Source of the DNA: Streptomyces sp. NBC_00237
GTDB lineage: Bacteria; Actinomycetota; Actinomycetes; Streptomycetales; Streptomycetaceae
Length of the DNA stretch: 64,000 nt
Direction: 5' to 3'
NCBI RefSeq assembly: GCF_026342435.1
Contig: NZ_JAPEMT010000001.1
Location: forward strand, 1,358,501-1,422,500
Below are positions 1 through 64,000 of the stretch, in pieces. A model generated the notes under the pieces. It was not told the origin of the DNA. It did no database searches and worked only from the letters and a program-made list of their open reading frames with translations. The translations under genes and the position numbers were made by a program. Position 1 is the first letter of the stretch, and each line of letters begins with the position of its first letter.

Positions 1-347
1 TAGGTCTCTTCGCTCGCTGGCGGTCCCCCTCGACCGTCCCCGAACGCATCAATGGCGAGGCCGCCATCACCACAGACACAGGACGGCAACCTTCCGGTTG
101 CATGATGCCCGCCCTGATGTCGATCAGTGAAAGGGGCCCCCGCCCGGTGGGGCGCTGACGCGCCCCGCATGGCCCGGCCGTCCCCTCGTCGGCCGTCCGA
201 GCCTCAACTCGTCGAACCGTCCGCCCCATTGGAGCCACTGGCTCCAGGATAGGTTCCCCGACTCTTCATGTGATCGCAAGGGTCGCTGATCGCAGGGTCG
301 CCGGGACCCGGGGGGAGTCCGGGGAGGGCCCGGACCCGTGGGAATGA
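1..347. other. Gene-free left edge
   Basis: I see no convincing coding region or RNA gene in this stretch. Reading frames are short and lack the third-position GC pattern of the neighbouring genes. It may hold the upstream region of a gene lying to the left of the window. Confidence 0.5.
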
Positions 348-382
348 CCGAGACCCTCCCACCGGTGGTGGGAGGGTCTCGG
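348..382 (-). terminator. Terminator of tRNA-Lys copy 1
   Basis: A perfect 16-bp inverted repeat (348-363 pairing with 367-382) closes on a 3-nt loop. It lies 7 bp beyond the 3' end of the leftward tRNA-Lys gene, so it most likely ends that transcript. No long U run follows, which is usual for terminators of GC-rich actinomycetes. Confidence 0.8.
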
Positions 383-389
383 TTGCGCG

Positions 390-463
390 TGCGCCGCCAG
401 GGACTCGAACCCCGGACCCGCTGATTAAGAGTCAGCTGCTCTAACCAACTGAGCTAGCGGCGC
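390..463 (-). tRNA. tRNA-Lys(CUU), copy 1
   Basis: Read on the minus strand this is a 74-nt cloverleaf. The acceptor stem GCGCCGC pairs with GCGGCGC, the discriminator base is A, the D-arm is standard, and the anticodon loop ACTCTTAAT carries CTT (lysine AAG). The T-arm contains GGTTCGAGTCC. CCA is not encoded. The same 74 bases recur exactly at 8246-8319 and 25591-25664. Confidence 0.97.
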
Positions 464-591
464 CTGCTGACTCGGAGAACTCTACCGGATGTTCGAGAGT
501 GGTTTGAACCAGCGAGTGACCGGGATGTCCGTCTTCAAATATTTCGTACCGTCAAGATGCGGTATGTCCGGGCAGTTGGGACACTCGGCGT

Positions 592-1752
592 GTGATCCAG
601 TTCGAGGAGATTCAGCCCGCCGCCGACTGTCCCTGCACCGGCTGTGCGGCCCGCCGCCGGGAGTGCCGGACGCGTTCTCTTTCCGTACGTGACGGGGGTC
701 ACGCCGCACGCACGGCGTTGGTGCTGGTCACGGCGGCCGGAGTGGTGCTGGGCGGCGGGGGAGCGGCGGGAGCGGCCGAGACGACGCCGGACGGGGAGGG
801 GTACCACGACCACAGTGCGCACTACGAGCTGGAGAAGAGGGCGGAGAGGAGGGGAGGGGAGGAGGGGGAGAAGGAGAAGGAGAAGGAGAAGGAGAGGGGG
901 AAGGGAGAGGAGCTGGATGTCCCGGTGCCGCAGGGGCAGGCCGCGCCGCTGCACGGAGGATCTGATTCCGCTTCTCGTTCCCCCGGGGCCGGTGCCCCCG
1001 GCCCCTCCGGTGTCGCTGCCGCGCCGAAGCTGAAGCCCGCCACCCGCTCCGAGATCGTCAAGCGCGCCAAGACCTGGGTCGCGGCCGGGGTCCCGTACAG
1101 CATGGAGAAGTACTGGAGCGACGGGTACCGGCAGGACTGCTCGGGGTACGTCTCGATGGCCTGGGGGCTCAGCGGCAACGAGTGGACGGGCAGCCTCGCC
1201 GACTACGGGGTCAAGGTGGACCGTGACCAGCTCCAGCCCGGCGACATCCTGCTCTTCCACAACACCGACGACCCGCACGACGGCTCCCACGTCACCATCT
1301 TCGGCGGCTGGACGGACTACACCCACGGCCACTACCTCGCGTACGAACAGACCCGTCCCAGGACCCGCCACCAGTCCACCCCGCTCGGCTACTGGAACAA
1401 CGCGGACCGCTATCTGGCCTACCGCTACAAGGGCCTCGTCGGCTCCACGGCCGTGCAGGGCGCGCCCGGCGCCCCCGTGTATCCCGGGGCGAAGCACTTC
1501 CGGGCGGGGCAGTCCAACGCGTACGTGGAGCAGTTGGGGCGGCGGCTGACGGAGCGGGGCTTCGGCAAGCACTACAGGGTCGGTCCCGGCCCCCGCTGGG
1601 GCGAGGCCGACCGGCGCAACGTCGAGGCGTTCCAGCGGGCGCAGGGCTGGCGGGGCGCGGCGGCGGACGGCTACCCGGGGCCGGAGACGTGGCGGCGGCT
1701 GTTCGCCACGGGGGCTGCGGAGGGTGCGACGACGGAGGGTGTGCGGCGATGA
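592..1752 (+). CDS. Secreted NlpC/P60-like wall hydrolase with peptidoglycan-binding domain
   Basis: This 386-aa protein probably cuts peptidoglycan outside the membrane. The N-terminus has a CPCTGC cysteine motif and a hydrophobic stretch near residues 45-62. A Lys/Glu-rich low-complexity linker follows (about 85-110). The catalytic domain contains RQDCSGY (nucleophile Cys183) and GSHVTIF (His233), the arrangement of NlpC/P60 peptidases. The last 65 residues match the Streptomyces wall-binding module (GPGPRWGEADRR, DGYPGPETW). The GTG start at 592 is chosen because FEE-x-PAADC-type N-termini are usual in this family. Its stop overlaps the next start (ATGA at 1749-1752), so the two genes are translationally coupled. 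The exact bond cleaved cannot be read from sequence. Confidence 0.85.
   Translation: MIQFEEIQPAADCPCTGCAARRRECRTRSLSVRDGGHAARTALVLVTAAGVVLGGGGAAGAAETTPDGEGYHDHSAHYELEKRAERRGGEEGEKEKEKEKERGKGEELDVPVPQGQAAPLHGGSDSASRSPGAGAPGPSGVAAAPKLKPATRSEIVKRAKTWVAAGVPYSMEKYWSDGYRQDCSGYVSMAWGLSGNEWTGSLADYGVKVDRDQLQPGDILLFHNTDDPHDGSHVTIFGGWTDYTHGHYLAYEQTRPRTRHQSTPLGYWNNADRYLAYRYKGLVGSTAVQGAPGAPVYPGAKHFRAGQSNAYVEQLGRRLTERGFGKHYRVGPGPRWGEADRRNVEAFQRAQGWRGAAADGYPGPETWRRLFATGAAEGATTEGVRR
843..912 (+). repeat. 70-nt uninterrupted polypurine tract inside the hydrolase gene
   Basis: Every base from 843 to 912 on the plus strand is A or G. The core is a GAGAAG hexamer array (about 869-893) that encodes the alternating Lys/Glu part of the linker. 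Such tracts can slip during replication or adopt triplex structures. Six-base changes would stay in frame. Confidence 0.9.
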
Positions 1753-3005
1753 GCGATTCCGTGGGTACGACGGCGAGCGGGACGAGCGGGACGGGCAGGG
1801 CGAGCGGGACGGGCGGGGTGAGTGGGGCGGGCGGGGCCGTGGGGGTCACCGGCCGGAGTCCGGTGATCAGGAACGAGGCGACCACCGAGATCCCCGTGCA
1901 CCTTCTCTTCCGCGACGAGCCGGGGATCGGTGACGAGCCGGGGACCCGCGACGAGTCGAGGATCGGTGACGGGCCGAGGATCGGTGACGGGCCGAGGGAG
2001 GCCGTCGTCTCCTCGGGCGTGGCCGTCGTCGGGCGGCGGCGCGGTACCGGTGAGCAGCGCAGGGTGGCCGCCGCCCCTCCCGCCCCCGAGGAGACCGGGG
2101 CCGCGCACCGGGCGCCGGTGGAGCGGCCGGGTCCGGCGCGCCCCGGCTGGGCGGCGGTCGGCGTGGGTCTCGCGGCGGCGGCCGGATGCGCGGCGGTGTT
2201 GTGGTGGGTGGGGCTGGCCCCGGGGCCCGTGCGCGCGCTGCTCGGGCTGCCCCTGCGGACGTACGACGGCATGAGGATCGGTGACTGGGGGGCGCTGGCC
2301 GGGCTGGTGGGGGTGGGGCTGTGCGCGTTCGGCGGGCTGACCCGGGGAAAGGAGGGGTACGCGTTCGTGCTCACGCTCTTCGGGGCGTACCGGGGGAGTG
2401 TGCGGCGGACGGGGCTGGTGTGGCTGAGCCCGCTGCTGGTGCGCCGACGGGTGGACGTCAGGCTCAAGCACTGGCGGAGCGAGCCGCTGTCCGTCGTCGA
2501 CCGGAACGGCATTCCGCTGCGCGTCGTGGTCCTGGTGGTGTGGCGGGTGGCGGACCCGGCGCGGGCCACCCTCACGGTCCGTGACCACGCCGGGCAGCTG
2601 CGCGGGCAGGTCGAGGCGGGGCTCGCGCGAGTGCTGTCGCAGCTGCCCGCCGACGCGCTCGGGGCGAAGGCGGGCGGCGGGGGGCGGACCCTTCGGGACG
2701 CGGCGGCGGTCGGGGACGCGCTGACCCGGCAGGTGGCCGCGCGGGCGGCGGCGACCGGGGTCGAGGTGTTCTCCGTACAGCCCCTGCGGATCGAGTACGC
2801 ACCCGAGGTCGCGGAGGCGATGCGGCGCAGGCGGTTCGCGGCGCTGGACGCGGCCGACCGGGAGCGGGCGCTGGGCGCGGCGGTCGACGCGGTCGAGGAC
2901 ACGGTGCGCAGGCTCACCGCGCGGGGGCTCGTGGGGGAGCTGGACGACTACGAACGGCGTTCTCTGGTGCGGGAGTTGATGGTGGCGTACCTCGGGGGGA
3001 GGTAG
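1749..3005 (+). CDS. SPFH (band 7) domain membrane protein
   Basis: This is a 418-aa protein. Residues 1-30 are Gly/Ser/Thr-rich, and a degenerate repeat of the type RIGDGP follows near 60-85. Two hydrophobic segments (about 140-160 and 185-200) anchor it. The SPFH core (VLTLFGAYRGSVRRTGLVW, then VSVVDRNGIPLRVVVLVVWRV-like strands) runs to about 350, followed by a charged helical tail. SPFH proteins oligomerise at membranes and organise microdomains. The ATG overlaps the stop of the upstream wall hydrolase by 4 bp, which suggests the scaffold and the hydrolase are made together and may act at the same membrane site; that link is inference. Confidence 0.85.
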   Translation: MSDSVGTTASGTSGTGRASGTGGVSGAGGAVGVTGRSPVIRNEATTEIPVHLLFRDEPGIGDEPGTRDESRIGDGPRIGDGPREAVVSSGVAVVGRRRGTGEQRRVAAAPPAPEETGAAHRAPVERPGPARPGWAAVGVGLAAAAGCAAVLWWVGLAPGPVRALLGLPLRTYDGMRIGDWGALAGLVGVGLCAFGGLTRGKEGYAFVLTLFGAYRGSVRRTGLVWLSPLLVRRRVDVRLKHWRSEPLSVVDRNGIPLRVVVLVVWRVADPARATLTVRDHAGQLRGQVEAGLARVLSQLPADALGAKAGGGGRTLRDAAAVGDALTRQVAARAAATGVEVFSVQPLRIEYAPEVAEAMRRRRFAALDAADRERALGAAVDAVEDTVRRLTARGLVGELDDYERRSLVRELMVAYLGGR

Positions 3006-3013
3006 CGGCGGAA

Positions 3014-3036
3014 GCCTTCGGCAGGGGGGCGAAGGC
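3014..3036 (+). terminator. Possible terminator after the SPFH gene
   Basis: A 7-bp inverted repeat (GCCTTCG at 3014-3020, CGAAGGC at 3030-3036) surrounds a G-rich loop 9 bp after the SPFH stop codon. The stem is short, so the call is tentative. Confidence 0.4.
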
Positions 3037-3120
3037 GTGGATTCCGGTCGACTTTCCTTAAGCCCTCTTAACTTCCGGCATTGGTCTGGACATGTCCAAC
3101 CGTCCTCCCTACATTGGGCC

Positions 3121-3136
3121 TTGGTCTAGACCGCAA
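3121..3136 (+). promoter_or_regulatory. DasR-type operator (dre) in front of the LPMO gene
   Basis: The sequence TTGGTCTAGACCGCAA contains the perfect palindrome GGTCTAGACC (3123-3132). It matches the known dre consensus bound by DasR, the GntR-type regulator of chitin and N-acetylglucosamine genes. It lies 95 bp before the LPMO ATG. A related half-site, TTGGTCTGGACATGTCC, lies 40 bp upstream (3081-3097) and resembles the direct repeats in Streptomyces chitinase promoters. Confidence 0.8.
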
Positions 3137-3230
3137 TCCCCAGTTTTGGCCACGCGCGCGTGATCAGTACCTCCCGTACAGCACCTCCCGTACGGCTCAC
3201 AGAACTCCCCCACGTTCTCCTGGAGCGATC

Positions 3231-3824
3231 ATGCGTAAAAGGGCAATGAGTGCTGCCGTCGTAGGACTCGCCGTGGCGGGCAGCGCCATGCTGGCCACCA
3301 GCAGCGCCAACAGTCACGGGTACACCGACTCCCCGATCAGCCGCCAGAAACTCTGTGCCAACGGCACGGTGAAGAACTGCGGATCCATCCAGTGGGAACC
3401 GCAGAGCGTCGAGGGCCCCAAGGGCTTCCCGGCGTCAGGACCGGCCGACGGCCGGATATGTGCGGGCGGCAACAGCGGCTTCGCACAGCTCGACGACCCG
3501 AGGGCCGGGGCCTGGCCCGCCACCCAGGTCTCGGGCGGCCAGAGCTACTCCTTCCGCTGGCAGTTCACCGCGCGGCACCGCACGTCGGACTTCCGGTACT
3601 ACATCACCAAGCAGGGCTGGGACCCGAGCAAGCCGCTCACCCGGGCCTCGCTCGACCCGCAGCCGTTCCTGAACGTGCCGTACGGCGGCCAGCAGCCGCC
3701 CGCGACGCTGACCCACCAGGGAACGATTCCCTCGGGCAAGACCGGCAGGCACGTCGTGCTGGCGGTGTGGAACGTGTACGACACCGCGAACGCGTTCTAC
3801 GCCTGCTCGGACGTGAAGTTCTGA
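3231..3824 (+). CDS. AA10 lytic polysaccharide monooxygenase (chitin-binding)
   Basis: This is a 197-aa secreted copper enzyme that oxidatively breaks crystalline polysaccharide, most likely chitin given the DasR site upstream. The signal peptide (residues 1-28, ending SANS) is cut before HGYTDSP, leaving His29 as the mature N-terminus, as the histidine brace requires. A second His in FTARHRTSDF and the Phe of NAFYACSDVKF fit the remaining copper-site residues. Paired cysteines (KLCANG/VKNCGS, RICAGG, YACSD) fit family disulfides. There is no extra carbohydrate-binding module. The ATG at 3231 is preceded by TGGAG. Upstream in-frame extension would destroy the signal peptide. Confidence 0.93.
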   Translation: MRKRAMSAAVVGLAVAGSAMLATSSANSHGYTDSPISRQKLCANGTVKNCGSIQWEPQSVEGPKGFPASGPADGRICAGGNSGFAQLDDPRAGAWPATQVSGGQSYSFRWQFTARHRTSDFRYYITKQGWDPSKPLTRASLDPQPFLNVPYGGQQPPATLTHQGTIPSGKTGRHVVLAVWNVYDTANAFYACSDVKF

Positions 3825-3849
3825 CGGGTCCCGTCACTGCGGGAGGTGT

Positions 3850-3881
3850 GAGCCGTCCCCGGCCTCGGCGGGGGGCGGCTC
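3850..3881 (+). terminator. Terminator of the LPMO gene
   Basis: An 11-bp stem with one G-T pair (3850-3860 with 3871-3881) starts 26 bp after the LPMO stop codon. Confidence 0.65.
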
Positions 3882-4453
3882 GTGCCGTACGGGTGAATGA
3901 CGCGGAGGTTTCCGGTGCTCGACGCCTACGGATCTCCCCACCCGAATCCCGTCCACCCCCCACTCTCGCCCTGCCGCTCCGGCACCCCCATCCCCTCCCG
4001 CTCCCGTCTCGCCTCCTTAGGCGGCGGGCCATCCCCTCCCGCTCCCGTCGCGCCTCCTTAGGCGGCGGGCCAGCCCCTCTCCGCTTCCGCCCAGCCCCCT
4101 CGGGTCGCGGGGCCTCCGCCTCGCCCCCCTTGGGCTCCGCCCTCCGCTTCCCTCGCCCCCTTGGGCGGCGGGGCCGCCCCCCGGGGGCGGGACGGGCGGG
4201 CAAGGGGGCGGGCCCCCTCGCTCCGGGCCCACCCCGGAGCACCCCCGCCCCGCCCCGCTACCGGCGCACCCCTCGCGAGGGGGCCCGCCCCGGTGCCGCC
4301 CGCCGTTACCTCCGCCGATGGGTGCGCCGCACCCCAGTGCGCCTGCGGCGGGCTGCCCCTCCCCACCCCTTCACCTAAAGCGCTCGCCGCGCGGCTGTCC
4401 CGGAGACGTGCGGGTGCGTGGGGGCTGGCCGCGCAGTTCCCCGCGCCCCTCAA
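3882..4453. repeat. Gene-free GC-rich block with tandem and dispersed repeats
   Basis: No coding region is supported here. Positions 3990-4030 and 4031-4071 are a 41-bp tandem duplication differing at one base, each with a CGCCTCCTTAGGCGG hairpin. Positions 4229-4249 hold CTCCGGGCCCACCCCGGAG, which recurs in the hairpin at 20551-20583. Positions 4361-4453 hold a composite element (CCCCTTCACCTAAAGCGCTC followed by GCAGTTCCCCGCGCCCCT) that recurs inverted at 30151-30271 and in part at 34761-34809. Confidence 0.8.
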
Positions 4454-4785
4454 GGGGCACGTTCACGCAAGCCCTAGTGGAGCAGGGAGCGCACGTGCGG
4501 CGGAGCCGCACAGTGATACAGCCCCGCGCCCCTGAAGGGGCACGTTCACGCAAGCCCTAGTGGAGCAGGGAGCGCACGTGCGGCGGAGCCGCACAGTGAT
4601 ACAGCCCCGCGCCCCTGAAGGGGCACGTTCACGCAAGCCCCAGCGGAGCAGGGAGCGCACGTGCGGCGGAGCCGCACAGTGATACAGCCCCGCGCCCCTG
4701 AAGGGGCACGTTCACGTAAGCCCTAGTGGAGCAGGGAGCGCACGTGCGGCGGAGCCGCACAGTGATACGGCCCCGCGCCCCTGAA
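4454..4785. repeat. Four tandem copies of an 83-bp intergenic repeat
   Basis: Copies begin at 4454, 4537, 4620 and 4703, exactly 83 bp apart, and differ at only a few bases. Each carries two hairpins: GTGCGGC/GCCGCAC around GGA, and GCCCCTGAAGGGGC at the junction. A fifth, degraded unit follows at about 4786-4840. No unique spacer separates the copies, so this is not a CRISPR array. It sits between the LPMO terminator and the amidohydrolase gene. Confidence 0.92.
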
Positions 4786-4990
4786 GGCGCGCATCCCCCC
4801 AGCCCCGGCGGAGCCGGGCAGTGATGCGGTCCCCGCCCCCAACATTGCGTGCGCCCCAACCCCCATTGCCACCCCGTGAATTGTCGGCCGGAATCCACCT
4901 CCCTACGCGCGCCGCCATGGACTCCCCCCACCCCCTCGACGTTTCCTGGTGAGGCTCGTGAGCACACCTGAGACCCCAGGGGGAGTCACC

Positions 4991-7900
4991 TTGCCTTCCA
5001 TGCCCCGCCGCACCTTCCTCCAGGCCGCAACCGTCACGGTCGGCGCCGTCGCCGTCGGGGGCGGGGCCGGGGTGGCGACGGGCCCGCAGGCCCTCGCCGC
5101 ACCGGTTCCGCCCCGCACCCTCCACCTGACCGCCGCCACCAACGGCTCCGCCACCGCCCACCGCACCCACTTCATCGCCGAGGTCCAGAACGTCCTGTGG
5201 TCCTTCGACGGGAGCGGCGGCCCCGCCAAGGCCCTCACCCCGCCCGACCTCGAACCCACCCGCCCCGTCCTCTCGCCCGACGGCCGCCAGGTCGCCCTGG
5301 CCGCCTACCGAGGGGGCCACTTCCACATCTGGGTGATGAACGCCGACGGGTCCGGACTGCGCCGCCTCACCGAAGGACCCTGGGACGACCGAGGCCCCGT
5401 CTGGTCCCCGGACGGCACCCGCCTCGCCTTCTCCTCCGAACGCGGCGGCGACCCCGTCAAGGGCAGCCCGTACCGGATCTGGACCGTCGAGGTCCGCACC
5501 GGGCAGCTCAGTCAACTCACCGGCAGGGAAAGCCAGTCGGGGCCGCACCAGGACAAGCCCTGGGAGGACTTCGACCCCGCCTGGGGCGGCGACGGCACCC
5601 GCGTGCTCTTCGTGCGCGGCGCCGTCGAAGGAGCCTCGCTCCAGGCCCGTACGATCGCCTCGGTCCCCGCCGACGGGTCGGGGGCCGTCACCGTCGTGCA
5701 CGCCGAGCCCGCCACCGCGCCGCCCGGCGGCCTCCAGACACCCGCCGTCTCCCCGGCGGGCCGCACCGCCTGGCTGCGCAGCACCGCCACCGGGCCCACC
5801 GCCCGCTTCCAGTTCGTATCCCTCGTGGTCGACGGGAAGAACGTGCAGGTCGAGGGCTCGCTGGCGGTCGCCCCGCCGCGCTGGCTCGACGACGAGCACC
5901 TGCTGGTCACCCTCGACGGGCAGTTCCAGATCGTCCGCCCGCACCGCGACCCCACCGGCCGGAAGGTGCCCTTCCGCGCGGAGCTGCCGGTCGAGCAACC
6001 CTCGTACCGGGTGAAGAGGTACGAGCTGGAGCCCCGCGGCACCCGCCGCGTGCGCGGCATCCAGCAGCCGGTGCTCGCCCCCGACGGCCGCTCCTTCGCC
6101 TTCGTCGCGCTGAACTCCCTGTGGGTGCAGCCGACGTCCGGGCGCGGCGCCCGGCCGAGGCGGGTGGTGGAGGGCGCACCGACCAGCTACCTCCAGGGTC
6201 CGTCCTTCAGCCGCGACGGGCGGTGGCTGCTGTACGTCGACGACCGCGACGGGCTGAACTCCGTGCGGCGCGTCGAACTCGCGACGGGGAAAGAGGAGTT
6301 GCTGGCCCAGGGCGGGCGCACGCATCCCGCGCTCTCGCCCGACGGCAAGCGGCTCGCCTGCCTCGACATGACCGGTGGACTCGTCGTACGGGACCTCGCG
6401 AGCGGAGCCGAGAAGGTCGTGGCCGCACCGCTCGGCGGGGGCGGGCTGCCCGGTCCGCCGAGCTGGTCGCCGGACGGCAGGCACGTCGCGTACGCGGACC
6501 GGAACCGGCTCAATTACCGCTTCCGGGAGGGGTACAACCTCATCCGGGTGGTGGAGGTCGCCACCGGGGCCTCACGGCTGCACGCGCTCGCGCCCTTCGC
6601 CTCGCTGTCCGACCGGTACGCCTCCGGGCCCGCCTGGTCGCACGACGGGAAGTGGCTCGCCTGCGTGAGCGAGTCCGCGCTGTGGGTGCTGCCGGTGGGG
6701 GCGGACGGCAGCCCGGCGGGAGAGGCGAAGCAGGTGTCCGACTACGGTGCCGACCAACCGAGTTGGGCCGCCGACTCGCGCACGATCCTCTATCTGGCCG
6801 AGGGGAAGGTACGGCTCACGACGCGCGGCGCGAAGGGGGCCGGGCGGGAGATCCCGGTGCGGCTCGACTACCGCAGCTCCGCACCCGCCGAGGTCGTCGT
6901 CCACGCGGGACGGCTCTGGGACGGCACCGCGGGCGACGGGCGGGTGCGGTCCGACGTCGACATCCTGATCCGGGACGGGCGCATCGCCGGGATCGAACCG
7001 CACCGGGAGGGGCGCAAGGCCGGACGGTTCGTCGACGCCTCGCGGCAGACCGTCCTGCCGGGGCTCTGGGACGCGCACACCCACCCCTGGCAGTACACGT
7101 ACGGGGCCCGGCAGACCGCCGTGTCGCTGGCGTACGGCATCACGACGACCGTGTCCCTGGCCGGGTTCTCCTACGAGCAGGCCAGGCTGCGGGAGGACGT
7201 CGTCGCCGGGCGGCTCGCCGGGCCCCGGCTGCTGACCACCGGCGAGCTCCTCGACGGGTCCCGCGTGGCCTACAGCATGGGGCGCGCCCACCGGACGCAG
7301 GACGGGCTGCGCCGGTCGCTGGCCCGGGGGGCCGCGCTGGACTGGGACTTCGTGAAGACGTACGTCAGAGCCCCGCTCGCGTACATGGAGCGGGCGGCCC
7401 GGTTCGGGCACGAGGAGCTGGGGGTGCTGTCCGGGTCGCACCTCGTCTCGCAGGGGGTGCAGAGCGGGGAGGACCTGACCAGCCACCTGATCGCCACGGA
7501 GCGGGCCGAGCAGGGGCACGGGGCGACGAGCGAGGGATTCACGTACGGGGACACCGTCGCCGCCTACACGGAGGGCGGGCTGAAGCTGCTGGCGACGCCC
7601 TTCGTCGCGTCGCCGCTGCTGGGCGACTTCCCCGAGCTGGCCGACGACGTACGGGTCACGGCGATGATGCCGCCGTGGGACGCGGCGGCGGTCAGGGCGA
7701 GCGCCGCCCAGGCTCCGACGGATGCCCAACGGCTGGCGCTGCGGAGGGAGTTGGCGACGTACCGGGGCATCGTGGACGGGGGTGGGCGGATGGCGATCGG
7801 CACGGACACGCCCATCACACCGGTCGGGCTGACGCTCCACATCGTGCTGCGGGCGATGGTCAGGGGCGGCTTCACGGCCGCGGAGGCGCTGCGGTCCGTG

Positions 7901-8176
7901 ACGCGGACCCCGGCGGAGCTCTTCGGGGCGGAGCGGGACCTGGGCACCGTCGAGGTGGGGAAGCTGGGTGACCTCACCGTCGTGGACGGGAACCCACTGG
8001 AGGACTTCGACGACCTGGTGAAGGTGAGCGCGGTACTCGTGGGCGGACGCGTGCACGAGCGCGAGGCGCTCGGTGCGGTGTACGAGGGGCGCCGGGCCGC
8101 GCCGGGGGTGGCGCTCAGGGCGGAGGCGCGCTGGGAGGGGGTGCGGGAGCAGATGGAGGAGGGCGGCTGCTGCTGA
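4991..8176 (+). CDS. Tat-exported beta-propeller/amidohydrolase fusion protein
   Basis: This is a large (about 1061-aa) two-part hydrolase. The N-terminus has a twin-arginine motif (PRRTFLQ) and an Ala-rich signal ending near LAAPVPP. Residues about 70-630 hold repeated TolB/PD40 blades such as PVWSPDGTRLAFSSE. The C-terminal amidohydrolase domain has the metal ligands DAHTHP (His696, His698), a candidate carboxylated lysine in DFVKTYV, a His in SGSHLV and the Asp of GTDTP (near 938). This layout occurs in secreted imidazolonepropionase/prolidase-like enzymes of unknown substrate. AGGGGGAG precedes TTG 4991 and ATG 5000; a GTG at 4949 is possible but poorly placed. An 18-bp stem terminator follows. 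The gene stands alone. Confidence 0.85.
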   Translation: MPSMPRRTFLQAATVTVGAVAVGGGAGVATGPQALAAPVPPRTLHLTAATNGSATAHRTHFIAEVQNVLWSFDGSGGPAKALTPPDLEPTRPVLSPDGRQVALAAYRGGHFHIWVMNADGSGLRRLTEGPWDDRGPVWSPDGTRLAFSSERGGDPVKGSPYRIWTVEVRTGQLSQLTGRESQSGPHQDKPWEDFDPAWGGDGTRVLFVRGAVEGASLQARTIASVPADGSGAVTVVHAEPATAPPGGLQTPAVSPAGRTAWLRSTATGPTARFQFVSLVVDGKNVQVEGSLAVAPPRWLDDEHLLVTLDGQFQIVRPHRDPTGRKVPFRAELPVEQPSYRVKRYELEPRGTRRVRGIQQPVLAPDGRSFAFVALNSLWVQPTSGRGARPRRVVEGAPTSYLQGPSFSRDGRWLLYVDDRDGLNSVRRVELATGKEELLAQGGRTHPALSPDGKRLACLDMTGGLVVRDLASGAEKVVAAPLGGGGLPGPPSWSPDGRHVAYADRNRLNYRFREGYNLIRVVEVATGASRLHALAPFASLSDRYASGPAWSHDGKWLACVSESALWVLPVGADGSPAGEAKQVSDYGADQPSWAADSRTILYLAEGKVRLTTRGAKGAGREIPVRLDYRSSAPAEVVVHAGRLWDGTAGDGRVRSDVDILIRDGRIAGIEPHREGRKAGRFVDASRQTVLPGLWDAHTHPWQYTYGARQTAVSLAYGITTTVSLAGFSYEQARLREDVVAGRLAGPRLLTTGELLDGSRVAYSMGRAHRTQDGLRRSLARGAALDWDFVKTYVRAPLAYMERAARFGHEELGVLSGSHLVSQGVQSGEDLTSHLIATERAEQGHGATSEGFTYGDTVAAYTEGGLKLLATPFVASPLLGDFPELADDVRVTAMMPPWDAAAVRASAAQAPTDAQRLALRRELATYRGIVDGGGRMAIGTDTPITPVGLTLHIVLRAMVRGGFTAAEALRSVTRTPAELFGAERDLGTVEVGKLGDLTVVDGNPLEDFDDLVKVSAVLVGGRVHEREALGAVYEGRRAAPGVALRAEARWEGVREQMEEGGCC

Positions 8177-8198
8177 GCACCGCACACGGGGAAACACG

Positions 8199-8239
8199 GA
8201 GGAGGCCCGGTACCGAATGAATCGGTACCGGGCCTCCTC
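8199..8239. terminator. Bidirectional terminator between amidohydrolase gene and tRNA-Lys
   Basis: A perfect 18-bp stem (8199-8216 with 8222-8239) with a 5-nt loop lies between two converging genes. It is 22 bp after the amidohydrolase stop and 6 bp beyond the tRNA 3' end, so it can serve both. Confidence 0.88.
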
Positions 8240-8245
8240 GTCAGG

Positions 8246-8319
8246 TGCGCCGCCAGGGACTCGAACCCCGGACCCGCTGATTAAGAGTCAGCTGCTCTAA
8301 CCAACTGAGCTAGCGGCGC
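8246..8319 (-). tRNA. tRNA-Lys(CUU), copy 2
   Basis: The 74 bases are identical to those at 390-463, with the same CTT anticodon and discriminator A. The gene has its own hairpin terminator immediately downstream. Flanking sequence differs from the other two copies, so only the tRNA itself is conserved. Confidence 0.97.
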
Positions 8320-8432
8320 TTGACTCGTAAATCGTACCTGGTCCGAGGGGGTGCTCGCGACCACGCATGCCGTAGCCCCCGGAGGCCCGGAATTCCAGGG
8401 CCGGGGGGCTGTGTGCGGAAGCGGAAGCGGAA

Positions 8433-9203
8433 TTACAGCGACAGCGAGAGAGCCATCGGCGTCGCCCGCCGGTTCAGCGCGTCCGCCGCCTGCCGGAGGC
8501 GGTGCGCGTGCTCCAGGGGGAGGGAGAGGGCCAGGCAGCCCACCGCGGCGCCCGCCGTCAGCGGGACCGCCGCGCACACCGTCCCCAGTGCGTACTCCTG
8601 GAGGTCCAGGACCGGGACGGTCGGGGGCTGGGCGTCCAGCTTCGAGAACAGGACCCGTTCATTGGTGATCGTCCGCGAGGTGAGACGGGCCGTCTTGTGG
8701 CGGGAGAGGTGGTCGCGGCGGCCGTCCCGGTCGAGCTGGGTGAGCAGGCACTTGCCGACCGCGCTGGCGTGCGCCGAGGAGCGGAAGTCGACCCACTCGT
8801 TGACCTTGGGGGTGAGCGGGCCCTCCGCGACCTGGGTCACCTTGACCTCGCCGTCCACGTACCGGCCGAGGTAGATCGCGGCGCCGACCGAGTCGCGCAG
8901 CTGGTCCAGGGTCTGCTGGAGGCGCTGCTGGACGAGCTCGCGGCGGGTGGTGCCGGGGGCGCCGACCAGCTCCAGGGCCTCGCCCGTCACGTAGGCGCCG
9001 TCGGCGATCTGCTCGACGTAACCCTCGCGGCGGAGCATGAGCAGGAGCGGGCGCAGCTCGGTGGGGGTGAGGCCGCTCTCGCGGGCGATCCGGTCGGCCG
9101 TGACGCCGCCGTCGTGCCGCGAGACCGATTCCAGTACGCGCAGTGCGTGCCGCACCGAGCGCTGCGGCTGCTGCGGCGTGGTCGGCTCGGGCTTCAGCGC
9201 CAC
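8433..9203 (-). CDS. IclR-family transcriptional regulator
   Basis: This is a 256-aa DNA-binding protein. Residues about 15-75 form the winged helix-turn-helix (ALRVLESVSRHDGGVTADRIA, then GLTPTELRPLLLMLRREGYVE). The C-terminal effector domain (about 85-250) contains the family-type stretch SSAHASAVGKCLL. Members bind small carboxylates and control adjacent catabolic genes. The gene lies downstream of the ABC importer on the same strand but is separated by 270 bp with a strong terminator, so it has its own promoter. GTG 9203 has AGGGGGA five bases upstream. It is the likely regulator of the importer, by position only. Confidence 0.93.
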   Translation of the reverse strand: MALKPEPTTPQQPQRSVRHALRVLESVSRHDGGVTADRIARESGLTPTELRPLLLMLRREGYVEQIADGAYVTGEALELVGAPGTTRRELVQQRLQQTLDQLRDSVGAAIYLGRYVDGEVKVTQVAEGPLTPKVNEWVDFRSSAHASAVGKCLLTQLDRDGRRDHLSRHKTARLTSRTITNERVLFSKLDAQPPTVPVLDLQEYALGTVCAAVPLTAGAAVGCLALSLPLEHAHRLRQAADALNRRATPMALSLSL

Positions 9204-9239
9204 GGTGTCCCCCTGCGACAGGTGAAGTACGGCTGCGTC

Positions 9240-9313
9240 GGTCGTGCGCCTGCGTCTGCTTCCACGTCTGCGTCAGCTTTCACGTCTGCGTCTGCGTCTG
9301 CTTCTGCGCTGCG
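9240..9313. repeat. Degenerate GTCTGC hexamer array
   Basis: The hexamer recurs in several blocks (TGCGTCTGCTTCCACGTCTG, then three consecutive GTCTGC units). It lies 37-110 bp upstream of the IclR start codon, so copy-number changes could alter promoter spacing. No function is known to me. Confidence 0.7.
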
Positions 9314-9345
9314 TCGGTCGTGCGTCGTCACGCCACGATAGCCGT

Positions 9346-9372
9346 CAACCCCCGCCAGCGGGGCGGGGGTTG
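9346..9372 (-). terminator. Terminator of the ABC-importer operon
   Basis: A perfect 11-bp stem (9346-9356 with 9362-9372) with a 5-nt loop lies 102 bp beyond the stop of the ATPase gene, the last gene of the importer operon. It separates the importer from the IclR gene. Confidence 0.7.
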
Positions 9373-9473
9373 ACAAACCGGTTCCGGCGGGCATGCGAGG
9401 GCCACCCGTGTGACCTGCGAAGGACGACCACTGGCATATGCCCATGGCAGATCACATTTCTCGGTTCCCTGAC

Positions 9474-10259
9474 CTAGAGAACCGCCCCCAGGAACTCCCG
9501 CGTCCGCTCGTGCTCCGGGTCGCCGAAGATCTTCTCCGGCGGACCCGACTCGATCACCCGGCCCGAGTCGAACATCAGTACGTCGTCCGAGATGTCCCGG
9601 GCGAAGTTCATCTCGTGCGTCACGCAGAGCATGGTGATGTCGGTCGAGCGGGCGATGTCGCGCAGGACGTCCAGGACCCCGGCCACCAGCTCCGGGTCGA
9701 GCGCGGAGGTCACCTCGTCCAGGAGCAGCACCTGCGGGCGCATCGCGAGGGCCCGCGCGATGGCCACCCGCTGCTGCTGGCCGCCGGACAGCTGGGTCGG
9801 CTTGGCGTCGCAGCGGTCGCCGAGCCCGACCATGTCGAGCAGGTCGCGGGCCCGCTGTTCGGCCTCGTCCTTGGACAGGCCGAGCACGCGCACCGGAGCC
9901 TCGGTGATGTTGCGGAGCACGGTCATGTTCGGGAAGAGGTTGAACTGCTGGAAGACCATCCCGATGTTCTTGCGGACCTCCCTGAGCTGCTTCTCGCCCT
10001 GGGAGGGGAAGAGCTGCTGCCCGTTGACGTGGATGGTGCCCTCCTCGGGCTTCATCAGCGTCATCAGCAGCCGCAGGATCGTCGTCTTGCCGGAGCCGGA
10101 CGGGCCGATCAGGGTCACGTGCTTGCCCGGCCGCACCGAGAAGCACAGATTGTCCAGGACGGTGTTCTTCCCGAAGCGCTTCGTGACGTTGTCGAACCTG
10201 ATCAGCTCGTCCGTCGTCGTGGGCACTGCGGGGTTCGTGTCTACGGATTCAGCGGACAA
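9474..10259 (-). CDS. Polar amino acid/ectoine-type ABC importer, ATPase
   Basis: This 261-aa nucleotide-binding subunit powers the importer encoded just upstream. It has Walker A GPSGSGKTT, Q-loop FQQFNLF, signature LSGGQQQR, Walker B VLLLDE, D-loop SALDP and the switch His in CVTHEM. The length is standard for the HisP/GlnQ group. Its start overlaps the stop of the permease gene by 11 bp. Gene content and order (binding protein, two permeases, ATPase, plus DUF3830 and IclR neighbours) match clusters annotated as ehu (ectoine/hydroxyectoine uptake). The substrate itself cannot be proven from sequence. Confidence 0.9.
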   Translation of the reverse strand: MSAESVDTNPAVPTTTDELIRFDNVTKRFGKNTVLDNLCFSVRPGKHVTLIGPSGSGKTTILRLLMTLMKPEEGTIHVNGQQLFPSQGEKQLREVRKNIGMVFQQFNLFPNMTVLRNITEAPVRVLGLSKDEAEQRARDLLDMVGLGDRCDAKPTQLSGGQQQRVAIARALAMRPQVLLLDEVTSALDPELVAGVLDVLRDIARSTDITMLCVTHEMNFARDISDDVLMFDSGRVIESGPPEKIFGDPEHERTREFLGAVL

Positions 10260-10905
10260 GACGACGCTCCAGGGCTCGCAGCAGAAGGGACGCCGGATAG
10301 GCGATGAGGATGAAGGCGATGCCGACGACGGTCAGCGGCTCGGTGTACTGGAAGGTCGACGCGCTCTCCAGGCGGGCCTGCTGGAGCATCTCCAGCACGC
10401 TGATCCCGGCGAGCAGCGGGGTGTCCTTCAGCATCGAGACGACGTAGTTGCCGAGCGCGGGAACGATCCGGCGGATCGCCTGCGGAAGGATCACCGCGAA
10501 CCAGGTGCGGTGCGCGGGCAGGCTGAGCGCCGTCGCCGCCTCCCACTGGCCGACCGGCACGGCGTCGATGCCCGCCTTGTAGACCTGCGCCGTGTACGTC
10601 GAGTAGTGCAGCCCGATCGCGACCGTGCCGGTGGTGAGCGCCGAGAACTGGACGCCCCACTCCGGCAGCACGAAGAAGAGGAAGAAGAGCTGCACGAGCA
10701 GCGGGGTGTTGCGGATGAACTCGGTGACGACGTTCACCGGCCACCGTACGAAGCGCGACGCCGACCGCAGCCCGAAGGCCCACAGCAGACCCAGCGAGAA
10801 GGAGATCAGCGAGCCGAGCGCCAGCACCTGGAGGGTGAGCAGCACCCCGTCCCAGAAGCGCGGCATGAAGTCCGCGACCGCGGACCAGTCCCAGTTCCCG
10901 TTCAT
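10249..10905 (-). CDS. ABC importer permease, EhuD-like
   Basis: This 218-aa integral membrane protein has about five transmembrane helices. It carries the HisM/GlnP-type permease signature: EFIRNTPLLVQLFF near the N-terminal third and the EAATALSLPAHRTWFAVILPQ coupling loop that contacts the ATPase. It pairs with the permease encoded immediately upstream to form a heterodimeric channel. Start and stop overlap both neighbours (11 bp and 4 bp), indicating coupled translation within one operon. Naming follows the Ehu-like context; a generic amino-acid permease role is the alternative. Confidence 0.9.
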   Translation of the reverse strand: MNGNWDWSAVADFMPRFWDGVLLTLQVLALGSLISFSLGLLWAFGLRSASRFVRWPVNVVTEFIRNTPLLVQLFFLFFVLPEWGVQFSALTTGTVAIGLHYSTYTAQVYKAGIDAVPVGQWEAATALSLPAHRTWFAVILPQAIRRIVPALGNYVVSMLKDTPLLAGISVLEMLQQARLESASTFQYTEPLTVVGIAFILIAYPASLLLRALERRLVR

Positions 10906-11591
10906 CGCGTCCCCCCGGAGATCTGCGCCTTCACGTCGATCCCGATCCCGGCCTTGGCCCTGCGCTCGACCGCCTTCATGCCGCGCGTCAGGAGGAACGC
11001 GATCACGAAGTAGACGACGAGGGTGAGGGAGTAGATCTGCGCGCTCTCCTGGGTGGCCAGGCGCACCAGGTACGCGGCGAACGACACGTCACCGATGCCG
11101 AGCAGCGACACCAGGGCCGTGCCCTTCAGCAGCTCCACCAGCAGGTTGGAGAACGGCGGGATCATCTCCGGCACCGCCTGCGGCAGCAGGATCAGCCGCA
11201 TCCGCTGCCAGGGCGTGAAGCTCAGCGCGACCCCCGCCTCGCGCTGCGCGGGAGTCACCGAGGCGAGGGCGCCCCGCACGACCTCCGCCCCGTACGCCCC
11301 GTACGAGAGACCCAGTGCGAGCACGGCGGCCCACATCGGGACGAACGCCCAGCCGATCAGGCCGGGCACGACGAAGAACAGCCAGAACATCAGGACCAGC
11401 GCCGACGTCCCCCGGAAGACCTCCGTGTAGACGCCCGCCAGGAACCGCACGACCCACAGCCGGTGGGCACGCGCCATGCCGACACCGAAGGCGACAACCG
11501 CCGCCAACAGGGCGGAGTAGACGGTGAGTTGGACGGTCGTCCAGATGCCCGGCAGAATCCAGTGCTGCCACAGCCCGGCGCTCATCGGCAC
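10902..11591 (-). CDS. ABC importer permease, EhuC-like
   Basis: This 229-aa membrane subunit has the polar-amino-acid permease signature (EVFRGTSALVLMFWLFF and the coupling loop beginning EAGVALSFTPWQRM). Several hydrophobic helices span the length. It overlaps the binding-protein gene by 10 bp and the second permease by 4 bp. The start may be GTG 11591 or the ATG two codons in; neither changes the membrane topology. It should form the translocation pore with the neighbouring permease. Confidence 0.9.
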   Translation of the reverse strand: MPMSAGLWQHWILPGIWTTVQLTVYSALLAAVVAFGVGMARAHRLWVVRFLAGVYTEVFRGTSALVLMFWLFFVVPGLIGWAFVPMWAAVLALGLSYGAYGAEVVRGALASVTPAQREAGVALSFTPWQRMRLILLPQAVPEMIPPFSNLLVELLKGTALVSLLGIGDVSFAAYLVRLATQESAQIYSLTLVVYFVIAFLLTRGMKAVERRAKAGIGIDVKAQISGGTR

Positions 11592-12505
11592 AGCTCCTCG
11601 GCCGTGAGCGTCGTCATCTCCGACGCGGTGAAGCCGAAGGGCTTCAGGATGCGGAACAGCTCTCCGCTCTTCTTCATCTTGTGGATCTCCACGTTGAAGG
11701 CGTCGCGCAGTCCGGCGTCCAGCTTGCGGAAGGCGAAGCCGCCGCCGTCGATCTTCTTCCTGCCGTCGACGATCGGCGCGAACGGCTCGGTGGCCTCCAC
11801 GTCCTTGCTCTTGCGGGTCACCTCGCGGCCGGTCAGGGCGGTGCCCGCGAACACGTCGACCCGCCCGGCGGACACGGCGTTCAGCCCGGCCACCGGGTCC
11901 TGGAGGATCACGATGTCCTTCTCGGGGATTCCGGCGGCCACCGCGTACTCGATCTCCGCGTAACCGGTGCCGGTCGCGATCCGCGCCTTCTTCCGCTTCA
12001 CGTCCTGGTACGACCTCAGGCCCAGCGGGTTCGTCTTCTTGACCAGGAAGGAGTCCAGCATCTGGTACTCCGGGTCGGCGAAGACGACTTGCGCGCAGCG
12101 GTCCTTGTTGATGTACATACCGGCCGAAACGCAGTCGAACTGCTGGGAGTTGAGGCCCGGGATCAGCGAGGAGAAGTCGGTGGCCACCGGCTGGACCTTG
12201 CGCACCCCCAGCCGCCCGAAGATCACCTTGGCGAGCTCGACCGCCTCGCCGGTGAACTCCCCCTCGTCGTTGATGAACCCGTACGGCGCCTCACCGGCGA
12301 TTCCCAGCCGTACGATCCCCTGCGACTTCAGCCGGGCCAGGGTGTCCCCGGTCGGCACCTTGGCGCACCCGGCGGCCCCGAGCGCCCCCGCCGCGCCCAG
12401 CGCCGCCGCCCCGCCCTTCAGCAGGGTGCGTCTCGGCAGGTGCGGTCTCGTTATGTGTGGTCGTTTCTCGCCACCGGGTCGTCTTCCGTCACTCGTAGGA
12501 GCCAT
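11582..12505 (-). CDS. ABC importer substrate-binding protein, EhuB-like
   Basis: This is a 307-aa secreted or lipid-anchored solute receptor. Near the N-terminus lie a twin-arginine (PRRTLLKGG) and then a lipobox-like AAGCAK, so it is probably exported by Tat and lipidated on that Cys. The mature part is an SBP_bac_3 fold: GIVRLGIAGEAPYGFIND at its start, and the family's ligand-pocket segments later (FDCVSAGMYINKDRC, VDVFAGTALTG). ATG 12505 is chosen because it gives a normal-length signal; an in-frame start at 12601 would give an unusually long leader. It is the first gene of the importer operon, divergent from the DUF3830 gene. Confidence 0.87.
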   Translation of the reverse strand: MAPTSDGRRPGGEKRPHITRPHLPRRTLLKGGAAALGAAGALGAAGCAKVPTGDTLARLKSQGIVRLGIAGEAPYGFINDEGEFTGEAVELAKVIFGRLGVRKVQPVATDFSSLIPGLNSQQFDCVSAGMYINKDRCAQVVFADPEYQMLDSFLVKKTNPLGLRSYQDVKRKKARIATGTGYAEIEYAVAAGIPEKDIVILQDPVAGLNAVSAGRVDVFAGTALTGREVTRKSKDVEATEPFAPIVDGRKKIDGGGFAFRKLDAGLRDAFNVEIHKMKKSGELFRILKPFGFTASEMTTLTAEELCR

Positions 12506-12576
12506 GGGCGCGCGGCTACCCGGCAGTTCGCGTTCTACTCCACTCAATTCCAGCCCCTGGGAACCCGGACGCCCCC

Positions 12577-12604
12577 TTGACCCCACGGAACTCCGGCGCA
12601 CGAT
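12577..12604 (+). promoter_or_regulatory. Candidate leaderless promoter of the DUF3830 gene
   Basis: TTGACC (12577-12582) is followed after 16 bp by CACGAT (12599-12604), a fair fit to a vegetative actinomycete promoter. A start seven bases later falls exactly on the A of the ATG at 12611, which would give a leaderless mRNA. The GGGGAG touching the ATG has no spacing and would not work as a ribosome site. Confidence 0.4.
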
Positions 12605-12610
12605 GGGGAG

Positions 12611-13111
12611 ATGACCGACCGGTTCGTGGACATATCACTCGACAAGCGCGGTGTGCGCTGCACCGCGAAACTCCTCGACGACCTGGCCCCGATCACCTGC
12701 CGCACGGTCTGGGAAGCCCTCCCGCTCGGCGGCGACGTCTACCACGCGAAGTACGCCCGCAACGAGATCTATGCGCTGTTTCCAGCCTTCGCCGACGCTG
12801 AGCCCCCGCTCGAAAACCCCACCGTCACGCCCATCCCCGGTGACCTCTGCTACTTCTCCTTCGCGGGCACGCAGCTCGCCACCGGCTCGCACGGCTACTC
12901 CGCCGAGGGCGTCAGCCAGGACCGGCCCACCATCGTCGACCTCGCCCTCTTCTACGAACGCAACAACCTGCTCCTCAACGGTGACCAGGGCTGGGTCCCC
13001 GGCATCGTCTGGGGCGCGGTCGTCGAGGGCCTGGACCGGATGACGGACGCCTGCCAGGATCTGTGGCGGGCGGGCGCGGTGGGGGAGACGCTGAGCTTCC
13101 GGCGGGCGTGA
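12611..13111 (+). CDS. DUF3830 family protein
   Basis: This 166-aa cytoplasmic protein has no signal or membrane segment. It opens with a short beta strand (RFVDISLDKRGV) and holds LPLGGDVYHAKYARNEIYALFP and DLCYFSFAG. These are features I associate with DUF3830, a cyclophilin-like fold of unknown function often found beside Ehu-type importers and amidases. It is transcribed away from the binding-protein gene across about 105 bp, so the two may share control. A metabolic role linked to the imported compound is inferred from context only. Confidence 0.8.
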   Translation: MTDRFVDISLDKRGVRCTAKLLDDLAPITCRTVWEALPLGGDVYHAKYARNEIYALFPAFADAEPPLENPTVTPIPGDLCYFSFAGTQLATGSHGYSAEGVSQDRPTIVDLALFYERNNLLLNGDQGWVPGIVWGAVVEGLDRMTDACQDLWRAGAVGETLSFRRA

Positions 13112-13240
13112 GGGCGGTCCGGGTGCGTATGCCGACTTGGCTCACGCTTGCGGCACATGCCGGACACCGTACGTGAGTTGGCGCGCGGGCCTCTTCTCCG
13201 TACCATCCGCTCCTGCACCGGACCGGAAGGACGGAAGACC

Positions 13241-13867
13241 GTGGACGCGGACGCGAGACCCGAGCAGGCGCAGGAACCGGTAGTTCCCACCGGCCCCAGT
13301 GACGTGGACTGGGAGGGGGAGTGGCGCTGGCACGACGCCAAGTGGGCGAGCAACGGCGTCGTGTTCCTCGGCATCTGCGCGGTGCCCGGCGTCAGCTGGG
13401 TCTGGCTCGGCCCCGGGGCCGGGAGCCGGATCGCCGTCGGTGCCGTCGTGCTGGCGGTCCTCCTGATCTGGCTGAACGAGAAGCTGTTCCGTCGCCTCAC
13501 CGCCGAGACGGGCCTCACCCACCGCCAACTCGCGGTCGTCATGCGGCTGTCCCGGCGGGAGGAGATCCCGCGCGACCCGGTGGCCAGGCGGGCGATGGCG
13601 CACCTGATCCGGTTGCAGAACAGCAAGCGCATGGGCGGCGGCTGGATGCGCTGGTTCGGTGCCGCCCTGATGCTGGCGATCGCCGTCCTGCAACTGCTGT
13701 CGGGCCGGTACGTGTTCGGCGCGGTGATGCTGCTCGGGGCCGGATACGTGGCCTCCCGGTTCGGCATGGTGGCCCGGGTCCAGGCCCGCCAGGACCGACT
13801 GGAGGCGCGCCTCGCCGGGGAGCTCGCCCCGCAGCCCGGACCACCTGCCGGTCCTCGGCTCCACTGA
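13241..13867 (+). CDS. Small multi-pass membrane protein, unknown
   Basis: This is a 208-aa protein I do not recognise. A charged cytoplasmic N-terminus with the acidic WEGEWRWHDAKW stretch precedes a hydrophobic pair (about 45-85). A basic loop follows (RLSRREEIPRDPVARRAMAHL), then a second pair (about 130-170), and an Ala/Arg-rich tail. GTG 13241 is chosen because GGAAGGACGGAAG lies just upstream; an ATG at 13157 is in frame but has no ribosome site. It ends 21 bp before the converging methyltransferase gene. Confidence 0.7.
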   Translation: MDADARPEQAQEPVVPTGPSDVDWEGEWRWHDAKWASNGVVFLGICAVPGVSWVWLGPGAGSRIAVGAVVLAVLLIWLNEKLFRRLTAETGLTHRQLAVVMRLSRREEIPRDPVARRAMAHLIRLQNSKRMGGGWMRWFGAALMLAIAVLQLLSGRYVFGAVMLLGAGYVASRFGMVARVQARQDRLEARLAGELAPQPGPPAGPRLH

Positions 13868-13888
13868 GCCGGTCCGCCGATCGGAGCC

Positions 13889-14707
13889 CTACGGGCCGAC
13901 CCGGACCGCCCGTACCCACGACCGGTCCGGGTCCAGGTAGGTGTCGACCGTCAGGCCCGCCCCCGCCAGCGCCGCCTCGAACTCCTCCTCCGTCAGCGGG
14001 CACGACTGGAAGGTCTGCGTCCATTTCGCGTCGGGGTAGGAGTACTCGGCGATCACCGTCCGCGACCCGGGCCGCCCGATTCCCCGCGAGGACTCCGAGG
14101 AGACGATGCGGACCACGCCCCCGCCCATGAGGTGGCGTTCGTACGGCAGGTTCTCGTGCCGCCCGGCGGCCTCGCGCTGGATCAGTACGATGCCGTCCTC
14201 GGCGACGTGGCGGCGGCAGGTCCGCAGCAGCCCCTCGCGCACCCCCTCCGGCCCCGCGTGCACCAGGAACGACGCCAGGAGGACGACGTCGAACAGCTCG
14301 ACGCCCCGGTTCCCGCCCAGTTCCAGTTCCTCGATGGGACTGCGTACGGTACGGACGCCGGGCAGGCCCTCCCGTAAGGCCGCCAGCATCTCGGACGACT
14401 CGTCGACGGCGGTCACCTCCAGGCCCAGTTCGGCCAGCGGGCGGGTGAGGCGGCCGGTGCCGGAGCCGAGTTCGAGCAGGCGCAGGCCCCGGGGACGGTC
14501 GCCGACCGCCCGCGCGATCCACTGCGGCTCGTCGTTGACAGGGAGCCGACGGTACAGCTCGACCGCACACCCGTCGGGAGTGATCGCTCCCGGACCGGTG
14601 CCCTGGTATCCCTCGCGCACGATGTGGTTCATGGGGCGCATCGCAGCACGGAGGGGGTGCTGGGGAAAAGGCTTTCTCCAGCCGTTCGGAAGATCGTAGA
14701 AACCCAT
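13889..14707 (-). CDS. Class I SAM-dependent methyltransferase
   Basis: This 272-aa enzyme has the Rossmann methyltransferase motifs: motif I LLELGSGTGRLTRP, the acidic end of strand 2 VTAVDESSEM, and motif IV FDVVLLASFLVHAG. The C-terminal half carries a beta-rich cap. The methyl acceptor cannot be predicted. The start is placed at ATG 14707 (weak AAGCGGA upstream); a start at 14641 would shorten it by 22 residues. It is divergent from the small membrane protein at 14763. Confidence 0.8.
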   Translation of the reverse strand: MGFYDLPNGWRKPFPQHPLRAAMRPMNHIVREGYQGTGPGAITPDGCAVELYRRLPVNDEPQWIARAVGDRPRGLRLLELGSGTGRLTRPLAELGLEVTAVDESSEMLAALREGLPGVRTVRSPIEELELGGNRGVELFDVVLLASFLVHAGPEGVREGLLRTCRRHVAEDGIVLIQREAAGRHENLPYERHLMGGGVVRIVSSESSRGIGRPGSRTVIAEYSYPDAKWTQTFQSCPLTEEEFEAALAGAGLTVDTYLDPDRSWVRAVRVGP

Positions 14708-14762
14708 TCCGCTTGAGGGGCTCCGACAGCTAATCTGCGCAGGCCCACCAGGCAGGTGGGGA

Positions 14763-15197
14763 ATGGGTGAAGCAATCGGGGGAAAAGTGACGGTCGGTCG
14801 TGCGTGGAGAATCCTGCTGGCGATCTGCGGCGGGGCGGTCCTGCTGGGCATCGCGCTCCTGCGCCTGCACACCCAGCTGACCGGGACGCCGGGCTTCTTC
14901 ACCGCCGCCTCGTGCGTCGTCTCCGACAGCTCGGACAAGGACGATCCCGCGTACGAGTGCGTGGGGTCCTTCGCGCCGACGAACGGCACCTTCCACATCC
15001 CGTACCTGGAGGTCGACACGACCTTCCCCGCACCGCCGAGGGAGCCCGTCGCCGTGTTCGTGGACGAGGGCGACACGGACACGGCCGTCGTCACGGGCAA
15101 CGAGGCGTGGCTCCCGCAAGGTCTCGCCGGTCTCGTCCTGCTCCCCGCCGGGATCTTCATGGCCGTCCGCGCGGCCCAGTCGGGCCCCCGGCCCTGA
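14763..15197 (+). CDS. Small membrane protein, unknown
   Basis: This is a 144-aa protein with an N-terminal hydrophobic helix (about 15-35) and a C-terminal one (about 118-136). Between them lies a roughly 80-residue loop, probably extracytoplasmic, with two cysteines (SCVV, YECVG) that could form a disulfide. It resembles small actinomycete membrane proteins of unknown function. ATG 14763 and GTG 14787 are both possible; the latter has GGGGGAAAA in front. Confidence 0.7.
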   Translation: MGEAIGGKVTVGRAWRILLAICGGAVLLGIALLRLHTQLTGTPGFFTAASCVVSDSSDKDDPAYECVGSFAPTNGTFHIPYLEVDTTFPAPPREPVAVFVDEGDTDTAVVTGNEAWLPQGLAGLVLLPAGIFMAVRAAQSGPRP

Positions 15198-15348
15198 AGT
15201 GGCCTGAACGAGACCCCCGACCGCCCGCGAAGGTGACCGCGCGGTGGGAAATCTCGGCGGAACCCGTGCCCCTGCGCCCGCTCATTCGTCAGGCGGGGTA
15301 GGCGACATCTTCATGTGGCCGTACGACATGGGCATTGGGAGCACCACC

Positions 15349-16344
15349 GTGAACATCGCAGACAACGTGACGAACGACGCGCCCGGCCGCTTTCCGGGAA
15401 TTCGGGGTGCGCGCAACCCGCACGTGCGCCGCGCCTCGACGATCGCCGTGACGGCGGCCGCGACCGCCGGTTCGGTACTGGCCGCCGGGCTCGCGGCGGT
15501 CCCCGCGCAGGCCGCCGCCGCTTCGTCGCCCTCCGTGGCCAAGGCCGCCCCGACGGCGCCCAAGGCCCCCACCGTCACCGCCAGGGGAGCGTTCCTGATG
15601 AACGCGGGCACGGGAAAGACGCTGTACGCCAAGGCGGCGGACACCCGGCTTCCCACCGGCTCCACCACCAAGATCATGACGGCCAGGGTGGTCCTCGCGA
15701 GCAAGGGCCTGAACCTGGACTCCAAGGTCACCGTCCAGAAGGCGTACAGCGACTACATCGTCAAGAACACCGCCTCCTCCGCCCGCCTGATCGTCGGCGA
15801 CAGGGTGACCGTGCGCCAGCTCCTGTACGGGCTGATGCTGCCCTCCGGGTGCGACGCGGCGTACGCCCTCGCGGACACCTTCGGCACGGGACGGACGCGG
15901 GACGCCCGGGTGAAGTCCTTCATCTCCAAGATGAACGCCTCCGCCCGCTCGCTCGGCCTGAAGAACACCCACTTCGACTCCTTCGACGGGGGCGGCGGCA
16001 ACGGCAACTACTCGACGGCCCGCGACCTCACGAAGCTCGCCGTGAGCGCGATGAAGAACGCCACCTTCCGTACGGTCGTCGCCACCAGGTCCACGAAGCA
16101 GCGCACGGTCACCAGGTCGGGCGGCCACCGCGACATGAAATGGACCAACACGAATCCGCTGCTGTCCAGCTACCAGGGCACCCTGGGCATCAAGACCGGC
16201 TCCGGCCCCTCGGCGAAGTACTGCCTGGTCTTCGCGACGAAGCGAGGCTCCAAGACCCTGTACGGCGCCCTGCTCGCCTCGTCCTCGGACGTGAACCGCG
16301 CGAAGGACGCGGGCAGGCTCCTGGACCACGGCTTCACGAGGTGA
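15349..16344 (+). CDS. D-alanyl-D-alanine carboxypeptidase (PBP, peptidase S11)
   Basis: This is a 331-aa exported penicillin-binding protein that trims the terminal D-Ala of wall peptides. A long Ala-rich signal region spans about 25-65. The active-site motifs are in order: STTK (Ser105, Lys108), SGC (166-168) and KTG (282-284). The second motif has Cys where the textbook SxN has Asn, a variant I recall from other Streptomyces members. GTG 15349 is preceded by GGGAG at a good distance. It stands alone between a small membrane protein and the converging amidase. Confidence 0.9.
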   Translation: MNIADNVTNDAPGRFPGIRGARNPHVRRASTIAVTAAATAGSVLAAGLAAVPAQAAAASSPSVAKAAPTAPKAPTVTARGAFLMNAGTGKTLYAKAADTRLPTGSTTKIMTARVVLASKGLNLDSKVTVQKAYSDYIVKNTASSARLIVGDRVTVRQLLYGLMLPSGCDAAYALADTFGTGRTRDARVKSFISKMNASARSLGLKNTHFDSFDGGGGNGNYSTARDLTKLAVSAMKNATFRTVVATRSTKQRTVTRSGGHRDMKWTNTNPLLSSYQGTLGIKTGSGPSAKYCLVFATKRGSKTLYGALLASSSDVNRAKDAGRLLDHGFTR

Positions 16345-16422
16345 CCGCCGGCGGAGGGCGTTCAGGAAAGTGAGACGGCCGGGGGCGGCTGTGTCCCACT
16401 CTTCGGAGGCGGGCGTCGGCCG

Positions 16423-17823
16423 TCAAGCGGCGCCCGCCGCGTACAGCGCGTGCGCCACCCTCAGCACCAGCGCGTCCCGGTGCCGGGCGGCCACCAGCTG
16501 GACCCCCACCGGCAGGCCCTGGGAGTCCACCCCGCACGGGACGGACGCCGCGGGCTGCTGCGTCAGGTTGAAGGGGTACGTGAACGGGGTCCACCCCGTC
16601 CACCGCCGCACCCCGAGGCGGCCGGGGGCCTCCGCCCCCGCCTCGAAGGCCGTCACGGGGAGCGTCGGCGTGACGAGGACGTCGTACGTCCGGTGGAAGG
16701 AGCCCATCCGCCGCCCCAGTTCCATCCGCGCGTCCACCGCCGCCAGGTACTCCAGCGCGCTCGTCCGCGCCCCGGCACGCACGATCTCCCGCAGCCCGGG
16801 ATCCATCGCCTCGCGCTGCTCGCGGCCCAGGCCCTGCGCCACCCGGGCCGCCCCGCTGAACCACAGCACGTGGAACGCCTCCACCGGGTCCGCGAAGTCC
16901 GGGTCCGCCTCCTCCACGTACGCGCCGAGGGAGGCCAGGGCCTCGACCGCGCCCCGTACCCGGGAAGCCACCTCCGGGTGGACGTTGACCTGCCCGCCCA
17001 GGGTGGGGGAGTAGGCGATGCGCAGGCCGCGTATCCCGTCGCCGAGGCCGGGGCGTACGCCGTCGTCCGTGACCGGGGACTGCGACCAGTCGCGCCAGTC
17101 CGCCTCCCCGGCCATCACGTCCAGCATCAGCGCCGCGTCCGCCGCGTCCCGGGTCATCGGCCCGGCGTGCGCGAGCGTCCCGAAAGGGCTCGACGGATAC
17201 AGCGGGATCCGGCCGTACGTCGGCTTCATGCCGAATATTCCGCAGAACGACGCGGGGATGCGGACCGAGCCGCCGCCGTCCGTGCCGATCGACAGCGGGG
17301 CCGCTCCCGCCGCGACCGCCGCCGCGCTGCCGCCGCTGGAGCCGCCCGAGGTGCGGGACGGGTCGTGGGGGTTGCGGGTGATGCCGAAGCGGGGGGAGTC
17401 CGTGACGCCCTTCCAGCCGAATTCCGGGGTCGTCGTCTTGCCGATGATGACCGCTCCGTGTTCGCGGAGGCGGGCCACGGAGGGGGAGTCCTCGTCCCAA
17501 CTCCCCTCTGCTGAGACGGCGTACGAGCCTCGGAGGGTGGGGGTGCCCTTCGTGAGGAGGAGGTCCTTGACCGTCGCCGGTACGCCGTCGAGCAGGCCCT
17601 GCGGCGCACGCCGCCGCCACCGGTCCTCCGAGGCGCGGGCCTGGGCGAGTGCCCCGTCGTGGTCGATCGACACGAAGGCGTTCAGGGACGGCTGGATCTC
17701 CTCGGCCCGGTCGAGCACCGCCCTCGTCGCGTCGACGGGCGACAACTCGCCCTTCTCGTAGGCGGCGAGGAGCTGGTGGGCGGTGAACGCGGTCAGCGCG
17801 GTCGGCTCAGTCGGCTTCGTCAT
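16423..17823 (-). CDS. Amidase signature (AS) family amidohydrolase
   Basis: This 466-aa enzyme hydrolyses amide bonds, releasing ammonia or an amine. The Ser-cisSer-Lys triad is visible: Lys86 in TVKDLLL, the Gly/Ser-rich block SGGSSGGSAAAV (160-170), and the nucleophile Ser186 in GTDGGGSVRIP. The length is typical. ATG 17823 overlaps the end of the dehydrogenase gene by 17 bp; an upstream ATG at 17844 would enlarge the overlap. It forms a two-gene operon with the dehydrogenase, and the racemase-family genes are divergent, suggesting a shared catabolic route for an amide-containing acid (inference). Confidence 0.92.
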   Translation of the reverse strand: MTKPTEPTALTAFTAHQLLAAYEKGELSPVDATRAVLDRAEEIQPSLNAFVSIDHDGALAQARASEDRWRRRAPQGLLDGVPATVKDLLLTKGTPTLRGSYAVSAEGSWDEDSPSVARLREHGAVIIGKTTTPEFGWKGVTDSPRFGITRNPHDPSRTSGGSSGGSAAAVAAGAAPLSIGTDGGGSVRIPASFCGIFGMKPTYGRIPLYPSSPFGTLAHAGPMTRDAADAALMLDVMAGEADWRDWSQSPVTDDGVRPGLGDGIRGLRIAYSPTLGGQVNVHPEVASRVRGAVEALASLGAYVEEADPDFADPVEAFHVLWFSGAARVAQGLGREQREAMDPGLREIVRAGARTSALEYLAAVDARMELGRRMGSFHRTYDVLVTPTLPVTAFEAGAEAPGRLGVRRWTGWTPFTYPFNLTQQPAASVPCGVDSQGLPVGVQLVAARHRDALVLRVAHALYAAGAA

Positions 17824-18802
17824 GCAGGGGGACGTACCCAACATTCTTGTCGACTACATTCGGAAGTGGCTTTCCCTCCGCCCACAGTGCGTACAACTCC
17901 AGGAACTGCGTGCCCAGTTCCTCGCGCCAGCCGATCACGTCGCCGCTCATGTGCGGGGAGACGGTCAGCCCGGGGACGTCCCAGAGAGGGCTCTGCGGCG
18001 GGAGCGGCTCCCGGGTGAAGACGTCGAGTGCGGCCCCGCCGATCCAGCGGTTGCGCAGGGCCGCGAGCAGGTCGTCCTCGACGACGAGACGGCCGCGCCC
18101 GACGTTGATGAAGTACGAGTCCGGGCCCATCGCGCCGAAGGCCCGCGCGTCGAACATGCCCCGCGTCGCGTCGGTGAGCGGCGCCGCCGACACCACCCAG
18201 TCGGCACGCGCCAGCAGAGGCATCAGGTCCTCGGGCCCGTGCACCCCCGCGCGGGCCGTGCGCCCCGTCAGGGCGACCTTCACACCGAGGCCCCCGAGGG
18301 TCGCGGCGATGGCGCGGCCGATCGGGCCCGAGCCGACCACGACGGCCCGGGTTCCGGCCACCCGGCGGGTTTCGCGGTGCTGCCAACGGCGTTGCCGCTG
18401 AAGCTCGTTGGTGCCGTGGAAGTCCTTCGCGGCGGCCAGGACCAGGCCCGCGACGTACTCGGCGATCGGCTGGTCGAAGATGCCCCGGGCGTTGGTGACG
18501 ACGGTGTCCGACGCGGTCAGCTCCGGGCACATCACATGGTCCACCCCGGCGCTCGCGGTGTGTACCCAGCGCGGGCGTGCGCCGGGGCCCGGCCACGCGC
18601 GCCGTACCGCGTCGGAAAGGAAGTCCCAGACCAGAAGGACGTCCGCGTGGGGGAGTTGACGGGCGATCGTCGAATCGTCACCGTGCAGAATGCGGGTCCG
18701 TCCGGTCAGGCTGCCCAGGCGCGGCAGTGGTTCGGCGTCGAGGACGAGAAGGGTGACGGCAGGCGCATCGGTCAACTCGTTCGCGGTGGTCACATCTGTC
18801 AT
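17807..18802 (-). CDS. D-2-hydroxyacid dehydrogenase family protein
   Basis: This 331-aa NAD(P)-dependent oxidoreductase should interconvert a 2-oxo and a 2-hydroxy acid. The Rossmann motif is VVGSGPIGRAIA. Catalytic residues are in NVGRGRLV (Arg), FTREPLP (Glu) and SPHMSGD (His). Family signature Ser/Gly residues appear in TASAGVDHV. It is the first gene of the operon with the amidase. Only 37 bp separate its start from the divergent racemase-family gene, so the two promoters must overlap or lie within coding sequence. Confidence 0.9.
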   Translation of the reverse strand: MTDVTTANELTDAPAVTLLVLDAEPLPRLGSLTGRTRILHGDDSTIARQLPHADVLLVWDFLSDAVRRAWPGPGARPRWVHTASAGVDHVMCPELTASDTVVTNARGIFDQPIAEYVAGLVLAAAKDFHGTNELQRQRRWQHRETRRVAGTRAVVVGSGPIGRAIAATLGGLGVKVALTGRTARAGVHGPEDLMPLLARADWVVSAAPLTDATRGMFDARAFGAMGPDSYFINVGRGRLVVEDDLLAALRNRWIGGAALDVFTREPLPPQSPLWDVPGLTVSPHMSGDVIGWREELGTQFLELYALWAEGKPLPNVVDKNVGYVPLHDEAD

Positions 18803-18839
18803 GGCGGAGAAACCGTTTCGTCACGTCTGACTTACCCGG

Positions 18840-19793
18840 ATGGCGTATGGATTGACCACACTCGTACCCGCACTCCACGGTCGTCAACACCCTTATCTGG
18901 GGGCCGCATTGGACATTGACTTTCTCGGCGGGGACTTTCTCGGCGGGCCACAGCCGCAACGCGGCGTGGGGGTAGTGGCCCCGTTCGACTTCGCACTCGA
19001 CCGGGAGCTCTGGCGGTGGGTGCCGGACGGCATCTCCCTCCACCTGACCCGCACCCCCTTCGTCCCCGTCGAGGTCAGCCTCGACCTCGCCCGGCTCGTC
19101 AGCGAGCACCAGACGCTCCGCGAGGCGGTCCGGGCCCTCATCGCCGTCGAACCCCAAGTCGTCGCGTACGCCTGCACCTCGGGCAGTTTTGTCGACGGCC
19201 TCGCCGGGGAACGCGCCATGTGCGAGGCGATGTCCCGGGCCGGTGCGACCGAGTCCGGCGGCCTCCCCTCGGTGACCACGTCGGGAGCGCTCCTGGAGGC
19301 GCTCGGCGAACTCGGCGCCCGCCGGGTCGCCGTGGTCACCCCGTACACGGAGTCGGTGACGCAGTCCCTGGAGGAGTACCTGGCACAGGCGGGCATCGTC
19401 GTCACGGGACGCGAGTTCCTCGGCCTGACCCGGCACATCTGGAAGGTGCCGTACCGGGACGTCGTGGACATGGCGCGGCGGGCGGTGGTCGGCGCGGCCG
19501 ACTGCCTCTTCGTCAGCTGCACCAACCTGCCCACGTACGACGTGATTCCGCAGTTGGAGGCGGAGCTGAGGATGCCGGTCATCTCCGCCAACCAGGTCAC
19601 GATGTGGTCGGCGTTGCGCCGGTTGGGCGTGGAGGCGGTCGGGCCGTACCAGCGGCTGCTGATGGCGGCGGCGCGGCGGCGGGTCGTACCGCCGACGGAG
19701 GTGCTGCCCGAGGTGCTGCTGCACGGGCCGGAGGTGTTCCCGCAGCAACTGCCGCCACTGCCGCCGCTCCCCGAGCAGGAAGGTCTCACCTGA
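18840..19793 (+). CDS. Asp/Glu racemase-superfamily protein (maleate isomerase-like), paralog 1
   Basis: This 317-aa (or shorter) enzyme belongs to the group that includes maleate cis-trans isomerase and EutA-like proteins. Both catalytic cysteines are present, in AYACTSGS and in FVSCTNLPT. The core begins at VGVVAPFDFAL, so about 40 residues precede the usual start. That extension contains a perfect 15-bp tandem duplication (DFLGG twice). ATG 18840 has no good ribosome site, and a TTG near 18910 is an alternative. It pairs with the second paralog one base downstream. Confidence 0.8.
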   Translation: MAYGLTTLVPALHGRQHPYLGAALDIDFLGGDFLGGPQPQRGVGVVAPFDFALDRELWRWVPDGISLHLTRTPFVPVEVSLDLARLVSEHQTLREAVRALIAVEPQVVAYACTSGSFVDGLAGERAMCEAMSRAGATESGGLPSVTTSGALLEALGELGARRVAVVTPYTESVTQSLEEYLAQAGIVVTGREFLGLTRHIWKVPYRDVVDMARRAVVGAADCLFVSCTNLPTYDVIPQLEAELRMPVISANQVTMWSALRRLGVEAVGPYQRLLMAAARRRVVPPTEVLPEVLLHGPEVFPQQLPPLPPLPEQEGLT

Positions 19794-19794
19794 C

Positions 19795-20511
19795 ATGACA
19801 GCGATCGGATTCCTCTACCCCGGCCACTCCGCCGAGGACGACTATCCGCGCATGGAGATGATGCTCGCCGCCCCCGACGTCCGCCTCCCCCTCGTCCATA
19901 CGGACATCGGCACGGACGCGCATCGCGTGGACGCCCTCCTGGAGATGGGCGCGCCGGACCGTCTGGCGGCGGGCGTCGAGGAGCTGCGCCTCGCGGGTGC
20001 GGAGGCCGTCGTCTGGGCCTGCACGAGCGCGAGCTTCGTGTTCGGCCGGGAGGGCGCCCGCGACCAGGTCCGGCGGCTGGCCGCTGCCGCCGGGCTGCCC
20101 GCCTCCTCCACCTCGTTCGCCTTCGTGGGCGCGGTACGGGAACTGGCCGCGACCCGCGTCGCGGTCGCGGCCACCTACCCGCCCGACGTGGCCGAGCTCT
20201 TCGCCGGCTTCCTCAAGGCGGCCGGGATCGAGGTCCTCTCGACGCGGGCGAGCGGGATCGTCACGGCGGCGGAGGTCGGCACGTGGGGCCGCGAGGAGGT
20301 TCTCGCCCTGGCCCGCGCGGGCGACCGTCCGGACGCGGAGGCCGTCCTCCTCCCGGACACGGCCCTCCATACGGCGGCCCATCTGAGCGCGCTGGAGGCC
20401 GCGTTGGGCAAACCGGTCCTGACCGCGAACCAGGTCACGGTGTGGGAGGGGCTGCGGCTGGCGGAACGGCGGGTGCGCGCGCCGGAACTGGGGCGGCTGT
20501 TCGCCGGGTAG
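19795..20511 (+). CDS. Asp/Glu racemase-superfamily protein, paralog 2 lacking the second Cys
   Basis: This 238-aa protein starts MTAIGFLYPGHSAEDDYP. The first catalytic Cys is kept (WACTSASF). Where paralog 1 has SCTNLPT, this protein reads LPDTALHT, with Asp in the Cys position. Two-base racemisation or isomerisation needs both cysteines, so this copy may catalyse a one-Cys reaction or act as a partner subunit. AGGAAGG precedes the ATG, which lies one base after the stop of paralog 1. A strong hairpin ends the operon 40 bp downstream. Confidence 0.85.
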   Translation: MTAIGFLYPGHSAEDDYPRMEMMLAAPDVRLPLVHTDIGTDAHRVDALLEMGAPDRLAAGVEELRLAGAEAVVWACTSASFVFGREGARDQVRRLAAAAGLPASSTSFAFVGAVRELAATRVAVAATYPPDVAELFAGFLKAAGIEVLSTRASGIVTAAEVGTWGREEVLALARAGDRPDAEAVLLPDTALHTAAHLSALEAALGKPVLTANQVTVWEGLRLAERRVRAPELGRLFAG

Positions 20512-20550
20512 CGGGCCGGGTAGCGGGCGGTGCTGCGCGAGTGCAGGGGC

Positions 20551-20583
20551 GGGGCCGCTCCGGGCCCACCCCGGAGCGGCCCC
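20551..20583 (+). terminator. Terminator after the racemase pair
   Basis: A perfect 14-bp stem (20551-20564 with 20570-20583) with a 5-nt loop lies 40 bp after the stop codon. Its core CTCCGGGCCCACCCCGGAG also occurs at 4230-4248, so it belongs to a dispersed hairpin family. Confidence 0.8.
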
Positions 20584-20738
20584 GCCCCGCTCCTGCCTGC
20601 CCCGCGCAGGGGCCCCGGTGAGAGCCCCGCCCCGCCCCGCCCAAGGGCCCCGGCGGGCAGGGCCGGGAATATCCGGAGCCTCCCTCCTGTTTCCACCAGG
20701 AACGACGCCCGTACGCAGCACTCCGCAGGAGGACCCCG

Positions 20739-21812
20739 GTGGAACCCACCCCCCACCCCATCCGCGCCATCGCCCGGGGCACCGCCCCCACCCCCCTCTC
20801 CGTCCTCGACCTCGCCACCGTGGGCGTCGGCAGCACCCCCACCGCCTCCCTCCAAACCAGCGTCGCCATCGCCAAGCTCGCCGAGTCCCGGGGCTTCCAC
20901 CGCTACTGGGTCGCCGAGCACCACTCGATGCCCGGCGTCGCCAGTTCCTCTCCGGCCGTGATCCTGGCCCACCTCGCCGCCCACACCGACCGCATCCGCC
21001 TCGGCTCCGGCGGCGTCATGCTTCCCAACCACGCTCCGCTCGTCATCGCGGAGCAGTTCGGGACGCTCGAAGCGATGGCCCCGGGCCGCGTCGACCTCGG
21101 CCTCGGCCGCGCCCCCGGCACCGACGGCGCCACCGCCGCGGCCCTGCGCCGCTCGGCGGACCTCCACGAGGGAGCCGACGAATTCCCGCGCCAGCTGGCC
21201 GAGTTGACCCGGTTCCTCGAAGACGACTTCCCGGACGGGCATCCGTACGCCCGCATCCACGCCGTCCCCGGCCCGGTCCAGGGGCACTCCAACACCCCCC
21301 AGCTCTGGCTCCTCGGCAGCTCCGGCTTCAGCGCCCGCCTCGCCGGAACCCTCGGCCTGCCCTTCGCGTTCGCGCACCACTTCTCCGCGCAGAACACGAT
21401 CCCGGCCCTCGACCTCTACCGCGAGTCCTTCCGGCCCTCCGCGCTCCTGGACGCCCCGTACGCCGTCATCGGCGTCGCCGCCCTCGCCGCCGACGACGAG
21501 GCCGAGGCCCGCCGCCAGGTCCTCACGGGCGCGCTCAGCATGCTCCGCCTGCGTACCGGACGACCGGGACTGATCCCCACTCCGGACGAGGCGGCCGCGT
21601 ACGCCTTCAGCGCCCCGGAGCGGGAGTTCGTCGACGGCTGGCTGTCGAACGTCGTCCACGGCACACCGGAAGCCGTCCGCACCGGCCTCGACGACCTCGC
21701 CAAGCGGACCGGCGCCGACGAGCTGATGATCACCGCCAACGCGCACACGGGCAGCGTCCGCCTGCGCTCGTACGAGCTGATCGCCGACGCCTACGACCTG
21801 CCCCTCGGCTAA
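20739..21812 (+). CDS. LLM-class flavin-dependent oxidoreductase
   Basis: This 357-aa enzyme belongs to the luciferase-like monooxygenase family, subgroup MsnO8. It opens with LSVLDLATVGVG and has the diagnostic YWVAEHHSMPGVASSSP and GSGGVMLPNHAPL segments, which form the FMN or F420 pocket. The fold should be a TIM barrel. The substrate is unknown. GTG 20739 has GCAGGAGGA upstream. Its stop codon interleaves with that of the converging EAL gene, so no intergenic space remains between them. Confidence 0.9.
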   Translation: MEPTPHPIRAIARGTAPTPLSVLDLATVGVGSTPTASLQTSVAIAKLAESRGFHRYWVAEHHSMPGVASSSPAVILAHLAAHTDRIRLGSGGVMLPNHAPLVIAEQFGTLEAMAPGRVDLGLGRAPGTDGATAAALRRSADLHEGADEFPRQLAELTRFLEDDFPDGHPYARIHAVPGPVQGHSNTPQLWLLGSSGFSARLAGTLGLPFAFAHHFSAQNTIPALDLYRESFRPSALLDAPYAVIGVAALAADDEAEARRQVLTGALSMLRLRTGRPGLIPTPDEAAAYAFSAPEREFVDGWLSNVVHGTPEAVRTGLDDLAKRTGADELMITANAHTGSVRLRSYELIADAYDLPLG

Positions 21813-23740
21813 CCCGCCGCCCGCTCCGCCAGCATCTCCGCGATCCGGTCCGGTGCGGCGGGCCGCGAGTACAGCCAGCCCTGGCCCGTGTCGCAGCCGA
21901 TCCTGCGCAGCCGCGCCGCCTGGCCCGCCGTCTCCACGCACTCCGCGGTGACGGTGAGGCCCAGGCGGTGCGCGAGCTGCACCAGGGCCTCGACGATCGT
22001 CTCGTCGGCCGGGTTCGGGTGGGCCTCGTCCTGGAAGCCCCGGACGAAGGAGCCGTCCAGCTTCAGGACGGACACCGGAAGACGGCTCAGGTAGGCGAGG
22101 TTGGAGTAGCCCGTCCCGAAGTCGTCGATGGCGATGTGCACGCCCATGTCGCTGAGCGCCTGGAGGGCCTGGAGCGGACGCCCCGCCGAGCCCATCACCG
22201 CCGACTCGGTCAACTCCAGTTGCAGCAGACGGGGTTCGAGGCCGGTCTCCTGAAGGATCTCCGCCACGTCCCCGACCAGGTCCGAGTCCCACACCTGCCG
22301 CACCGCGACGTTCACCGACACGAACAGGGGATCGGTGCCCGGGTGGTCCATCTGCCACTGCCTCGCCTGCCGGCAGGCCGTCCGCAGCACCCAGCGCCCC
22401 AGATGGACGATGGACCCGTCCTCCTCCGCGATGCCGATGAACCGATTCGGCGCGAGGGTCCCGAACTGCGGATGACGCCACCGGACCAGGGCCTCCACGC
22501 CCCGCACAAGACCGCCCTCCAGATCCACCAACGGCTGGTACTCCAGCACGAATTCATCCCGCTCCAGCGCGGGGCGCAGCGTCGACGACAGGGCCTGCCG
22601 CGTCATCCGGTGCGCGTTGCGCTCGGGGTCGAAGAGCGTCCAGCGGCCCTTCCCGTCCGCCTTCGCCCAGTACAGCGTCGTGTCCGCCGCCTGCATCAGC
22701 CCGGTCGCCGTCGTCCCCGCGGCCGAGCGCTCGACCACCCCGATCGACGCCGACACCGACAGCCGCTGCCCGGCCAGGTCGAACGGCTGCTGAAGCGCCG
22801 TGAGGACCGTCTGCGCCAGCTCCGCCAGCTGCTCGGTCCCCGTCGATTCCTCCACGAGCAGCGCGAACTCGTCGCCGCCGAGGCGGGCCACCAGATGCCC
22901 GCCCCCCGGCCCGTACGCGCTCTGCTCGGCGCACCGCGTCAGCCGCGTCGCGACCGCCGTCAGCAGCCGGTCGCCGACCCGGTGCCCGAGCGTGTCGTTG
23001 ACCGCCTTGAACCCGTCCAGGTCCAGGTAGCACAGCCCGATCCGGCCCGTCCCGCCCCGTTCGTACGTCGACGTCTCCAGCGCGGCCGAAAGCCGCTCGA
23101 AGAACAGCGCCCGGTTCGGCAGCCGCGTCACCGGATCGTGCATCTGGAGGTGCCGCAGCCGCGCCTGCAACTCCCGCCAGTCGCTGATGTCCGACACGGA
23201 GAGGAGCACGTTCGCACTGTCCGGTACGGGCGCGAGCGCGACCTCCACCCACAGGGCGTGCCCGTCGTGGTGCTTGAGCCGGCGCGTGCAGCGGAACCGG
23301 GTCCGCCGCCCGTCCAGGATCTCCCGGTACGCGTGCCAGGTGCGGGCGTCCGACGCCAGGTCCACCAGCTCGGCCGCCTCCGTCCCGGCCAGCTGCGCCG
23401 GATCGGCGCCGAGCAGCATGCCGAGCGCGGCGTTCGCGGCGACGACCGTGCCGCCGGGGGTGACCAGGGCCATCGCGAGCTGGGCGGCCCGGAAGGCGGC
23501 CCGGTAGTCGCGCGCGTCGGCGTCGTCACGCGGGTGCGGTTCGAACGGCAGCAGCGGCGGGCCCTGCCGGTCACCGACCGGGACGTACGCCGCGACGAGG
23601 CCCTCGGCACTCCCCGCTTCGCCCTCCGGCTCGCTCCCCACGCCGCCCCCGAGGTCACTCTCCGTGACGACGGGTGGATCGGAGGGGGCGGAAGAGGCGA
23701 GGTCTGGGCCGGGGCCGGACTCTTCGGGGATTCCGCTCAC
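21809..23740 (-). CDS. PAS-GGDEF-EAL c-di-GMP turnover protein
   Basis: This is a 643-aa cytoplasmic protein. The first 80 residues are acidic and disordered. A PAS domain spans about 80-190. The GGDEF domain (about 195-365) has an intact RLGGDEFALL site. The EAL domain (about 380-635) has intact GVEALVRW, LELTES, DDFGTGYS and ECVET motifs. Both synthesis and hydrolysis of c-di-GMP are therefore possible. The layout resembles the Streptomyces regulators CdgA/RmdA, which affect development, but I cannot assign either name. GTG 23740 has GGGAG upstream. Confidence 0.92.
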   Translation of the reverse strand: MSGIPEESGPGPDLASSAPSDPPVVTESDLGGGVGSEPEGEAGSAEGLVAAYVPVGDRQGPPLLPFEPHPRDDADARDYRAAFRAAQLAMALVTPGGTVVAANAALGMLLGADPAQLAGTEAAELVDLASDARTWHAYREILDGRRTRFRCTRRLKHHDGHALWVEVALAPVPDSANVLLSVSDISDWRELQARLRHLQMHDPVTRLPNRALFFERLSAALETSTYERGGTGRIGLCYLDLDGFKAVNDTLGHRVGDRLLTAVATRLTRCAEQSAYGPGGGHLVARLGGDEFALLVEESTGTEQLAELAQTVLTALQQPFDLAGQRLSVSASIGVVERSAAGTTATGLMQAADTTLYWAKADGKGRWTLFDPERNAHRMTRQALSSTLRPALERDEFVLEYQPLVDLEGGLVRGVEALVRWRHPQFGTLAPNRFIGIAEEDGSIVHLGRWVLRTACRQARQWQMDHPGTDPLFVSVNVAVRQVWDSDLVGDVAEILQETGLEPRLLQLELTESAVMGSAGRPLQALQALSDMGVHIAIDDFGTGYSNLAYLSRLPVSVLKLDGSFVRGFQDEAHPNPADETIVEALVQLAHRLGLTVTAECVETAGQAARLRRIGCDTGQGWLYSRPAAPDRIAEMLAERAAG

Positions 23741-24173
23741 CGTGTGCTCCCGCAGGGCGATTGAGTCGTACAGGTGTTGGCGCGTGATGTCGGGGGTCGT
23801 GATGTCGGCGTTCCTGTGGGGGGATCGGAGGAGGGTCGAGGGAGGGGATCCGCCGCCCTGGAGCGGATTCCGCGCGGGAAAGTGTGCCGATCATAGAGGC
23901 TGGCGCGACAGCCGATCCAGCTCTGTCGCTGCGCAATCCCGCTCCGGTACGAGCCCGGCGGCCCTTCCGCCCGCCCCGGCCGATCGTTTCTGCACGGGTG
24001 TGCCTTGACCTGCCGCTCCCATGACCACTTGTGACTTTCTGTGATGTGCCGGGGTGTCGCCGCAGGTTGCCCCGGGCACCCGAGTGGCGCACTGGAACAG
24101 GGCGTATTGCCGCAAAACCACACAATGTGGGTGAGGTGTTCCGAATTCCGCTGCGGAGGGCCCGGAGGTCGAT
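23741..24173. other. 433-bp divergent promoter region
   Basis: The region separates the c-di-GMP enzyme from the metalloprotease. It contains a short direct repeat (GTGATGTCGG at about 23785 and 23798) and is less GC-rich near 24000-24130 (TTGTGACTTTCTGTGATGTG, CGCAAAACCACACAATGTGG). I see no gene and no clear BldD box. Confidence 0.5.
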
Positions 24174-25490
24174 GTGCAGGACGAGTTGACGCCCGGGGGA
24201 GGGGACCGGCCGGCGCCGGGTTCCGTGCGGCGCGGCGAAGGGGGCGGGCCCATGCCCCCCGCGCCCGGCGACTGGTCCCGGTGGCGGCTGCGCAGCAGTG
24301 CGGCGTTCCTCACCGCGCTCGCCGCCCTCGCCGCCACCGGGCTCGTCGCGGGCCCCGCAGCCGCCGACCAGACCGCCGGGCCGTGCGCCCTGCCCCGCAC
24401 CTCCGCCCACCACTCCCTCGGCGTCGACACCTGGAACGAGAACTACCCCCGGCCCACCGCCACCCTCGACGCGGTGATGATCTTCCTGTCCTTCCCGGAC
24501 TCCGACCCCCTCCTCACTCCCGGCGAACTCGCCTCCGACCACTTCCCCGCGACCGGGGACTTCTTCCGCCGCGCCTCGTACGGCAAGTTCGAACTGCGCC
24601 CGCACCCCCTGCTGGACTGGGTTCCGATGCCCGCCGACTCCACCTCGTACGCGATACGGCGCGACTGGACCGCCGAGCGGCGCACCGCCTATCTGCGGGA
24701 CGCGGTGGCCGCCGCCGACGCCCGGGTGGACTTCTCGCGGTACGACATCGTCTACCTGGTCGCCGACCCGGACGCCCCGGGCGTCGACTCCGACGCGACG
24801 AAGGTCGTCAACTTCGACACTCCGCTGCGCGCCGACGGCACGGACATCCGCCGCGTCGTCACCGTCTTCGAGAAGCACCCGCCGGACCGCAACGTCCTCG
24901 CCCACGAGACCGGTCACGTCTTCGACCTGCCCGACCTCTACCACCGCCCCGCCGACGGCAAGGGCGACTGGGACACCCACGTCGGCGACTGGGACCTCAT
25001 GGGCAGCCAGTTCGGACTCGCCTCCGACCCCTTCGGCTGGCACAAGTGGAAGCTGGGCTGGCTGGACGCCGAGCAGGTCGCCTGCGTCCCCTGGGGCACC
25101 ACCGCCCGCTTCACCCTCGACCCCCTGTCCGCCCCGCCCCCCACGGGCGGCCAGCGCGGCAACGCACGCCTGGCGGTCGTCCGTACGGGAGAGAACACGG
25201 CGCTGGCCATCGAGGCGCGCGGCGGCACCGGCAACGACCGGGGGGCCTGCTCCGAGGGCGTCCTGATCTACCGCGTCCGCAACGGCACCTCCTCCGGCGG
25301 CGGCCCCATCGAGGTCGTCGACACCCACCCCCGCACCGAAGCGTGCTGGGACCGCTCGGTCTACCCGCCGCTCGCGGACGCACCGCTGGGCGTCGGCGAG
25401 ACGTTCACGGTGGCGCGGGAGGGCGCGAAGGTGGAGGTGGCGGACCGGACGGGCTCGGGCGGCTGGACGGTCCAGGTCACGACGGGCTGA
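24174..25490 (+). CDS. Secreted M6-family zinc metalloprotease
   Basis: This is a 438-aa exported protease. A signal-anchor region near 45-62 ends at GPAAADQ. The zinc site is HETGHVFDLPDLY (His244, Glu245, His248), with the downstream GDWDLMG acting as the Met-turn. This combination defines immune-inhibitor-A-like M6 peptidases. A beta-rich C-terminal domain contains two cysteines (RGACSEG, TEACWDR) that could pair. GTG 24174 has GGAGG five bases upstream; an ATG at 24252 would also keep the signal peptide. Substrates are unknown. Confidence 0.88.
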   Translation: MQDELTPGGGDRPAPGSVRRGEGGGPMPPAPGDWSRWRLRSSAAFLTALAALAATGLVAGPAAADQTAGPCALPRTSAHHSLGVDTWNENYPRPTATLDAVMIFLSFPDSDPLLTPGELASDHFPATGDFFRRASYGKFELRPHPLLDWVPMPADSTSYAIRRDWTAERRTAYLRDAVAAADARVDFSRYDIVYLVADPDAPGVDSDATKVVNFDTPLRADGTDIRRVVTVFEKHPPDRNVLAHETGHVFDLPDLYHRPADGKGDWDTHVGDWDLMGSQFGLASDPFGWHKWKLGWLDAEQVACVPWGTTARFTLDPLSAPPPTGGQRGNARLAVVRTGENTALAIEARGGTGNDRGACSEGVLIYRVRNGTSSGGGPIEVVDTHPRTEACWDRSVYPPLADAPLGVGETFTVAREGAKVEVADRTGSGGWTVQVTTG

Positions 25491-25549
25491 GTCACGACGG
25501 GCTGAGTCTGGACGGGCTGACCCTGCCCGCGTAGCTCTCGTACGCACGA

Positions 25550-25583
25550 AAAAGGCCCCCGAGCCGAAGCTCGGGGGCCTTTT
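25550..25583. terminator. Bidirectional terminator, protease and tRNA-Lys copy 3
   Basis: A 15-bp perfect stem (25550-25564 with 25569-25583) closes on CGAA, which reads as a UUCG tetraloop on the minus strand. A/T pairs at the base give U tracts in both directions. It serves the protease gene and the tRNA. Confidence 0.93.
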
Positions 25584-25590
25584 CTGTCGG

Positions 25591-25664
25591 TGCGCCGCCA
25601 GGGACTCGAACCCCGGACCCGCTGATTAAGAGTCAGCTGCTCTAACCAACTGAGCTAGCGGCGC
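25591..25664 (-). tRNA. tRNA-Lys(CUU), copy 3
   Basis: The 74 bases are identical to copies 1 and 2, with anticodon CTT. The first ten bases of the tRNA (25655-25664) also encode the last codons and the TAG stop of the upstream 188-aa reading frame on the same strand. Transcription of that gene would therefore run straight into the tRNA. Confidence 0.97.
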
Positions 25665-26221
25665 CTGCTGACGTCGTAGACATTAGCACCCTGATCGGCG
25701 GGAGGAAAAATCGATAACCGCGAGGCCCGCACGCAGGCCCAGAACAGCACCTCGGGACCCGGCAGCCAGGGGTGGCGCACGTCGGGCGCGACCACCCACC
25801 TCGGCCCCTTGTCCGTCGTCCCCGCAGGTCGCAGCGCCGGTACGGTCACCGCGTCGCCCGCCCCGTGGCACAGCAGCGGCGGCACGGCATCCGCCCGCCG
25901 CTCCCACTCGAGGAGCGCGGGCAGCCGCTGGGCGGTCCCCGGGGCGGTGAAGAGCAGCATCCGCCCGCGCTGCCCCGCCACGGGCCCGGAACCCGGCCCC
26001 TCCGCCCACAGCGCGTCCAGCATCCGCCGCCCGAAGACCGAGTCCACGTTCACCACGTCGAAGACGCTCCCGCACGGCAGCACGGCCGGGGCGTAGGGCC
26101 GCATCTCCCAGGCGGAGAGGGTGCTGCGCGGGTACGCGGAGGCGGAGACGAGCCACGCGGCACCGGCGGAGGTGGCGCGGTCGAGCGGCGGGGAGGTGGG
26201 GGCGGGGGCGTGAGTGGTCAT
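25655..26221 (-). CDS. Conserved small Streptomyces protein ending inside tRNA-Lys
   Basis: This is a 188-aa protein. It contains WLVSASAYPRSTLSAWEMRP, VLPCGSVFDVVNV and VAPDVRHPWLPGPEVLFWACV, and ends GANVYDVSRRR. I recall similar short proteins annotated as bifunctional DNA primase/polymerase-like in Streptomyces. I see no acidic catalytic pair of archaeo-eukaryotic primases, so that name should not be read as an activity. The TAG stop lies in the 5' part of the tRNA-Lys gene (25655-25657). ATG 26221 is chosen; longer in-frame forms run through the next gene in antisense. Confidence 0.7.
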   Translation of the reverse strand: MTTHAPAPTSPPLDRATSAGAAWLVSASAYPRSTLSAWEMRPYAPAVLPCGSVFDVVNVDSVFGRRMLDALWAEGPGSGPVAGQRGRMLLFTAPGTAQRLPALLEWERRADAVPPLLCHGAGDAVTVPALRPAGTTDKGPRWVVAPDVRHPWLPGPEVLFWACVRASRLSIFPPADQGANVYDVSRRR

Positions 26222-26358
26222 GCCCCAGGTGTACCGGCGGTAAGTGCTCCGTTTCCGCGAGTTACGGGAAACGGGTACGCGCCCCCGCCCGGAGGCGTAT
26301 CTTGCCCGCCTGCACGGGGCGGGGGCATATGCCTCGCACCCGTGTTCCCCTGGGCCCC

Positions 26359-26700
26359 CTACGTCGCAGGCCCGTCCCGCAGGAGTCCCCGCCCGAACTC
26401 CACCATCTTCTCGGCGTAGTCCTCGGTCCACCCCGCCCGCTCGGCGATGTCCCCCACCACCAGCCGGTCGAACCGCTTCGGGTCCGCGAGCTGGGCCGCG
26501 GCCACCGCCTGGAACTCCACCGCCCGGTCCGTCGCCGCCCGGAACGCGTGGGTCAGCTCGGTTGCCCGCGCAAGCAGCTCCTTCGGGTCCTCGATCGACT
26601 CCAGGTCGAAGAAGTGGTCGGGGTCGGCGGCCGACTCCGCAGGCTCGAAGAGCAGCGGCGCGGGGCGCAGCCGCCGCTCGGTCCGCTCGGTTTCCGCCAT
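26359..26700 (-). CDS. Small conserved protein, unknown
   Basis: This is a 113-aa acidic, mostly helical protein. It contains RLRPAPLLFEPAESAADPDHFF and LVVGDIAERAGWTEDYAEKMVEFGRGLL. No membrane segment or known motif is visible, and I do not recognise a function. The ATG has a strong GGAGGAAG ribosome site. It is preceded by a repeat-rich region and followed by 137 bp before the next gene on the same strand. Confidence 0.7.
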   Translation of the reverse strand: MAETERTERRLRPAPLLFEPAESAADPDHFFDLESIEDPKELLARATELTHAFRAATDRAVEFQAVAAAQLADPKRFDRLVVGDIAERAGWTEDYAEKMVEFGRGLLRDGPAT

Positions 26701-26766
26701 GTGCTTCCTCCCAATCGGGCCGCCCCGGGGTCGGACGGCCACCCTCCATTGTCCGGGTACGCGCAA

Positions 26767-26863
26767 GTACGCCTCACGGTGCCCGTACGTACGCCTCAGC
26801 CCACCTGCGGTACGCCTCCAGAGCTGGCACGTACGCCTCAGCCCGCCCGCCGGTACGCCTCAC
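26767..26863. repeat. Five GTACGCCTCA boxes at 21-22 bp spacing
   Basis: GTACGCCTCA or GTACGCCTCC starts at 26767, 26789, 26810, 26832 and 26854. The spacing of two helical turns puts all boxes on one DNA face. They lie upstream of the 113-aa gene and downstream of the helicase gene. A multi-site operator and a decayed tandem repeat are both possible. Confidence 0.85.
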
Positions 26864-26933
26864 GGCACCCACGGCACCTGGTGTTCGCCGAGGTGTGCCA
26901 GTACCGAGTGGTTCGCCTCCCACCCGTCCGGGC
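26861..26933. repeat. Exact 73-bp duplicate of the helicase gene's 3' end
   Basis: These 73 bases are identical to 26987-27059, which encode the last 23 codons and the stop of the helicase. The copies are direct repeats offset by 126 bp. The duplicate lies outside any gene and is a fossil of a local duplication. Confidence 0.93.
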
Positions 26934-26986
26934 TGTGTTCATTGGCCGTCTCCGGCGGCGTGCCGGACTCCGTCCGGCGGTCACCG

Positions 26987-28369
26987 TCACGGCACCCACG
27001 GCACCTGGTGTTCGCCGAGGTGTGCCAGTACCGAGTGGTTCGCCTCCCACCCGTCCGGGAACTTCACCGTCACCCCCAGCTGCACCGGTTCCGTCGAGGG
27101 ATGCTCGTCCAGCAGGTCCGTCACGCCCTCCCGGCACACCACGATGCACGCGTGCCGGTGCCGGGAGGCGAGGACGCACAGGCGGCCCGTCTCCAGGTGG
27201 AACGCCGTCGCGTCCGGCCGCCCCGACAGCGGGTGCAGCACCACCGTCACGTCGAACTCCCGCCCCTGGAGCCGGTTCGCGGTGTCCACGGCGACCCCCG
27301 TCACCCCGAGGGCGGCGAGCGCGGCCCGTACCGCCGCCGCCTGGTCGCGGTGGGCGGTGCCGACCGCGACGCGGTCCGCCGTCAGGGGCGTCGGCGTGTC
27401 GGAGCGTTCGCTGAGCGCGGCCCCGCCCCGGTCGAGGAGGCGTCGTACGACCTGCGCGACCGCCCCCACCGCCTCCGGATCGGTCCGGGGCGTGTGCCGG
27501 GCCGGGAGCTCCAGCAGGCCCCACCCCGTGTGCGCCGCCTCGTCGACCACCCGGTCCACCGCCGACCCGTCCGACGGCACCCCGAAGCGGAGCGTCCGCT
27601 CGCCCGGCCCCGTCCCGCTGCGGAAGGGCGTGAACGGGTAGAACGCGTCCGACACCAGCTGCGCCGCCGAAGCGGGCAGCCGCCACGACACCGGAAGCCG
27701 GTGCTGCGGAAGCTCCGGGTTGTGCGCGAGCAGCGTGGACACGGCACTCGCGGACGGGTCGTACGACAGCCCCGCCCACTGCTCCGCCCCCACGATGGAG
27801 AACGGATCGAGCTGCCCGGGATCACCCACGAACAGCGCCCGCTCGAAGAGGCTCGCCACGGCCAGCAGCGCGTCCGACCGCATCTGGTACGCCTCGTCGA
27901 CGATCGCGTGCCGCCACGGCTCGACGCCCTTGACGTGCGCCCACTTCGCCGCGGTCGAGATCACGACGTCGAGCCCCGCCAGATCCGCCGCCTTCGCGGA
28001 CTTCTTCACCTGGGCGAGGTCGTCCAGCGCCTTGTCGTACGGATCCGGGTCGGAGCTGTGCAACCGTCCCACCGGCAGCCCGGGACGCTTCTCGGCGAGC
28101 CGCAGCACGAGGTCGTCGACCTGGGCGTTGGTCTGCGCGACGACCATCAACGGCCGTCCCGCGTCGGCCAGTTCGAGGGCCGCGCGCACGACGAGCGTGG
28201 ACTTGCCCGCGCCGGGCGGCGAGTCCACGACCACACCCCGGTGGGTGCCGTGGAGGGTGTCGTGCAGGATCGCGGCGGTGGCACGCGCCGCCTCGGCACC
28301 GGGGTCGAAACCGGTGCGGTCGAAGTCGGGGGCCTGGTGGGAGCCGGGGGCCTGGTGGGACTGGTTCAC
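26987..28369 (-). CDS. Superfamily 1 (Upf1-like) helicase/ATPase
   Basis: This is a 460-aa ATP-dependent nucleic-acid motor with a nearly complete SF1B motif set: I SPPGAGKST (50-58), Ia MVVAQTNAQVDDL, II AIVDEAYQM (156-163), III LFVGDPGQLDP (179-189), IV RLPVSWRLP (224-232), V DTANRLQGREFDVTVVL, and VI LCVLASRHRHACIVV. The QGRE and GDPGQL signatures place it with Upf1/Dna2-type helicases, in a compact form with little accessory sequence. GTG 28369 follows GAGGAAG at a long distance. It is the last gene of a three-gene leftward series with an unknown protein and an Fe-S nuclease. Its 3' end is duplicated downstream. Confidence 0.88.
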   Translation of the reverse strand: MNQSHQAPGSHQAPDFDRTGFDPGAEAARATAAILHDTLHGTHRGVVVDSPPGAGKSTLVVRAALELADAGRPLMVVAQTNAQVDDLVLRLAEKRPGLPVGRLHSSDPDPYDKALDDLAQVKKSAKAADLAGLDVVISTAAKWAHVKGVEPWRHAIVDEAYQMRSDALLAVASLFERALFVGDPGQLDPFSIVGAEQWAGLSYDPSASAVSTLLAHNPELPQHRLPVSWRLPASAAQLVSDAFYPFTPFRSGTGPGERTLRFGVPSDGSAVDRVVDEAAHTGWGLLELPARHTPRTDPEAVGAVAQVVRRLLDRGGAALSERSDTPTPLTADRVAVGTAHRDQAAAVRAALAALGVTGVAVDTANRLQGREFDVTVVLHPLSGRPDATAFHLETGRLCVLASRHRHACIVVCREGVTDLLDEHPSTEPVQLGVTVKFPDGWEANHSVLAHLGEHQVPWVP

Positions 28370-28450
28370 GGGTTCACGACTCTTCCTCGGACGGTACGGA
28401 GCGGAGGCCGGGGCAGCGTGCGGGGTGCCGTGCGGTCACAGCGGGCCCGG

Positions 28451-30112
28451 TCACAACAGGTCCTCCGGCGTCACCGGATCGGGGCGCTCCGCAAGCGCGA
28501 GGCCGTCCGCAGCACCGCCCGCGACGCCGCCCGCTGCCCCGCCCGCGACGGCATCCGGCGGCCCCCCGTGTGTCCACGGGGTCTCCTCCGGGTCCGGGAG
28601 CTGCGCCCCGCCCCGCTGATCGTGCTCGAACAGGGTCCAGCAGATCCGGTCACCCACCTCGGGCACCGTCCCGGGCGCGGGCTCCTTGCTCCGCCCCATC
28701 CCGTTGACGACCCGCAGCACGAGCATCCCCTCGCCCACCCGCTCCACGAACTCCGCGCTCTGCGCCCTGCCCTCCAGCGACCGGTGCACCTTCACCTTCT
28801 CGCCCGCCCGCTCCCCGCCGCCGAGCTGCGGCAGGTCGGCGGTCGTGACGGTCACCAGAGGCCGCGGACTCGGCCGCTTCCCCTCGCTCCAGGTCATCTC
28901 CACCCCCACCACCTCACTCACGAAGGCTTCCCCCGCGAGCCGCCGCGCCGCCATCACCAGCGGATCGTCCAACGCCTCCTGGGCCTCCAGCCGCCCCTGC
29001 TCGGTCTCCCGGGAGGCCAGCTTCTGGGCCGCCCCCACCGCACTGTCCTGCCGGGGCTGCGGCGGCTCGCCCGCCCGCACCTTGTCCCGGTGCGAGGTGT
29101 ACGACCACCGGTCCCGCGTCCACCGCTCGGCCGCCCGCACCCCCTCCGGCAACCCCCGCGCCAGATCCAGCGCCTGCCACACCGCATCCCAGGTCGGCCG
29201 CATCTGCGAGGCCAGCAACTCCCGGATCCGCCGCTCGGCGGCGGTCAGCTCGCCGAGCCGTTCCTCCGCACTCCCACCGTCCTCGGCGGCGGCCAGCCGC
29301 TGCCGGGCCAGGTCGTAGGCGTCGATGGCCGGGGCCAGCAGCACGTTGTCGAACGCCGGGTCGGTGGCGGGCCCCGCAGGCGGACAGAACAACTGCCCCT
29401 GCGCATCGCGCCCGGTCTCCGCCCGCAAGGCGGCCTCGGCCCCGCTGCCGCCCCCCTCCACCGGATCGATCCAGGCGAGCAGCGCCCCGAGGTGCTGGTC
29501 CTCCAGGTTGCTCTGCCCGGTCGCCCAGTGCCGCCCGAGGAGATCGGTGGCGGACAGCAGCAGCGAAGCGCCCGGAACCCGGGCCCGCTCCCCGTAGTGC
29601 GTCAGCCAACGCCCCAGCAGCGGAATGTGCGGCGGAGCCGGATAGGGGGTGTCGGGATCCTGCTCGACCGTCCGCCGGAACCGCATCGACCGCCCCAGCA
29701 ACCGCACGTACGCGACGCCCGCCCTGTTCGGCACGATGATCTGCGGCGCGTCCCGGCACAGCTCGACCTCCACCTTGACCCGCTTCTTCGTCTCGGGGTC
29801 GGTCTCGTTCCGCTCGGCGGGCTCGACGTCGTCGGCGTACGCGTCCACGTACGGCAGCACGGCCTCCGCCAGCTCCGCCAGGAACGCGAACCGCAGCTCC
29901 CGGTCCCGGGGCTGCGGCACGGCCAGCAGCCGAGGCCGCTCCCGATCGGTCCCCACCAGCGCCCCGAGCGGCGCCCCCGCCTCCCCGGCGGTGGTCAACG
30001 GGACGACGACCAGGGGACGTTCGGAAAGATGCCGATGCCGAACGGTCGCAAGCGGCTGTGCCCGCCCACTGCGGGTGGCCTGCAACCGGGCAAGGGTATT
30101 GATGAGCGACAT
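28451..30112 (-). CDS. 553-aa protein of unknown function, partner of helicase and nuclease
   Basis: I do not recognise this protein. The N-terminal part is mixed alpha/beta (RPLVVVPLTTAG, FAFLAELAEAVLPYVDAYADD). The centre contains HWATGQSNLEDQHLGALLAWIDP and a helical Arg/Glu-rich region. The C-terminal third is beta-rich (VEMTWSEGKRPSPRPLVTV, GEKVKVHRSLEGRA), possibly a small barrel, and ends in an Ala/Gly-rich linker with PDPVTPEDLL. No membrane segments or nuclease motif are seen. ATG 30112 is chosen; longer frames enter a dispersed repeat at 30151-30271. It lies 81 bp upstream of the helicase gene. Confidence 0.75.
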   Translation of the reverse strand: MSLINTLARLQATRSGRAQPLATVRHRHLSERPLVVVPLTTAGEAGAPLGALVGTDRERPRLLAVPQPRDRELRFAFLAELAEAVLPYVDAYADDVEPAERNETDPETKKRVKVEVELCRDAPQIIVPNRAGVAYVRLLGRSMRFRRTVEQDPDTPYPAPPHIPLLGRWLTHYGERARVPGASLLLSATDLLGRHWATGQSNLEDQHLGALLAWIDPVEGGGSGAEAALRAETGRDAQGQLFCPPAGPATDPAFDNVLLAPAIDAYDLARQRLAAAEDGGSAEERLGELTAAERRIRELLASQMRPTWDAVWQALDLARGLPEGVRAAERWTRDRWSYTSHRDKVRAGEPPQPRQDSAVGAAQKLASRETEQGRLEAQEALDDPLVMAARRLAGEAFVSEVVGVEMTWSEGKRPSPRPLVTVTTADLPQLGGGERAGEKVKVHRSLEGRAQSAEFVERVGEGMLVLRVVNGMGRSKEPAPGTVPEVGDRICWTLFEHDQRGGAQLPDPEETPWTHGGPPDAVAGGAAGGVAGGAADGLALAERPDPVTPEDLL

Positions 30113-30150
30113 GGAGTGAAGGGCCTGGTTCCTGGAGGCTTTGAGGACCG

Positions 30151-30271
30151 CCCCGTCAGGGGCGCGGGGCTGTGACATGTGCGGCTCCGCCGCGCGGGCG
30201 CGAGCAACCACGACCCACCCGCACGTAACGGGACACGCCGCGCGGCGAGCGCTTTAGGTGAAGGGGTGGGG
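30151..30271 (-). repeat. Inverted copy of the 4.4-kb composite intergenic element
   Basis: The reverse complement reads CCCCACCCCTTCACCTAAAG, then GCTCGCCGCGCGGC, then GCGGCGGAGCCGCAC, then CCCCGCGCCCCTGA. This is the same order of blocks as at 4361-4530. It separates the nuclease gene from the unknown partner gene. The remainder of the 30113-30354 gap shows no gene. Confidence 0.85.
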
Positions 30272-30354
30272 TAGGGGACTCATCCCGCCGAAGGGCCGGG
30301 GGCCGGGGGCGGAGCCCCCGAGCAGTAACCCCAGCCCCACCGAACCCGCACGGA

Positions 30355-31524
30355 TCACCCCACCCCCCTCAGCGCCTCCGCCCGCAACGCCGCCGCCCTC
30401 CGCAACGCCGCGACCGTCGGGTCGGACGGATCCCCGGCCCGCCCCTCCGCCGCGTCCAGTACCGCCGCGACCGTCGTGAGCCCCCCCAACTCCCCCCGCA
30501 CACCCCGCCCCAACGCCTCCACAGCCCCCGCGTCCCTCGCCCGCCCCCGGCAGTGAAACGCCAGCTCACACGCGGAAAGACATTCGGGGGCATAGGCGGC
30601 CCCCACCGCCTCGACCGCCGCCACCAGCTCCTCCGCCCCGCGCGCCGGATCGAACGTCGTCCCGGGCGGAAGGGCGGCCGCCAGCTCCTCCACCCTCCGC
30701 ATCCGCCCCAACTGCCGCAGGGTGACCGACCGTTGCTTCCGCACGTCCACCATCGACCCGGTCGGCAGATTGGAGAAGTCCTTCGGACAGACCAACAGCA
30801 CCCGATGCTCCACCTCCGCCCCCGCCACCTTCTCCGCCACCCGCTCCAGCGCCAGCACGTACACCGCCGCCTGCCGGGCCGCCGCCCCCACCTTCGCCGG
30901 GTCCGCCGAACCGTCCAGCATCGGGAAGGACTTGATCTCCACCACCGTCCACCGCCCGTCCGGATGCACCACCACCGCATCCGGCTCCAAGTAGGCCGGA
31001 GTCCCCGCCACCTCCAACGCGAGCATCGGATGGTCGAGCAGCGTCCACGCCTTCTGGGCCGTCGCGTCCCGCAACGCCAGCGCCGTCCGGGCCGTCCGTC
31101 CCTCGGGACCCGCCGCCGACACGTCCGGGGTGCGCGCCTCCGCCGGGTCCGGGGCGCCCAGCAGCCGCAGCAGTTCCGTACCCCCGTCGGACTTCACCCG
31201 CGCCTCGAAGGCGTTCCCGCGCATGAAGGCGAACTGCGACTGCCCGTACGCGGCGGGGGACCCCAACGCCTGTGCGAGCACCGTCTTGTTCACCCCCGCC
31301 CCGTCCAGCAGCGCCCGCCGCTCGCACCCCGGGTTCGCGGCCAGCGCCGCCAGCGCGCGGGCGTCCATCGGATGCGGGGCGACCGCCGCGCCTCTCAGCT
31401 CGGCGAGCCTTTGACGCACCGGAACGGCATCCGTACCAGCGGCAGCACCGGAAGCCGGAACGGCCGTGTCACGACGTACGTGCGGAGGCGTGGGATCGGG
31501 TCCGCTGCCCAGGGTTGCGTTCAC
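30355..31524 (-). CDS. PD-(D/E)XK nuclease with Cas4/AddB-type Fe-S cysteines
   Basis: This 389-aa protein carries the complete RecB-family nuclease pattern: motif I GNAFEARV (Glu107), motif II EPDAVV (Asp182), motif III VVEIKSF (Glu196, Lys198) and motif IV QAAVY (Gln218-Tyr222). Cys67 (NPGCERR) lies before the nuclease core, and Cys315, Cys319 and Cys325 (ECLSACELAFHC) lie after it. One Cys in front and three behind is how Cas4, AddB and Dna2 hold an Fe-S cluster. It should cut DNA ends or flaps. GTG 31524 is chosen because longer frames run back through other genes in antisense. It is the first gene of the helicase series and divergent from the phosphatase. Confidence 0.87.
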   Translation of the reverse strand: MNATLGSGPDPTPPHVRRDTAVPASGAAAGTDAVPVRQRLAELRGAAVAPHPMDARALAALAANPGCERRALLDGAGVNKTVLAQALGSPAAYGQSQFAFMRGNAFEARVKSDGGTELLRLLGAPDPAEARTPDVSAAGPEGRTARTALALRDATAQKAWTLLDHPMLALEVAGTPAYLEPDAVVVHPDGRWTVVEIKSFPMLDGSADPAKVGAAARQAAVYVLALERVAEKVAGAEVEHRVLLVCPKDFSNLPTGSMVDVRKQRSVTLRQLGRMRRVEELAAALPPGTTFDPARGAEELVAAVEAVGAAYAPECLSACELAFHCRGRARDAGAVEALGRGVRGELGGLTTVAAVLDAAEGRAGDPSDPTVAALRRAAALRAEALRGVG

Positions 31525-31653
31525 CCTCGGAAGTCTCCCATCCGCCACTGACAACACCCCCGCATCCGGCTTCTCACCCCGTGAGCGATGATGGAACAGG
31601 CCGGTGCCATTCCGGCCCGTACGCCGCAAAGAAGGCAAAAGGGAGAGAACGTC

Positions 31654-32256
31654 ATGGCACCCCGCATCCTGCTGGCCCGGCACGGTCAGACGGAGTGGTC
31701 GCTGTCCGGCAAGCACACCGGCCGGACCGACATCCCGCTGCTCGACGAGGGCCGCCACGGCGCGAAGGTGCTCGGCGAACGACTGCACCGCGCCCCCTGG
31801 AACGGCCTCCCGGACGTGGAGGTCCGCACCAGCCCCCTGGTGCGCGCCGCCGAGACCTGTGCGATCGCGGGCTTCGGCGACCGCGCCCAGGAGTGGGACG
31901 CCCTCATGGAGTGGGACTACGGCGCCTACGAGGGCCTCACCCCGGCCGAGATCCACGCCCAGAAGCCCGGCTGGATGATCTGGCGCGACGGGGCCCCGGA
32001 CGGCGAGACCCTCGCCGACGTCACCGCCCGCGTCGACCAGGTCGTCGAGTGGGCCCGCTCCGCCGACCGCGACGTCCTGGTCTTCGCCCACGGGCACGTC
32101 CTGCGTTCCCTGGGCGCCCGTTGGCTGGGCCTCGGCATCGGTTTCGGCGCGCACATCCGGCTCGACCCGACCTCGCTGTCGGTACTGGGCTGGGCGTACG
32201 GCGAACCCGCGATGGAGCGCTGGAACGACACGGGCCACCTGGACGCCCAGAGCTGA
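31654..32256 (+). CDS. Histidine phosphatase (phosphoglycerate mutase-like)
   Basis: This 200-aa enzyme transfers phosphate through a histidine. The catalytic motif [10 protein letters not shown] lies at residues 6-15. Supporting residues are Arg in VRTSPLVRA, the acid Glu in [10 protein letters not shown] and the second His in VFAHGHVLR. The length suits small phosphatases acting on sugar phosphates or similar metabolites; the substrate is not predictable. ATG 31654 has GGGAGAG upstream. It converges on the TPR regulator gene. Confidence 0.92.
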
Positions 32257-32299
32257 GCCGTCCCGCGCCGAGTCGTCCCGCGCCGAGCCGTCCCGCGCC
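32255..32299. repeat. Three 15-bp tandem repeats at a gene end
   Basis: GAGCCGTCCCGCGCC repeats at 32255, 32270 (one change) and 32285. The first unit overlaps the stop codon of the phosphatase gene. It may add a GC-rich structured 3' end. Confidence 0.8.
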
Positions 32300-32345
32300 G
32301 AGCCCCCCGCTCCGGGACGCCGGGCGGGCCCGGGCCGAGCCCGGC

Positions 32346-33815
32346 TCAGGCCCGCCTGACCGTGTTCGCGTGCCGCTCCAGGAACGCCCCGATGACGGGG
32401 GAGCGGCGGTGCGGCAGCAGCGTGCGGATCGTCTGCGCGAGCATCGTGTGCACGCGCGAGGACTGCACCTGTTCCAGCAGGTCGAGCACCTTCTGACCGA
32501 CCGCCGCCGCCTCGTCCGGCACCCCCGACCTGGCCAGGTCGTCGGCCAGTTCCGCGCTGTAGAGCGCCAGGTTGCGGGTGAAGTGCGGGTCCTGGAGGGC
32601 GGCCGCCCGGTGCGCGAACCGGGCGGCCCGCCGCCAGTCGCCCAGCGCCGACCAGCACTGGGCCTCCAGCCACGCCACTTCGGCGTCCCCGAAGAAGCTC
32701 ATCCACTCCGGATCGGCGGCCGACGCCCCGCACTGGAACAGCGACTTCGCCCGTACGAGAGCCTCCGTGCAGCCCGTACGGTCGCCGAGTGCGGCCCAGC
32801 CCGCCGCCTCCCGCAGGGTCAGCAGCGACATCAGCCGCATCGAGCCGAGCCCGCGCGCCGCGCGCAGCCCGGCCTGCGCCGCCCGCAGCGCCTCCCGGGG
32901 CCGCCCCGCGTCCCTGGCCAGGAAGGACGTATTGCAGAACGCGTGCGCCTCCAGCGCCGGATCCTCGGCCACCCGGGCCGTCGCGAGCGCCTCCGCGTAG
33001 TGCGAGCGGGCCTCGTCGAAGCGGCCCGAGTCGTGCGCCAACCAGCCCACCGTGAGCGCCAGTTCACCGGCCCCCGCGTGCAGCCGGTCCGACACCGTGC
33101 GCCGCACCGTGCCCGCGTCCAGCAGCGCGTACGCGGCCTGGAGCGGCTTCGCCGCGTGCCGGTACAGGGCGTCCGCGCCGTGCCGGTCGTCGAGCAGCCG
33201 GATCTGCCGCACCGCCTCCTCGACGGCAGCCGCCTCGCTCACGCCCGGTCGGCCCGAGCCTCTGCCCGGTACGCCCGTACGGGCCCGGGCCTGGTCGAGC
33301 GGCCCGAGGGCCCCCAGCGGGCCGAAGGCGGAAGCGGTCGCCGCCGTGGCGGACCCGCTCGCAATGAACGCGCGACGCAGCACGTCGCTCTCCTCGTCGG
33401 TATGGGACAGGTGGGGTGTGCGCGCACCGGGCACCCGGGGGGCCCGCTCCGCCGGGGCCGACGCGGGCGTACCGGAGTGCGAGGGGGGCGGGTTCACACC
33501 CCCGCGCGCTCCTCGTCCGCGTACCGCCTCCCGGGCCGTGAATCCCAGGTCCGACAGCGTCAGACCGGGGAACATGTGCAGGAACACCCGCTCGTACGCA
33601 TAGTTGGGACAGCGGATCTCGCCCGCCTCCACCCGCCCGATGTACCGGGCGTCGCACGCCACCTGCTCGCCGATCTCGCGGGCCGCACGCCGTACCGAGG
33701 CGGCGAACTCGCCCGGCGAACGGTGCCCCCGCAGGGCCCGGAAGGCCAGGTTGGGTTCGGCCCGCCGGGGGTGCGCAGGCGGGGGCGGCCGATGATTCGC
33801 TGATGACGACGCCAT
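32346..33815 (-). CDS. HTH regulator with TPR-like domain
   Basis: This 489-aa protein resembles Streptomyces regulators with an N-terminal helix-turn-helix and C-terminal tetratricopeptide-like helices. Residues about 40-105 form the DNA-binding part (FAASVRRAAREIGEQVACDARYIGRVEAGEIRCPNY). A Pro/Ala-rich linker and an Ala-rich hydrophobic stretch (about 150-175) follow. Helical repeats run to the C-terminus, for example DEARSHYAEALATARVAEDP. The ligand is unknown. ATG 33815 follows GAGAGGG. It is divergent from the 187-aa gene at 34104 across a 288-bp region that may hold its operator. A gene of related design lies in the prophage cargo at 46557. Confidence 0.82.
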   Translation of the reverse strand: MASSSANHRPPPPAHPRRAEPNLAFRALRGHRSPGEFAASVRRAAREIGEQVACDARYIGRVEAGEIRCPNYAYERVFLHMFPGLTLSDLGFTAREAVRGRGARGGVNPPPSHSGTPASAPAERAPRVPGARTPHLSHTDEESDVLRRAFIASGSATAATASAFGPLGALGPLDQARARTGVPGRGSGRPGVSEAAAVEEAVRQIRLLDDRHGADALYRHAAKPLQAAYALLDAGTVRRTVSDRLHAGAGELALTVGWLAHDSGRFDEARSHYAEALATARVAEDPALEAHAFCNTSFLARDAGRPREALRAAQAGLRAARGLGSMRLMSLLTLREAAGWAALGDRTGCTEALVRAKSLFQCGASAADPEWMSFFGDAEVAWLEAQCWSALGDWRRAARFAHRAAALQDPHFTRNLALYSAELADDLARSGVPDEAAAVGQKVLDLLEQVQSSRVHTMLAQTIRTLLPHRRSPVIGAFLERHANTVRRA

Positions 33816-34103
33816 GGCCGGTGCCCTCTCTGGCGGATGGTGCGGTGGTGCTCCGTGGTGCTCCGTGCCGCTCTCCGGGGTGGATGTGCGCACCCCCGGG
33901 CGGGGCATGAACGTACCGGGTGTGACGGTGCCGACACGCGGGGTTTGCCTACAAACCGGATATCTCATCCACGATCTGCCATGAACTGCCATTCTTTGCG
34001 GCGGCGCGTTGCCGTAGCCGTTGACGCCGTCGCCGCGTTGACAGGGAACGGAGGGGGTGCGGCTCCCTCTCGAACGAGGAGGGTTCCCTTGTTGGAGGCC
34101 GGC

Positions 34104-34667
34104 ATGGAGACCGCTGTTCCGGAGACCGCAGTGGCTGGGGACGTGGTCGGCTCCCCTTCCGCTCTTCCCGCTTCCGCTGCCGCAGGGCGTACGGCCGCCT
34201 CGCACGCGACCGCCCAGCACTGGCCCAGCCCGGAATCCAGCGAGGCCCCCGAGGCCGCGCCCCTGGACCTGGTCACCGTTCCCGCCCGGCAGGGGCTGGA
34301 GGCGGTCGACATCCTGCGCCGGGCCTCCGCCTCCGGGGCCGGGCTCTGCGGTGCGGTCGGCTCCGCCCCGGCCGCCGTCGGTCCCGTCCTGCACGACGGA
34401 CGGTGCGACACCGTCGGCTTCCTGGTGCCCCCGGGCACGGCGGACGGGTGGGACATGCCGGGCAGCGCGTGTACGCAGACGCTCGGGCGCGGGGTCTCCT
34501 TCGGTATCCCGGCGCCGACGACGCCCACGGCCCCGGAGCCGCCGGTCACGGGGACGGGATGGCTGCTGCCGCCCACGGAGACGGTGCCGGTCACCGACCC
34601 GGCGGCGCTGCGGAGGGCTCTGGGCGAGGCCGCTCGGCTCATCGAGGCCGCCGACCGCTGCCGCTGA
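34104..34667 (+). CDS. Conserved hypothetical protein
   Basis: This is a 187-aa protein with no signal peptide or membrane segment. An Ala-rich N-terminal 60 residues precede a compact domain containing VPARQGLEAVDILRR, VLHDGRCDTVGFLVPPGTADGW and GTGWLLPPTETVPVTDP. The last part resembles the short proteins that accompany TPR-type regulators in Streptomyces, which are of unknown function. ATG 34104 has GGAGG upstream. It is divergent from the regulator at 33815 and may be its target. Confidence 0.7.
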   Translation: METAVPETAVAGDVVGSPSALPASAAAGRTAASHATAQHWPSPESSEAPEAAPLDLVTVPARQGLEAVDILRRASASGAGLCGAVGSAPAAVGPVLHDGRCDTVGFLVPPGTADGWDMPGSACTQTLGRGVSFGIPAPTTPTAPEPPVTGTGWLLPPTETVPVTDPAALRRALGEAARLIEAADRCR

Positions 34668-34760
34668 TCCCTGCGGGGCTCTGAGCGGTGTCCGTTTGCC
34701 CGCGCGGGTGCGGGTGATCTGCTCGGGCGTGCGGGTGCGGTTGTGGTTGGCGGCTTGTAC

Positions 34761-34809
34761 GTGCGGGAGCGTCGTGGCTGGTCGCGCAGTTCCCCGCGCC
34801 CCTGGAGGC
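34761..34809. repeat. Partial copy of the composite intergenic element
   Basis: GTGCGGGAGCG, GGCTGGTCGCGCAGTTCC and CCGCGCCCCT follow one another as at 4408-4450, with a few changes. A degenerate copy of the GGGCCCACCC hairpin follows at about 34836-34854. The rest of 34668-34918 shows no gene. Confidence 0.75.
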
Positions 34810-34918
34810 ATGCTTCGCAGCCTCCCCCCCTAGATCCGGGCCCACCCTGGAGAGCCCCCGCCGCCCCCCGCCAAGGGGTCAGCACGACATCACGCCCCCC
34901 GCCCCCGATACTGGCCAC

Positions 34919-35788
34919 GTGGCCAAGAAGAACCCCCCGAAGTCCCGCGAACGCACCCCCGAAGCCCTCGTCGAGAAGGTCGACGGCGGACTCGCCGAGC
35001 TCATACCCGACCGCAACCGCCCCCACAGTTGGACCCTCCTCCTCGACGGCGCCCCCCAGTCCCACGTCGACCTCGACGACCCGACCCACCTCGACTTCGC
35101 CTACCAGCGCCGCCTCGGCCACATCGTCGACCTGGTCGCTCCCGCCAAGCAGCCCCTCCAGGTCCTCCACCTCGGCGGTGGCGCGTTCACGATGGCGCGG
35201 TACGTCGCCGCCACCCGCCCCCGCTCCACCCAGCAGGTGGTCGAGATCGACGCCCCGCTCGCCCAACTGGTGCGCAGGCAACTCCCCCTGGACCCGGGCG
35301 CCCGCATCCGCGTCCGCAGCGCCGACGCCCGCGAGGGGCTGGCCAAGTTCCCGGACGCCTGGGCCGACGTGGTCATCGCCGACGTGTTCAGCGGAGCCCG
35401 CACCCCCGCGCACCTCACCAGCACCGAGTTCCTCACCGACGTACGGCGGGTACTGAAGCCCGCCGGGCACTACGCGGCCAACCTCGCCGACGGTCCGCCC
35501 CTGGCGCACCTGCGCGGCCAGATCGCCACCGCCGCCGTGGTCTTCCCCGAGCTGGCGCTCGCCGCCGACCCCGCCGTGCTGCGCGGCAAGCGCTTCGGGA
35601 ACGCCGTACTGCTGGCCTCCGGGCTGGCCCTCCCCGTCGCCGAGTGGACCCGGCGGGTCGCCACCGACCCGCATCCGGGTCGGGTCGAACACGGACGGGA
35701 CCTCGTCGACTTCACCGGCGGCGCCGCCCCGGTCGTGGACGCGAGCGCACGGCCGTCCCCGGTGCCCCCGTCCTCCGTTTTCAAGTAG
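34919..35788 (+). CDS. Spermidine synthase-like methyltransferase-fold protein
   Basis: This 289-aa protein has the polyamine-synthase core: the N-terminal strand-rich part ending in LDFAYQRRLGHIVDL, the nucleotide-binding loop VLHLGGGAFTMARYV, the acidic VVEIDAPLAQL and the active-site region DVVIADVFSGARTP. The usual DxxD of true spermidine synthases is not clear, so it may act on another substrate, as many actinomycete homologues of unknown role may. GTG 34919 starts the protein. Its C-terminal 40 residues are Ala/Pro-rich and probably disordered. It is monocistronic. Confidence 0.8.
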   Translation: MAKKNPPKSRERTPEALVEKVDGGLAELIPDRNRPHSWTLLLDGAPQSHVDLDDPTHLDFAYQRRLGHIVDLVAPAKQPLQVLHLGGGAFTMARYVAATRPRSTQQVVEIDAPLAQLVRRQLPLDPGARIRVRSADAREGLAKFPDAWADVVIADVFSGARTPAHLTSTEFLTDVRRVLKPAGHYAANLADGPPLAHLRGQIATAAVVFPELALAADPAVLRGKRFGNAVLLASGLALPVAEWTRRVATDPHPGRVEHGRDLVDFTGGAAPVVDASARPSPVPPSSVFK

Positions 35789-35942
35789 ACGGGTACACGG
35801 GTGCGCGGGCAGGTAGACAGACAGGCAGACGGGCCGAGTGACGCAGCGCGTGCCGTGTGGCGGACGTCAAGCTTCCGGCGGTGCGCGCCACCCTCGTACG
35901 GCTGGCGCTTCCCGGGGGATTCCCGCGCCGACCGGGGGAGTA

Positions 35943-36482
35943 CTACGTCGGGTACTTCGTGACCTCGACCCTCGGTGGATGGTCGTGCCACGTGCAGAAC
36001 ACCGTCAGCCTCTCCGCCCCCGCCGTGAACTCCACCCGGATCCAGGACGGGTCCTTCCACACCTGCACCGCCCACCCCGAGTTGGGCTGCGCCGACACCA
36101 GCTTCGCCGCGTCGGCGCCCAGCGAGAACACCACCCGCCCCGCGTCCGTGTTCACCGGCTTCAGCTTGCCGGAAGGGGCCGGGGGTGCGACGGGAGTGTC
36201 GTTCCGCCGGTTCGGGGCGTCGGACGGGCTGCGGCGCTCCGGAGGCTTCGTCGGGGGCCGCGTGGTGGCGGGCGGCTGTGAGGGGCGGCGGGTGGACGAG
36301 GACTGCGGGGTCGCCACCTCGGCGAGGCTGCCCCGCTCGGGGGCGGTGCTCGGGATCGGCAGGGCGCGCGGCGGATCGTACGCCGTGCCGGACATCACCG
36401 TGTGCACACCCCACCACGACAGGGTGACCGCGGCGCCGGTGGCCAGCAGCCACGCCCCGGTGTGGAGGAGTCCTCGTCGCAT
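35943..36482 (-). CDS. Membrane-anchored secreted protein, unknown
   Basis: This is a 179-aa protein. An N-terminal hydrophobic helix (about 5-30) acts as signal or anchor. A Pro/Thr/Ser-rich stalk (about 45-100) leads to a small C-terminal domain of about 75 residues (GRVVFSLGADAAKLVSAQPN, GWAVQVWKDPSWIRVEF, FCTWHDHPPRVEV). I do not recognise it. ATG 36482 follows GCAGGATG. It is divergent from the response-regulator gene, so it could be a target of that two-component system (inference). Confidence 0.72.
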   Translation of the reverse strand: MRRGLLHTGAWLLATGAAVTLSWWGVHTVMSGTAYDPPRALPIPSTAPERGSLAEVATPQSSSTRRPSQPPATTRPPTKPPERRSPSDAPNRRNDTPVAPPAPSGKLKPVNTDAGRVVFSLGADAAKLVSAQPNSGWAVQVWKDPSWIRVEFTAGAERLTVFCTWHDHPPRVEVTKYPT

Positions 36483-36641
36483 CCGGGACATCCTGCACCA
36501 CGCGCCACCCGGCCGCGTCGGGGGGTCGCGCGAGCGGTCGGCGGCCAGGAGCCCCGGCGGGGTCGCGGAGCGGGTCACGGGGTGGTGGCGGGAGTTGTCC
36601 CCGGGGCGTCCGGCGGACTCGAATGGCGTACGGTGCGGCCC

Positions 36642-37331
36642 ATGGCAAGTGTGCTCGTGGTCGAGGACGACCAGTTCGTGCGCTCCGCCCTCATCCGGCA
36701 TCTGACCGAGGCGTCCCACACCGTGCGGAGCGTCGGAACGGCCCTGGAGGCGTTGCGCGAGGTCGCTCATTTCCGTTTCGACGTGGTCGTACTGGACCTC
36801 GGACTGCCCGACCTGGACGGGGCCGAAGCGCTCAAGATGCTGCGCTCGATCACCGACGTACCGGTGATCATCGCGACCGCGCGGGACGACGAGGCGGAGA
36901 TCGTACGGCTGTTGAACGACGGCGCGGACGACTACCTGACGAAACCTTTCTCGGTCGAGCACCTCTCCGCGCGGATGGCGGCGGTACTGCGCCGGGCGCG
37001 CTCGTCGGCGGGGGCCGAGCCGCCGCCCAGCGTGATCCGGGTGGGCGGTCTCGCCATCGACCCGCTGCGGCGGCAGGCCCAGCTGGACGGGGCCCGACTC
37101 GACCTGACCCGGCGGGAGTTCGACCTGCTCACCTTCCTCGCGGGCCGCCCCGGAGTCGTCGTACCGCGCAAGGAACTCCTCGCAGAGGTCTGGCAGCAGA
37201 GCTACGGCGACGACCAGACTATTGACGTGCATCTGTCGTGGCTGCGTCGCAAACTCGGTGAAACCGCCGCCAACCCCCGCTATCTGCACACCCTTCGGGG
37301 TGTGGGCGTCAAACTGGAGCCCCCCGCGTGA
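36642..37331 (+). CDS. OmpR/PhoB-family response regulator
   Basis: This 229-aa transcription factor is switched by phosphorylation. In the receiver domain (1-120), the phospho-acceptor is Asp52 in VVLDLGLPD, the acidic pocket is VVEDDQ, and LTKPF holds the conserved Lys. The winged-helix DNA-binding domain (about 130-225) has LTRREFDLLTFLA and TIDVHLSWLRRKLGE. The gene overlaps the histidine kinase gene by 4 bp (GTGA), so the pair is made together. Its targets are unknown. Confidence 0.95.
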   Translation: MASVLVVEDDQFVRSALIRHLTEASHTVRSVGTALEALREVAHFRFDVVVLDLGLPDLDGAEALKMLRSITDVPVIIATARDDEAEIVRLLNDGADDYLTKPFSVEHLSARMAAVLRRARSSAGAEPPPSVIRVGGLAIDPLRRQAQLDGARLDLTRREFDLLTFLAGRPGVVVPRKELLAEVWQQSYGDDQTIDVHLSWLRRKLGETAANPRYLHTLRGVGVKLEPPA

Positions 37332-38752
37332 GGTGGGCCCTGGTCAAGGTCTGTCTCGCCGTCACGGCGATGGTCGTGGTCGCCTTCGCGGTGCCGTTGG
37401 GGCTGGTGATACGGGAGATGGCGGGCGACCGTGCCTTCTCGGGCGCCGAGCGCCAGGCCGCCTCCATCGGCCCGACCCTCTCCATCACCACCGACCGCGA
37501 GCAGCTCGAACGCGCGATGTCCATCACCGAGCCCGGCAGCAAGGGCTGGATGGCCATCCACCTTCCCGCCGTACGGGAGGCGGGCAAGGCCGTCCACCCG
37601 GCCCAGAGGATCGGTGCCAGCCGCTCCGCCGCCGAGGACGTCGCCGCCACCCAGCGCATCGGCCGGGCCTACACGGCGAAGGCCCCCGGCGGGTCCGTCC
37701 TCCTCCAGCCGACGGCCCTCGCGAGCGGCAGCATCGCCATCGTCGAGGTCTTCGTCCCCGAGTCGGACGTCAGCAACGGCGTCGCGACGGCCTGGCTCGT
37801 CCTGGCGGGCGTCGGCCTCGCCCTGATCGTCGGCTCGGTCGCGGTCGCCGACCGGCTCGGCGTACGGATGGTCCAGCCCGCCCAGCGACTCGCGGGCGCG
37901 GCCCAGGACCTGGGCGAGGGCAAACTCGGCGCGCGCGTCCCGGAGGAGGGGCCGACGGAACTCAAGTCGGCCGCCGTCGCCTTCAACTCCATGGCCGACC
38001 AGGTCGTCCAACTCCTCGAAAACGAGCGGGAGTTGGCCGCTGACCTGTCCCATCGTCTGCGCACCCCTCTCACCGTTCTCCGTCTCAACGCGGCCTCGCT
38101 CGGGGACGGCCCGGCGGCCGACCAGACCCGGGCCGCCGTCGAGCAACTGGAGCGCGAGGTCGACACGATCATCCGTACCGCCCGCGAACACCGCCCGAGG
38201 ACCCTGCCCGTGGGGGCCGGGGCGGTCGCGGGCTGCGACGCCGGTGAGGTCATCCGGGAACGGATGGAGTTCTGGTCGGCGCTCGCGGAGGACGAGGGCC
38301 GGGAGGTGCGGCTGGCGGGCGTGGACCGTCCGGTACGCATCCCGGTCGCGCGCCCGGAACTCGCGGCGGCCCTGGACGCGCTCCTCGGCAACGTCTTCCG
38401 GCACACCCCCGAGGGCACGCCCTTCTCCCTGGACGTCCACAACGGCGACGACGCGGTCATCGTGCTCGTCTCGGACGCGGGGCCGGGGATAGCGGACCCG
38501 GAGGCGGCGCTCGCCCGAGGCAACAAGGGGGACCGGGCGGGGTCCACGGGCCTCGGCCTCGACATCGTCCGCCGGGTCGCGGAATCCACGGGGGGCGACG
38601 TCCGGATAGGCCGCTCCGTCCTCGGCGGCACCGAAATCCGCATCTGGCTCGCCCTGAACGGCGGCCGCACCTCCCGCACCTCCCGCCGCACCCACCGCGT
38701 GGTCCGCCGCCCCTCCCGCCTCCGCCGCTCCACCCCCCACCCCTTCCCCTGA
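37328..38752 (+). CDS. Two-component sensor histidine kinase
   Basis: This is a 474-aa membrane kinase. TM1 spans about 8-28, an extracytoplasmic sensor of about 120 residues follows, and TM2 lies at about 153-175. A HAMP domain leads to the HisKA box ADLSHRLRTPLTV (His242). The ATPase domain has an N-box LLGNVFRHTPEG, G1 SDAGPGIA and G2 GSTGLGLDIVRR. The C-terminal 30 residues are Arg/Ser-rich and basic. It signals to the regulator encoded just upstream, whose stop codon overlaps the GTG start. The stimulus is unknown; a wall or envelope signal is common for this architecture. Confidence 0.95.
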   Translation: MRWALVKVCLAVTAMVVVAFAVPLGLVIREMAGDRAFSGAERQAASIGPTLSITTDREQLERAMSITEPGSKGWMAIHLPAVREAGKAVHPAQRIGASRSAAEDVAATQRIGRAYTAKAPGGSVLLQPTALASGSIAIVEVFVPESDVSNGVATAWLVLAGVGLALIVGSVAVADRLGVRMVQPAQRLAGAAQDLGEGKLGARVPEEGPTELKSAAVAFNSMADQVVQLLENERELAADLSHRLRTPLTVLRLNAASLGDGPAADQTRAAVEQLEREVDTIIRTAREHRPRTLPVGAGAVAGCDAGEVIRERMEFWSALAEDEGREVRLAGVDRPVRIPVARPELAAALDALLGNVFRHTPEGTPFSLDVHNGDDAVIVLVSDAGPGIADPEAALARGNKGDRAGSTGLGLDIVRRVAESTGGDVRIGRSVLGGTEIRIWLALNGGRTSRTSRRTHRVVRRPSRLRRSTPHPFP

Positions 38753-38782
38753 CCCCCCGGGGCGGTGGGCCCGCCCCCGGCT

Positions 38783-40207
38783 TCAGGCCCGATCCTCCGG
38801 CGCGAGCGGCGGCAGCACCCCCTCCCTCGCCACCTTCCCGTACCACCGCGCACTCGCCTTCGGCGTCCGCCGCTGCGTCGTGAAGTCCACGTGCACCGCC
38901 CCGAACCGCTTCCCGTACCCGTACGCCCACTCGAAGTTGTCCATCAACGACCACAGGAAGTAGCCGCGCACGTCCGCGCCGACCTCCAACGCCCGGCGCA
39001 CCGCGTCCAGATGGGCGTGCAGGTACGCGATGCGGTCCTGGTCGTCGACCGTGCCGTCGGCGCCCGGCTTGTCGTCGTAGGCGGCCCCGTTCTCGGTGAC
39101 GTACAGGGGGACGCCCCGCGCCTCCCGCCCGTACTGGACGAGGAGTTCGTAGAGCCCGGACGGGTCGACCGACCAGCCCATCTCCGTCCGCTCGCCCGGC
39201 GGCTGGTGGAAGGCGACACGGTCCGCACCCGGCCAGGGGGAGTGGTCGCTGGAGCCGTGGCCGTCCGTGCGCGGCACGTCGTCGCCGACGGGGTGGGAGA
39301 CCACCGCCGGGGTGTAGTAGTTGATGCCGAGCCAGTCGAGCCGCTGCTGTGCGAGCTTCTCGTCGCCGCGGCCGACGAACGACCAGTCGGTGAGGGAGGC
39401 GGTGTCGGCGACGAGGTCCTGCGGGTACGCGCCGTGCAGGAGCGGGCCCGTGAAGACCCGGTTGGCGAGCGCGTCGATGCGGCGGGCCGCGTCCACGTCC
39501 GCCTCGGACGAAGGATCCAGGGGCCGTACGACACTCGGGTTGAGGCTGATCCCGATCTTCGCCCGCGCCGGGAGCCGGGCGCGCAGCGCCTGCGTGCCGA
39601 GGCCGTGCGCGAGGTTGAGGTGGTGGGCGGCCCGCAGGGCGGCGACGGGGTCGGTGCGGCCGGGGGCGTGCACCCCCGATCCGTAGCCCAGGAAGGCGCT
39701 GCACCAGGGCTCGTTGAGGGTGGTCCACAGCTCGACCCGGTCGTCGAGGGCCCCGGCCACCAGGTCCGCGTACTCCGCGAACCGGTACGCCGTGTCCCGC
39801 TCAGGCCAGCCGCCCGCGTCCTCCAGCTCCTGCGGGAGGTCCCAGTGGTAGAGCGTGACGGCCGGGGTGATGCCGTGGTCGAGGAGGTCGTCGACGAGGG
39901 AGCGGTAGAAGTCCAGGCCGCGCTGGACGGCGGGCCCCCGCCCCGTCGGCTGGACGCGCGGCCAGGAGACCGAGAAGCGGTACGCGGTCAGGCCCAGCTC
40001 CGCCATCAGCGCCACGTCCTCGGCGCGCCGGTGGTAGTGGTCGCAGGCCACGTCCCCGGTGTCGCCGTTCTCGGTGCGGCCGGGGGTGTGGGAGAAGCGG
40101 TCCCAGATGGAGGGGGTCCTGCCGTCCTCCGCCACGGCCCCCTCGACCTGGTAGGCGGCGGTCGCGGAGCCCCACAGGAAGCCGGGCGGAAAGCTGCCAG
40201 AAGACAT
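38783..40207 (-). CDS. GH1 beta-glucosidase (BglC-like)
   Basis: This is a 474-aa cytoplasmic enzyme that splits imported cellobiose and cello-oligosaccharides to glucose. It has the GH1 N-terminal signature [14 protein letters not shown], the acid/base Glu166 in TLNEPW and the nucleophile Glu in YVTENGAAY. No signal peptide is present, fitting an intracellular role after ABC uptake. It is the last gene of the cebEFG-bglC series on this strand, 54 bp after cebG. Control by CebR is expected through the operator in front of cebE. Confidence 0.95.
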
Positions 40208-40261
40208 GATTCAACTCCGATGAGAGAGATGAGAGGGAAGGGGGTTGGCGGGTACGGGAGC

Positions 40262-41176
40262 TCAGCCCTTGACCGCGCCCTGCATGATGCCGCCGACGAT
40301 CTGCTTGCCGAAGAGCACGAACGCGATCAGCAGCGGCAGCGTGCCGAGGAGGGCGCCCGCCATGATCACCGACTGGTCGGGGATGAAGCCCCGGCCGAGA
40401 CCGGTCAGCGCCACCTGCACGGTCGGGCTGCCGTTCTGGGTGAGCGCGATGATCGGCCAGAAGAAGTCGTTCCAGGCCATCACGAAGGTGAGCATCCCGA
40501 GCACGGCCATCGCCGGCCGCGCCGCCGGGAAGACGATGTGCCACATCACCCGGATGCTGCTCGCCCCGTCCACCCGGGCCGCCTCGATCAGCTCGGTCGG
40601 CAGGGCCTCCGTCAGGTACTGCCGCATGAAGAACACCCCGAAGGCGCTCACCAGCGTCGGCAGGATCACGGACTGGAGCTGGTCGGTCCACTCCAGCTTC
40701 GCGATCATCATGTACAGCGGTACGACACTGAGCTGCGGCGGCACCATCATCGTGCCGATCACCAGCAGCAACAGCATGTTCTTGAAGCGGAACCGCAGCT
40801 TGGCGAAGGCGAACCCGGCGAAGGTCGAGAAGAGCACCGTGCCCAGGGCGACCGAGCCCGCCACCACCGTGGTGTTGAGCAGCGCCGTGCCCATGTTGGC
40901 GTCGGTCCAGGCGATGCCGAGGTTCTTGAACAGGTTCCCGCCGAACCAGAACGGCGGCGGGGTCTGCGCGAGCCGGGTGTTGTTGCGGGACGCGGCGATC
41001 GCCGTCCACACCAGGGGGAAGAGCGAGCCGACCGTGAAGACGATCAGGATCGCGTACGTCAGCTTCCCCGCGTACCGCTGCCGCCCGGCCTGGTGCACCC
41101 CGCGCGCCTCGCGGGCCCGCCCCGGTTTCCGGCCCCCGGGCTTCCGTACCTCTTCTCGTACGGCCGTCGTGCTCAT
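40262..41176 (-). CDS. Cellobiose ABC importer permease CebG
   Basis: This 304-aa membrane subunit of the sugar importer has six predicted helices. The MalG-type coupling motif EAARVDGASSIRVMWHIVFP contacts the shared ATPase (MsiK type, not encoded here). The N-terminal 35 residues are basic and cytoplasmic. ATG 41176 overlaps the cebF stop by 4 bp, so translation is coupled. No ATPase gene is present, as expected for Streptomyces sugar importers that share one multi-purpose ATPase. Confidence 0.92.
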   Translation of the reverse strand: MSTTAVREEVRKPGGRKPGRAREARGVHQAGRQRYAGKLTYAILIVFTVGSLFPLVWTAIAASRNNTRLAQTPPPFWFGGNLFKNLGIAWTDANMGTALLNTTVVAGSVALGTVLFSTFAGFAFAKLRFRFKNMLLLLVIGTMMVPPQLSVVPLYMMIAKLEWTDQLQSVILPTLVSAFGVFFMRQYLTEALPTELIEAARVDGASSIRVMWHIVFPAARPAMAVLGMLTFVMAWNDFFWPIIALTQNGSPTVQVALTGLGRGFIPDQSVIMAGALLGTLPLLIAFVLFGKQIVGGIMQGAVKG

Positions 41177-42204
41177 GACCGGGACCCCTTCTCGCTCTTG
41201 GTCAGGCGTCGCGAGATCAGCCAGTTGACCACCCCGATCAGCACCAGGATCAGGAACATCGTCCAGGCGATGGCCGACGCCCGCCCCAGGTGCAGGTTCA
41301 CCCACCCCTGCTCGTACAGGTAGAGACCCAGCGTCTGGAACTGGTGCTCCGAGCCGCCGGTGGCGCCCGCGCTGCCGCTGAACAGCAGCGGTTCGCCGAA
41401 CAGCTGCGTCGCGCCGATCGTCGAGACGACCACCGTGAACAGGATGGTCGGCCGCAGCGAGGGGATCGTCACGTGCCGGAACTGCTGCCAGCGCGAGGCC
41501 CCGTCCAGCTCCGCCGACTCGTACAGGTCGGGGGAGATGGCCTGCATGGCGGCCAGGTAGATCAGCGCGTTGTACCCCGTCCAGCGCCAGATGACGATGG
41601 TGGAGACGGCCAGCTGCGAGGTCCAGTCGCCGTTCTGCCAGTCGACGGGATCGATGCCGATCATCCCGATCGCCCAGTTGATCATCCCGTAGTCGCGTCC
41701 GAAGAGGAGCACGAAGACCAGGGTGGCCGCCGCGACGGACGTGGCGTACGGGGTCAGGACCGCGACCCGGAAGAACGACGAGCCGCGCAGCTTGAAGTGC
41801 AGCAGATGGGCGATGCCCAGGGCGATCACCAACTGCGGAACGGTGGACAGGACGCCGATGGTGACGGTGTTGCGAGCTGCGTTCCAGAAGAACTCGTCGC
41901 TCATCAGCCGGCTGAAGTTCCTGAGGCCCACCCAGTTCATGTCGGTCGGCGCGGTCAGCTCCACCTGGTGGAGCGACGCCCAGCCGGTGTACAGGAGCGG
42001 GAAGAGACCGAAGGCGACGAAGAAGACGAAGAACGGCGCCACATAGGCGTACGGACTGAACTTCATGTCCCAGCGGTAGCGGCGGCTGCGCCACGCGCTG
42101 TGCGTACGGGCCTTGTTGCCCCGCCCGGCGGCCCCGCCGTCCTCCCCCTCGGCGGAGGGGGAGGACGGGGCCTGGACGGACTTGACGCTCGGGCTGCTCA
42201 TCAC
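41173..42204 (-). CDS. Cellobiose ABC importer permease CebF
   Basis: This 343-aa membrane protein is of the MalF type. A charged N-terminus of about 50 residues precedes six helices, starting with YAYVAPFFVFFVAFGLFPLLY. The coupling loop is ESAELDGASRWQQFRHVTIP. The gene begins with GTG ATG in tandem (42204 or 42201), 10 bp after the cebE stop. It should pair with CebG to form the channel for cellobiose and cellotriose. Confidence 0.92.
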   Translation of the reverse strand: MMSSPSVKSVQAPSSPSAEGEDGGAAGRGNKARTHSAWRSRRYRWDMKFSPYAYVAPFFVFFVAFGLFPLLYTGWASLHQVELTAPTDMNWVGLRNFSRLMSDEFFWNAARNTVTIGVLSTVPQLVIALGIAHLLHFKLRGSSFFRVAVLTPYATSVAAATLVFVLLFGRDYGMINWAIGMIGIDPVDWQNGDWTSQLAVSTIVIWRWTGYNALIYLAAMQAISPDLYESAELDGASRWQQFRHVTIPSLRPTILFTVVVSTIGATQLFGEPLLFSGSAGATGGSEHQFQTLGLYLYEQGWVNLHLGRASAIAWTMFLILVLIGVVNWLISRRLTKSEKGSRS

Positions 42205-42214
42205 AGGTGTCCGC

Positions 42215-43579
42215 TCACTGGTCGAGTGCGTTGTCGATCGCCTTCACCGCCGCGTTCCAGCCCTCCTCGGACGAGCGGCCCTTCTGGTCGACCTGAAGCA
42301 TGCCGATGTCCGCGAGGTTCTGCGCGATGACGAGGTCCTTCGGGCCGAGGATCTGCACCGGCACGCCCTTGGCGGCGGCCGAGAAGATCGTCCCGATGGG
42401 CGCGTCGTTGAAGTACGCGTGCTTGGCCCCCGACACCTCGGGCATGCTGTACGCCGCCTGGGCGCTCGGGAAGCTGCCGCGCTTGGCGAAGAACGTCGCC
42501 TGCTGCTTCGGCGCGGTCAGCCACGCGGCCAGCTTCGCCGCGGCCTCCTTGTTCTTGCCCGCCTCCGGAACGGTCAGGAACGCCCCGCCCCAGTTGGAGG
42601 GCTTCGGCGCGGCCGCCACGTCCCATTTGCCCTTGCCCGCGTCGCCGGCCTTGTCCTGGATGTAACCGAGCATCCACGGCGGGCAGGACACGGTGGCGAA
42701 CTGGCCGTTGGCGAAGCCCTGGTCCCAGCCCTTCTGGAACTGCTGGTGCTTGGCCGTCAGCCCGGCCCCGGCGGCCTCCGCCGCGATGTCCCAGGCTTCC
42801 TTCACCACCGGGTTCGACTTGTAGATGACCTTGCCGTCGGCGTCGTAGTACCGCTTCTCGGAGCCACCGGTGACGGCGGCCATCAGCCCGGCCGCCGAAT
42901 CGAGGAACTTCGTGCCGTCGGGAGCCTTGGCCTTGTACCGCTTGCCGACCTCCACGTATTTGCGCCAGTCTCCGGCCCACAGCTTGCCGACCTCCTCCCG
43001 GTCCGTCGGCAGCCCGGCCTTCTCGAAGAGGTCCTTGCGGTAGCACAGGCCCATCGGGCCGACGTCCGTGCCGAGCCCGACCGTCTTGCCGTCCTTGGCC
43101 GTGCCCTGTGCCCACTTCCACGGCAGGAACGCGTCCTTCTGCACCCCCGGGGTCTTGCCCAGGTCCATCAGCTTCGCGGACTGGGTGGCCGTGACCTCGG
43201 CGATGTTGTTGATCTCGACGGCCTGGATGTCGGACAGTCCGCTCCCGCTGGTCAGGTGGTTCAGCAGCTGCGGGTAGTAGTTCTCGTTGCGTTCGATCGA
43301 GTTCTGCTCGATGACGACGTCCGGGTTCTCCTTCATGTACTGGTCGTACAGCCCGGCCTCCTTCAGTCCGAAGGCGCCGAAGACCCCGATCTTCAGCACG
43401 GTCCTGCCCTTCTTCGCGGCGGCCGTGCTGTCGTTGCCTGCCGCGCCCCCGGTGGTGCCCGGGTCGTCCGAGGCGCACCCCGACAGCAGCGCGCCGCCCA
43501 GCAGCACGGCTGCGGACGTCCATGCCACAGCGGTCCTGGAACGGTTCCTGCGCGGTGCGGTGGTCCTGATGATCTGCAT
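42215..43579 (-). CDS. Cellobiose/cellotriose-binding lipoprotein CebE
   Basis: This 454-aa extracellular receptor delivers cello-oligosaccharides to CebFG. A basic N-terminus and hydrophobic stretch end in the lipobox LLSGC (Cys35), where lipid attaches. A Gly/Ala/Thr-rich linker follows. The mature part is an SBP_bac_1 fold with ATVSCPPWMLGYIQD and FAKRGSFPSAQAA segments. ATG 43579 has AGGAGGA upstream. It is the first gene of the operon, with a CebR box 35 bp before the start codon. Confidence 0.93.
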   Translation of the reverse strand: MQIIRTTAPRRNRSRTAVAWTSAAVLLGGALLSGCASDDPGTTGGAAGNDSTAAAKKGRTVLKIGVFGAFGLKEAGLYDQYMKENPDVVIEQNSIERNENYYPQLLNHLTSGSGLSDIQAVEINNIAEVTATQSAKLMDLGKTPGVQKDAFLPWKWAQGTAKDGKTVGLGTDVGPMGLCYRKDLFEKAGLPTDREEVGKLWAGDWRKYVEVGKRYKAKAPDGTKFLDSAAGLMAAVTGGSEKRYYDADGKVIYKSNPVVKEAWDIAAEAAGAGLTAKHQQFQKGWDQGFANGQFATVSCPPWMLGYIQDKAGDAGKGKWDVAAAPKPSNWGGAFLTVPEAGKNKEAAAKLAAWLTAPKQQATFFAKRGSFPSAQAAYSMPEVSGAKHAYFNDAPIGTIFSAAAKGVPVQILGPKDLVIAQNLADIGMLQVDQKGRSSEEGWNAAVKAIDNALDQ

Positions 43580-43613
43580 AGCGTCCTCCTGAAGCCCGAC
43601 GGGTCAGGTACGG

Positions 43614-43627
43614 TGGGAGCGCTCCCA
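43614..43627. promoter_or_regulatory. CebR operator
   Basis: TGGGAGCGCTCCCA is a perfect 14-bp palindrome identical to the known CebR-binding consensus of Streptomyces. It lies in the 187-bp gap between the divergent cebE and cebR start codons. CebR would block transcription there and release on binding cellobiose or cellotriose. Confidence 0.93.
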
Positions 43628-43766
43628 CGGGTGATGTGTTGAAGGTTCGCGGCTCCCCGCAGGGGTGTCAAGGCACCGGACAGAGAGACTTGGCGTCATA
43701 AGCGTGTGGACGCACCCGAGTCTGGGAACGTCCGCACGCGTGGACGGGCCGGGAGGAGTCGATTCA

Positions 43767-44846
43767 ATGGCGATACGGGAAACGGGCAACCGGAGCACGG
43801 TGCGCGGCGCACGCGGGGCGGGCCGCCCCACGCTGGAAGAGGTCGCCGCGAGAGCGGGCGTCGGGCGGGGCACGGTGTCACGGGTGGTCAACGGCTCGCC
43901 GAGGGTCAGCGAGCGCACCAGAGCCGCCGTCGAGGCGGCCGTCGCGGAACTGGGCTACGTACCCAACCGGGCGGCCCGCGCCCTGGCCGCCAACCGCACC
44001 GACGCGATCGCCCTGGTGGTCCCGGAAGTCGAGAACCGCTTCTTCGCCGAGCCGTACTTCTCCGACATCCTGCGCGGCGTCAACAACGCCCTGGACGACA
44101 CCGAGATGCAGCTCCTGCTCACCATCGTCGGCAACGACCGCGACCGCGCCCGGCTGGCCCACTACCTGGCCGGCCACCGCGTCGACGGTGTCCTGGTCGT
44201 CTCGCTGCGCGCCGACGACCCCCTCCCCGACCTGCTCGCCGAACTGGGCATCCCGGCCGTCATCAGCGGCCGGCGCTCCGCCGACGAGCCCCTGCCCTGG
44301 GTGGACGCCGACAACGTCTCCGGCGCCCGGCAGGCCGTCGCCCACCTGGCCGCGCGCGGCCGACGCCGGATAGCCACCATCACCGGCGGCCTGGACATCT
44401 ACGGTGCGCAGTGCCGCCTGGCCGGTTACCGCGACGGCCTCGCGGAGGCGGGCCTGGTCGCCGACGAGGCGCTGATCGCGCCCGCCGACTTCACCGAGGA
44501 GGGCGGCCGCAGAGCCATGGAAGCCCTCCTCGACGTCACCCCCGCGCCGGACGCGGTCTTCGTCGCCTCCGACGTGATGGCCGTCGGCGCCCGCCAGGTC
44601 CTGCGCGAACGGGGCGTGCGGGTCCCTGAGGACCTCGCGATGGTCGGCTTCGACGACACGTCGATCGCCCGCCAGATGGACCCGCCGCTCACCAGCGTGC
44701 GCCAGCCCATCGAGGAGATGGGTCACCTGATGGCGGTGACCCTGCTCTCCGAGATCGCCCGCGCCTCGCTGCCGGTGGGCGTCCCGCGTCCCGCGCAGCC
44801 CCGGCTGATGCTCCCGACGGAACTGGTCACCCGCATGTCGTCCTGA
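43767..44846 (+). CDS. LacI-family repressor CebR
   Basis: This 359-aa repressor controls the ceb-bgl operon. The N-terminal HTH is TLEEVAARAGVGRGTVSRVVNGSPRVSERT with the hinge VPNRAARALAANRTD. The sugar-binding core follows (DAIALVVPEVENRFFAEPYF, GVLVVSLRADDP, AMVGFDDTSIA). The nearby perfect CebR box and the adjacent cebEFG-bglC genes support the identity. ATG 43767 has GGGAGGAG upstream. In plant-pathogenic Streptomyces, CebR also governs toxin genes, none of which are seen here. Confidence 0.95.
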   Translation: MAIRETGNRSTVRGARGAGRPTLEEVAARAGVGRGTVSRVVNGSPRVSERTRAAVEAAVAELGYVPNRAARALAANRTDAIALVVPEVENRFFAEPYFSDILRGVNNALDDTEMQLLLTIVGNDRDRARLAHYLAGHRVDGVLVVSLRADDPLPDLLAELGIPAVISGRRSADEPLPWVDADNVSGARQAVAHLAARGRRRIATITGGLDIYGAQCRLAGYRDGLAEAGLVADEALIAPADFTEEGGRRAMEALLDVTPAPDAVFVASDVMAVGARQVLRERGVRVPEDLAMVGFDDTSIARQMDPPLTSVRQPIEEMGHLMAVTLLSEIARASLPVGVPRPAQPRLMLPTELVTRMSS

Positions 44847-44912
44847 CCCGCGCGCCCCGCCGCACAGGGCACCCGGCCCCGTGAAAACGACCAAGAGCCC
44901 GTGAAAACGACC

Positions 44913-44942
44913 AAGGCCCCGGTTCTTTCGAACCGGGGCCTT
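44913..44942. terminator. Terminator at the prophage boundary
   Basis: A 13-bp stem (44913-44925 with 44930-44942) with loop TTTC has AA/TT ends giving short U tracts. It is preceded by two direct copies of CCCGTGAAAACGACCAAG. It can end cebR rightwards. It sits about 10 bp past a tRNA-like 3' end, as the terminators of the three tRNA-Lys genes do. Confidence 0.85.
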
Positions 44943-44952
44943 GAGCCTTCAG

Positions 44953-44974
44953 GGTGAGTGACGGGACTTGAACC
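44953..44974 (-). other. Candidate prophage attachment site (tRNA 3'-end-like remnant)
   Basis: The minus strand reads GGTTCAAGTCCCGTCACTCA followed by CC, which looks like the T-loop and acceptor 3' side of a tRNA. The remaining tRNA body is not present to the right, so this is not a complete tRNA. A tRNA-type terminator follows immediately. This is what an att half-site looks like when an element integrates into a tRNA 3' end. The intact tRNA would lie at the far end of the element, beyond 64 kb. Confidence 0.45.
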
Positions 44975-45388
44975 AGATTCGTGACCCACATGTGACCTGC
45001 GGAGACGCTGAATATCAGGACATTCAGGTGCAGTTCGATGTCAGTCAGTGCCAGTCGATGCCGCATAACGCGGCCGACTGTTCCCGTGGGAACAAGCCCG
45101 TAGCAAGATCATAAGTCACCGCAGGGGTGAGTGCAAAGCACCCCAACCGCAGCACGCAACAGTGCCCCCGACTGATCAGGTCGAGGGCACAGTGCACCTC
45201 GCCGGATGCCTGGGGGGCGTGTCCGGGAGGTAGTCGTGGGAGTGGAGGTGAAGGGTTCCTCTCCGCTTCAACGCGGGTCACCCGTCCATCCACTCGGATG
45301 GATGAAGATCTGGTTTACCTATTTCCACATCGCGAAAAGTGCTGTAAACGCTACAGACTTTTGATCTTGCGGTCGATGGCATTGGAGG
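44975..45388. other. Gene-free left end of the prophage
   Basis: No convincing gene is present; short frames here lack coding character. Structures include GTTCCC/GGGAAC arms at 45082-45095, GGGGTG/CACCCC arms at 45124-45144, a long hairpin at 45162-45190 (GTGCCC/GGGCAC with inner pairing) that may be a terminator, and TCCATCC/GGATGGA at 45291-45308. The stretch from 45305 to 45370 is unusually AT-rich and is the likely promoter of the XRE gene. Confidence 0.6.
45342..45356. promoter_or_regulatory. Operator-like inverted repeat before the XRE gene
   Basis: CTGTA and TACAG flank a 5-bp spacer in AT-rich DNA 33 bp upstream of the XRE start. A small homodimeric XRE protein could bind such a site and repress itself. 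The position fits; binding is inference. Confidence 0.45.
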
Positions 45389-45622
45389 GTGCCACCCACC
45401 GACCGGCCCGACTGGGTACTCACCCGACGCCAGGCCATCGGCGAGAACATCCGCGCTGCCCGTCGCGCCGCTGGCCTCACCCAGGAGCAGGTCGGCCTCG
45501 CTACAGGGATCGAGCGCAACAACGTCAACCGCATCGAGCAGGGCCACGCATCGGCCCGCCTCGACTCGCTACTCCTCATCGCTGACGCGATCGGCGTCCC
45601 GCTCGCTGACCTCGTCCGGTAG
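45389..45622 (+). CDS. XRE-family helix-turn-helix regulator
   Basis: This 77-aa protein is almost entirely one Cro/C1-type HTH: IGENIRAARRAAGLTQEQVGLATGIERNNVNRIEQGHASARLDSLLLIADAIGVPLADLV. It is likely a DNA-binding repressor acting as a dimer. GTG 45389 directly follows TTGGAGG, so the ribosome site is too close; a leaderless or alternative start is possible. Its 3' end overlaps the converging 59-aa gene by 54 bp. It could control the prophage cargo or the prophage itself, but the main phage repressor may lie outside the window. Confidence 0.8.
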   Translation: MPPTDRPDWVLTRRQAIGENIRAARRAAGLTQEQVGLATGIERNNVNRIEQGHASARLDSLLLIADAIGVPLADLVR

Positions 45623-45748
45623 ATCCGCGTCGGTGATCGGATCGCCGTAGAACAGCAGCGTCACGCCGTGGGGTTCGCAGTACGCGCCGGTCTCGTCCTC
45701 ATCCGGGAACTGGTGGCCGTCCCCGTCGCGGCTCGGGCAGCGGGTCAT
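45569..45748 (-). CDS. Small acidic protein of the cargo block
   Basis: This is a 59-aa protein, strongly acidic at the C-terminus (ITDADLPDEVSERDADRVSDEE), with two cysteines (TRCPSRDG, AYCEPHG). The motif EDETGAYCEPHGVTLLFYGDPI recurs in small Streptomyces proteins found beside TPR regulators, to my recollection. Function is unknown. Its ATG overlaps the stop of the upstream 58-aa gene, so the two are coupled. Confidence 0.65.
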   Translation of the reverse strand: MTRCPSRDGDGHQFPDEDETGAYCEPHGVTLLFYGDPITDADLPDEVSERDADRVSDEE

Positions 45749-45921
45749 GCCGCTTCCCTCTCCCGCCAGGGACGGCAGGACTCCCAGGCGGCCATCAGCC
45801 GCGTGCCCTTCGGGCACAGAGTCCCGGCCCTGCACGTGGAGCAGCTGCCGCCATGCGTCATGAGCGCGGCGAATTCGGGGTAGCTGCGTGCCGTTTTGAG
45901 CTGAGAGAGGTTCTGGTCCAT
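45745..45921 (-). CDS. Small Cys-rich protein of the cargo block
   Basis: This is a 58-aa protein: an N-terminal helix (SQLKTARSYPEFAALMTHGG) followed by a cysteine group CSTCRAGTLC and a further Cys near the end. Spacing suggests a small zinc-binding module. Function is unknown. It is translationally coupled on both sides: its ATG overlaps the stop of the 156-aa gene by one base, and its own stop overlaps the next ATG (ATGA). Confidence 0.68.
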   Translation of the reverse strand: MDQNLSQLKTARSYPEFAALMTHGGSCSTCRAGTLCPKGTRLMAAWESCRPWREREAA

Positions 45922-46391
45922 CACCCTCGCTCCTTCCCGGACAGGCGGGCGGCACCGACCGCCAGCATCTGGCCCACGGCCACCAGGTTGCAGAGGCGCC
46001 CGGGGGCGTCCGGGGCGACAGCCCAGTGCAGCCCGGGCGGGGCGAGCTGGTCGACGCGCGGGACGGCGAGCCAACCGGTGCCGCAGTACGTGCCCGCTTG
46101 GGTCGGCCATGAGGCGATGCCGCCCGTGGGCACGAGTGCGTACGTCCAATTCGCGCCGTCCTGGATCACCGGGCCGCCGAGCATCACTGGCAGGGTGCGG
46201 GTGATCGCTTCCTGGTTGTCCGTACCGAGCGCGGCCCGCACGACCGCGGCAGGGATACGGACGGCATCGAAGCTGACGCCGAGCGGCAACAGCGCCACGG
46301 CCTGCGCCGCCCACTCCCGGTGCGCGGTCGCCGGATCGTCGTGTGCGCGGGCAAGCCAGTCGGAGATTCTGGTGCCGGTTTGGGTGTGCAC
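45921..46391 (-). CDS. Primase/polymerase-like hypothetical protein, first gene of cargo operon
   Basis: This is a 156-aa protein. It contains WLARAHDDPATAHREWAAQAVALLPLGVSFDAVRIP and GTYCGTGWLAVPRVDQLAPPG, and resembles short Streptomyces proteins loosely annotated as DNA primase/polymerase-like. The catalytic acidic residues of real primases are not evident. GTG 46391 is chosen; an ATG at 46456 is in frame upstream. It heads a three-gene coupled operon that ends at 45569 and is divergent from the TPR regulator at 46557. Confidence 0.65.
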   Translation of the reverse strand: MHTQTGTRISDWLARAHDDPATAHREWAAQAVALLPLGVSFDAVRIPAAVVRAALGTDNQEAITRTLPVMLGGPVIQDGANWTYALVPTGGIASWPTQAGTYCGTGWLAVPRVDQLAPPGLHWAVAPDAPGRLCNLVAVGQMLAVGAARLSGKERG

Positions 46392-46459
46392 TGGGGCCGC
46401 CTCTGTACCTCGTGGTTGGCCGGTGGTGCCCCATCGTGATCCTGATAGACGTCCCATTG

Positions 46460-46500
46460 AAGGCCGTAAAAGGGACTTCGAGAGGACACCAAACGGCCTT
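46460..46500. promoter_or_regulatory. Inverted repeat between divergent cargo genes
   Basis: AAGGCCGT (46460-46467) and ACGGCCTT (46493-46500) form 8-bp arms 25 bp apart in the 165-bp gap between the 156-aa gene and the TPR regulator. A dimeric regulator could bridge them. A TTGACC box at 46514-46519 may be the regulator's -35 element. Confidence 0.4.
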
Positions 46501-46556
46501 ACTTTCACCTGAGTTGACCCGTACCGTGAAGGCCAGTAGCCACATGGAGGTCCCGC

Positions 46557-47828
46557 ATGCCCCGCCCCAACGGCAACACCGCGCTCAAGGCCGCCCGCGT
46601 TGCCGCCGGGTACGCCACCCAACAAGCCCTCGTCGACGCGCTGAACAATGCTGGCCCACGCCTCGGATTGGGCCAACTCGATGTCAGTGTCCGACAGGTC
46701 AGGCGCTGGGAATCCGAGCACCCACCATGGCCACAGGCCGACTACCAACGCGTCCTCCGACACGTCCTCGGCAACGTCACCATGGCCGACCTCGGGTTCA
46801 GCCCCGCATGGGGACCGGCTTCCTCGGACGACACCCCCCGCGTGGGACTCCCCGCCGTCGGCGGAATGGGCCCGGCACCCCTTCCCCTCCCCAGCGGAGC
46901 CGGAGGGTTCCAGCCGGACAGCGTCGCTGCGGACTACGCGCTCATCACCGCCAGCCACCGGCGCCTCTACTGGACGGTGCAGCCCACCCAGATGCACCCC
47001 ACCGTGGTCGAGCACACCAGGCTGGGCACCGCCCTCATGTCGGAGACCGCAGGCCGAGCCCGCATCATCCTTGCCCGCGCCCTCGCCGAGTCCGGATTGA
47101 TGGCCGGGCGGATCGAGTTCTTCGACCTCCAGAAACCGGACGCCGCAGCCGACACCTACGTCCGTGCGCTCCAAGCTGCGGCCGAAGCGGACGACACACT
47201 CCTCGGCTCAGCGATCCTCGCCCACACCGCGTTCATTCCCGGATGGGCTGGTGACCGTCCCACGGCACAGGAACGGATGCGAGCGGCACGCTCGTACGCC
47301 CGCCGCGGCCAGCCTTCGAACGAGTACCTCGCCTGGCTCGATGCTGTCCAAGCGGAGTGTGAGACGAGGTGCGGGCACCCGAAGACGGCCCTGGCGCTGA
47401 TCAATGACGCTGAGACCACCCTCGCCGCTGAGAGTGAGTTCAAGTCGCCTGAGTGGATGGACTGGTTCAGCCCGGCCCGGCTCGCCGCGTTCAAGGGCAA
47501 CACCCAGCTCAAGGCCAAGATGTACGCCCAGGCACGTCAGACCCTCGTCGAGGTGCTCCACGACCTCCCGCCGGACGCGGGCAAGCAGCGCGCCGTGATC
47601 CTCGGCGACCTCGCCGCAGCGTCCGCAGGCGAGCGCGAGATCGAGTCCGCGTGCGACTGGGCCAAGCAGGCTCTTGGTCAGCTCTCCGTCACCTGGTACG
47701 CCACTGGTATGAACCGCGTGCGCGACGTGCGCAACACCCTTCAGCCGTGGAGTGACCACCCGTGCGTGGTCGAGCTGGACGATGCGATGCACGGGTGGCG
47801 TGCGACGGTCAGCGCGCTTCAGCGTTGA
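46557..47828 (+). CDS. TPR-type transcriptional regulator (cargo)
   Basis: This is a 423-aa protein. The N-terminal 85 residues form an unusual HTH (ALKAARVAAGYATQQALVDALNN, VSVRQVRRWESEHPPWPQADYQ). The rest is helical tetratricopeptide-like repeats (ADTYVRALQAAAEADDTLLG, TALINDAETTLAAESEF-like segments). A Trp-rich SPEWMDWFSPARLAAFKG motif also occurs in related form in the host regulator at 32346. Such proteins often bind a signal molecule in the TPR part. Its ATG has GGAGG upstream. It converges with and overlaps the HAD gene by 20 bp. Confidence 0.8.
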   Translation: MPRPNGNTALKAARVAAGYATQQALVDALNNAGPRLGLGQLDVSVRQVRRWESEHPPWPQADYQRVLRHVLGNVTMADLGFSPAWGPASSDDTPRVGLPAVGGMGPAPLPLPSGAGGFQPDSVAADYALITASHRRLYWTVQPTQMHPTVVEHTRLGTALMSETAGRARIILARALAESGLMAGRIEFFDLQKPDAAADTYVRALQAAAEADDTLLGSAILAHTAFIPGWAGDRPTAQERMRAARSYARRGQPSNEYLAWLDAVQAECETRCGHPKTALALINDAETTLAAESEFKSPEWMDWFSPARLAAFKGNTQLKAKMYAQARQTLVEVLHDLPPDAGKQRAVILGDLAAASAGEREIESACDWAKQALGQLSVTWYATGMNRVRDVRNTLQPWSDHPCVVELDDAMHGWRATVSALQR

Positions 47829-48471
47829 ACTTGGCGATCAGGCCGGGGAGTTCGGTAAGGCTGTCGATACGGAACGTCGGCAGCTTCACCGCTTCCTCGG
47901 TGTTCCACTGGATCGTGGCCCACGGGCCCCGGTGGACGAGCGCGGTCGGCATGCCTGCGGCGACGGCCGGGCGGAGGTCGTTGTCGACGCGGTCGCCCAC
48001 GTAGAGGATCTCCTCCGGGGCGAACGGCACCACCTCGGCGACGCGCTCGAAGAAGAGCGGGTCTGGCTTGGACGCGCCCCAGTCGTCCGAGGTGCCGATC
48101 AGGTCGACGTCCCCGGTGAACAGGCCCCGCAGTATGCCGCCCGCGCGCACGGTCTGATTTCCTGCGATGCCGAGCCACAGACCCGCCTCACGCAGAGACG
48201 CCAGCGCAGGGCGTACATCGGGGTAGAGGTCGGACTCGTCGAAGTGCTCCGGCTGCCCAGCATCAGCGCGGGCCTGCCGCTGCTCGTACAGATCGAACCC
48301 GGGCTGGAACTCCTGGAACACGTCACGGTAGTCACGCCCTTGGGCGATCACCGCGCCGAACATCGACGCGAAAGTGTGGCGGGGTACGCCGAGCCAGTCG
48401 GCCCACGTGCCGTACTCCCGCGTCTCGTCGACCAGGCACTCACCGACGTCGAAGACCACTGCGCGAATCAT
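47809..48471 (-). CDS. HAD-superfamily hydrolase (cargo)
   Basis: This is a 220-aa predicted phosphatase. Motif I is VVFDVGECLVDE (nucleophile Asp8; the second Asp of DxD is Gly, as in several HAD phosphatases). Motif II is LGIAGNQ (Asn in place of Ser/Thr). Motif III is the Lys of GASKPDPLFF and motif IV is YVGDRVDND. A helical cap lies between motifs I and II. Substrate unknown. It lies between the TPR regulator and the phage lysis end, outside the late operon's terminator, so it is cargo and not a virion gene. Confidence 0.88.
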   Translation of the reverse strand: MIRAVVFDVGECLVDETREYGTWADWLGVPRHTFASMFGAVIAQGRDYRDVFQEFQPGFDLYEQRQARADAGQPEHFDESDLYPDVRPALASLREAGLWLGIAGNQTVRAGGILRGLFTGDVDLIGTSDDWGASKPDPLFFERVAEVVPFAPEEILYVGDRVDNDLRPAVAAGMPTALVHRGPWATIQWNTEEAVKLPTFRIDSLTELPGLIAKFNAEAR

Positions 48472-48509
48472 GATCCGAAGAATAGGGCGGAGCCCGGACA
48501 TGACGAAAG

Positions 48510-48535
48510 CCCCTCCCGCCCGAAGGCAGGAGGGG
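48510..48535 (-). terminator. Terminator of the phage late operon
   Basis: An 11-bp stem with one mismatch (48510-48520 with 48525-48535) closes on CGAA, which reads as a UUCG tetraloop on the minus strand. TTTCG follows on that strand. It lies 5 bp past the stop of the collagen-like gene, the last late gene. Confidence 0.82.
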
Positions 48536-48539
48536 GAAG

Positions 48540-49226
48540 CTACGGGTTCCGTCGATAGAAGAGGGAAGCAGGCGAGGGCTCCGGGGGAGGGGCTCCTTCT
48601 CGTCGGCACACCAGCGCGTCCGGATCACCCGCAGGGGACTGGAGCGTGTACCCGTCCGGGCAAGGCTGGCCGTCCGTACCGTCCCGGCCGGGCTCACCCT
48701 GCGGGCCGCGCTCGCCAGGTGCACCCGCTGGACCCGCCGGGCCGGTGGGCCCAGATGGTCCGGCCGGGCCCACGATCGACGCCCCGTCCGCACCAGGCTG
48801 GCCCGACGGCCCAGGGATCGGGACACCCGGTGACCCGGGCGATCCGGACGGACCAGGCTCACCCCGCTCACCCGGCCGCCCCGCAGGCCCCGGAGGCCCA
48901 GGGATCGGCACCGGCACCTCAGCCCGATCCGGCAGATCATCCACCGCAGTCGCCGGGTCCGGAGCCGCCGGGGTACCGCCGCGCGCCTGGATCTGCGCAC
49001 GCAACACCCGCACATCCCCGGCCAGAGTGGACACTGCCTCGCCCCGCCGGTCCGCCTCCGCAGCCACCCGGGCCGTGCGCTGGGACTCGGCCTCGATCCG
49101 TACCCACACCAGCACGACGGCCCCGGAGAGGACCAGGAGAACCGCAGCCACACCGATCGACCGCCACCGGCGGTGGAGCAGCCCGCACGAGCGACGGCGG
49201 CGCCGGAGTCTGGTCGTCGTCCTCAC
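48540..49226 (-). CDS. Membrane-anchored collagen-like phage protein
   Basis: This is a 228-aa protein. A basic N-terminus and a transmembrane helix (about 24-44) lead to a short coiled region (about 48-80). About 90 residues of collagen Gly-X-Y repeats follow ([19 protein letters not shown] and onward), then a small C-terminal domain with two cysteines ([15 protein letters not shown]). Collagen-like stretches are common in phage tail fibres, but the N-terminal membrane helix and position after the holin are unusual for a virion part. GTG 49226 overlaps the upstream stop by 4 bp (GTGA) and has GGGAGGA. Confidence 0.85.
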
Positions 49227-49561
49227 GAGGATGGTCCTCCCAGCTGGTCGAGCTGCCGCTCAAGGTCGGCGATCTCCGTACGCAACGCAGTGATCTCAGC
49301 CTGAAGTGCAGCCCGGTCAGCGCGCTCCCGGGACAACTCGGCGTAGGCCAAGGCCAGTTCCGTCTCAGCGGTACTCAGCCTGCCCTGGAGGACTGCGCGC
49401 TCCTCTTGGAGCTGATCCACGAGCCCGCCGTACCCGGTCATCACCGCACCCTGATGGGTGGCTCGCGCTGATCCACGCTGCCCGACCCATGAGGCTGTGG
49501 CCGCTGCGAGCCCGACGACAATCGCCCCGATAGCGCCGATGGTCGCAGCGTCCACGAGCAT
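49223..49561 (-). CDS. Membrane coiled-coil protein of the lysis region
   Basis: This is a 112-aa protein. The N-terminal helix [21 protein letters not shown] spans the membrane. The remainder is a heptad-rich coiled coil ([42 protein letters not shown]). It resembles an inner-membrane spanin in outline, although Gram-positive hosts have no outer membrane. Its stop overlaps the start of the collagen-like gene, so the two proteins may form one envelope-associated unit (inference). ATG 49561 has GGGAGGA. Confidence 0.8.
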
Positions 49562-49602
49562 GTCCTCCCGAGTACGTCAGCGGATCGGTAACCAGGCCAC
49601 CG

Positions 49603-49875
49603 CTACACGCCCTTGACGAGGCTCGCCGAGTTCTTCGTGCCGAACGCGCGGGCCAGCATTCCCTTCAGCAGGGACCCGGCCGCGGCGATTCCCGCCGCTC
49701 CGACGGTCTCCCAGAAGCTGGCGCTGAACATGTCCGCAGGGCCAGCGGCCACGGCCACGCCTGCGGCGGCGACGACGAACGTCGCGGCGGTGCGCTCGGC
49801 GAGGTCTCTCGCGTACGCAGTGCCGGTCTTGATGACGGTCTCGGCATCAGGGAAATGGATCTGGTTCTGGTCCAT
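49603..49875 (-). CDS. Holin
   Basis: This is a 90-aa protein with two hydrophobic helices (TFVVAAAGVAVAAGPA at about 32-48 and FWETVGAAGIAAAGSLLKGML at about 54-74) and a short polar N-terminus. The length, helix pair and position next to the endolysin fit r1t-type holins of actinophages, which perforate the membrane to free the endolysin. It lies 15 bp after the endolysin stop. Confidence 0.8.
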   Translation of the reverse strand: MDQNQIHFPDAETVIKTGTAYARDLAERTAATFVVAAAGVAVAAGPADMFSASFWETVGAAGIAAAGSLLKGMLARAFGTKNSASLVKGV

Positions 49876-49890
49876 GGGGGTCCTCTCAGG

Positions 49891-50742
49891 TCAGACGTTG
49901 GGGACGCGGAGTCGCGCCCACGATTCAGCGCCAGGGATTCCGTCGGCGGAGTCCCCGGAGTAGCCGAGGCGGCGTTGCCACGCGGCGTACGACTGGCGGT
50001 CGGCCTCGGACCAGGCCGGGCCCGGACCCACCTGATACCGGCCGCAGCCCTCGGCGACGAGGCGGCGCCCCATCGCGGTGATGACCGCAGACCGGCGGCC
50101 GAGTACGAAGAACGCAGCCCCAGGGAACGGTTCGTATGCCGGTCTCGGAGGGGCGGGCGCGAACGCGGGCCAGGAACCCGGGTCCTGGTGATCGTTCTCG
50201 GGCACCTGCGAGTGGCCGTACCAGCCACCCTGCTTGGCCCACGTTGCCTCGTCGCGCCGGGACGCGAAGTCGCTCGGCCGCCCCATCGGCCACACATCGG
50301 GCACTCCGTGAGAGCGCACCCACGCGAGCAGCTCCAGCCAGCCCTTGCACGGGGTGTCGACAAGGCGGCCGTACACCTTCCCGTCCACGCGGCAGTACGG
50401 GAAGAACAGCGCCTCGATCTGGAGCACGACCTTGCCCGCGCGGTTTGTTCGCGTTCCGCCTGCGCGGTCGGCGAGGCTCTTGCTCCGGCTGTCCGCCGGG
50501 ACGAACTGGGTGAACCTCCCGGTGAACGGGTCCCACAGGATGTGGGGTGCGGCTCGGCGCCCGTCCGGATTCCGGCCGAAGTATTCGGTGAGGGTCTCGA
50601 AGGAGACCAGCGGCTGAGGCTTCGCCGCAGTCGCGTTGCGGTCCCACGTGATGTGCGCGACCGCCTTCGCCGGGCCGCCGTCCATCGGAGCGGTATCGCC
50701 CACGTCGAGGCGTCTGGCCCCGGGCATCCACAGGTCGGGCAT
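49891..50742 (-). CDS. Phage endolysin with peptidoglycan-binding domain
   Basis: This is a 283-aa cell-wall hydrolase. The N-terminal ~190 residues contain AVAHITWDRNA, APHILWDPFTGRFTQFVP, CKGWLELLAWVRSHGVPDVWP and GWYGHSQVPENDHQDPG. This pattern fits an N-acetylmuramoyl-L-alanine amidase-type domain with metal-ligand histidines. The C-terminal 65 residues (YQVGPGPAWSEADRQSYAAW, DGIPGAESW) are the same wall-binding module found in the host hydrolase at 592-1752. ATG 50742 has a strong GGAGGAGGAG. It is followed by the holin. Confidence 0.85.
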   Translation of the reverse strand: MPDLWMPGARRLDVGDTAPMDGGPAKAVAHITWDRNATAAKPQPLVSFETLTEYFGRNPDGRRAAPHILWDPFTGRFTQFVPADSRSKSLADRAGGTRTNRAGKVVLQIEALFFPYCRVDGKVYGRLVDTPCKGWLELLAWVRSHGVPDVWPMGRPSDFASRRDEATWAKQGGWYGHSQVPENDHQDPGSWPAFAPAPPRPAYEPFPGAAFFVLGRRSAVITAMGRRLVAEGCGRYQVGPGPAWSEADRQSYAAWQRRLGYSGDSADGIPGAESWARLRVPNV

Positions 50743-50769
50743 GTGCTCCTCCTCCAGTAGGCATGACGA

Positions 50770-50797
50770 ACGCCCCGGCCAACGAGGCACGGGGCGT
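50770..50797 (-). terminator. Hairpin between tail-fibre and endolysin genes
   Basis: An 8-bp stem (50770-50777 with 50790-50797) with a 12-nt loop lies just past the tail-fibre stop. On the minus strand it is followed by TCGTCATGCC. It may partly end the structural transcript before the lysis genes. Confidence 0.6.
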
Positions 50798-50817
50798 GAG
50801 GTGTTAGGGGCGTGAGG

Positions 50818-51333
50818 TCAGGTCGCGGTCTGGTAGGTGCCGAAGCCGCGAAGGATCTCGCCAGCCGCCGGGGTGACCGGGGTGGTGTCGTTGAGAGCGT
50901 TCCAGTCGCCAGTGACCGAGAGCGAGGGCAGGTACATGAGGTCGGTGTTGGACGCTCCGTTGGGTACTGCGCCACTACCGATCATGAAGTTCGGTGTAGG
51001 GCTGCGCGAGTAGATGTAGTTGAAGACACCCGGAGATCCGCCAGTCACCGTGGCTGCGGTAAAGGGGAGCGACATCTTCCAGAACCCGGACCCGTACGTG
51101 GTGGTGGACCCCATCGTCAGCACGAAGATCGTGAAACAGGTGCGGCCGATCTTCATGTACTGCCCGGTGAGCGTCCCGTTTCCGAGGGCCGGTGGTGTCG
51201 TGACAGCCGTCCACGTCGGGGTGTACGGAGTCCACGCACCGAACATCGAGTTGAACTGATCTCGAATCTCAGTGTTGAGCATGCTCGCCGTGACGGTCTC
51301 GCCCACCGCCCACGTGCGCGGAGTGAACGTCAC
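50818..51333 (-). CDS. Phage tail fibre/appendage protein
   Basis: This is a 171-aa protein. The opening FTPRTWAVGETVTASMLNTEIRDQFNSM is the short helical connector seen at the N-terminus of many actinophage tail-appendage proteins. The rest is beta-rich with many Thr, Gly and Ser (YTPTWTAVTTPPALGNGTLTG), as in trimeric fibre ends. It may take part in host recognition. It overlaps the upstream gene by 4 bp (GTGA). Confidence 0.8.
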   Translation of the reverse strand: MTFTPRTWAVGETVTASMLNTEIRDQFNSMFGAWTPYTPTWTAVTTPPALGNGTLTGQYMKIGRTCFTIFVLTMGSTTTYGSGFWKMSLPFTAATVTGGSPGVFNYIYSRSPTPNFMIGSGAVPNGASNTDLMYLPSLSVTGDWNALNDTTPVTPAAGEILRGFGTYQTAT

Positions 51334-51743
51334 TGCTCACCCACGATCACCGGAGGTACCGGGTTCTTCGGGTCGTCTGCGTGCCACCAGTTCCGCAGGT
51401 GCGGCAGGGGCTGCTGCATCATCTCGGCCTCGACTGTGACCACATCGTCCGGGTAGATCACCATGCACCAGCCGAGCCCGCACTCCGTGCACCCGGCGCG
51501 CGGGTCGGTCGGGGCTCCGATCTGCGCCGAGCCACAGACGCAGTCGACCAGCCACCGGTTCTGATTGATCCTCGCGAAGTACGTCTGCTCGGCTGGCCCC
51601 TCCGGGACGACGACGCGGCGGCCCATGCGGTACTCGATCCACTTGAATACCCGCTCGGCGGCCGGGACGTCGTCCCACACGTCCTTGGGTTCGCGCGGCG
51701 GCGGCATGTAGTACCGCTCGGCTCTGACAACGGCGATGGGCAT
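51330..51743 (-). CDS. Phage protein with zinc-ribbon cysteines
   Basis: This is a 137-aa protein. A helical N-terminal half (VWDDVPAAERVFKWIEYRMGRR) precedes a four- to five-cysteine group (DCVCGSAQ, then CTECGLGWC) typical of a zinc ribbon. I do not recognise a function. It lies between the minor tail and tail-fibre genes, overlapping the latter, so a tail-associated role is likely. ATG 51743 is chosen. Confidence 0.75.
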   Translation of the reverse strand: MPIAVVRAERYYMPPPREPKDVWDDVPAAERVFKWIEYRMGRRVVVPEGPAEQTYFARINQNRWLVDCVCGSAQIGAPTDPRAGCTECGLGWCMVIYPDDVVTVEAEMMQQPLPHLRNWWHADDPKNPVPPVIVGEQ

Positions 51744-51754
51744 GCTGACGCTCC

Positions 51755-54190
51755 TCAGTAGGCGAGTCGGGTGGTGGTGCCGAGGACGCTGTACGTGGGG
51801 TCGTCGAGGACCCACACGGAGTCGGTGGCGGAGGTGCTGGTGTGGAACTGGATCGTGTGGGACTTCTCGCGGATGGTCTCGGTGTAGCCCTCGATGGTGA
51901 CCCGCATCGACGACGCGGGTGCCTGACTCGGGAGGCCAGTCACGGAAAAGTACGTCGAGATGTCCGCGTCGAGAATGTCGGAGTACCCAGTCATCGTGAA
52001 CGCCTCGACCGGGACTTCACGCAGCTCCGGGCCCGGGTCGGCGTACCGGGACACCGTCCAATACGCGGCGTCGAGAACGCTGTTGTCGCTCGTCTTCAGC
52101 AGGGTGAGCTGCTGCGAGTACGTTCCGTATGCGGCCACGCTCTCCGGGGCGGACACACGCTGCGTCGCACCGCCCGGCCTGCTGGCCTCGACCTGGTTCG
52201 TGAGTTTCTGGTCGTCATCCCGGAGCGATGTCCCCGGCTCCAGGTCCGCGTAGGCGATCGTGAACACCTCGGACAGCGGGTCCGGGTTGTAGCGCAGGTC
52301 GCGGGATTGGTAGGCCAGCCCGTACCAGTCGCGCTCCGCGAAGAGTTTCCCGGACTCGGTTGCCTCGACCTCCCGCAGCCGTGGCATCACCGCCGTCCCG
52401 GCCTCGCCCTGCGCGGCCACCGGGTCGTGGGTGCTGCCCCACACGGTGACATCGGTGATGCCCGCGTACCGGGCCAGCCGGGACACCCGCTCGTCCGCCG
52501 CCTCCCCGTCATACGCCGTCATCCCTGCCGTGTAGTGCTCCGCCCGCAGCGCGCCGAGCGCGACCGGGTTGAGGTACACGGCAACGTGCCCGATCTGCCC
52601 CGACCACAGGCGTGCGCCCCGGTACCCGCCGACGTGGAGGCCGCGCAGGTTGCCCATGCCGCTGATCGCCGGGTACGTCCCGACGAGGAACCCGTCCACG
52701 TACACGGCTCGGTTGGCCTCGTCGTACACCACGTGATGCCAGACATCGTTGGCGAGGTTGCCGGACGTGGTGGTCTGGACGAGCCGTGTTCCAGGCCCGT
52801 CCTCGATGTGCTCGACCACCAGGACGCCGGACCCGTTCAGGGCGAGGACGAGTTCGTGATCCAAGTCCGGCGAGTACAGCCCCAGCAGGGCGCGGCTGTT
52901 CGTGCTCGTCTTGAAGAAGCACTCGACGAGCTTCCAGTACAGGCCCGAGTCAGACTGGAAGGTCGAGCCCAGGTTGGCAGAGAAGTACTTCCCCGCCGAA
53001 GCGCTCGCCGGGACCAGCGAGAGACACGTCTCACCAGTGGCCGGCGGACCGTCCGCCCCGAAATCGGCGGTGCCTCCGCTGCTGACCTGAAGGCGGGCGA
53101 GCGCCCCGGACGCGCGCCCGGACAGGTCGCCCGCGCTGGTCGCTCCGGCTGGTTCGGTAAGCGGGTAGTACGCGCGCGGGTCGTAGAGGAGCACCTCCTC
53201 GACAAGACACGACTTCAGCGAGGGCAAGCGGTTGAGCCGCTTGAACAGATCGGACGCGGACACCGTTACCTTGGACTCCAAGCCCTCCCAGTCCACGGGC
53301 AACTCGTTCAGTGTGCCCCAGAACCTGCTGCGCACCCGGTGCCCGAAGAGGTCCCACTCCACATAGTCGGTGCTGCCCCCGGTTCGGCTCGTTGGCATCT
53401 CGATGACCAGGGCCTGCGACGTCACCCATGCCGGGGTGGCGATCGACCGGCGTACCGTCCACCCGGTCCCGGTCGACGAGGTCTCCCAGTACAGGGTGCC
53501 GCCGGTCTCCCGCATGCGGAGCCAGGCGTGGCTGATCGGCGAGTACGTCAGCACCGTCGCGCCCGCGTCGAAGTACCCGACGTCGCTGACACACCGCAGC
53601 TCACCCGTGACCGGGCTGTACTGGAAGCCGACTCGTGTCCCGGCGGTGAGGCTGTTCGCCATGAGTCCGGCCGACGCCGCCGAGCTGCCCAGCGTGGAGG
53701 GGAGGGTGGCGAGCTTCGCCCAGAACGCTGACCCGGCCAGGGTCCAGGAACGCGCCGACTGGTATGCCGCGAACCCGCCCGGGATCAGCGGGACGCGTGC
53801 CTTGCCGCCGACCTCGACCGCCCCGCCGTAGGACGAGGGCCACAGGATGGTGTCGATCCGCTCGTCGTCGAAGTCGTCGCTGAGCATGGCGGCGGGCCAC
53901 GGGGCGACCCCGGTGCGGGCGGTGGTCGTGGTGACCGCAGCCCTCACTGGGGCGTTGCGGCGGACGAACGGGTAGTACGGGGAAGCGCTGTTGCCCGGGG
54001 TGAACCTTCCGTCCGCATTGTCCAGGCGCAGCGTCATCGTCCCGGGCTGAGTTTCCGACAGCTCGTCCGAGGCACCACGACTGATGGCGATGCCCTGGAC
54101 CATGTCGACGTACTGGGAGATGTCCGTCCAGGTGATGGTGGCCGGGGCGGTGATCAGCCCACCCCACCCGGCCTCGACGAGGATCGCCAC
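51755..54190 (-). CDS. Phage minor tail protein with concanavalin-like domains
   Basis: This is an 811-aa tail-tip protein. The N-terminal ~70 residues (WTDISQYVDMVQGIAISRGA, TMTLRLDNADGRFTPGN) match the start of actinophage minor tail proteins. Residues about 100-280 contain a beta-sandwich with HAWLRMRETGGTLYWE. A second LamG-like domain lies at about 380-590 (LYDPRAYYPLTEP, WHHVVYDEANRAVYVDGFLVG). The C-terminal part resembles a baseplate hub. GTG 54190 begins 4 bp after the tape-measure stop. The first sandwich is closely similar to the separate protein at 61619-62266. Confidence 0.85.
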   Translation of the reverse strand: MAILVEAGWGGLITAPATITWTDISQYVDMVQGIAISRGASDELSETQPGTMTLRLDNADGRFTPGNSASPYYPFVRRNAPVRAAVTTTTARTGVAPWPAAMLSDDFDDERIDTILWPSSYGGAVEVGGKARVPLIPGGFAAYQSARSWTLAGSAFWAKLATLPSTLGSSAASAGLMANSLTAGTRVGFQYSPVTGELRCVSDVGYFDAGATVLTYSPISHAWLRMRETGGTLYWETSSTGTGWTVRRSIATPAWVTSQALVIEMPTSRTGGSTDYVEWDLFGHRVRSRFWGTLNELPVDWEGLESKVTVSASDLFKRLNRLPSLKSCLVEEVLLYDPRAYYPLTEPAGATSAGDLSGRASGALARLQVSSGGTADFGADGPPATGETCLSLVPASASAGKYFSANLGSTFQSDSGLYWKLVECFFKTSTNSRALLGLYSPDLDHELVLALNGSGVLVVEHIEDGPGTRLVQTTTSGNLANDVWHHVVYDEANRAVYVDGFLVGTYPAISGMGNLRGLHVGGYRGARLWSGQIGHVAVYLNPVALGALRAEHYTAGMTAYDGEAADERVSRLARYAGITDVTVWGSTHDPVAAQGEAGTAVMPRLREVEATESGKLFAERDWYGLAYQSRDLRYNPDPLSEVFTIAYADLEPGTSLRDDDQKLTNQVEASRPGGATQRVSAPESVAAYGTYSQQLTLLKTSDNSVLDAAYWTVSRYADPGPELREVPVEAFTMTGYSDILDADISTYFSVTGLPSQAPASSMRVTIEGYTETIREKSHTIQFHTSTSATDSVWVLDDPTYSVLGTTTRLAY

Positions 54191-54194
54191 ACCA

Positions 54195-57100
54195 TCACCC
54201 CACTCCCAGGACGACGTTGACGCCGTGGACCCTCTTGAGTTCGAGCAGGGTGCGGCGGAGTTCCCTGCCCACCGCGACCGGGTCGAGGGCCCCGTGCACG
54301 TCGATCTGTACGTACACCGGTGCCGCACCGCCCCGGCCGCCGGACGTCCCTGCGGTGATCGCGGGCCGAGCCGACGTGACCCTGCTGGACACCACACCCA
54401 TTGCCCTGTCCACGGCCGGGAGCCGGTCGACAAGTCCGAGCGCGAGACCCTCGGTGGAGTAGCGGCCCATCTCCGCCATGACGCGACTCGGGCTGCGGAT
54501 GCCGAGGGCCTGCTTGATGCTCTTCTGCATCCCCTTGGCGATCCGGAGCATCGCGGCTTCGATGTCCTTCTGCTGGCCGAGCAGACCCGTGAGGAACCCC
54601 TTGCCCGCCATGCGCCCGCTGTCGTACATCGCGTCGGCGCCCGCGTTGCCGAGGGAGGCCGACGCCTTCTCGATCTGTCCCTGCGTGCTGTTGATCGAGG
54701 ACAGCACCTTCGAGTTGGACCCGGCCAGCGCGGACGCGTAGGCGTAGCCCTGCTCCGGCCCCATGTCGAGGATTTGCCGCAGCAGAGACTTGCTGAGCCC
54801 CCGCTTGGCCAGGGCGTTCACGTAGCTCGTGAACGTCTTGATCTTCGACAGCTTGGCCGCGAGCCCGCCCTTGATGGACCCGGCCGACACCTCCTCCGCG
54901 TCCAGCCCGAGCGCGCCGAGCGCCGCCCCTTCTCGGGCCTTCGTCGTCAGGTCCGTCGCGTACGCCTTAGCAGTGGCGATCTTCGACGCGAGCGCATCAC
55001 GCTGCTTGGCGAGGCCCTGGAGCCGGACGTTCTCTCGGTTGAGCTTCGCGACGAGCCACGAGTCGACGTTCGTACGCCGCCCCTTGAAGGCGGCCCAGAT
55101 CGCCGAGGCCAGACTCTTCGCCGTGGACGCGATCTTCGATGCGCTTCCGGTCAGGCCCACGATCAGACCTTGCCCCGCTTGCTTCGCGAGGGCCTGCATC
55201 TTCTTCGACGGCGATGCAATCTCCAGCTCACCGCGCACCCCAGCCGACACCGCAGCGGCCATCGCCCGCGCGGACGACTCCACACCACCAGCAGACGCAG
55301 CCATCCCAGAGGACAGGCCCCGGCCCACCTCGGCCCCTGCACCGGCCATCGCTGAGCCGCCGAGCCCGGACATTCCCAACTGACCCGCGTTCAGCGCGTT
55401 CAGGAAGTCCAGCCCGTACTTGGCGACCGAACGTGCGCGGATGACGTACTCACCGTTGGAGACCATGGCGAGGATGCTGTCCGACGTCCCCGTGCCCGGA
55501 CCACGAACCGCCCCGCCCCCCGGGTATCCGGTCAGACCACCGGAGGCATAGCCGACCAGCCCGCCGGACGCCAGCATCCACGACGGCTTCTGCTGCGCGG
55601 CAACGGTCTGCACGTAGTTCGTGCGGACCGTCACCGTCTTGTTCTGGATGGACGCGAGCGCCCGCTTCGCCGCGGCGACCTGCGCTTCAAGCTGCGCGAT
55701 CTGCGCCCGGATCGCAGCCTTCCGCGAGTCCGGCACACGGCCCAACTGCGCCTTCGCGCTGGTCAGCTTCGCCTGAAGATCGTCCAGGTTGCCACGCAGC
55801 CTCGCCGTCTTGTCCGGGGTGCGGAGGATCTGTGCCGCCAGCGCCGCAGCCTGCTGCCGGGTGAGGCCCATTGCATCGCCAGCCCGGATTAGTGCCGTGC
55901 GGCCCTTCTCGTAGATCCCGTTCACCGTGGACCACGAAGCCCCAGACTGCCTGGCCTGCGCCGCCGCCTCGTCGGTCTTCGCCGCGAGGTCGTTCAACGC
56001 TCCGGCCGCCGTGCGGGCTTTCGCGCTGTTCAGGTCGAGCTGCCCACCCGACATGCTGAGGGCGGTTTCGTTCCCCTTGATCGCAGCCGTGGTCGCGTCG
56101 AGTGCAGCCTCGAACCCGATCATCCCGGAGAGGCCCTGACGGTTGACGTCGTTCAGCGCCTGGAGCGACTGCCGCAGCCCGTCGGCCGACGCCTTCTGCG
56201 CTGCCAGCTTTGCCTGCACCTGCTGCGCCTGCGCACCGAACAACCCCTGTGAATCGGCGACGAGCTTCGCTTCGAACGCCATGTCCCGCAGGGCGTCCTT
56301 GTACTGGGTGAGCTGCCCGCGAAGCTCGCTCTTACCCAGCTCGCCGAGCCCAGCCGCAGTGCGCTTCAGCGCAGCCTCGGCCAACTGAGGGTTGCCCCCC
56401 TTGACGAGCTGCGCGAGCGCCTGGTCCAGAGCCCCGACCTGCTCCTTGGACGTCTTCACGGCGGTCGAGTCCATGCCGAAAATCTTGGTCAGGCCCTGGA
56501 CTGTGGACTCGTAGTTCGACGGCCGGGACAGGGTCCGCAGCGAGATCTCCAGCTCGCCGAGGTCCGTGCCGAGCACGCGCGCGGCCTCACCGCTGAGCTT
56601 CCCGCCTTGGGCGAACTGGCCGATGGACGAGGTCATCTTGTCGATGTCCGGCGGAGCCTGCTTGCCGATCGACATCAACTCGCCGAGAGCGATGACCAGC
56701 AGACCGATACCGGTCCCCGCCAGCGCCAGCTTCGCCCCCCGAGACAACGCTCCGAGCGAGGCTGTCACCGCAGCGAGCCGACCCGGAGTAGCCGCGGCTG
56801 CGGCCTGCATCGCCACCAGTTGGACGCCGAACGCGGCCATCGCCGTGCGCGCCGCCGCGAAGCCGAGCGCGGCCAGTTTCACCACCCGCATCGCGACCGC
56901 GAGTTGCAGCAGCGCAGCGATCGCCCCCGGGGGAACCGCGGACACGATCCGGGCGAGGACGTCGACCGCCTGGAGCATGCCAACACCGACCTCGGACCCG
57001 GCGCGTAGGACGTTCAGAAGCGCTTGGCCCAGGTTGGTCAGGACAGAGCCCACCACCGGGCCCTGCGCCTGCGCAAACGTCATGAACTCCTGGAGACCGC

Positions 57101-57911
57101 CGCCGATCTTGCCGGTGTCGCCCGTCCGCATCAGCCGGACGATCCCGTCGTTCACCTTGGACAGCGTGCCGGTCGCGAAGCGCTCGAAGCGGCCCACGGT
57201 CGCATCGAACCCAGGCGTGGCCATGCCCCCGCCAAGGATCGTGACCATACGGTCCAGCTCACCCGACGTGCCACGGACAAGCCCGCGCGCCTTCGGGAGG
57301 AGCCCGGTGAAGAGCGAAATGCCCTTGATCACCGGCGACATGGTGTCCTTGGCTAGTCCGTCAGACCATGCCTGATACGTGTCTTTCAGTACGGAGAGCT
57401 GCGCCGACGCCCGCTGCACCTCCGGGGGCAGCTTGGCCATCACCTTCGCGTACTCCGCCTGCGCGGCAGCGGCCTCCTTCGAACGGGCACCGGACTTCGC
57501 GACTGCCTCGGCGTGCTTCTTCTCCGCCTCGGACGCCTCGCCCATGGCCTTGATCTGCGGACCCAGTGCCGCACCGTATGCGGCAGCAGCCACCGCGGCG
57601 GCACCAGTCCCTGCCGCAATGGGAGCGAGCGCACCGGCGATGCCAGCCGCCGCCGGAATGGCCGCAGGCGCGAGGCTGACGAACGTCTTCTTGAGCGCCT
57701 CGACAGCCTTGCCGTTGGCGTCCGCGTCCTTCTGCATCCCGGCGAGCCGGTTCGCCGAGGTATCCGCCAGCCGGTTGATTGCCGCGGATCCCTCGATCTG
57801 CGCGACGAGGAGACGGCGCCCCATACGGTTCGCCGCGTCCCCTGCCCGGTCCAGGACGCGCGACAGCTGGTCGCGACCACTGAGGATGAAGTTCAGGCGG
57901 GAATCGGCCAC
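54195..57911 (-). CDS. Phage tape measure protein
   Basis: This 1238-aa protein sets tail length. Long Ala/Lys/Glu-rich helices alternate with hydrophobic segments (AAAGIAGALAPIAAGTGAAAVAAAAYGAAL; LALAGTGIGLLVIALGELMS; VQLVAMQAAAA). The C-terminal third contains GYASGGLTGYPGGGAVRGPGTGTSDSI-type Gly-rich stretches and the frequent actinophage motif AMVSNGEYVIRARSVAKYG in a related form. GTG 57911 follows the chaperone frameshift product by 17 bp. A tail of about 1240 residues suggests a siphovirus tail well over 100 nm, by the usual 1.5 Å per residue rule. Confidence 0.93.
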   Translation of the reverse strand: MADSRLNFILSGRDQLSRVLDRAGDAANRMGRRLLVAQIEGSAAINRLADTSANRLAGMQKDADANGKAVEALKKTFVSLAPAAIPAAAGIAGALAPIAAGTGAAAVAAAAYGAALGPQIKAMGEASEAEKKHAEAVAKSGARSKEAAAAQAEYAKVMAKLPPEVQRASAQLSVLKDTYQAWSDGLAKDTMSPVIKGISLFTGLLPKARGLVRGTSGELDRMVTILGGGMATPGFDATVGRFERFATGTLSKVNDGIVRLMRTGDTGKIGGGLQEFMTFAQAQGPVVGSVLTNLGQALLNVLRAGSEVGVGMLQAVDVLARIVSAVPPGAIAALLQLAVAMRVVKLAALGFAAARTAMAAFGVQLVAMQAAAAATPGRLAAVTASLGALSRGAKLALAGTGIGLLVIALGELMSIGKQAPPDIDKMTSSIGQFAQGGKLSGEAARVLGTDLGELEISLRTLSRPSNYESTVQGLTKIFGMDSTAVKTSKEQVGALDQALAQLVKGGNPQLAEAALKRTAAGLGELGKSELRGQLTQYKDALRDMAFEAKLVADSQGLFGAQAQQVQAKLAAQKASADGLRQSLQALNDVNRQGLSGMIGFEAALDATTAAIKGNETALSMSGGQLDLNSAKARTAAGALNDLAAKTDEAAAQARQSGASWSTVNGIYEKGRTALIRAGDAMGLTRQQAAALAAQILRTPDKTARLRGNLDDLQAKLTSAKAQLGRVPDSRKAAIRAQIAQLEAQVAAAKRALASIQNKTVTVRTNYVQTVAAQQKPSWMLASGGLVGYASGGLTGYPGGGAVRGPGTGTSDSILAMVSNGEYVIRARSVAKYGLDFLNALNAGQLGMSGLGGSAMAGAGAEVGRGLSSGMAASAGGVESSARAMAAAVSAGVRGELEIASPSKKMQALAKQAGQGLIVGLTGSASKIASTAKSLASAIWAAFKGRRTNVDSWLVAKLNRENVRLQGLAKQRDALASKIATAKAYATDLTTKAREGAALGALGLDAEEVSAGSIKGGLAAKLSKIKTFTSYVNALAKRGLSKSLLRQILDMGPEQGYAYASALAGSNSKVLSSINSTQGQIEKASASLGNAGADAMYDSGRMAGKGFLTGLLGQQKDIEAAMLRIAKGMQKSIKQALGIRSPSRVMAEMGRYSTEGLALGLVDRLPAVDRAMGVVSSRVTSARPAITAGTSGGRGGAAPVYVQIDVHGALDPVAVGRELRRTLLELKRVHGVNVVLGVG

Positions 57912-57928
57912 CGGGTCACCGCCTTATC

Positions 57929-58141
57929 TCATTCGGCGCCCTGCGCCTGTTGTGCCTGGTGGGCGTCGAGCCATGCGGTGAGCACGTGGAAGTCGACGAC
58001 GGTCAGGTCATCGACGGCTCGGGGTGGGATGTGGAGGACGTGGGCGAAGAGTCCAAGCCAGTGGGTGCGGGCTCGGGAGATGCTGGGATCGGGGCGAAAG
58101 TCGGAGACATCACGGGCTCCGCCTGGGGCTCCTCTTTTGGG
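57929..58141 (-). CDS. Frameshift extension of the tail assembly chaperone (gpT-like)
   Basis: Slipping back one base at CCCAAAA (58135-58141) opens a frame of exactly 68 codons ending with TGA at 57929-57931. It reads RGAPGGARDVSDFRPDPSIS and onward, including THWLGLFAHVLHIPPRAVDDL and DFHVLTAWLDAHQ, which looks like genuine gpT sequence. There is no good start codon of its own. The fused gpGT would be 214 aa (146 from gpG). It recruits the tail-tube subunits to the tape measure protein in known phages. Confidence 0.85.
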   Translation of the reverse strand, partial: PKRGAPGGARDVSDFRPDPSISRARTHWLGLFAHVLHIPPRAVDDLTVVDFHVLTAWLDAHQAQQAQGAE

Positions 58142-58572
58142 TCGGCCACTGACGTCTCACGGTGTGTGGTGATCACGGCCTCGATGACCTCGGCCGCCCG
58201 TTCGCGGTCCACACACGCCTTGGCCATGGCGCGGACGAAGTCCTCCGCACCCTCAGCAGTGACGTCCTCCTCGACGGCCAGCAGCTTCAGCGCCTGGGCC
58301 GCTTCCTGCTCCACCTCGTCGAGGTCCCAGAACGTGCGCATCTCCCTGATCCCGGGGTCCCAGTCGGCCCACCGCAGGGACGGGTTGCTGCGCTTTCGCA
58401 GTACCCAGATGACCCCGCGCATTCCGTCGAGGTCGTTGTTCTTGAGCTTGCTCTCGATGTCCCCCCACTCCCTGCCCACGGTGCGTTCCACGATGGATGC
58501 CTCGGACACGCGGAGGGTGTTCACGTCGTACTGCTCGGGCTCCCCACCGGCCGGGGTGTACACGATGATCAA
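58003..58572 (-). CDS. Tail assembly chaperone (gpG-like)
   Basis: This is a 189-aa protein needed during tail assembly but absent from virions in related phages. The N-terminal half is compact (YDVNTLRVSEASIVERTVGREW, GVIWVLRKRSNPSLRWADWD). The middle is helical and acidic (DEVEQEAAQALKLLAVEEDVTAEGAEDFVRAMA). The last 45 residues are Pro/Ser-rich and non-essential looking. The start is TTG 58572, with AGGAG six bases upstream. It lies between tail tube and tape measure, the standard place for this gene. Confidence 0.87.
   Translation of the reverse strand: MIIVYTPAGGEPEQYDVNTLRVSEASIVERTVGREWGDIESKLKNNDLDGMRGVIWVLRKRSNPSLRWADWDPGIREMRTFWDLDEVEQEAAQALKLLAVEEDVTAEGAEDFVRAMAKACVDRERAAEVIEAVITTHRETSVADPKEEPQAEPVMSPTFAPIPASPEPAPTGLDSSPTSSTSHPEPSMT
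58135..58141 (-). promoter_or_regulatory. Programmed -1 ribosomal frameshift site CCCAAAA
   Basis: On the minus strand the heptamer C CCA AAA lies in the gpG frame (GAC CCA AAA GAG), a perfect X XXY YYZ slippery sequence. Shifting there joins gpG to the 68-codon gpT frame. Position, frame and neighbouring genes all fit the conserved G/GT chaperone arrangement of long-tailed phages. Confidence 0.88.
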
Positions 58573-58584
58573 AGTCAGCTCCTG

Positions 58585-59097
58585 TCAGGCGATGCGGTTG
58601 CGGACGTCGTCGACGATCCGGGCGACCTCGGCGGTCATGCGGGGGGTGTGCTTGCGGACGGTGCCGTCCCACCAGTTCGCCGGGGCGGTTTGGGTGGCCC
58701 ATCGTTTGCGGTTGCCGAACACGGGGTGGCGGATCCTGCCGGTGTTGATCACTGTCGGCATGTTGCGGAGATCCGTCGGGAGCGCGGACCGGTCGATCCA
58801 CACCCGGGCCCCTGGCGATCCGCCGGTCCGGACGCTGATCCGGATCGCGGACGCGATCGTGTCCCGAAGCGGACGCGTCGTCGGACTGGCCCCGCCTCGC
58901 TTGCCGGATGCGCGTCCGGCCGAGCGGATCGGCAGTCCGCGCATGGTGCGCTGGAGATCATCTTTCAGAGGCTCGGCAGCCCGGCGGATACGCCGCTGCA
59001 TGGACGCGCGGATGTTCTCGTGACCGGCCGCCCGCAGACGCCGTTGCAGCTCTAGGAGCTGGCCGGTCCCGATGATCTGGAAGGACCCGGCCGCCAC
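58585..59097 (-). CDS. Phage tail/head completion protein (HK97 gp10-like)
   Basis: This is a 170-aa protein. Basic helical N-terminal part (LLELQRRLRAAGHENIRASMQRRIRRAAEPLKDDLQ), then VRTGGSPGARVWIDRS and a C-terminal GNRKRWATQTAPANWWDGTV region. This matches the general character of HK97-gp10-like tail completion proteins. Its place between the tail tube gene and the connector genes is somewhat shifted from the commonest order, so the call rests on sequence style. GTG 59097 starts it 3 bp after the tail-tube stop. Confidence 0.65.
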   Translation of the reverse strand: MAAGSFQIIGTGQLLELQRRLRAAGHENIRASMQRRIRRAAEPLKDDLQRTMRGLPIRSAGRASGKRGGASPTTRPLRDTIASAIRISVRTGGSPGARVWIDRSALPTDLRNMPTVINTGRIRHPVFGNRKRWATQTAPANWWDGTVRKHTPRMTAEVARIVDDVRNRIA

Positions 59098-59099
59098 GG

Positions 59100-60086
59100 C
59101 TACAGGGTCACGTCGGTCGACATGTACTCGATGGCCACAGGATTCGTGCCGTCGTACAGCGCGGTGAAGTTCATCGTCGGCTTGATCACGTCGAACCCAT
59201 CGACGGTCGGGGGCCCCTCGTCGAACCGGACCGCCGGGAGCTTGATCCGGAACGTCTCGTAGTGGGTGGCCGCGATCAGCGGCCCGATGAACTCGATGAC
59301 CAGGCTGGTCGCCGCGTCGCTGGTGTGGAGGTCGTCGAGAGTGGTGTCGACGTAGTCCATCTCCAAGCTGCCGGTGATCTTGACCTGTTCGTTGGAGATC
59401 GGCTCCTTCTTCAACGCGCTGCTGTTCGCATAGAACCGGTCCACGGCCATGCCGCGCTCGATCTTCACCGAGACCTTCCGGATGCCGTCCCGCGCGGTCT
59501 CCGTGCCGTAACTGCCGGTCCTCACGCCGAGTTGACCGAAGTGGAACGGGCTCATCGACGGGTACGTTGCCGCAGCTAGGGTCTGTCCCTCGTCGCAGTC
59601 CTTCGCGTCGATGTCGAAGCTAGCGGTGAGCATCTCCCCGACTGAGCAGGAGAATTCGGCCCCAGTGATCTTGCAGCCCACGAACGACTTGTCGGTCACC
59701 GCCCCCGTCGTGAGAGGGATGCCCTTCTGGATCATCAACGACTTGCCCGCGACGTCCGCGAGCGTGTGCGTCTGGAGGTACGCCGCGGTGGCCGCCTGCT
59801 GCACCGGAGTCACCGAGGTGCCCATCAAGGTCTGGAGCAGCACACCCATGCCTTTGTTGGTGACCTCCATCTCCAGCGAGCCGGACGCCTCGCGCTGCGT
59901 CACCACGCGGCGAGAGGACAGGGGCATCAGGCGACCGGCCGCGATGCCTGCCGATTGCGCGGTGGTTTTCTTGAGGACGATGCTCTCTTTGGTGAACTCG
60001 ATGAACTTGGTGGGCGCGAGGAACGTCCCATAGGACGACTCGGCCGCGATGCCGACCTGCGCGCCAAGACCTGATCCGATGGCCAT
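59100..60086 (-). CDS. Phage major tail (tube) protein
   Basis: This is a 328-aa tail-tube subunit. The start AIGSGLGAQVGIAAESSYGTF is typical of actinophage tail tubes. The body is beta-rich with strands such as SGSLEMEVTNKGMGVLLQTLMG and TASFDIDAKDCDEG, and the C-terminus reads YDGTNPVAIEYMSTDVTL. Such proteins stack as hexameric rings around the tape measure. It directly precedes the chaperone genes in transcription order. Confidence 0.87.
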   Translation of the reverse strand: MAIGSGLGAQVGIAAESSYGTFLAPTKFIEFTKESIVLKKTTAQSAGIAAGRLMPLSSRRVVTQREASGSLEMEVTNKGMGVLLQTLMGTSVTPVQQAATAAYLQTHTLADVAGKSLMIQKGIPLTTGAVTDKSFVGCKITGAEFSCSVGEMLTASFDIDAKDCDEGQTLAAATYPSMSPFHFGQLGVRTGSYGTETARDGIRKVSVKIERGMAVDRFYANSSALKKEPISNEQVKITGSLEMDYVDTTLDDLHTSDAATSLVIEFIGPLIAATHYETFRIKLPAVRFDEGPPTVDGFDVIKPTMNFTALYDGTNPVAIEYMSTDVTL

Positions 60087-60089
60087 GCC

Positions 60090-60314
60090 TCAGTCCTCCA
60101 GCTTCTGCGGCTTGGCCGCGGGCATCTTCTTCACTGCGGCCGGGATGGGCTTCTCGTCCCGTGGTTCCTCGACTGGCTCCCACACAGCGGTCTGGCAGAC
60201 GTACCCGTCGAACCGCGCGTCGGGGACCTCAACCACCTCGTCCGGCTGCACGGTCCTGCTGCCGAGTTCCGGCACGGTGACCGGCTCGGCGCCGATGTAG
60301 CGCACTCGCGCCAT
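60090..60314 (-). CDS. Small phage protein, unknown
   Basis: This is a 74-aa protein: a beta-rich N-terminal half (VRYIGAEPVTVPELGSRTVQPDEVVEVPD) and a Lys/Pro/Glu-rich tail (DEKPIPAAVKKMPAAKPQKLED). Similar small proteins sit among head-tail joining genes of actinophages. Function is unknown. It lies 3 bp before the tail-tube gene in the same operon. Confidence 0.7.
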   Translation of the reverse strand: MARVRYIGAEPVTVPELGSRTVQPDEVVEVPDARFDGYVCQTAVWEPVEEPRDEKPIPAAVKKMPAAKPQKLED

Positions 60315-60329
60315 GGGCTGACTCCCTTG

Positions 60330-60797
60330 TCAGATGCGGGCGCGGCAGGAGACCGTGAACGCGATCCCTGCCCGTACGCCCTGATCAGTGGTGAACTGCT
60401 GAAGTGCCGCCCTCGTCAGGTGCGACCACAGGACCGTCCCGCCGAGCGTTGGTGCCTCGGGTGCACCTCCGGAAGCGCGGATCGCGTCCTCGACCACGGC
60501 CAGCAGCGCGAACGCCCGCTCCCTGCGCGGCCCGATCTCCAGATCCCCGGACCACGACTCGACCCAGCACGAGATCGACAACTCCTCGTCGCGCCGCCGG
60601 GCCCCGGCATACGCGAAGTCCTGGACGAGCTCGGCCGCCGTGTCGGCCCCGGGTGCCCAGCCGACGACGACGAGGTCCGCGTCCGCCATATCGCCGACCG
60701 GCGGCCCGTCGAGCACCTCCACCTCGGCCAGCGCCGGCGCCGCCCGCAGGATGCCGAGCAGCGCCGTGATCGCCCCAGGAACAGCGGAGGTTGCCAT
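60330..60797 (-). CDS. Phage tail terminator/minor tail candidate
   Basis: This is a 155-aa protein. The helix AITALLGILRAAPALAEVEVLDGPP and strands such as DADLVVVGWAPG and EELSISCWVESWSGD, then RRERAFALLAVVEDAIRA, fit the small alpha/beta fold of tail terminators (gpU-like). Identification is by fold impression and position before the tail tube. It abuts the connector gene with no spacer. Confidence 0.6.
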   Translation of the reverse strand: MATSAVPGAITALLGILRAAPALAEVEVLDGPPVGDMADADLVVVGWAPGADTAAELVQDFAYAGARRRDEELSISCWVESWSGDLEIGPRRERAFALLAVVEDAIRASGGAPEAPTLGGTVLWSHLTRAALQQFTTDQGVRAGIAFTVSCRARI

Positions 60798-61616
60798 CTA
60801 CCCCACCCCCGGTGGCAGCCGGTACGGCTCCATGAGCTGCAACGCCCTGTTCGGGATCGCGTAGCCGAACCCGGCGATCGGCTCGGACACCGAGTAATCG
60901 TCCCCGCCTGCCTGCGGGCGACCCGGGCCCTGCTGGGTGCGCCACAGGTGCTGAAGGATGATTCGAGCCGCCGAGGTGAGCGCCGCTGGAATGACCCGGC
61001 GACCCGCGGTGTACGTGACCTTCACCGGCCCAGATAGCGCCCCGCCGTCGAGCCGCCGCACGACCCCGGTGTCCGGGTCGATGTCGAGGTCCACGACGTC
61101 CGTTACGGCACCGGAGGAGAGCAGCGGATCGACTGCGGTAAGCGTGAGGACCGGTGTCGTCCGCAGGGCCAGCGTCCGGGCCCGGCGCACGTCGTGCCGC
61201 TCGACGACAGTACGGACGATGACCGGGCCGCACAGCGACTCGATGCCTGCGGTGATGGACTCGACCCAGCTGCGGATCTCGTCGTCGTCGCTGGGGCGTG
61301 TCTTGTTCAGGTGCTTCTTCGCGTCGGCGAGGGAGAGGATGCCCGGCGGCATCGCCTCCCGTACGTCGAAGCTGTCGGTGTAGGCCCCGGCACAGACCCC
61401 GGTGGCAATCCACCGCACGGTGTGCCGCCCGGCCTGGACGGTCGGGTAGTCGTAGGCGTAGGTCCCGGTGGACACCGGGCCCACAGGGGAGATGGTGCTC
61501 GACGTCCCGTCCGGTAGAGCGATGGTCACGGCCATGGACCCGGCGTTCGCCAGGGCTCCGGCCGCGTCGCGGACGGTCGTCCCGAGCGGGACCACCGCCC
61601 CGAGGTCGTACGGCAT
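60798..61616 (-). CDS. Phage head-tail connector with N-terminal Ig-like domain
   Basis: This is a 272-aa protein. Residues 1-85 look like a beta-sandwich (GAVVPLGTTVRDAAGALANAG, YAYDYPTVQAGRHTVRWIATG). From about 95 the helical connector fold begins (LSLADAKKHLNKTRPSDDDEIRSWVESITAGIESLCG). This is the gp6-like adaptor that joins portal to tail. The extra domain may decorate the neck. The C-terminus reads GFGYAIPNRALQLMEPYRLPPG. Confidence 0.75.
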   Translation of the reverse strand: MPYDLGAVVPLGTTVRDAAGALANAGSMAVTIALPDGTSSTISPVGPVSTGTYAYDYPTVQAGRHTVRWIATGVCAGAYTDSFDVREAMPPGILSLADAKKHLNKTRPSDDDEIRSWVESITAGIESLCGPVIVRTVVERHDVRRARTLALRTTPVLTLTAVDPLLSSGAVTDVVDLDIDPDTGVVRRLDGGALSGPVKVTYTAGRRVIPAALTSAARIILQHLWRTQQGPGRPQAGGDDYSVSEPIAGFGYAIPNRALQLMEPYRLPPGVG

Positions 61617-61618
61617 GG

Positions 61619-62266
61619 TCAGCCTCCGCTCAGGGTGGGTCCGGAACGGATGTGAGAGCCGAGTGCCGCCACAGCCCCGGTGCCTGCGGAGAGGACGCCG
61701 CCGCGTGACGCGTTCAGGGACGCGATGCCCGCGACGTCGTCAACCCCGGTGTCTCGGTGCGCCTCGATGAGGAGCGACAGATCGGTGTGGTCCGCCCACG
61801 CGGGTGAGGGCGCGGAGCGGAGCACCGACCACGTGGTGCCGTCCGGGGCGGCCTCCCAGTACAAGGTCCCGGCGTCCTCGCGCAGCCGCAGCCACGCGTG
61901 AGCCACCGCGTCATACGGCGGGAAGAGCGCGCCAGCATCGGCCCAGCCGGTGCGCAGGTACAGGCCCAACACTCCGGCCGCCCGGTCCACGATGACCCCG
62001 GCGTTCGTCCCGGCCGTCCCCGTGAGGACGAGCAGGGACACCGAGGCCAGCGACGCACCCCCCGGAGCCGGAGGGTCCACCCGTGCGGAGATCTGCCCCC
62101 AGCTCAGTGACCACGCAGCCGCCGACCACAGCGCCGCGTACCCCTGCGTACAGGGGATGAGCGCCCGCCCACCCGCCTCGGTGACCGGGCCATACGACTG
62201 CGGCCACAGAACCGGGTCCACCACCCCATCCCCGAAGGAGTCGCGCAGAAGGGCGAAGCTGCCCAC
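61619..62266 (-). CDS. Phage protein with concanavalin-like domain
   Basis: This is a 215-aa protein built almost entirely of one beta-sandwich. Key segments are DSFGDGVVDPVLWPQSYGPV, LIPCTQGYAALWSAAAWSL and VAHAWLRLREDAGTLYWEAA. The same series of segments occurs in the minor tail protein at 51755-54190 (residues about 100-280). It lies among head-tail genes, so it may decorate the capsid or neck and bind polysaccharide (inference). It starts 4 bp after the upstream gene. Confidence 0.75.
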   Translation of the reverse strand: MGSFALLRDSFGDGVVDPVLWPQSYGPVTEAGGRALIPCTQGYAALWSAAAWSLSWGQISARVDPPAPGGASLASVSLLVLTGTAGTNAGVIVDRAAGVLGLYLRTGWADAGALFPPYDAVAHAWLRLREDAGTLYWEAAPDGTTWSVLRSAPSPAWADHTDLSLLIEAHRDTGVDDVAGIASLNASRGGVLSAGTGAVAALGSHIRSGPTLSGG

Positions 62267-62270
62267 TGCC

Positions 62271-62609
62271 TCACCCGCGAGTTCGGCGAGTGCGGCGCCT
62301 CGGCGCGGACTCGGAAGACTCCTCCTCGACGGGGGATTCGTCCGCGTCCTCCTCGACGGTGGAGTCCTCGGCCGGAGGAGTCAGTGACCGCGGTTCCCCA
62401 GGTTCCGCAGTTGCCAACTCCACGGACGCCCCGGAGGCCCGCCGTTCCGCCTGCCGGTCGACGTGCGTGGCGACGTCCTCGAAGTGGGCGCGGGTGTCGC
62501 GGTTGTAGATCGCGTCATCGGTGCTGATGAGTTCCCCGGCCGCGATGACGCGGGTGATCCCGCCGACCTCAGCAGCGAACGGCTCAGAACAGCGCTTGAT
62601 GGTTGCCAT
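62271..62609 (-). CDS. Small phage protein with acidic tail, unknown
   Basis: This is a 112-aa protein. The first half is compact (IKRCSEPFAAEVGGITRVIAAGELISTDDAIY). The second half is Glu/Ser-rich (EDSTVEEDADESPVEEESSE) and ends in a basic RRRTRRTRG. Its place after the capsid genes suggests a head-associated role. I do not recognise a family. Confidence 0.7.
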   Translation of the reverse strand: MATIKRCSEPFAAEVGGITRVIAAGELISTDDAIYNRDTRAHFEDVATHVDRQAERRASGASVELATAEPGEPRSLTPPAEDSTVEEDADESPVEEESSESAPRRRTRRTRG

Positions 62610-62618
62610 GTCGGCTCC

Positions 62619-63026
62619 TCAGTGAGCGGCCGGACGGCGCCGGGCCCCGGTCAAGACGCAGGTCGCGCCGAACGTTCCACCGGTCGTGGCTCCCGAAGTC
62701 GTTGCGACGATCCGTACGTACCGCTGGCCACCGGTGTAGCCGACCTCGAACACCGCGTCATCCGCAGTATTCGCGATCGACGGCAGCGAGCCCTGGACGA
62801 ACGAGGCGTCGACCGTGCTCCATACCGAGTTGTCGGGGCTGTCCTGCATGGTGACGGCGACCGTGCCGTCCGTCATGGTCCCGGTGTGGACGATGAACAT
62901 CGCCGAGCGGAACGCGTTGGAGTTGTAGTGCCGATCCACGGTGATCCCGTTGGCGGCACCGTTGGTGCGGGTGGCCACCGCGAGGGCGGGGCGAGCCACG
63001 CATTCGCTGTAGACGGTCCTGCGCAT
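62619..63026 (-). CDS. Phage head-associated beta-rich protein
   Basis: This is a 135-aa protein. It contains SAMFIVHTGTMTDGTVAVTMQDSPDNSVWSTV-type strands and VGYTGGQRYVRIVATTSGATTGG. The pattern is that of small proteins encoded just after the major capsid gene in many phages, of which some are capsid decoration proteins. That role is inferred from position. A hairpin separates it from the capsid gene. Confidence 0.68.
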   Translation of the reverse strand: MRRTVYSECVARPALAVATRTNGAANGITVDRHYNSNAFRSAMFIVHTGTMTDGTVAVTMQDSPDNSVWSTVDASFVQGSLPSIANTADDAVFEVGYTGGQRYVRIVATTSGATTGGTFGATCVLTGARRRPAAH

Positions 63027-63053
63027 GAGTCCTCTCTCTCCTCGAAAGCGAAA

Positions 63054-63082
63054 CGGGGCCGGGACGCGCAGCCCTGGCCCCG
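63054..63082 (-). terminator. Hairpin after the capsid gene
   Basis: CGGGGCC (63054-63060) pairs with GGCCCCG (63076-63082), and GGG with CCC inside, with one bulged base and an 8-nt loop. It lies 20 bp past the capsid stop on the minus strand. It may attenuate transcription so that capsid is made in excess over downstream genes. Confidence 0.65.
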
Positions 63083-63101
63083 CTCTGCTGTGACCGTTCG
63101 G

Positions 63102-64000
63102 TCAGCCGACCTTGTTCATCCGGAACGCACCGTCGTTCACGCTGTCGGCGCCGACCCGGTAGTACGCGTACCAGCCGCGCTGGCCGGTCGGCCGCCGGTT
63201 CGGGCCGACGAGGTGCGGGATGAACTCCACGGTCATGCCCACGCGGTCGGCGATCACGTAGTTCGAGAAGTCGCCGTAGATCAGGTTGCGGCTGCCGGTG
63301 GTGACCGTGCTGGTCATCGCCTCCGCCTCGTAGGTGCTGCGGCCGAGGAGCTGCGAGGGCTGGTCGCCCTGGAGCTGCACCCACATGCCCGCGCCGCCCG
63401 CAGTGTCGAACTGCCGCACCACGTTGTAGATGCTGCGGTGGCCCAGCCACGAGGCACCCATCCGGTACCGGGCAGGGAGGCTGTTGTCGAGCCCGTACAC
63501 CGAGGTCAGCGGCACGGTGTTCGTGCCCTGCGTCAGCTCTGCCGCCGTACCCGTCAGCGCGGTCACGATGCCGAACGGCTCACCGGAGCCGGTGCCGTTG
63601 ATGAACTTGGTGGCCTCCAGCTCGTCCCGGCCGAACGCCAGGAGCCGCGCCACTTCCTGCGTCGCGTTGGCCTGGTCCTCCATGGCCTCGATACTGATCG
63701 GCACGAAACCCTGCGCCTTGTGCAGCTGCACGCTCGGCTGCGCGAACGTCGGCGCGTTGTCGCTCGCCTCCGTCGCCTCGGCCGCGAACGACCACGACAC
63801 AGACCCGGCGGAAACCCCGTTCCAAACGTCCCCGGTCGCGACGACGCTCCGGGCCACCTGGCGGATCTGGTTCAGCGAACCGTTCGCCGTGATGATCACC
63901 GTCGGGTCGAGCTGGAACGGCACCAGGTAGCCGCCCGCGCTGTCCGTGAGGGACATCGCACGCTCCAGCGCCTGCTGTTCCTCAACCGCGATCATGTGCC
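63102..64000 (-). CDS. HK97-type major capsid protein, 5' end outside window
   Basis: The last ~300 residues are visible; the reading frame stays open to the window edge, so the N-terminus is missing. Features of the HK97 fold family are clear: SAGGYLVPFQLDP at the mature start, QLHKAQGFVPISIEAMED, FGRDELEATKFINGTGSGEPFGIV and a C-terminal FIPHLVGPNRRPTGQRGWYAYYRVG. The region before it usually carries a scaffold (delta) domain. It forms the icosahedral shell. The first visible codons would be about residue 1 of the mature form if a protease removes the delta domain. Confidence 0.92.
   Translation of the reverse strand, partial: HMIAVEEQQALERAMSLTDSAGGYLVPFQLDPTVIITANGSLNQIRQVARSVVATGDVWNGVSAGSVSWSFAAEATEASDNAPTFAQPSVQLHKAQGFVPISIEAMEDQANATQEVARLLAFGRDELEATKFINGTGSGEPFGIVTALTGTAAELTQGTNTVPLTSVYGLDNSLPARYRMGASWLGHRSIYNVVRQFDTAGGAGMWVQLQGDQPSQLLGRSTYEAEAMTSTVTTGSRNLIYGDFSNYVIADRVGMTVEFIPHLVGPNRRPTGQRGWYAYYRVGADSVNDGAFRMNKVG

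What the first reader, a model, noticed from the sequence alone, without database searches (positions are those of the whole stretch)
26987..31524. Split-Dna2-like module: Fe-S PD-(D/E)XK nuclease, unknown 553-aa protein and Upf1-like helicase
The nuclease carries all four RecB-family motifs (GNAFE, PDAVV, VEIK, QAAVY) and one Cys before plus three Cys after the core, as in Cas4, AddB and Dna2. The helicase has a nearly full SF1B/Upf1-like motif set (GAGKST, DEAY, GDPGQLDP, QGRE). Eukaryotic Dna2 fuses these two parts; here they are separate genes flanking a protein I cannot assign. A DNA end-processing, replication-repair or anti-phage complex is plausible. The assembly is inference; the motifs are visible.
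Basis: partly seen in the sequence, partly recalled or inferred. Interest (0 to 1): 0.75.

Follow-up and report, generated by a model that had tools for sequence, protein, structure and literature searches.

The report
DNA2-like machine split into three genes
Three neighbouring genes, found in 21 of 22 sampled genomes of the window's genus (Streptomyces), encode separate pieces that are predicted to add up to the DNA-cutting motor that animals and yeast make as one protein called DNA2; some relatives carry a second set beside genes for the DNA-break sensor Mre11-Rad50, so these bacteria likely process broken or free DNA ends in a more DNA2-like way than was known.

The parts
30355..31548 (-).
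28451..30112 (-). Middle subunit, 553 aa: N-terminal RNase H-like (family B polymerase exonuclease-like) fold, long helices 252-382, C-terminal SF1B-type beta barrel about 386-496, end motif TPWTHGGPP
26987..28369 (-). Helicase subunit: minimal SF1B Upf1/Dna2-like motor core, 460 aa
   Evidence: AAA_11, AAA_12; best solved relative by sequence: Dna2, E 2.5e-7; motif residues; profile match to motor of one-chain DNA2-like proteins, probability 99.5
26860..26943 (-). Copy of the helicase 3' end (last 27 codons and stop) downstream of the gene, spacing 127
   Evidence: similar copies downstream in 6 of 80 named loci (2 of the 80 hold no helicase) and in G123, G133, G208
30116..30354 (.). Interspersed repeat that separates nuclease and middle genes here; most close relatives have a 10-nt overlap instead
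   Evidence: 43 matching rows in this genome, itself included; only 40 candidates scored; 10-nt overlap in 61 of 80

Best explanation
The three genes encode a predicted PD-(D/E)XK nuclease with a four-cysteine Fe-S signature, a middle protein predicted to end in a helicase-type beta barrel, and an SF1B helicase core, and they likely assemble into one three-subunit DNA2-like helicase-nuclease. In the proposed mechanism the helicase core moves 5' to 3' along single-stranded DNA; the barrel and long helices of the middle protein complete the motor and hold it on top of the nuclease; the strand threads through the Fe-S-stapled tunnel of the nuclease and is cut, so that 5' flaps or 5' strands at DNA ends are removed. 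The window copy (class I) would be a housekeeping DNA-maintenance enzyme that takes the place of the one-chain DNA2-like (TM0106 or Bad type) protein of other actinomycetes. Accessory, apparently mobile copies keep a fourth protein of unknown fold (HP281), and one group adds a Mre11-Rad50 (SbcD-SbcC) pair that would open DNA ends for it. Shown: gene content, order, motifs, conservation, co-occurrence, neighbourhoods. Predicted: folds. Inferred: assembly, Fe-S cluster, polarity, substrate, role.
For: (1) The same 38 of 246 genomes carry middle, nuclease and helicase; order nuclease-middle-helicase, adjacent in 35 of 38. (2) Overlapping reading frames: nuclease/middle by 10 nt in 61 of 80 named loci, middle/helicase by 4 nt in 39 of the 78 that hold both genes. 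(3) Pairwise distances of the three proteins correlate at 0.93-0.96 over 49 selected loci, 0.98-0.99 within each accessory group, 0.95-0.98 among 14 class I loci of other genera. (4) Middle model: barrel like Ighmbp2, Setx, Sen1. Dna2 has nuclease, then stalk and beta barrel, then helicase 1A/2A (PMC4716839, passages). (5) Nuclease model like Cas4, EXO5, AddAB, AdnA, Dna2. (6) Three of 3 tested one-chain TM0106-type proteins have RNase_H_2 between the nuclease part and AAA_11/12; the split set has nuclease, then RNase H-like plus barrel, then motor. (7) Near-exclusive distribution with TIGR03491: 1 of 38 against 77 of 208, Fisher 2.6e-6; without the window's genus 1 of 17, P 0.0055. (8) SbcD beside 15 distinct accessory loci, SbcC too in 14; no such match beside class I loci in the flanks fetched.
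Confidence: 0.7

Rival explanations
1. It is a defence system against plasmids or phages, and the conserved Streptomyces copy is a domesticated member.
For: Accessory copies sit beside JetABCD genes in 3 loci (L174, L175, and L185 where JetD runs off the fetched stretch; PADLOC type I tested on L175 only), are patchy (20 of 246 genomes of the genus with full-length HP281) and several lie near replicon ends, where Wadjet and Lamassu are enriched (PMC10482375, abstract and passages). Bad genes of Geobacilli neighbour a methyltransferase, and a restriction role was proposed (PMC7430649, discussion read).
Against: Class I is a fixed locus in the genus (21 of 22 genomes; neighbours conserved). JetA over its cut-off occurs in 8 of 246 genomes of the genus and only once beside the module. 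In PADLOC the helicase has weak matches (MkoC 2.4e-9, MkoA 1.2e-8, over short motor stretches) and the other two have none. The middle protein has no match in the phage records and none confirmed among 29 pattern hits in viral contigs.
Confidence: 0.15
2. The helicase acts on RNA or R-loops, as Upf1-family helicases can, with the nuclease trimming RNA-primed flaps.
For: The barrel matches Ighmbp2, Setx and Sen1, which include RNA helicases; Dna2 contacts would accommodate RNA (PMC4716839, passage).
Against: Best sequence match among solved structures is Dna2; the nuclease resembles DNA nucleases; accessory copies sit with SbcCD and Jet genes, which act on DNA.
Confidence: 0.07
3. The genes form a conserved operon but do not make one complex; the middle protein has its own role, for example as an exonuclease-like protein.
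Against: The helicase gene starts at the motor core and the middle protein ends in a barrel; near-invariant C-terminal motif TPWTHGGPP; the predicted first strand (34-40, VVVPL) has no acidic pair; same 38 genomes.
Confidence: 0.08

Closest known systems
Bad, bacterial DNA2-like helicase-nuclease of Geobacillus (PMC7430649; abstract, passages, discussion read)
   Same: Fe-S four-cysteine RecB-family nuclease plus SF1 5'-3' helicase; a central domain absent from eukaryotic DNA2; bacterial, physiological role unknown
   Different: Bad is one chain and described there as rare and sporadic, with a second class in Mycobacteria and Rhodococcus; here three genes, conserved across the window's genus. 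Bad itself was not compared by sequence
TM0106-family fusion proteins (TIGR03491 with RNase_H_2 and AAA_11/AAA_12)
   Same: Same domain order: nuclease part, RNase H fold, further region, Upf1-like motor
   Different: One chain (1140-1403 aa in the 3 tested); found with the split set in 1 of 38 genomes; our nuclease has no match to the family model and the middle protein no profile match to the central part
Eukaryotic DNA2 (PMC4716839, passages)
   Same: Nuclease, stalk with beta barrel, SF1B motor; Fe-S cluster signature
   Different: One chain, OB domain at the N-terminus, no RNase H-like domain described in the passages seen
AddAB and AdnAB
   Same: RecB-family nuclease fold, Fe-S cluster in AddB (PMC4716839 passage)
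   Different: UvrD-like (SF1A, recalled) motors in the same chain; here an Upf1-like SF1B motor in a separate gene
Archaeal HerA-NurA-Mre11-Rad50 operons (recalled, no call)
   Same: Mre11-Rad50 genes beside a helicase and a nuclease, as in the SbcCD-linked group
   Different: Unrelated helicase and nuclease families (recalled)
Wadjet (JetABCD) type I
   Same: Jet genes directly downstream of three accessory modules
   Different: Not found in the window or beside most modules

Membership tests
DNA2 / Bad helicase-nucleases | RecB-family PD-(D/E)XK nuclease with catalytic residues and a one-plus-three cysteine Fe-S signature | tested here: met
   (101 of 101 class I rows of the genus, window included, for E/D/E/K), fold; the cluster itself needs a bench test
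DNA2 / Bad helicase-nucleases | SF1B Upf1-like motor | tested here: met
DNA2 / Bad helicase-nucleases | Beta barrel between nuclease and motor | tested here: met
   Predicted in the middle protein about 386-496, on its own chain; the matched Ighmbp2 stretch 29-139 is taken from recall to be its barrel
DNA2 / Bad helicase-nucleases | Stalk of two long helices next to the barrel | tested here: inconclusive
   Long helices 252-275, 280-319, 327-346, 358-382 precede the barrel; packing on the motor not modelled
DNA2 / Bad helicase-nucleases | Nuclease and helicase in one polypeptide | tested here: not met
   Separate frames in the loci; an apparent nuclease-middle fusion in L131 is an N-run artefact
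DNA2 / Bad helicase-nucleases | 5'-3' translocation, 5'-flap cleavage | not testable with these tools
   Needs purified proteins
TM0106 family (TIGR03491) | Match above curated cut-off 97.45 bits | tested here: not met
   Nuclease has no NCBIfam match at E<=1; G000 has no match
PLuB system helicase-like (NF040671) | Curated cut-off 999 bits | tested here: not met
   55 bits, motor only; TM0106 fusions score 49-67
AddAB / AdnAB | UvrD-like motor fused to the nuclease | tested here: not met
   Motor matches AAA_11/AAA_12; no UvrD model among its 15 listed families at E<=1; separate genes
Wadjet | JetABCD genes with the module | tested here: not met
   No Jet gene found in the window by tblastn and no DUF3375 match in G000; Jet genes only in L174, L175, L185
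CRISPR-Cas4 | cas1/cas2 neighbourhood | not tested
   Fold similarity only; neighbours were not scanned with Cas models

The most novel reading that the evidence does not exclude
Linear-chromosome actinomycetes own a bacterial counterpart of the eukaryotic MRN-DNA2 resection machine: a Mre11-Rad50 pair hands DNA ends to a DNA2 split into three chains plus a fourth loader protein (HP281). Selfish or protective copies sit in the terminal regions of linear chromosomes and at plasmid ends, where they process the ends of incoming replicons or of Wadjet-linearised plasmids; one sub-lineage has turned into a nuclease-dead, motor-only form.
Probability: 0.25. Interest if true: 0.88.

Novelty: new variant of a known kind. 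Interest (0 to 1): 0.72.

Why it matters
DNA2 had been thought restricted to eukaryotes and archaea, and its bacterial relatives were described as rare one-chain proteins (PMC7430649, passages and discussion). A three-gene version conserved across Streptomyces would give a genetically tractable system in which nuclease, barrel and motor can be removed one by one, would explain about three thousand homologues per search that are listed mostly as hypothetical, and the SbcCD-linked copies would make the question whether bacteria couple Mre11-Rad50 to a DNA2-type resector directly testable.

Tried and rejected
PLuB system: only the motor matches, and one-chain TM0106 proteins score alike; no paper found for the name. 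Nuclease-middle fusion in L131: the join runs through masked bases. Lamassu: the SMC partner pairs with an SbcD phosphoesterase above the TIGR00619 cut-off in 3 of 3 tested, although the SMC proteins also score with LmuB and mad3 models and stay below the SbcC cut-off (185 and 177 against 478.5 bits). Sequence-level homology between middle protein and the central part of the one-chain proteins: not found. Profile searches of solved structures: none for the middle alignment; two designed repeat proteins for the nuclease alignment, which I treat as composition matches; for HP281 only weak matches (best E 0.056) over its first 62 positions. Copies outside the class: 9 of 198 phylum genomes matched, all in the class. 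Whether the RNase H-like half of the middle protein is active: left open; residue-level superposition was not available, and the resemblance to family B polymerases may partly reflect how many such structures exist.

Literature: the statement that no description of this split set was found rests on search, all in open-licence PubMed Central papers only. Papers opened: PMC4716839, PMC10482375, PMC12624138, PMC5124664 (passages) and PMC7430649 (abstract, passages, discussion).

Full report
Observation. The three minus-strand genes are there: nuclease, middle protein, helicase. The nuclease start is probably 31548. In it a 239-bp interspersed repeat separates nuclease and middle genes, whereas 61 of 80 named relatives have a 10-nt overlap; middle and helicase overlap by 4 nt in 39 of the 78 loci that hold both genes.

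Distribution. In an even sample of 246 genomes of the class, the middle protein matches 38, the nuclease the same 38, and helicase orthologues (best row 282 bits or more) the same 38. Of these 21 are of the window's genus (22 sampled; G234 has none). Where linked, the order is nuclease-middle-helicase. The exceptions to adjacency are G095 and G196, where the helicase lies 36-49 kb off, and G152, where a contig ends. In a phylum sample 9 of 198 match, all in the class. Listed protein hits include Pseudofrankia, Parafrankia, Micromonospora, Actinoplanes, Actinomadura, Streptosporangium and Kitasatospora. The Streptomyces locus is fixed: the divergent PGM-family neighbour is found near 79 of 80 named loci and the small gene downstream near 72 of 80.

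One-chain counterparts. Weak helicase hits in other genomes were fetched. All three tested are over the TM0106-family cut-off and have RNase_H_2 before the motor; PDDEXK_1 is listed for one of them. Motor profiles match at 99.5% probability in place; the nuclease only at 6.5-14%, collinear; the middle protein at 1% or less (16 one-chain rows; L218 was dropped because the frame picked was wrong, and L219 had no helicase hit). Shared descent of the middle part is therefore not shown. TIGR03491 over its cut-off occurs in 78 of 246 genomes and overlaps the split set only in G031; three more split-set genomes have matches below the cut-off. That is 1 of 38 against 77 of 208, Fisher 2.6e-6; without the window's genus 1 of 17, P 0.0055; by genus P 0.17. 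Families f17 and f18 hold both kinds in different genera and in no common genome of this sample. Related genomes are not independent, so this is suggestive only. A published search also found one-chain DNA2-like proteins in bacteria (Bad) with a central domain of unknown structure (PMC7430649, abstract, passages and discussion).

Accessory copies (labelled class II). tblastn of the middle protein found three records among the plasmids, one of them an 11.85-Mb Nonomuraea record. The two Streptomyces plasmids carry HP281-nuclease-middle-helicase followed directly by JetABCD; PADLOC scores those of L175 as Wadjet type I. HP281 also precedes the nuclease in L063, L064, L071, L074, L080, L081 and L176. 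In the class sample it matches 12 of 246 genomes: six of the 17 split-set genomes of other genera, four of the genus with accessory copies, a remnant in G000 and one with a stop in G087. In 246 genomes of the genus it matches 22, of which 20 are full length; G000 has a broken remnant on C3 and G356 a weak match. Gene maps fall in two groups. Fifteen distinct loci (L083, L086, L174, L175, L185-L187, L189, L190, L195, L196, L198-L201; the second terminal copy L188 not counted) have SbcD, and all but L196 also SbcC, divergent beside HP281; L174's pair is broken. Eight (L084, L085, L191-L194, L197, L202) have none in the stretch fetched. SbcD scores over its curated cut-off in the 3 tested; SbcC, tested in two, is recognised but below its cut-off. 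No SbcD or SbcC match occurs in the fetched flanks of class I loci (L043-L082, L094-L173 and the window). JetA over cut-off occurs in 8 of 246 genomes and once beside the module (L185).

A telling correlation. All rows with SbcCD keep E/D/E/K (16 of 16, one a terminal duplicate); all 8 without it have lost some (HDLR in 6, EQER in 2), while cysteines and helicase motifs are kept. The second group is recovered as one clade in all three trees, with support 1.0 for middle and helicase but only 0.04 for nuclease, so this is one or a few events, not eight, and the Fisher value overstates it. The SbcCD group is a clade only in the nuclease tree (0.92), and class II as a whole in none; the label is for convenience.

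Position. On single-contig genomes SbcCD-linked modules lie 4.7 kb from a contig end (G333), 24 kb from both ends (G293, both copies fetched; G367, second copy seen only as an HP281 match) and 523 kb from an end (G348); on plasmid NZ_CP108489, annotated linear, 10.7 kb from an end. Three of the group without SbcCD lie 1.2-2.9 Mb from a contig end. Contig ends are taken as chromosome ends. Wadjet and Lamassu are known to be enriched at Streptomyces chromosome extremities (PMC10482375, abstract and passages), so end location alone does not show a telomere role.

Mechanism. By analogy with Dna2 and Bad, the likely action is 5'-3' movement on single-stranded DNA with cutting in a threaded nuclease tunnel. 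AdnAB is reported essential in Streptomyces (PMC5124664, passage and cited title), so the class I enzyme more likely deals with flaps or stalled forks than with bulk resection. This step is inference.

Noticed in passing
window 26860-26943 (-): The last 27 codons of the helicase gene are repeated downstream with 85% protein identity. Similar downstream copies occur in 6 of 80 named Streptomyces loci and in G123 (two), G133 (three, 169 bp apart) and G208 (one or two).
   Followed up: partly
window 30116-30354: An interspersed GC-rich repeat lies between two genes that overlap in most relatives; 43 matching rows in the same genome, itself included (only 40 candidates scored).
   Followed up: partly
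G000:C3:1102472-1102853 (L204): Broken remnant of HP281 in the window's own genome, possibly a lost accessory module.
   Followed up: partly
L087 (G107), L088 (G016), L089 (G161), L203 (G087): Degraded helicase (L087-L089) or HP281 (L203) remnants with stops in genomes without a middle-protein match, suggesting loss of the module.
   Followed up: partly
L185, L174, L175: Wadjet JetABCD genes directly downstream of the helicase gene of accessory modules (JetD of L185 runs off the fetched stretch).
   Followed up: yes
L086, L083, L186, L195, L198-L201 and others: SbcD-SbcC (Mre11-Rad50) pair divergent from HP281, whose L175 member has no Pfam match above cut-off and no NCBIfam or PADLOC match.
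   Followed up: yes
window 26359-26712 (-): Small conserved protein (117 aa from the inner start) downstream of the helicase, found near 72 of 80 named loci, no Pfam match.
   Followed up: no
window 25658-26218 (-): Protein of 187 aa with a Prim-Pol N-terminal domain next to a tRNA-Lys gene; it was left out of the neighbour search because of wrong coordinates, so its conservation is untested.
   Followed up: no
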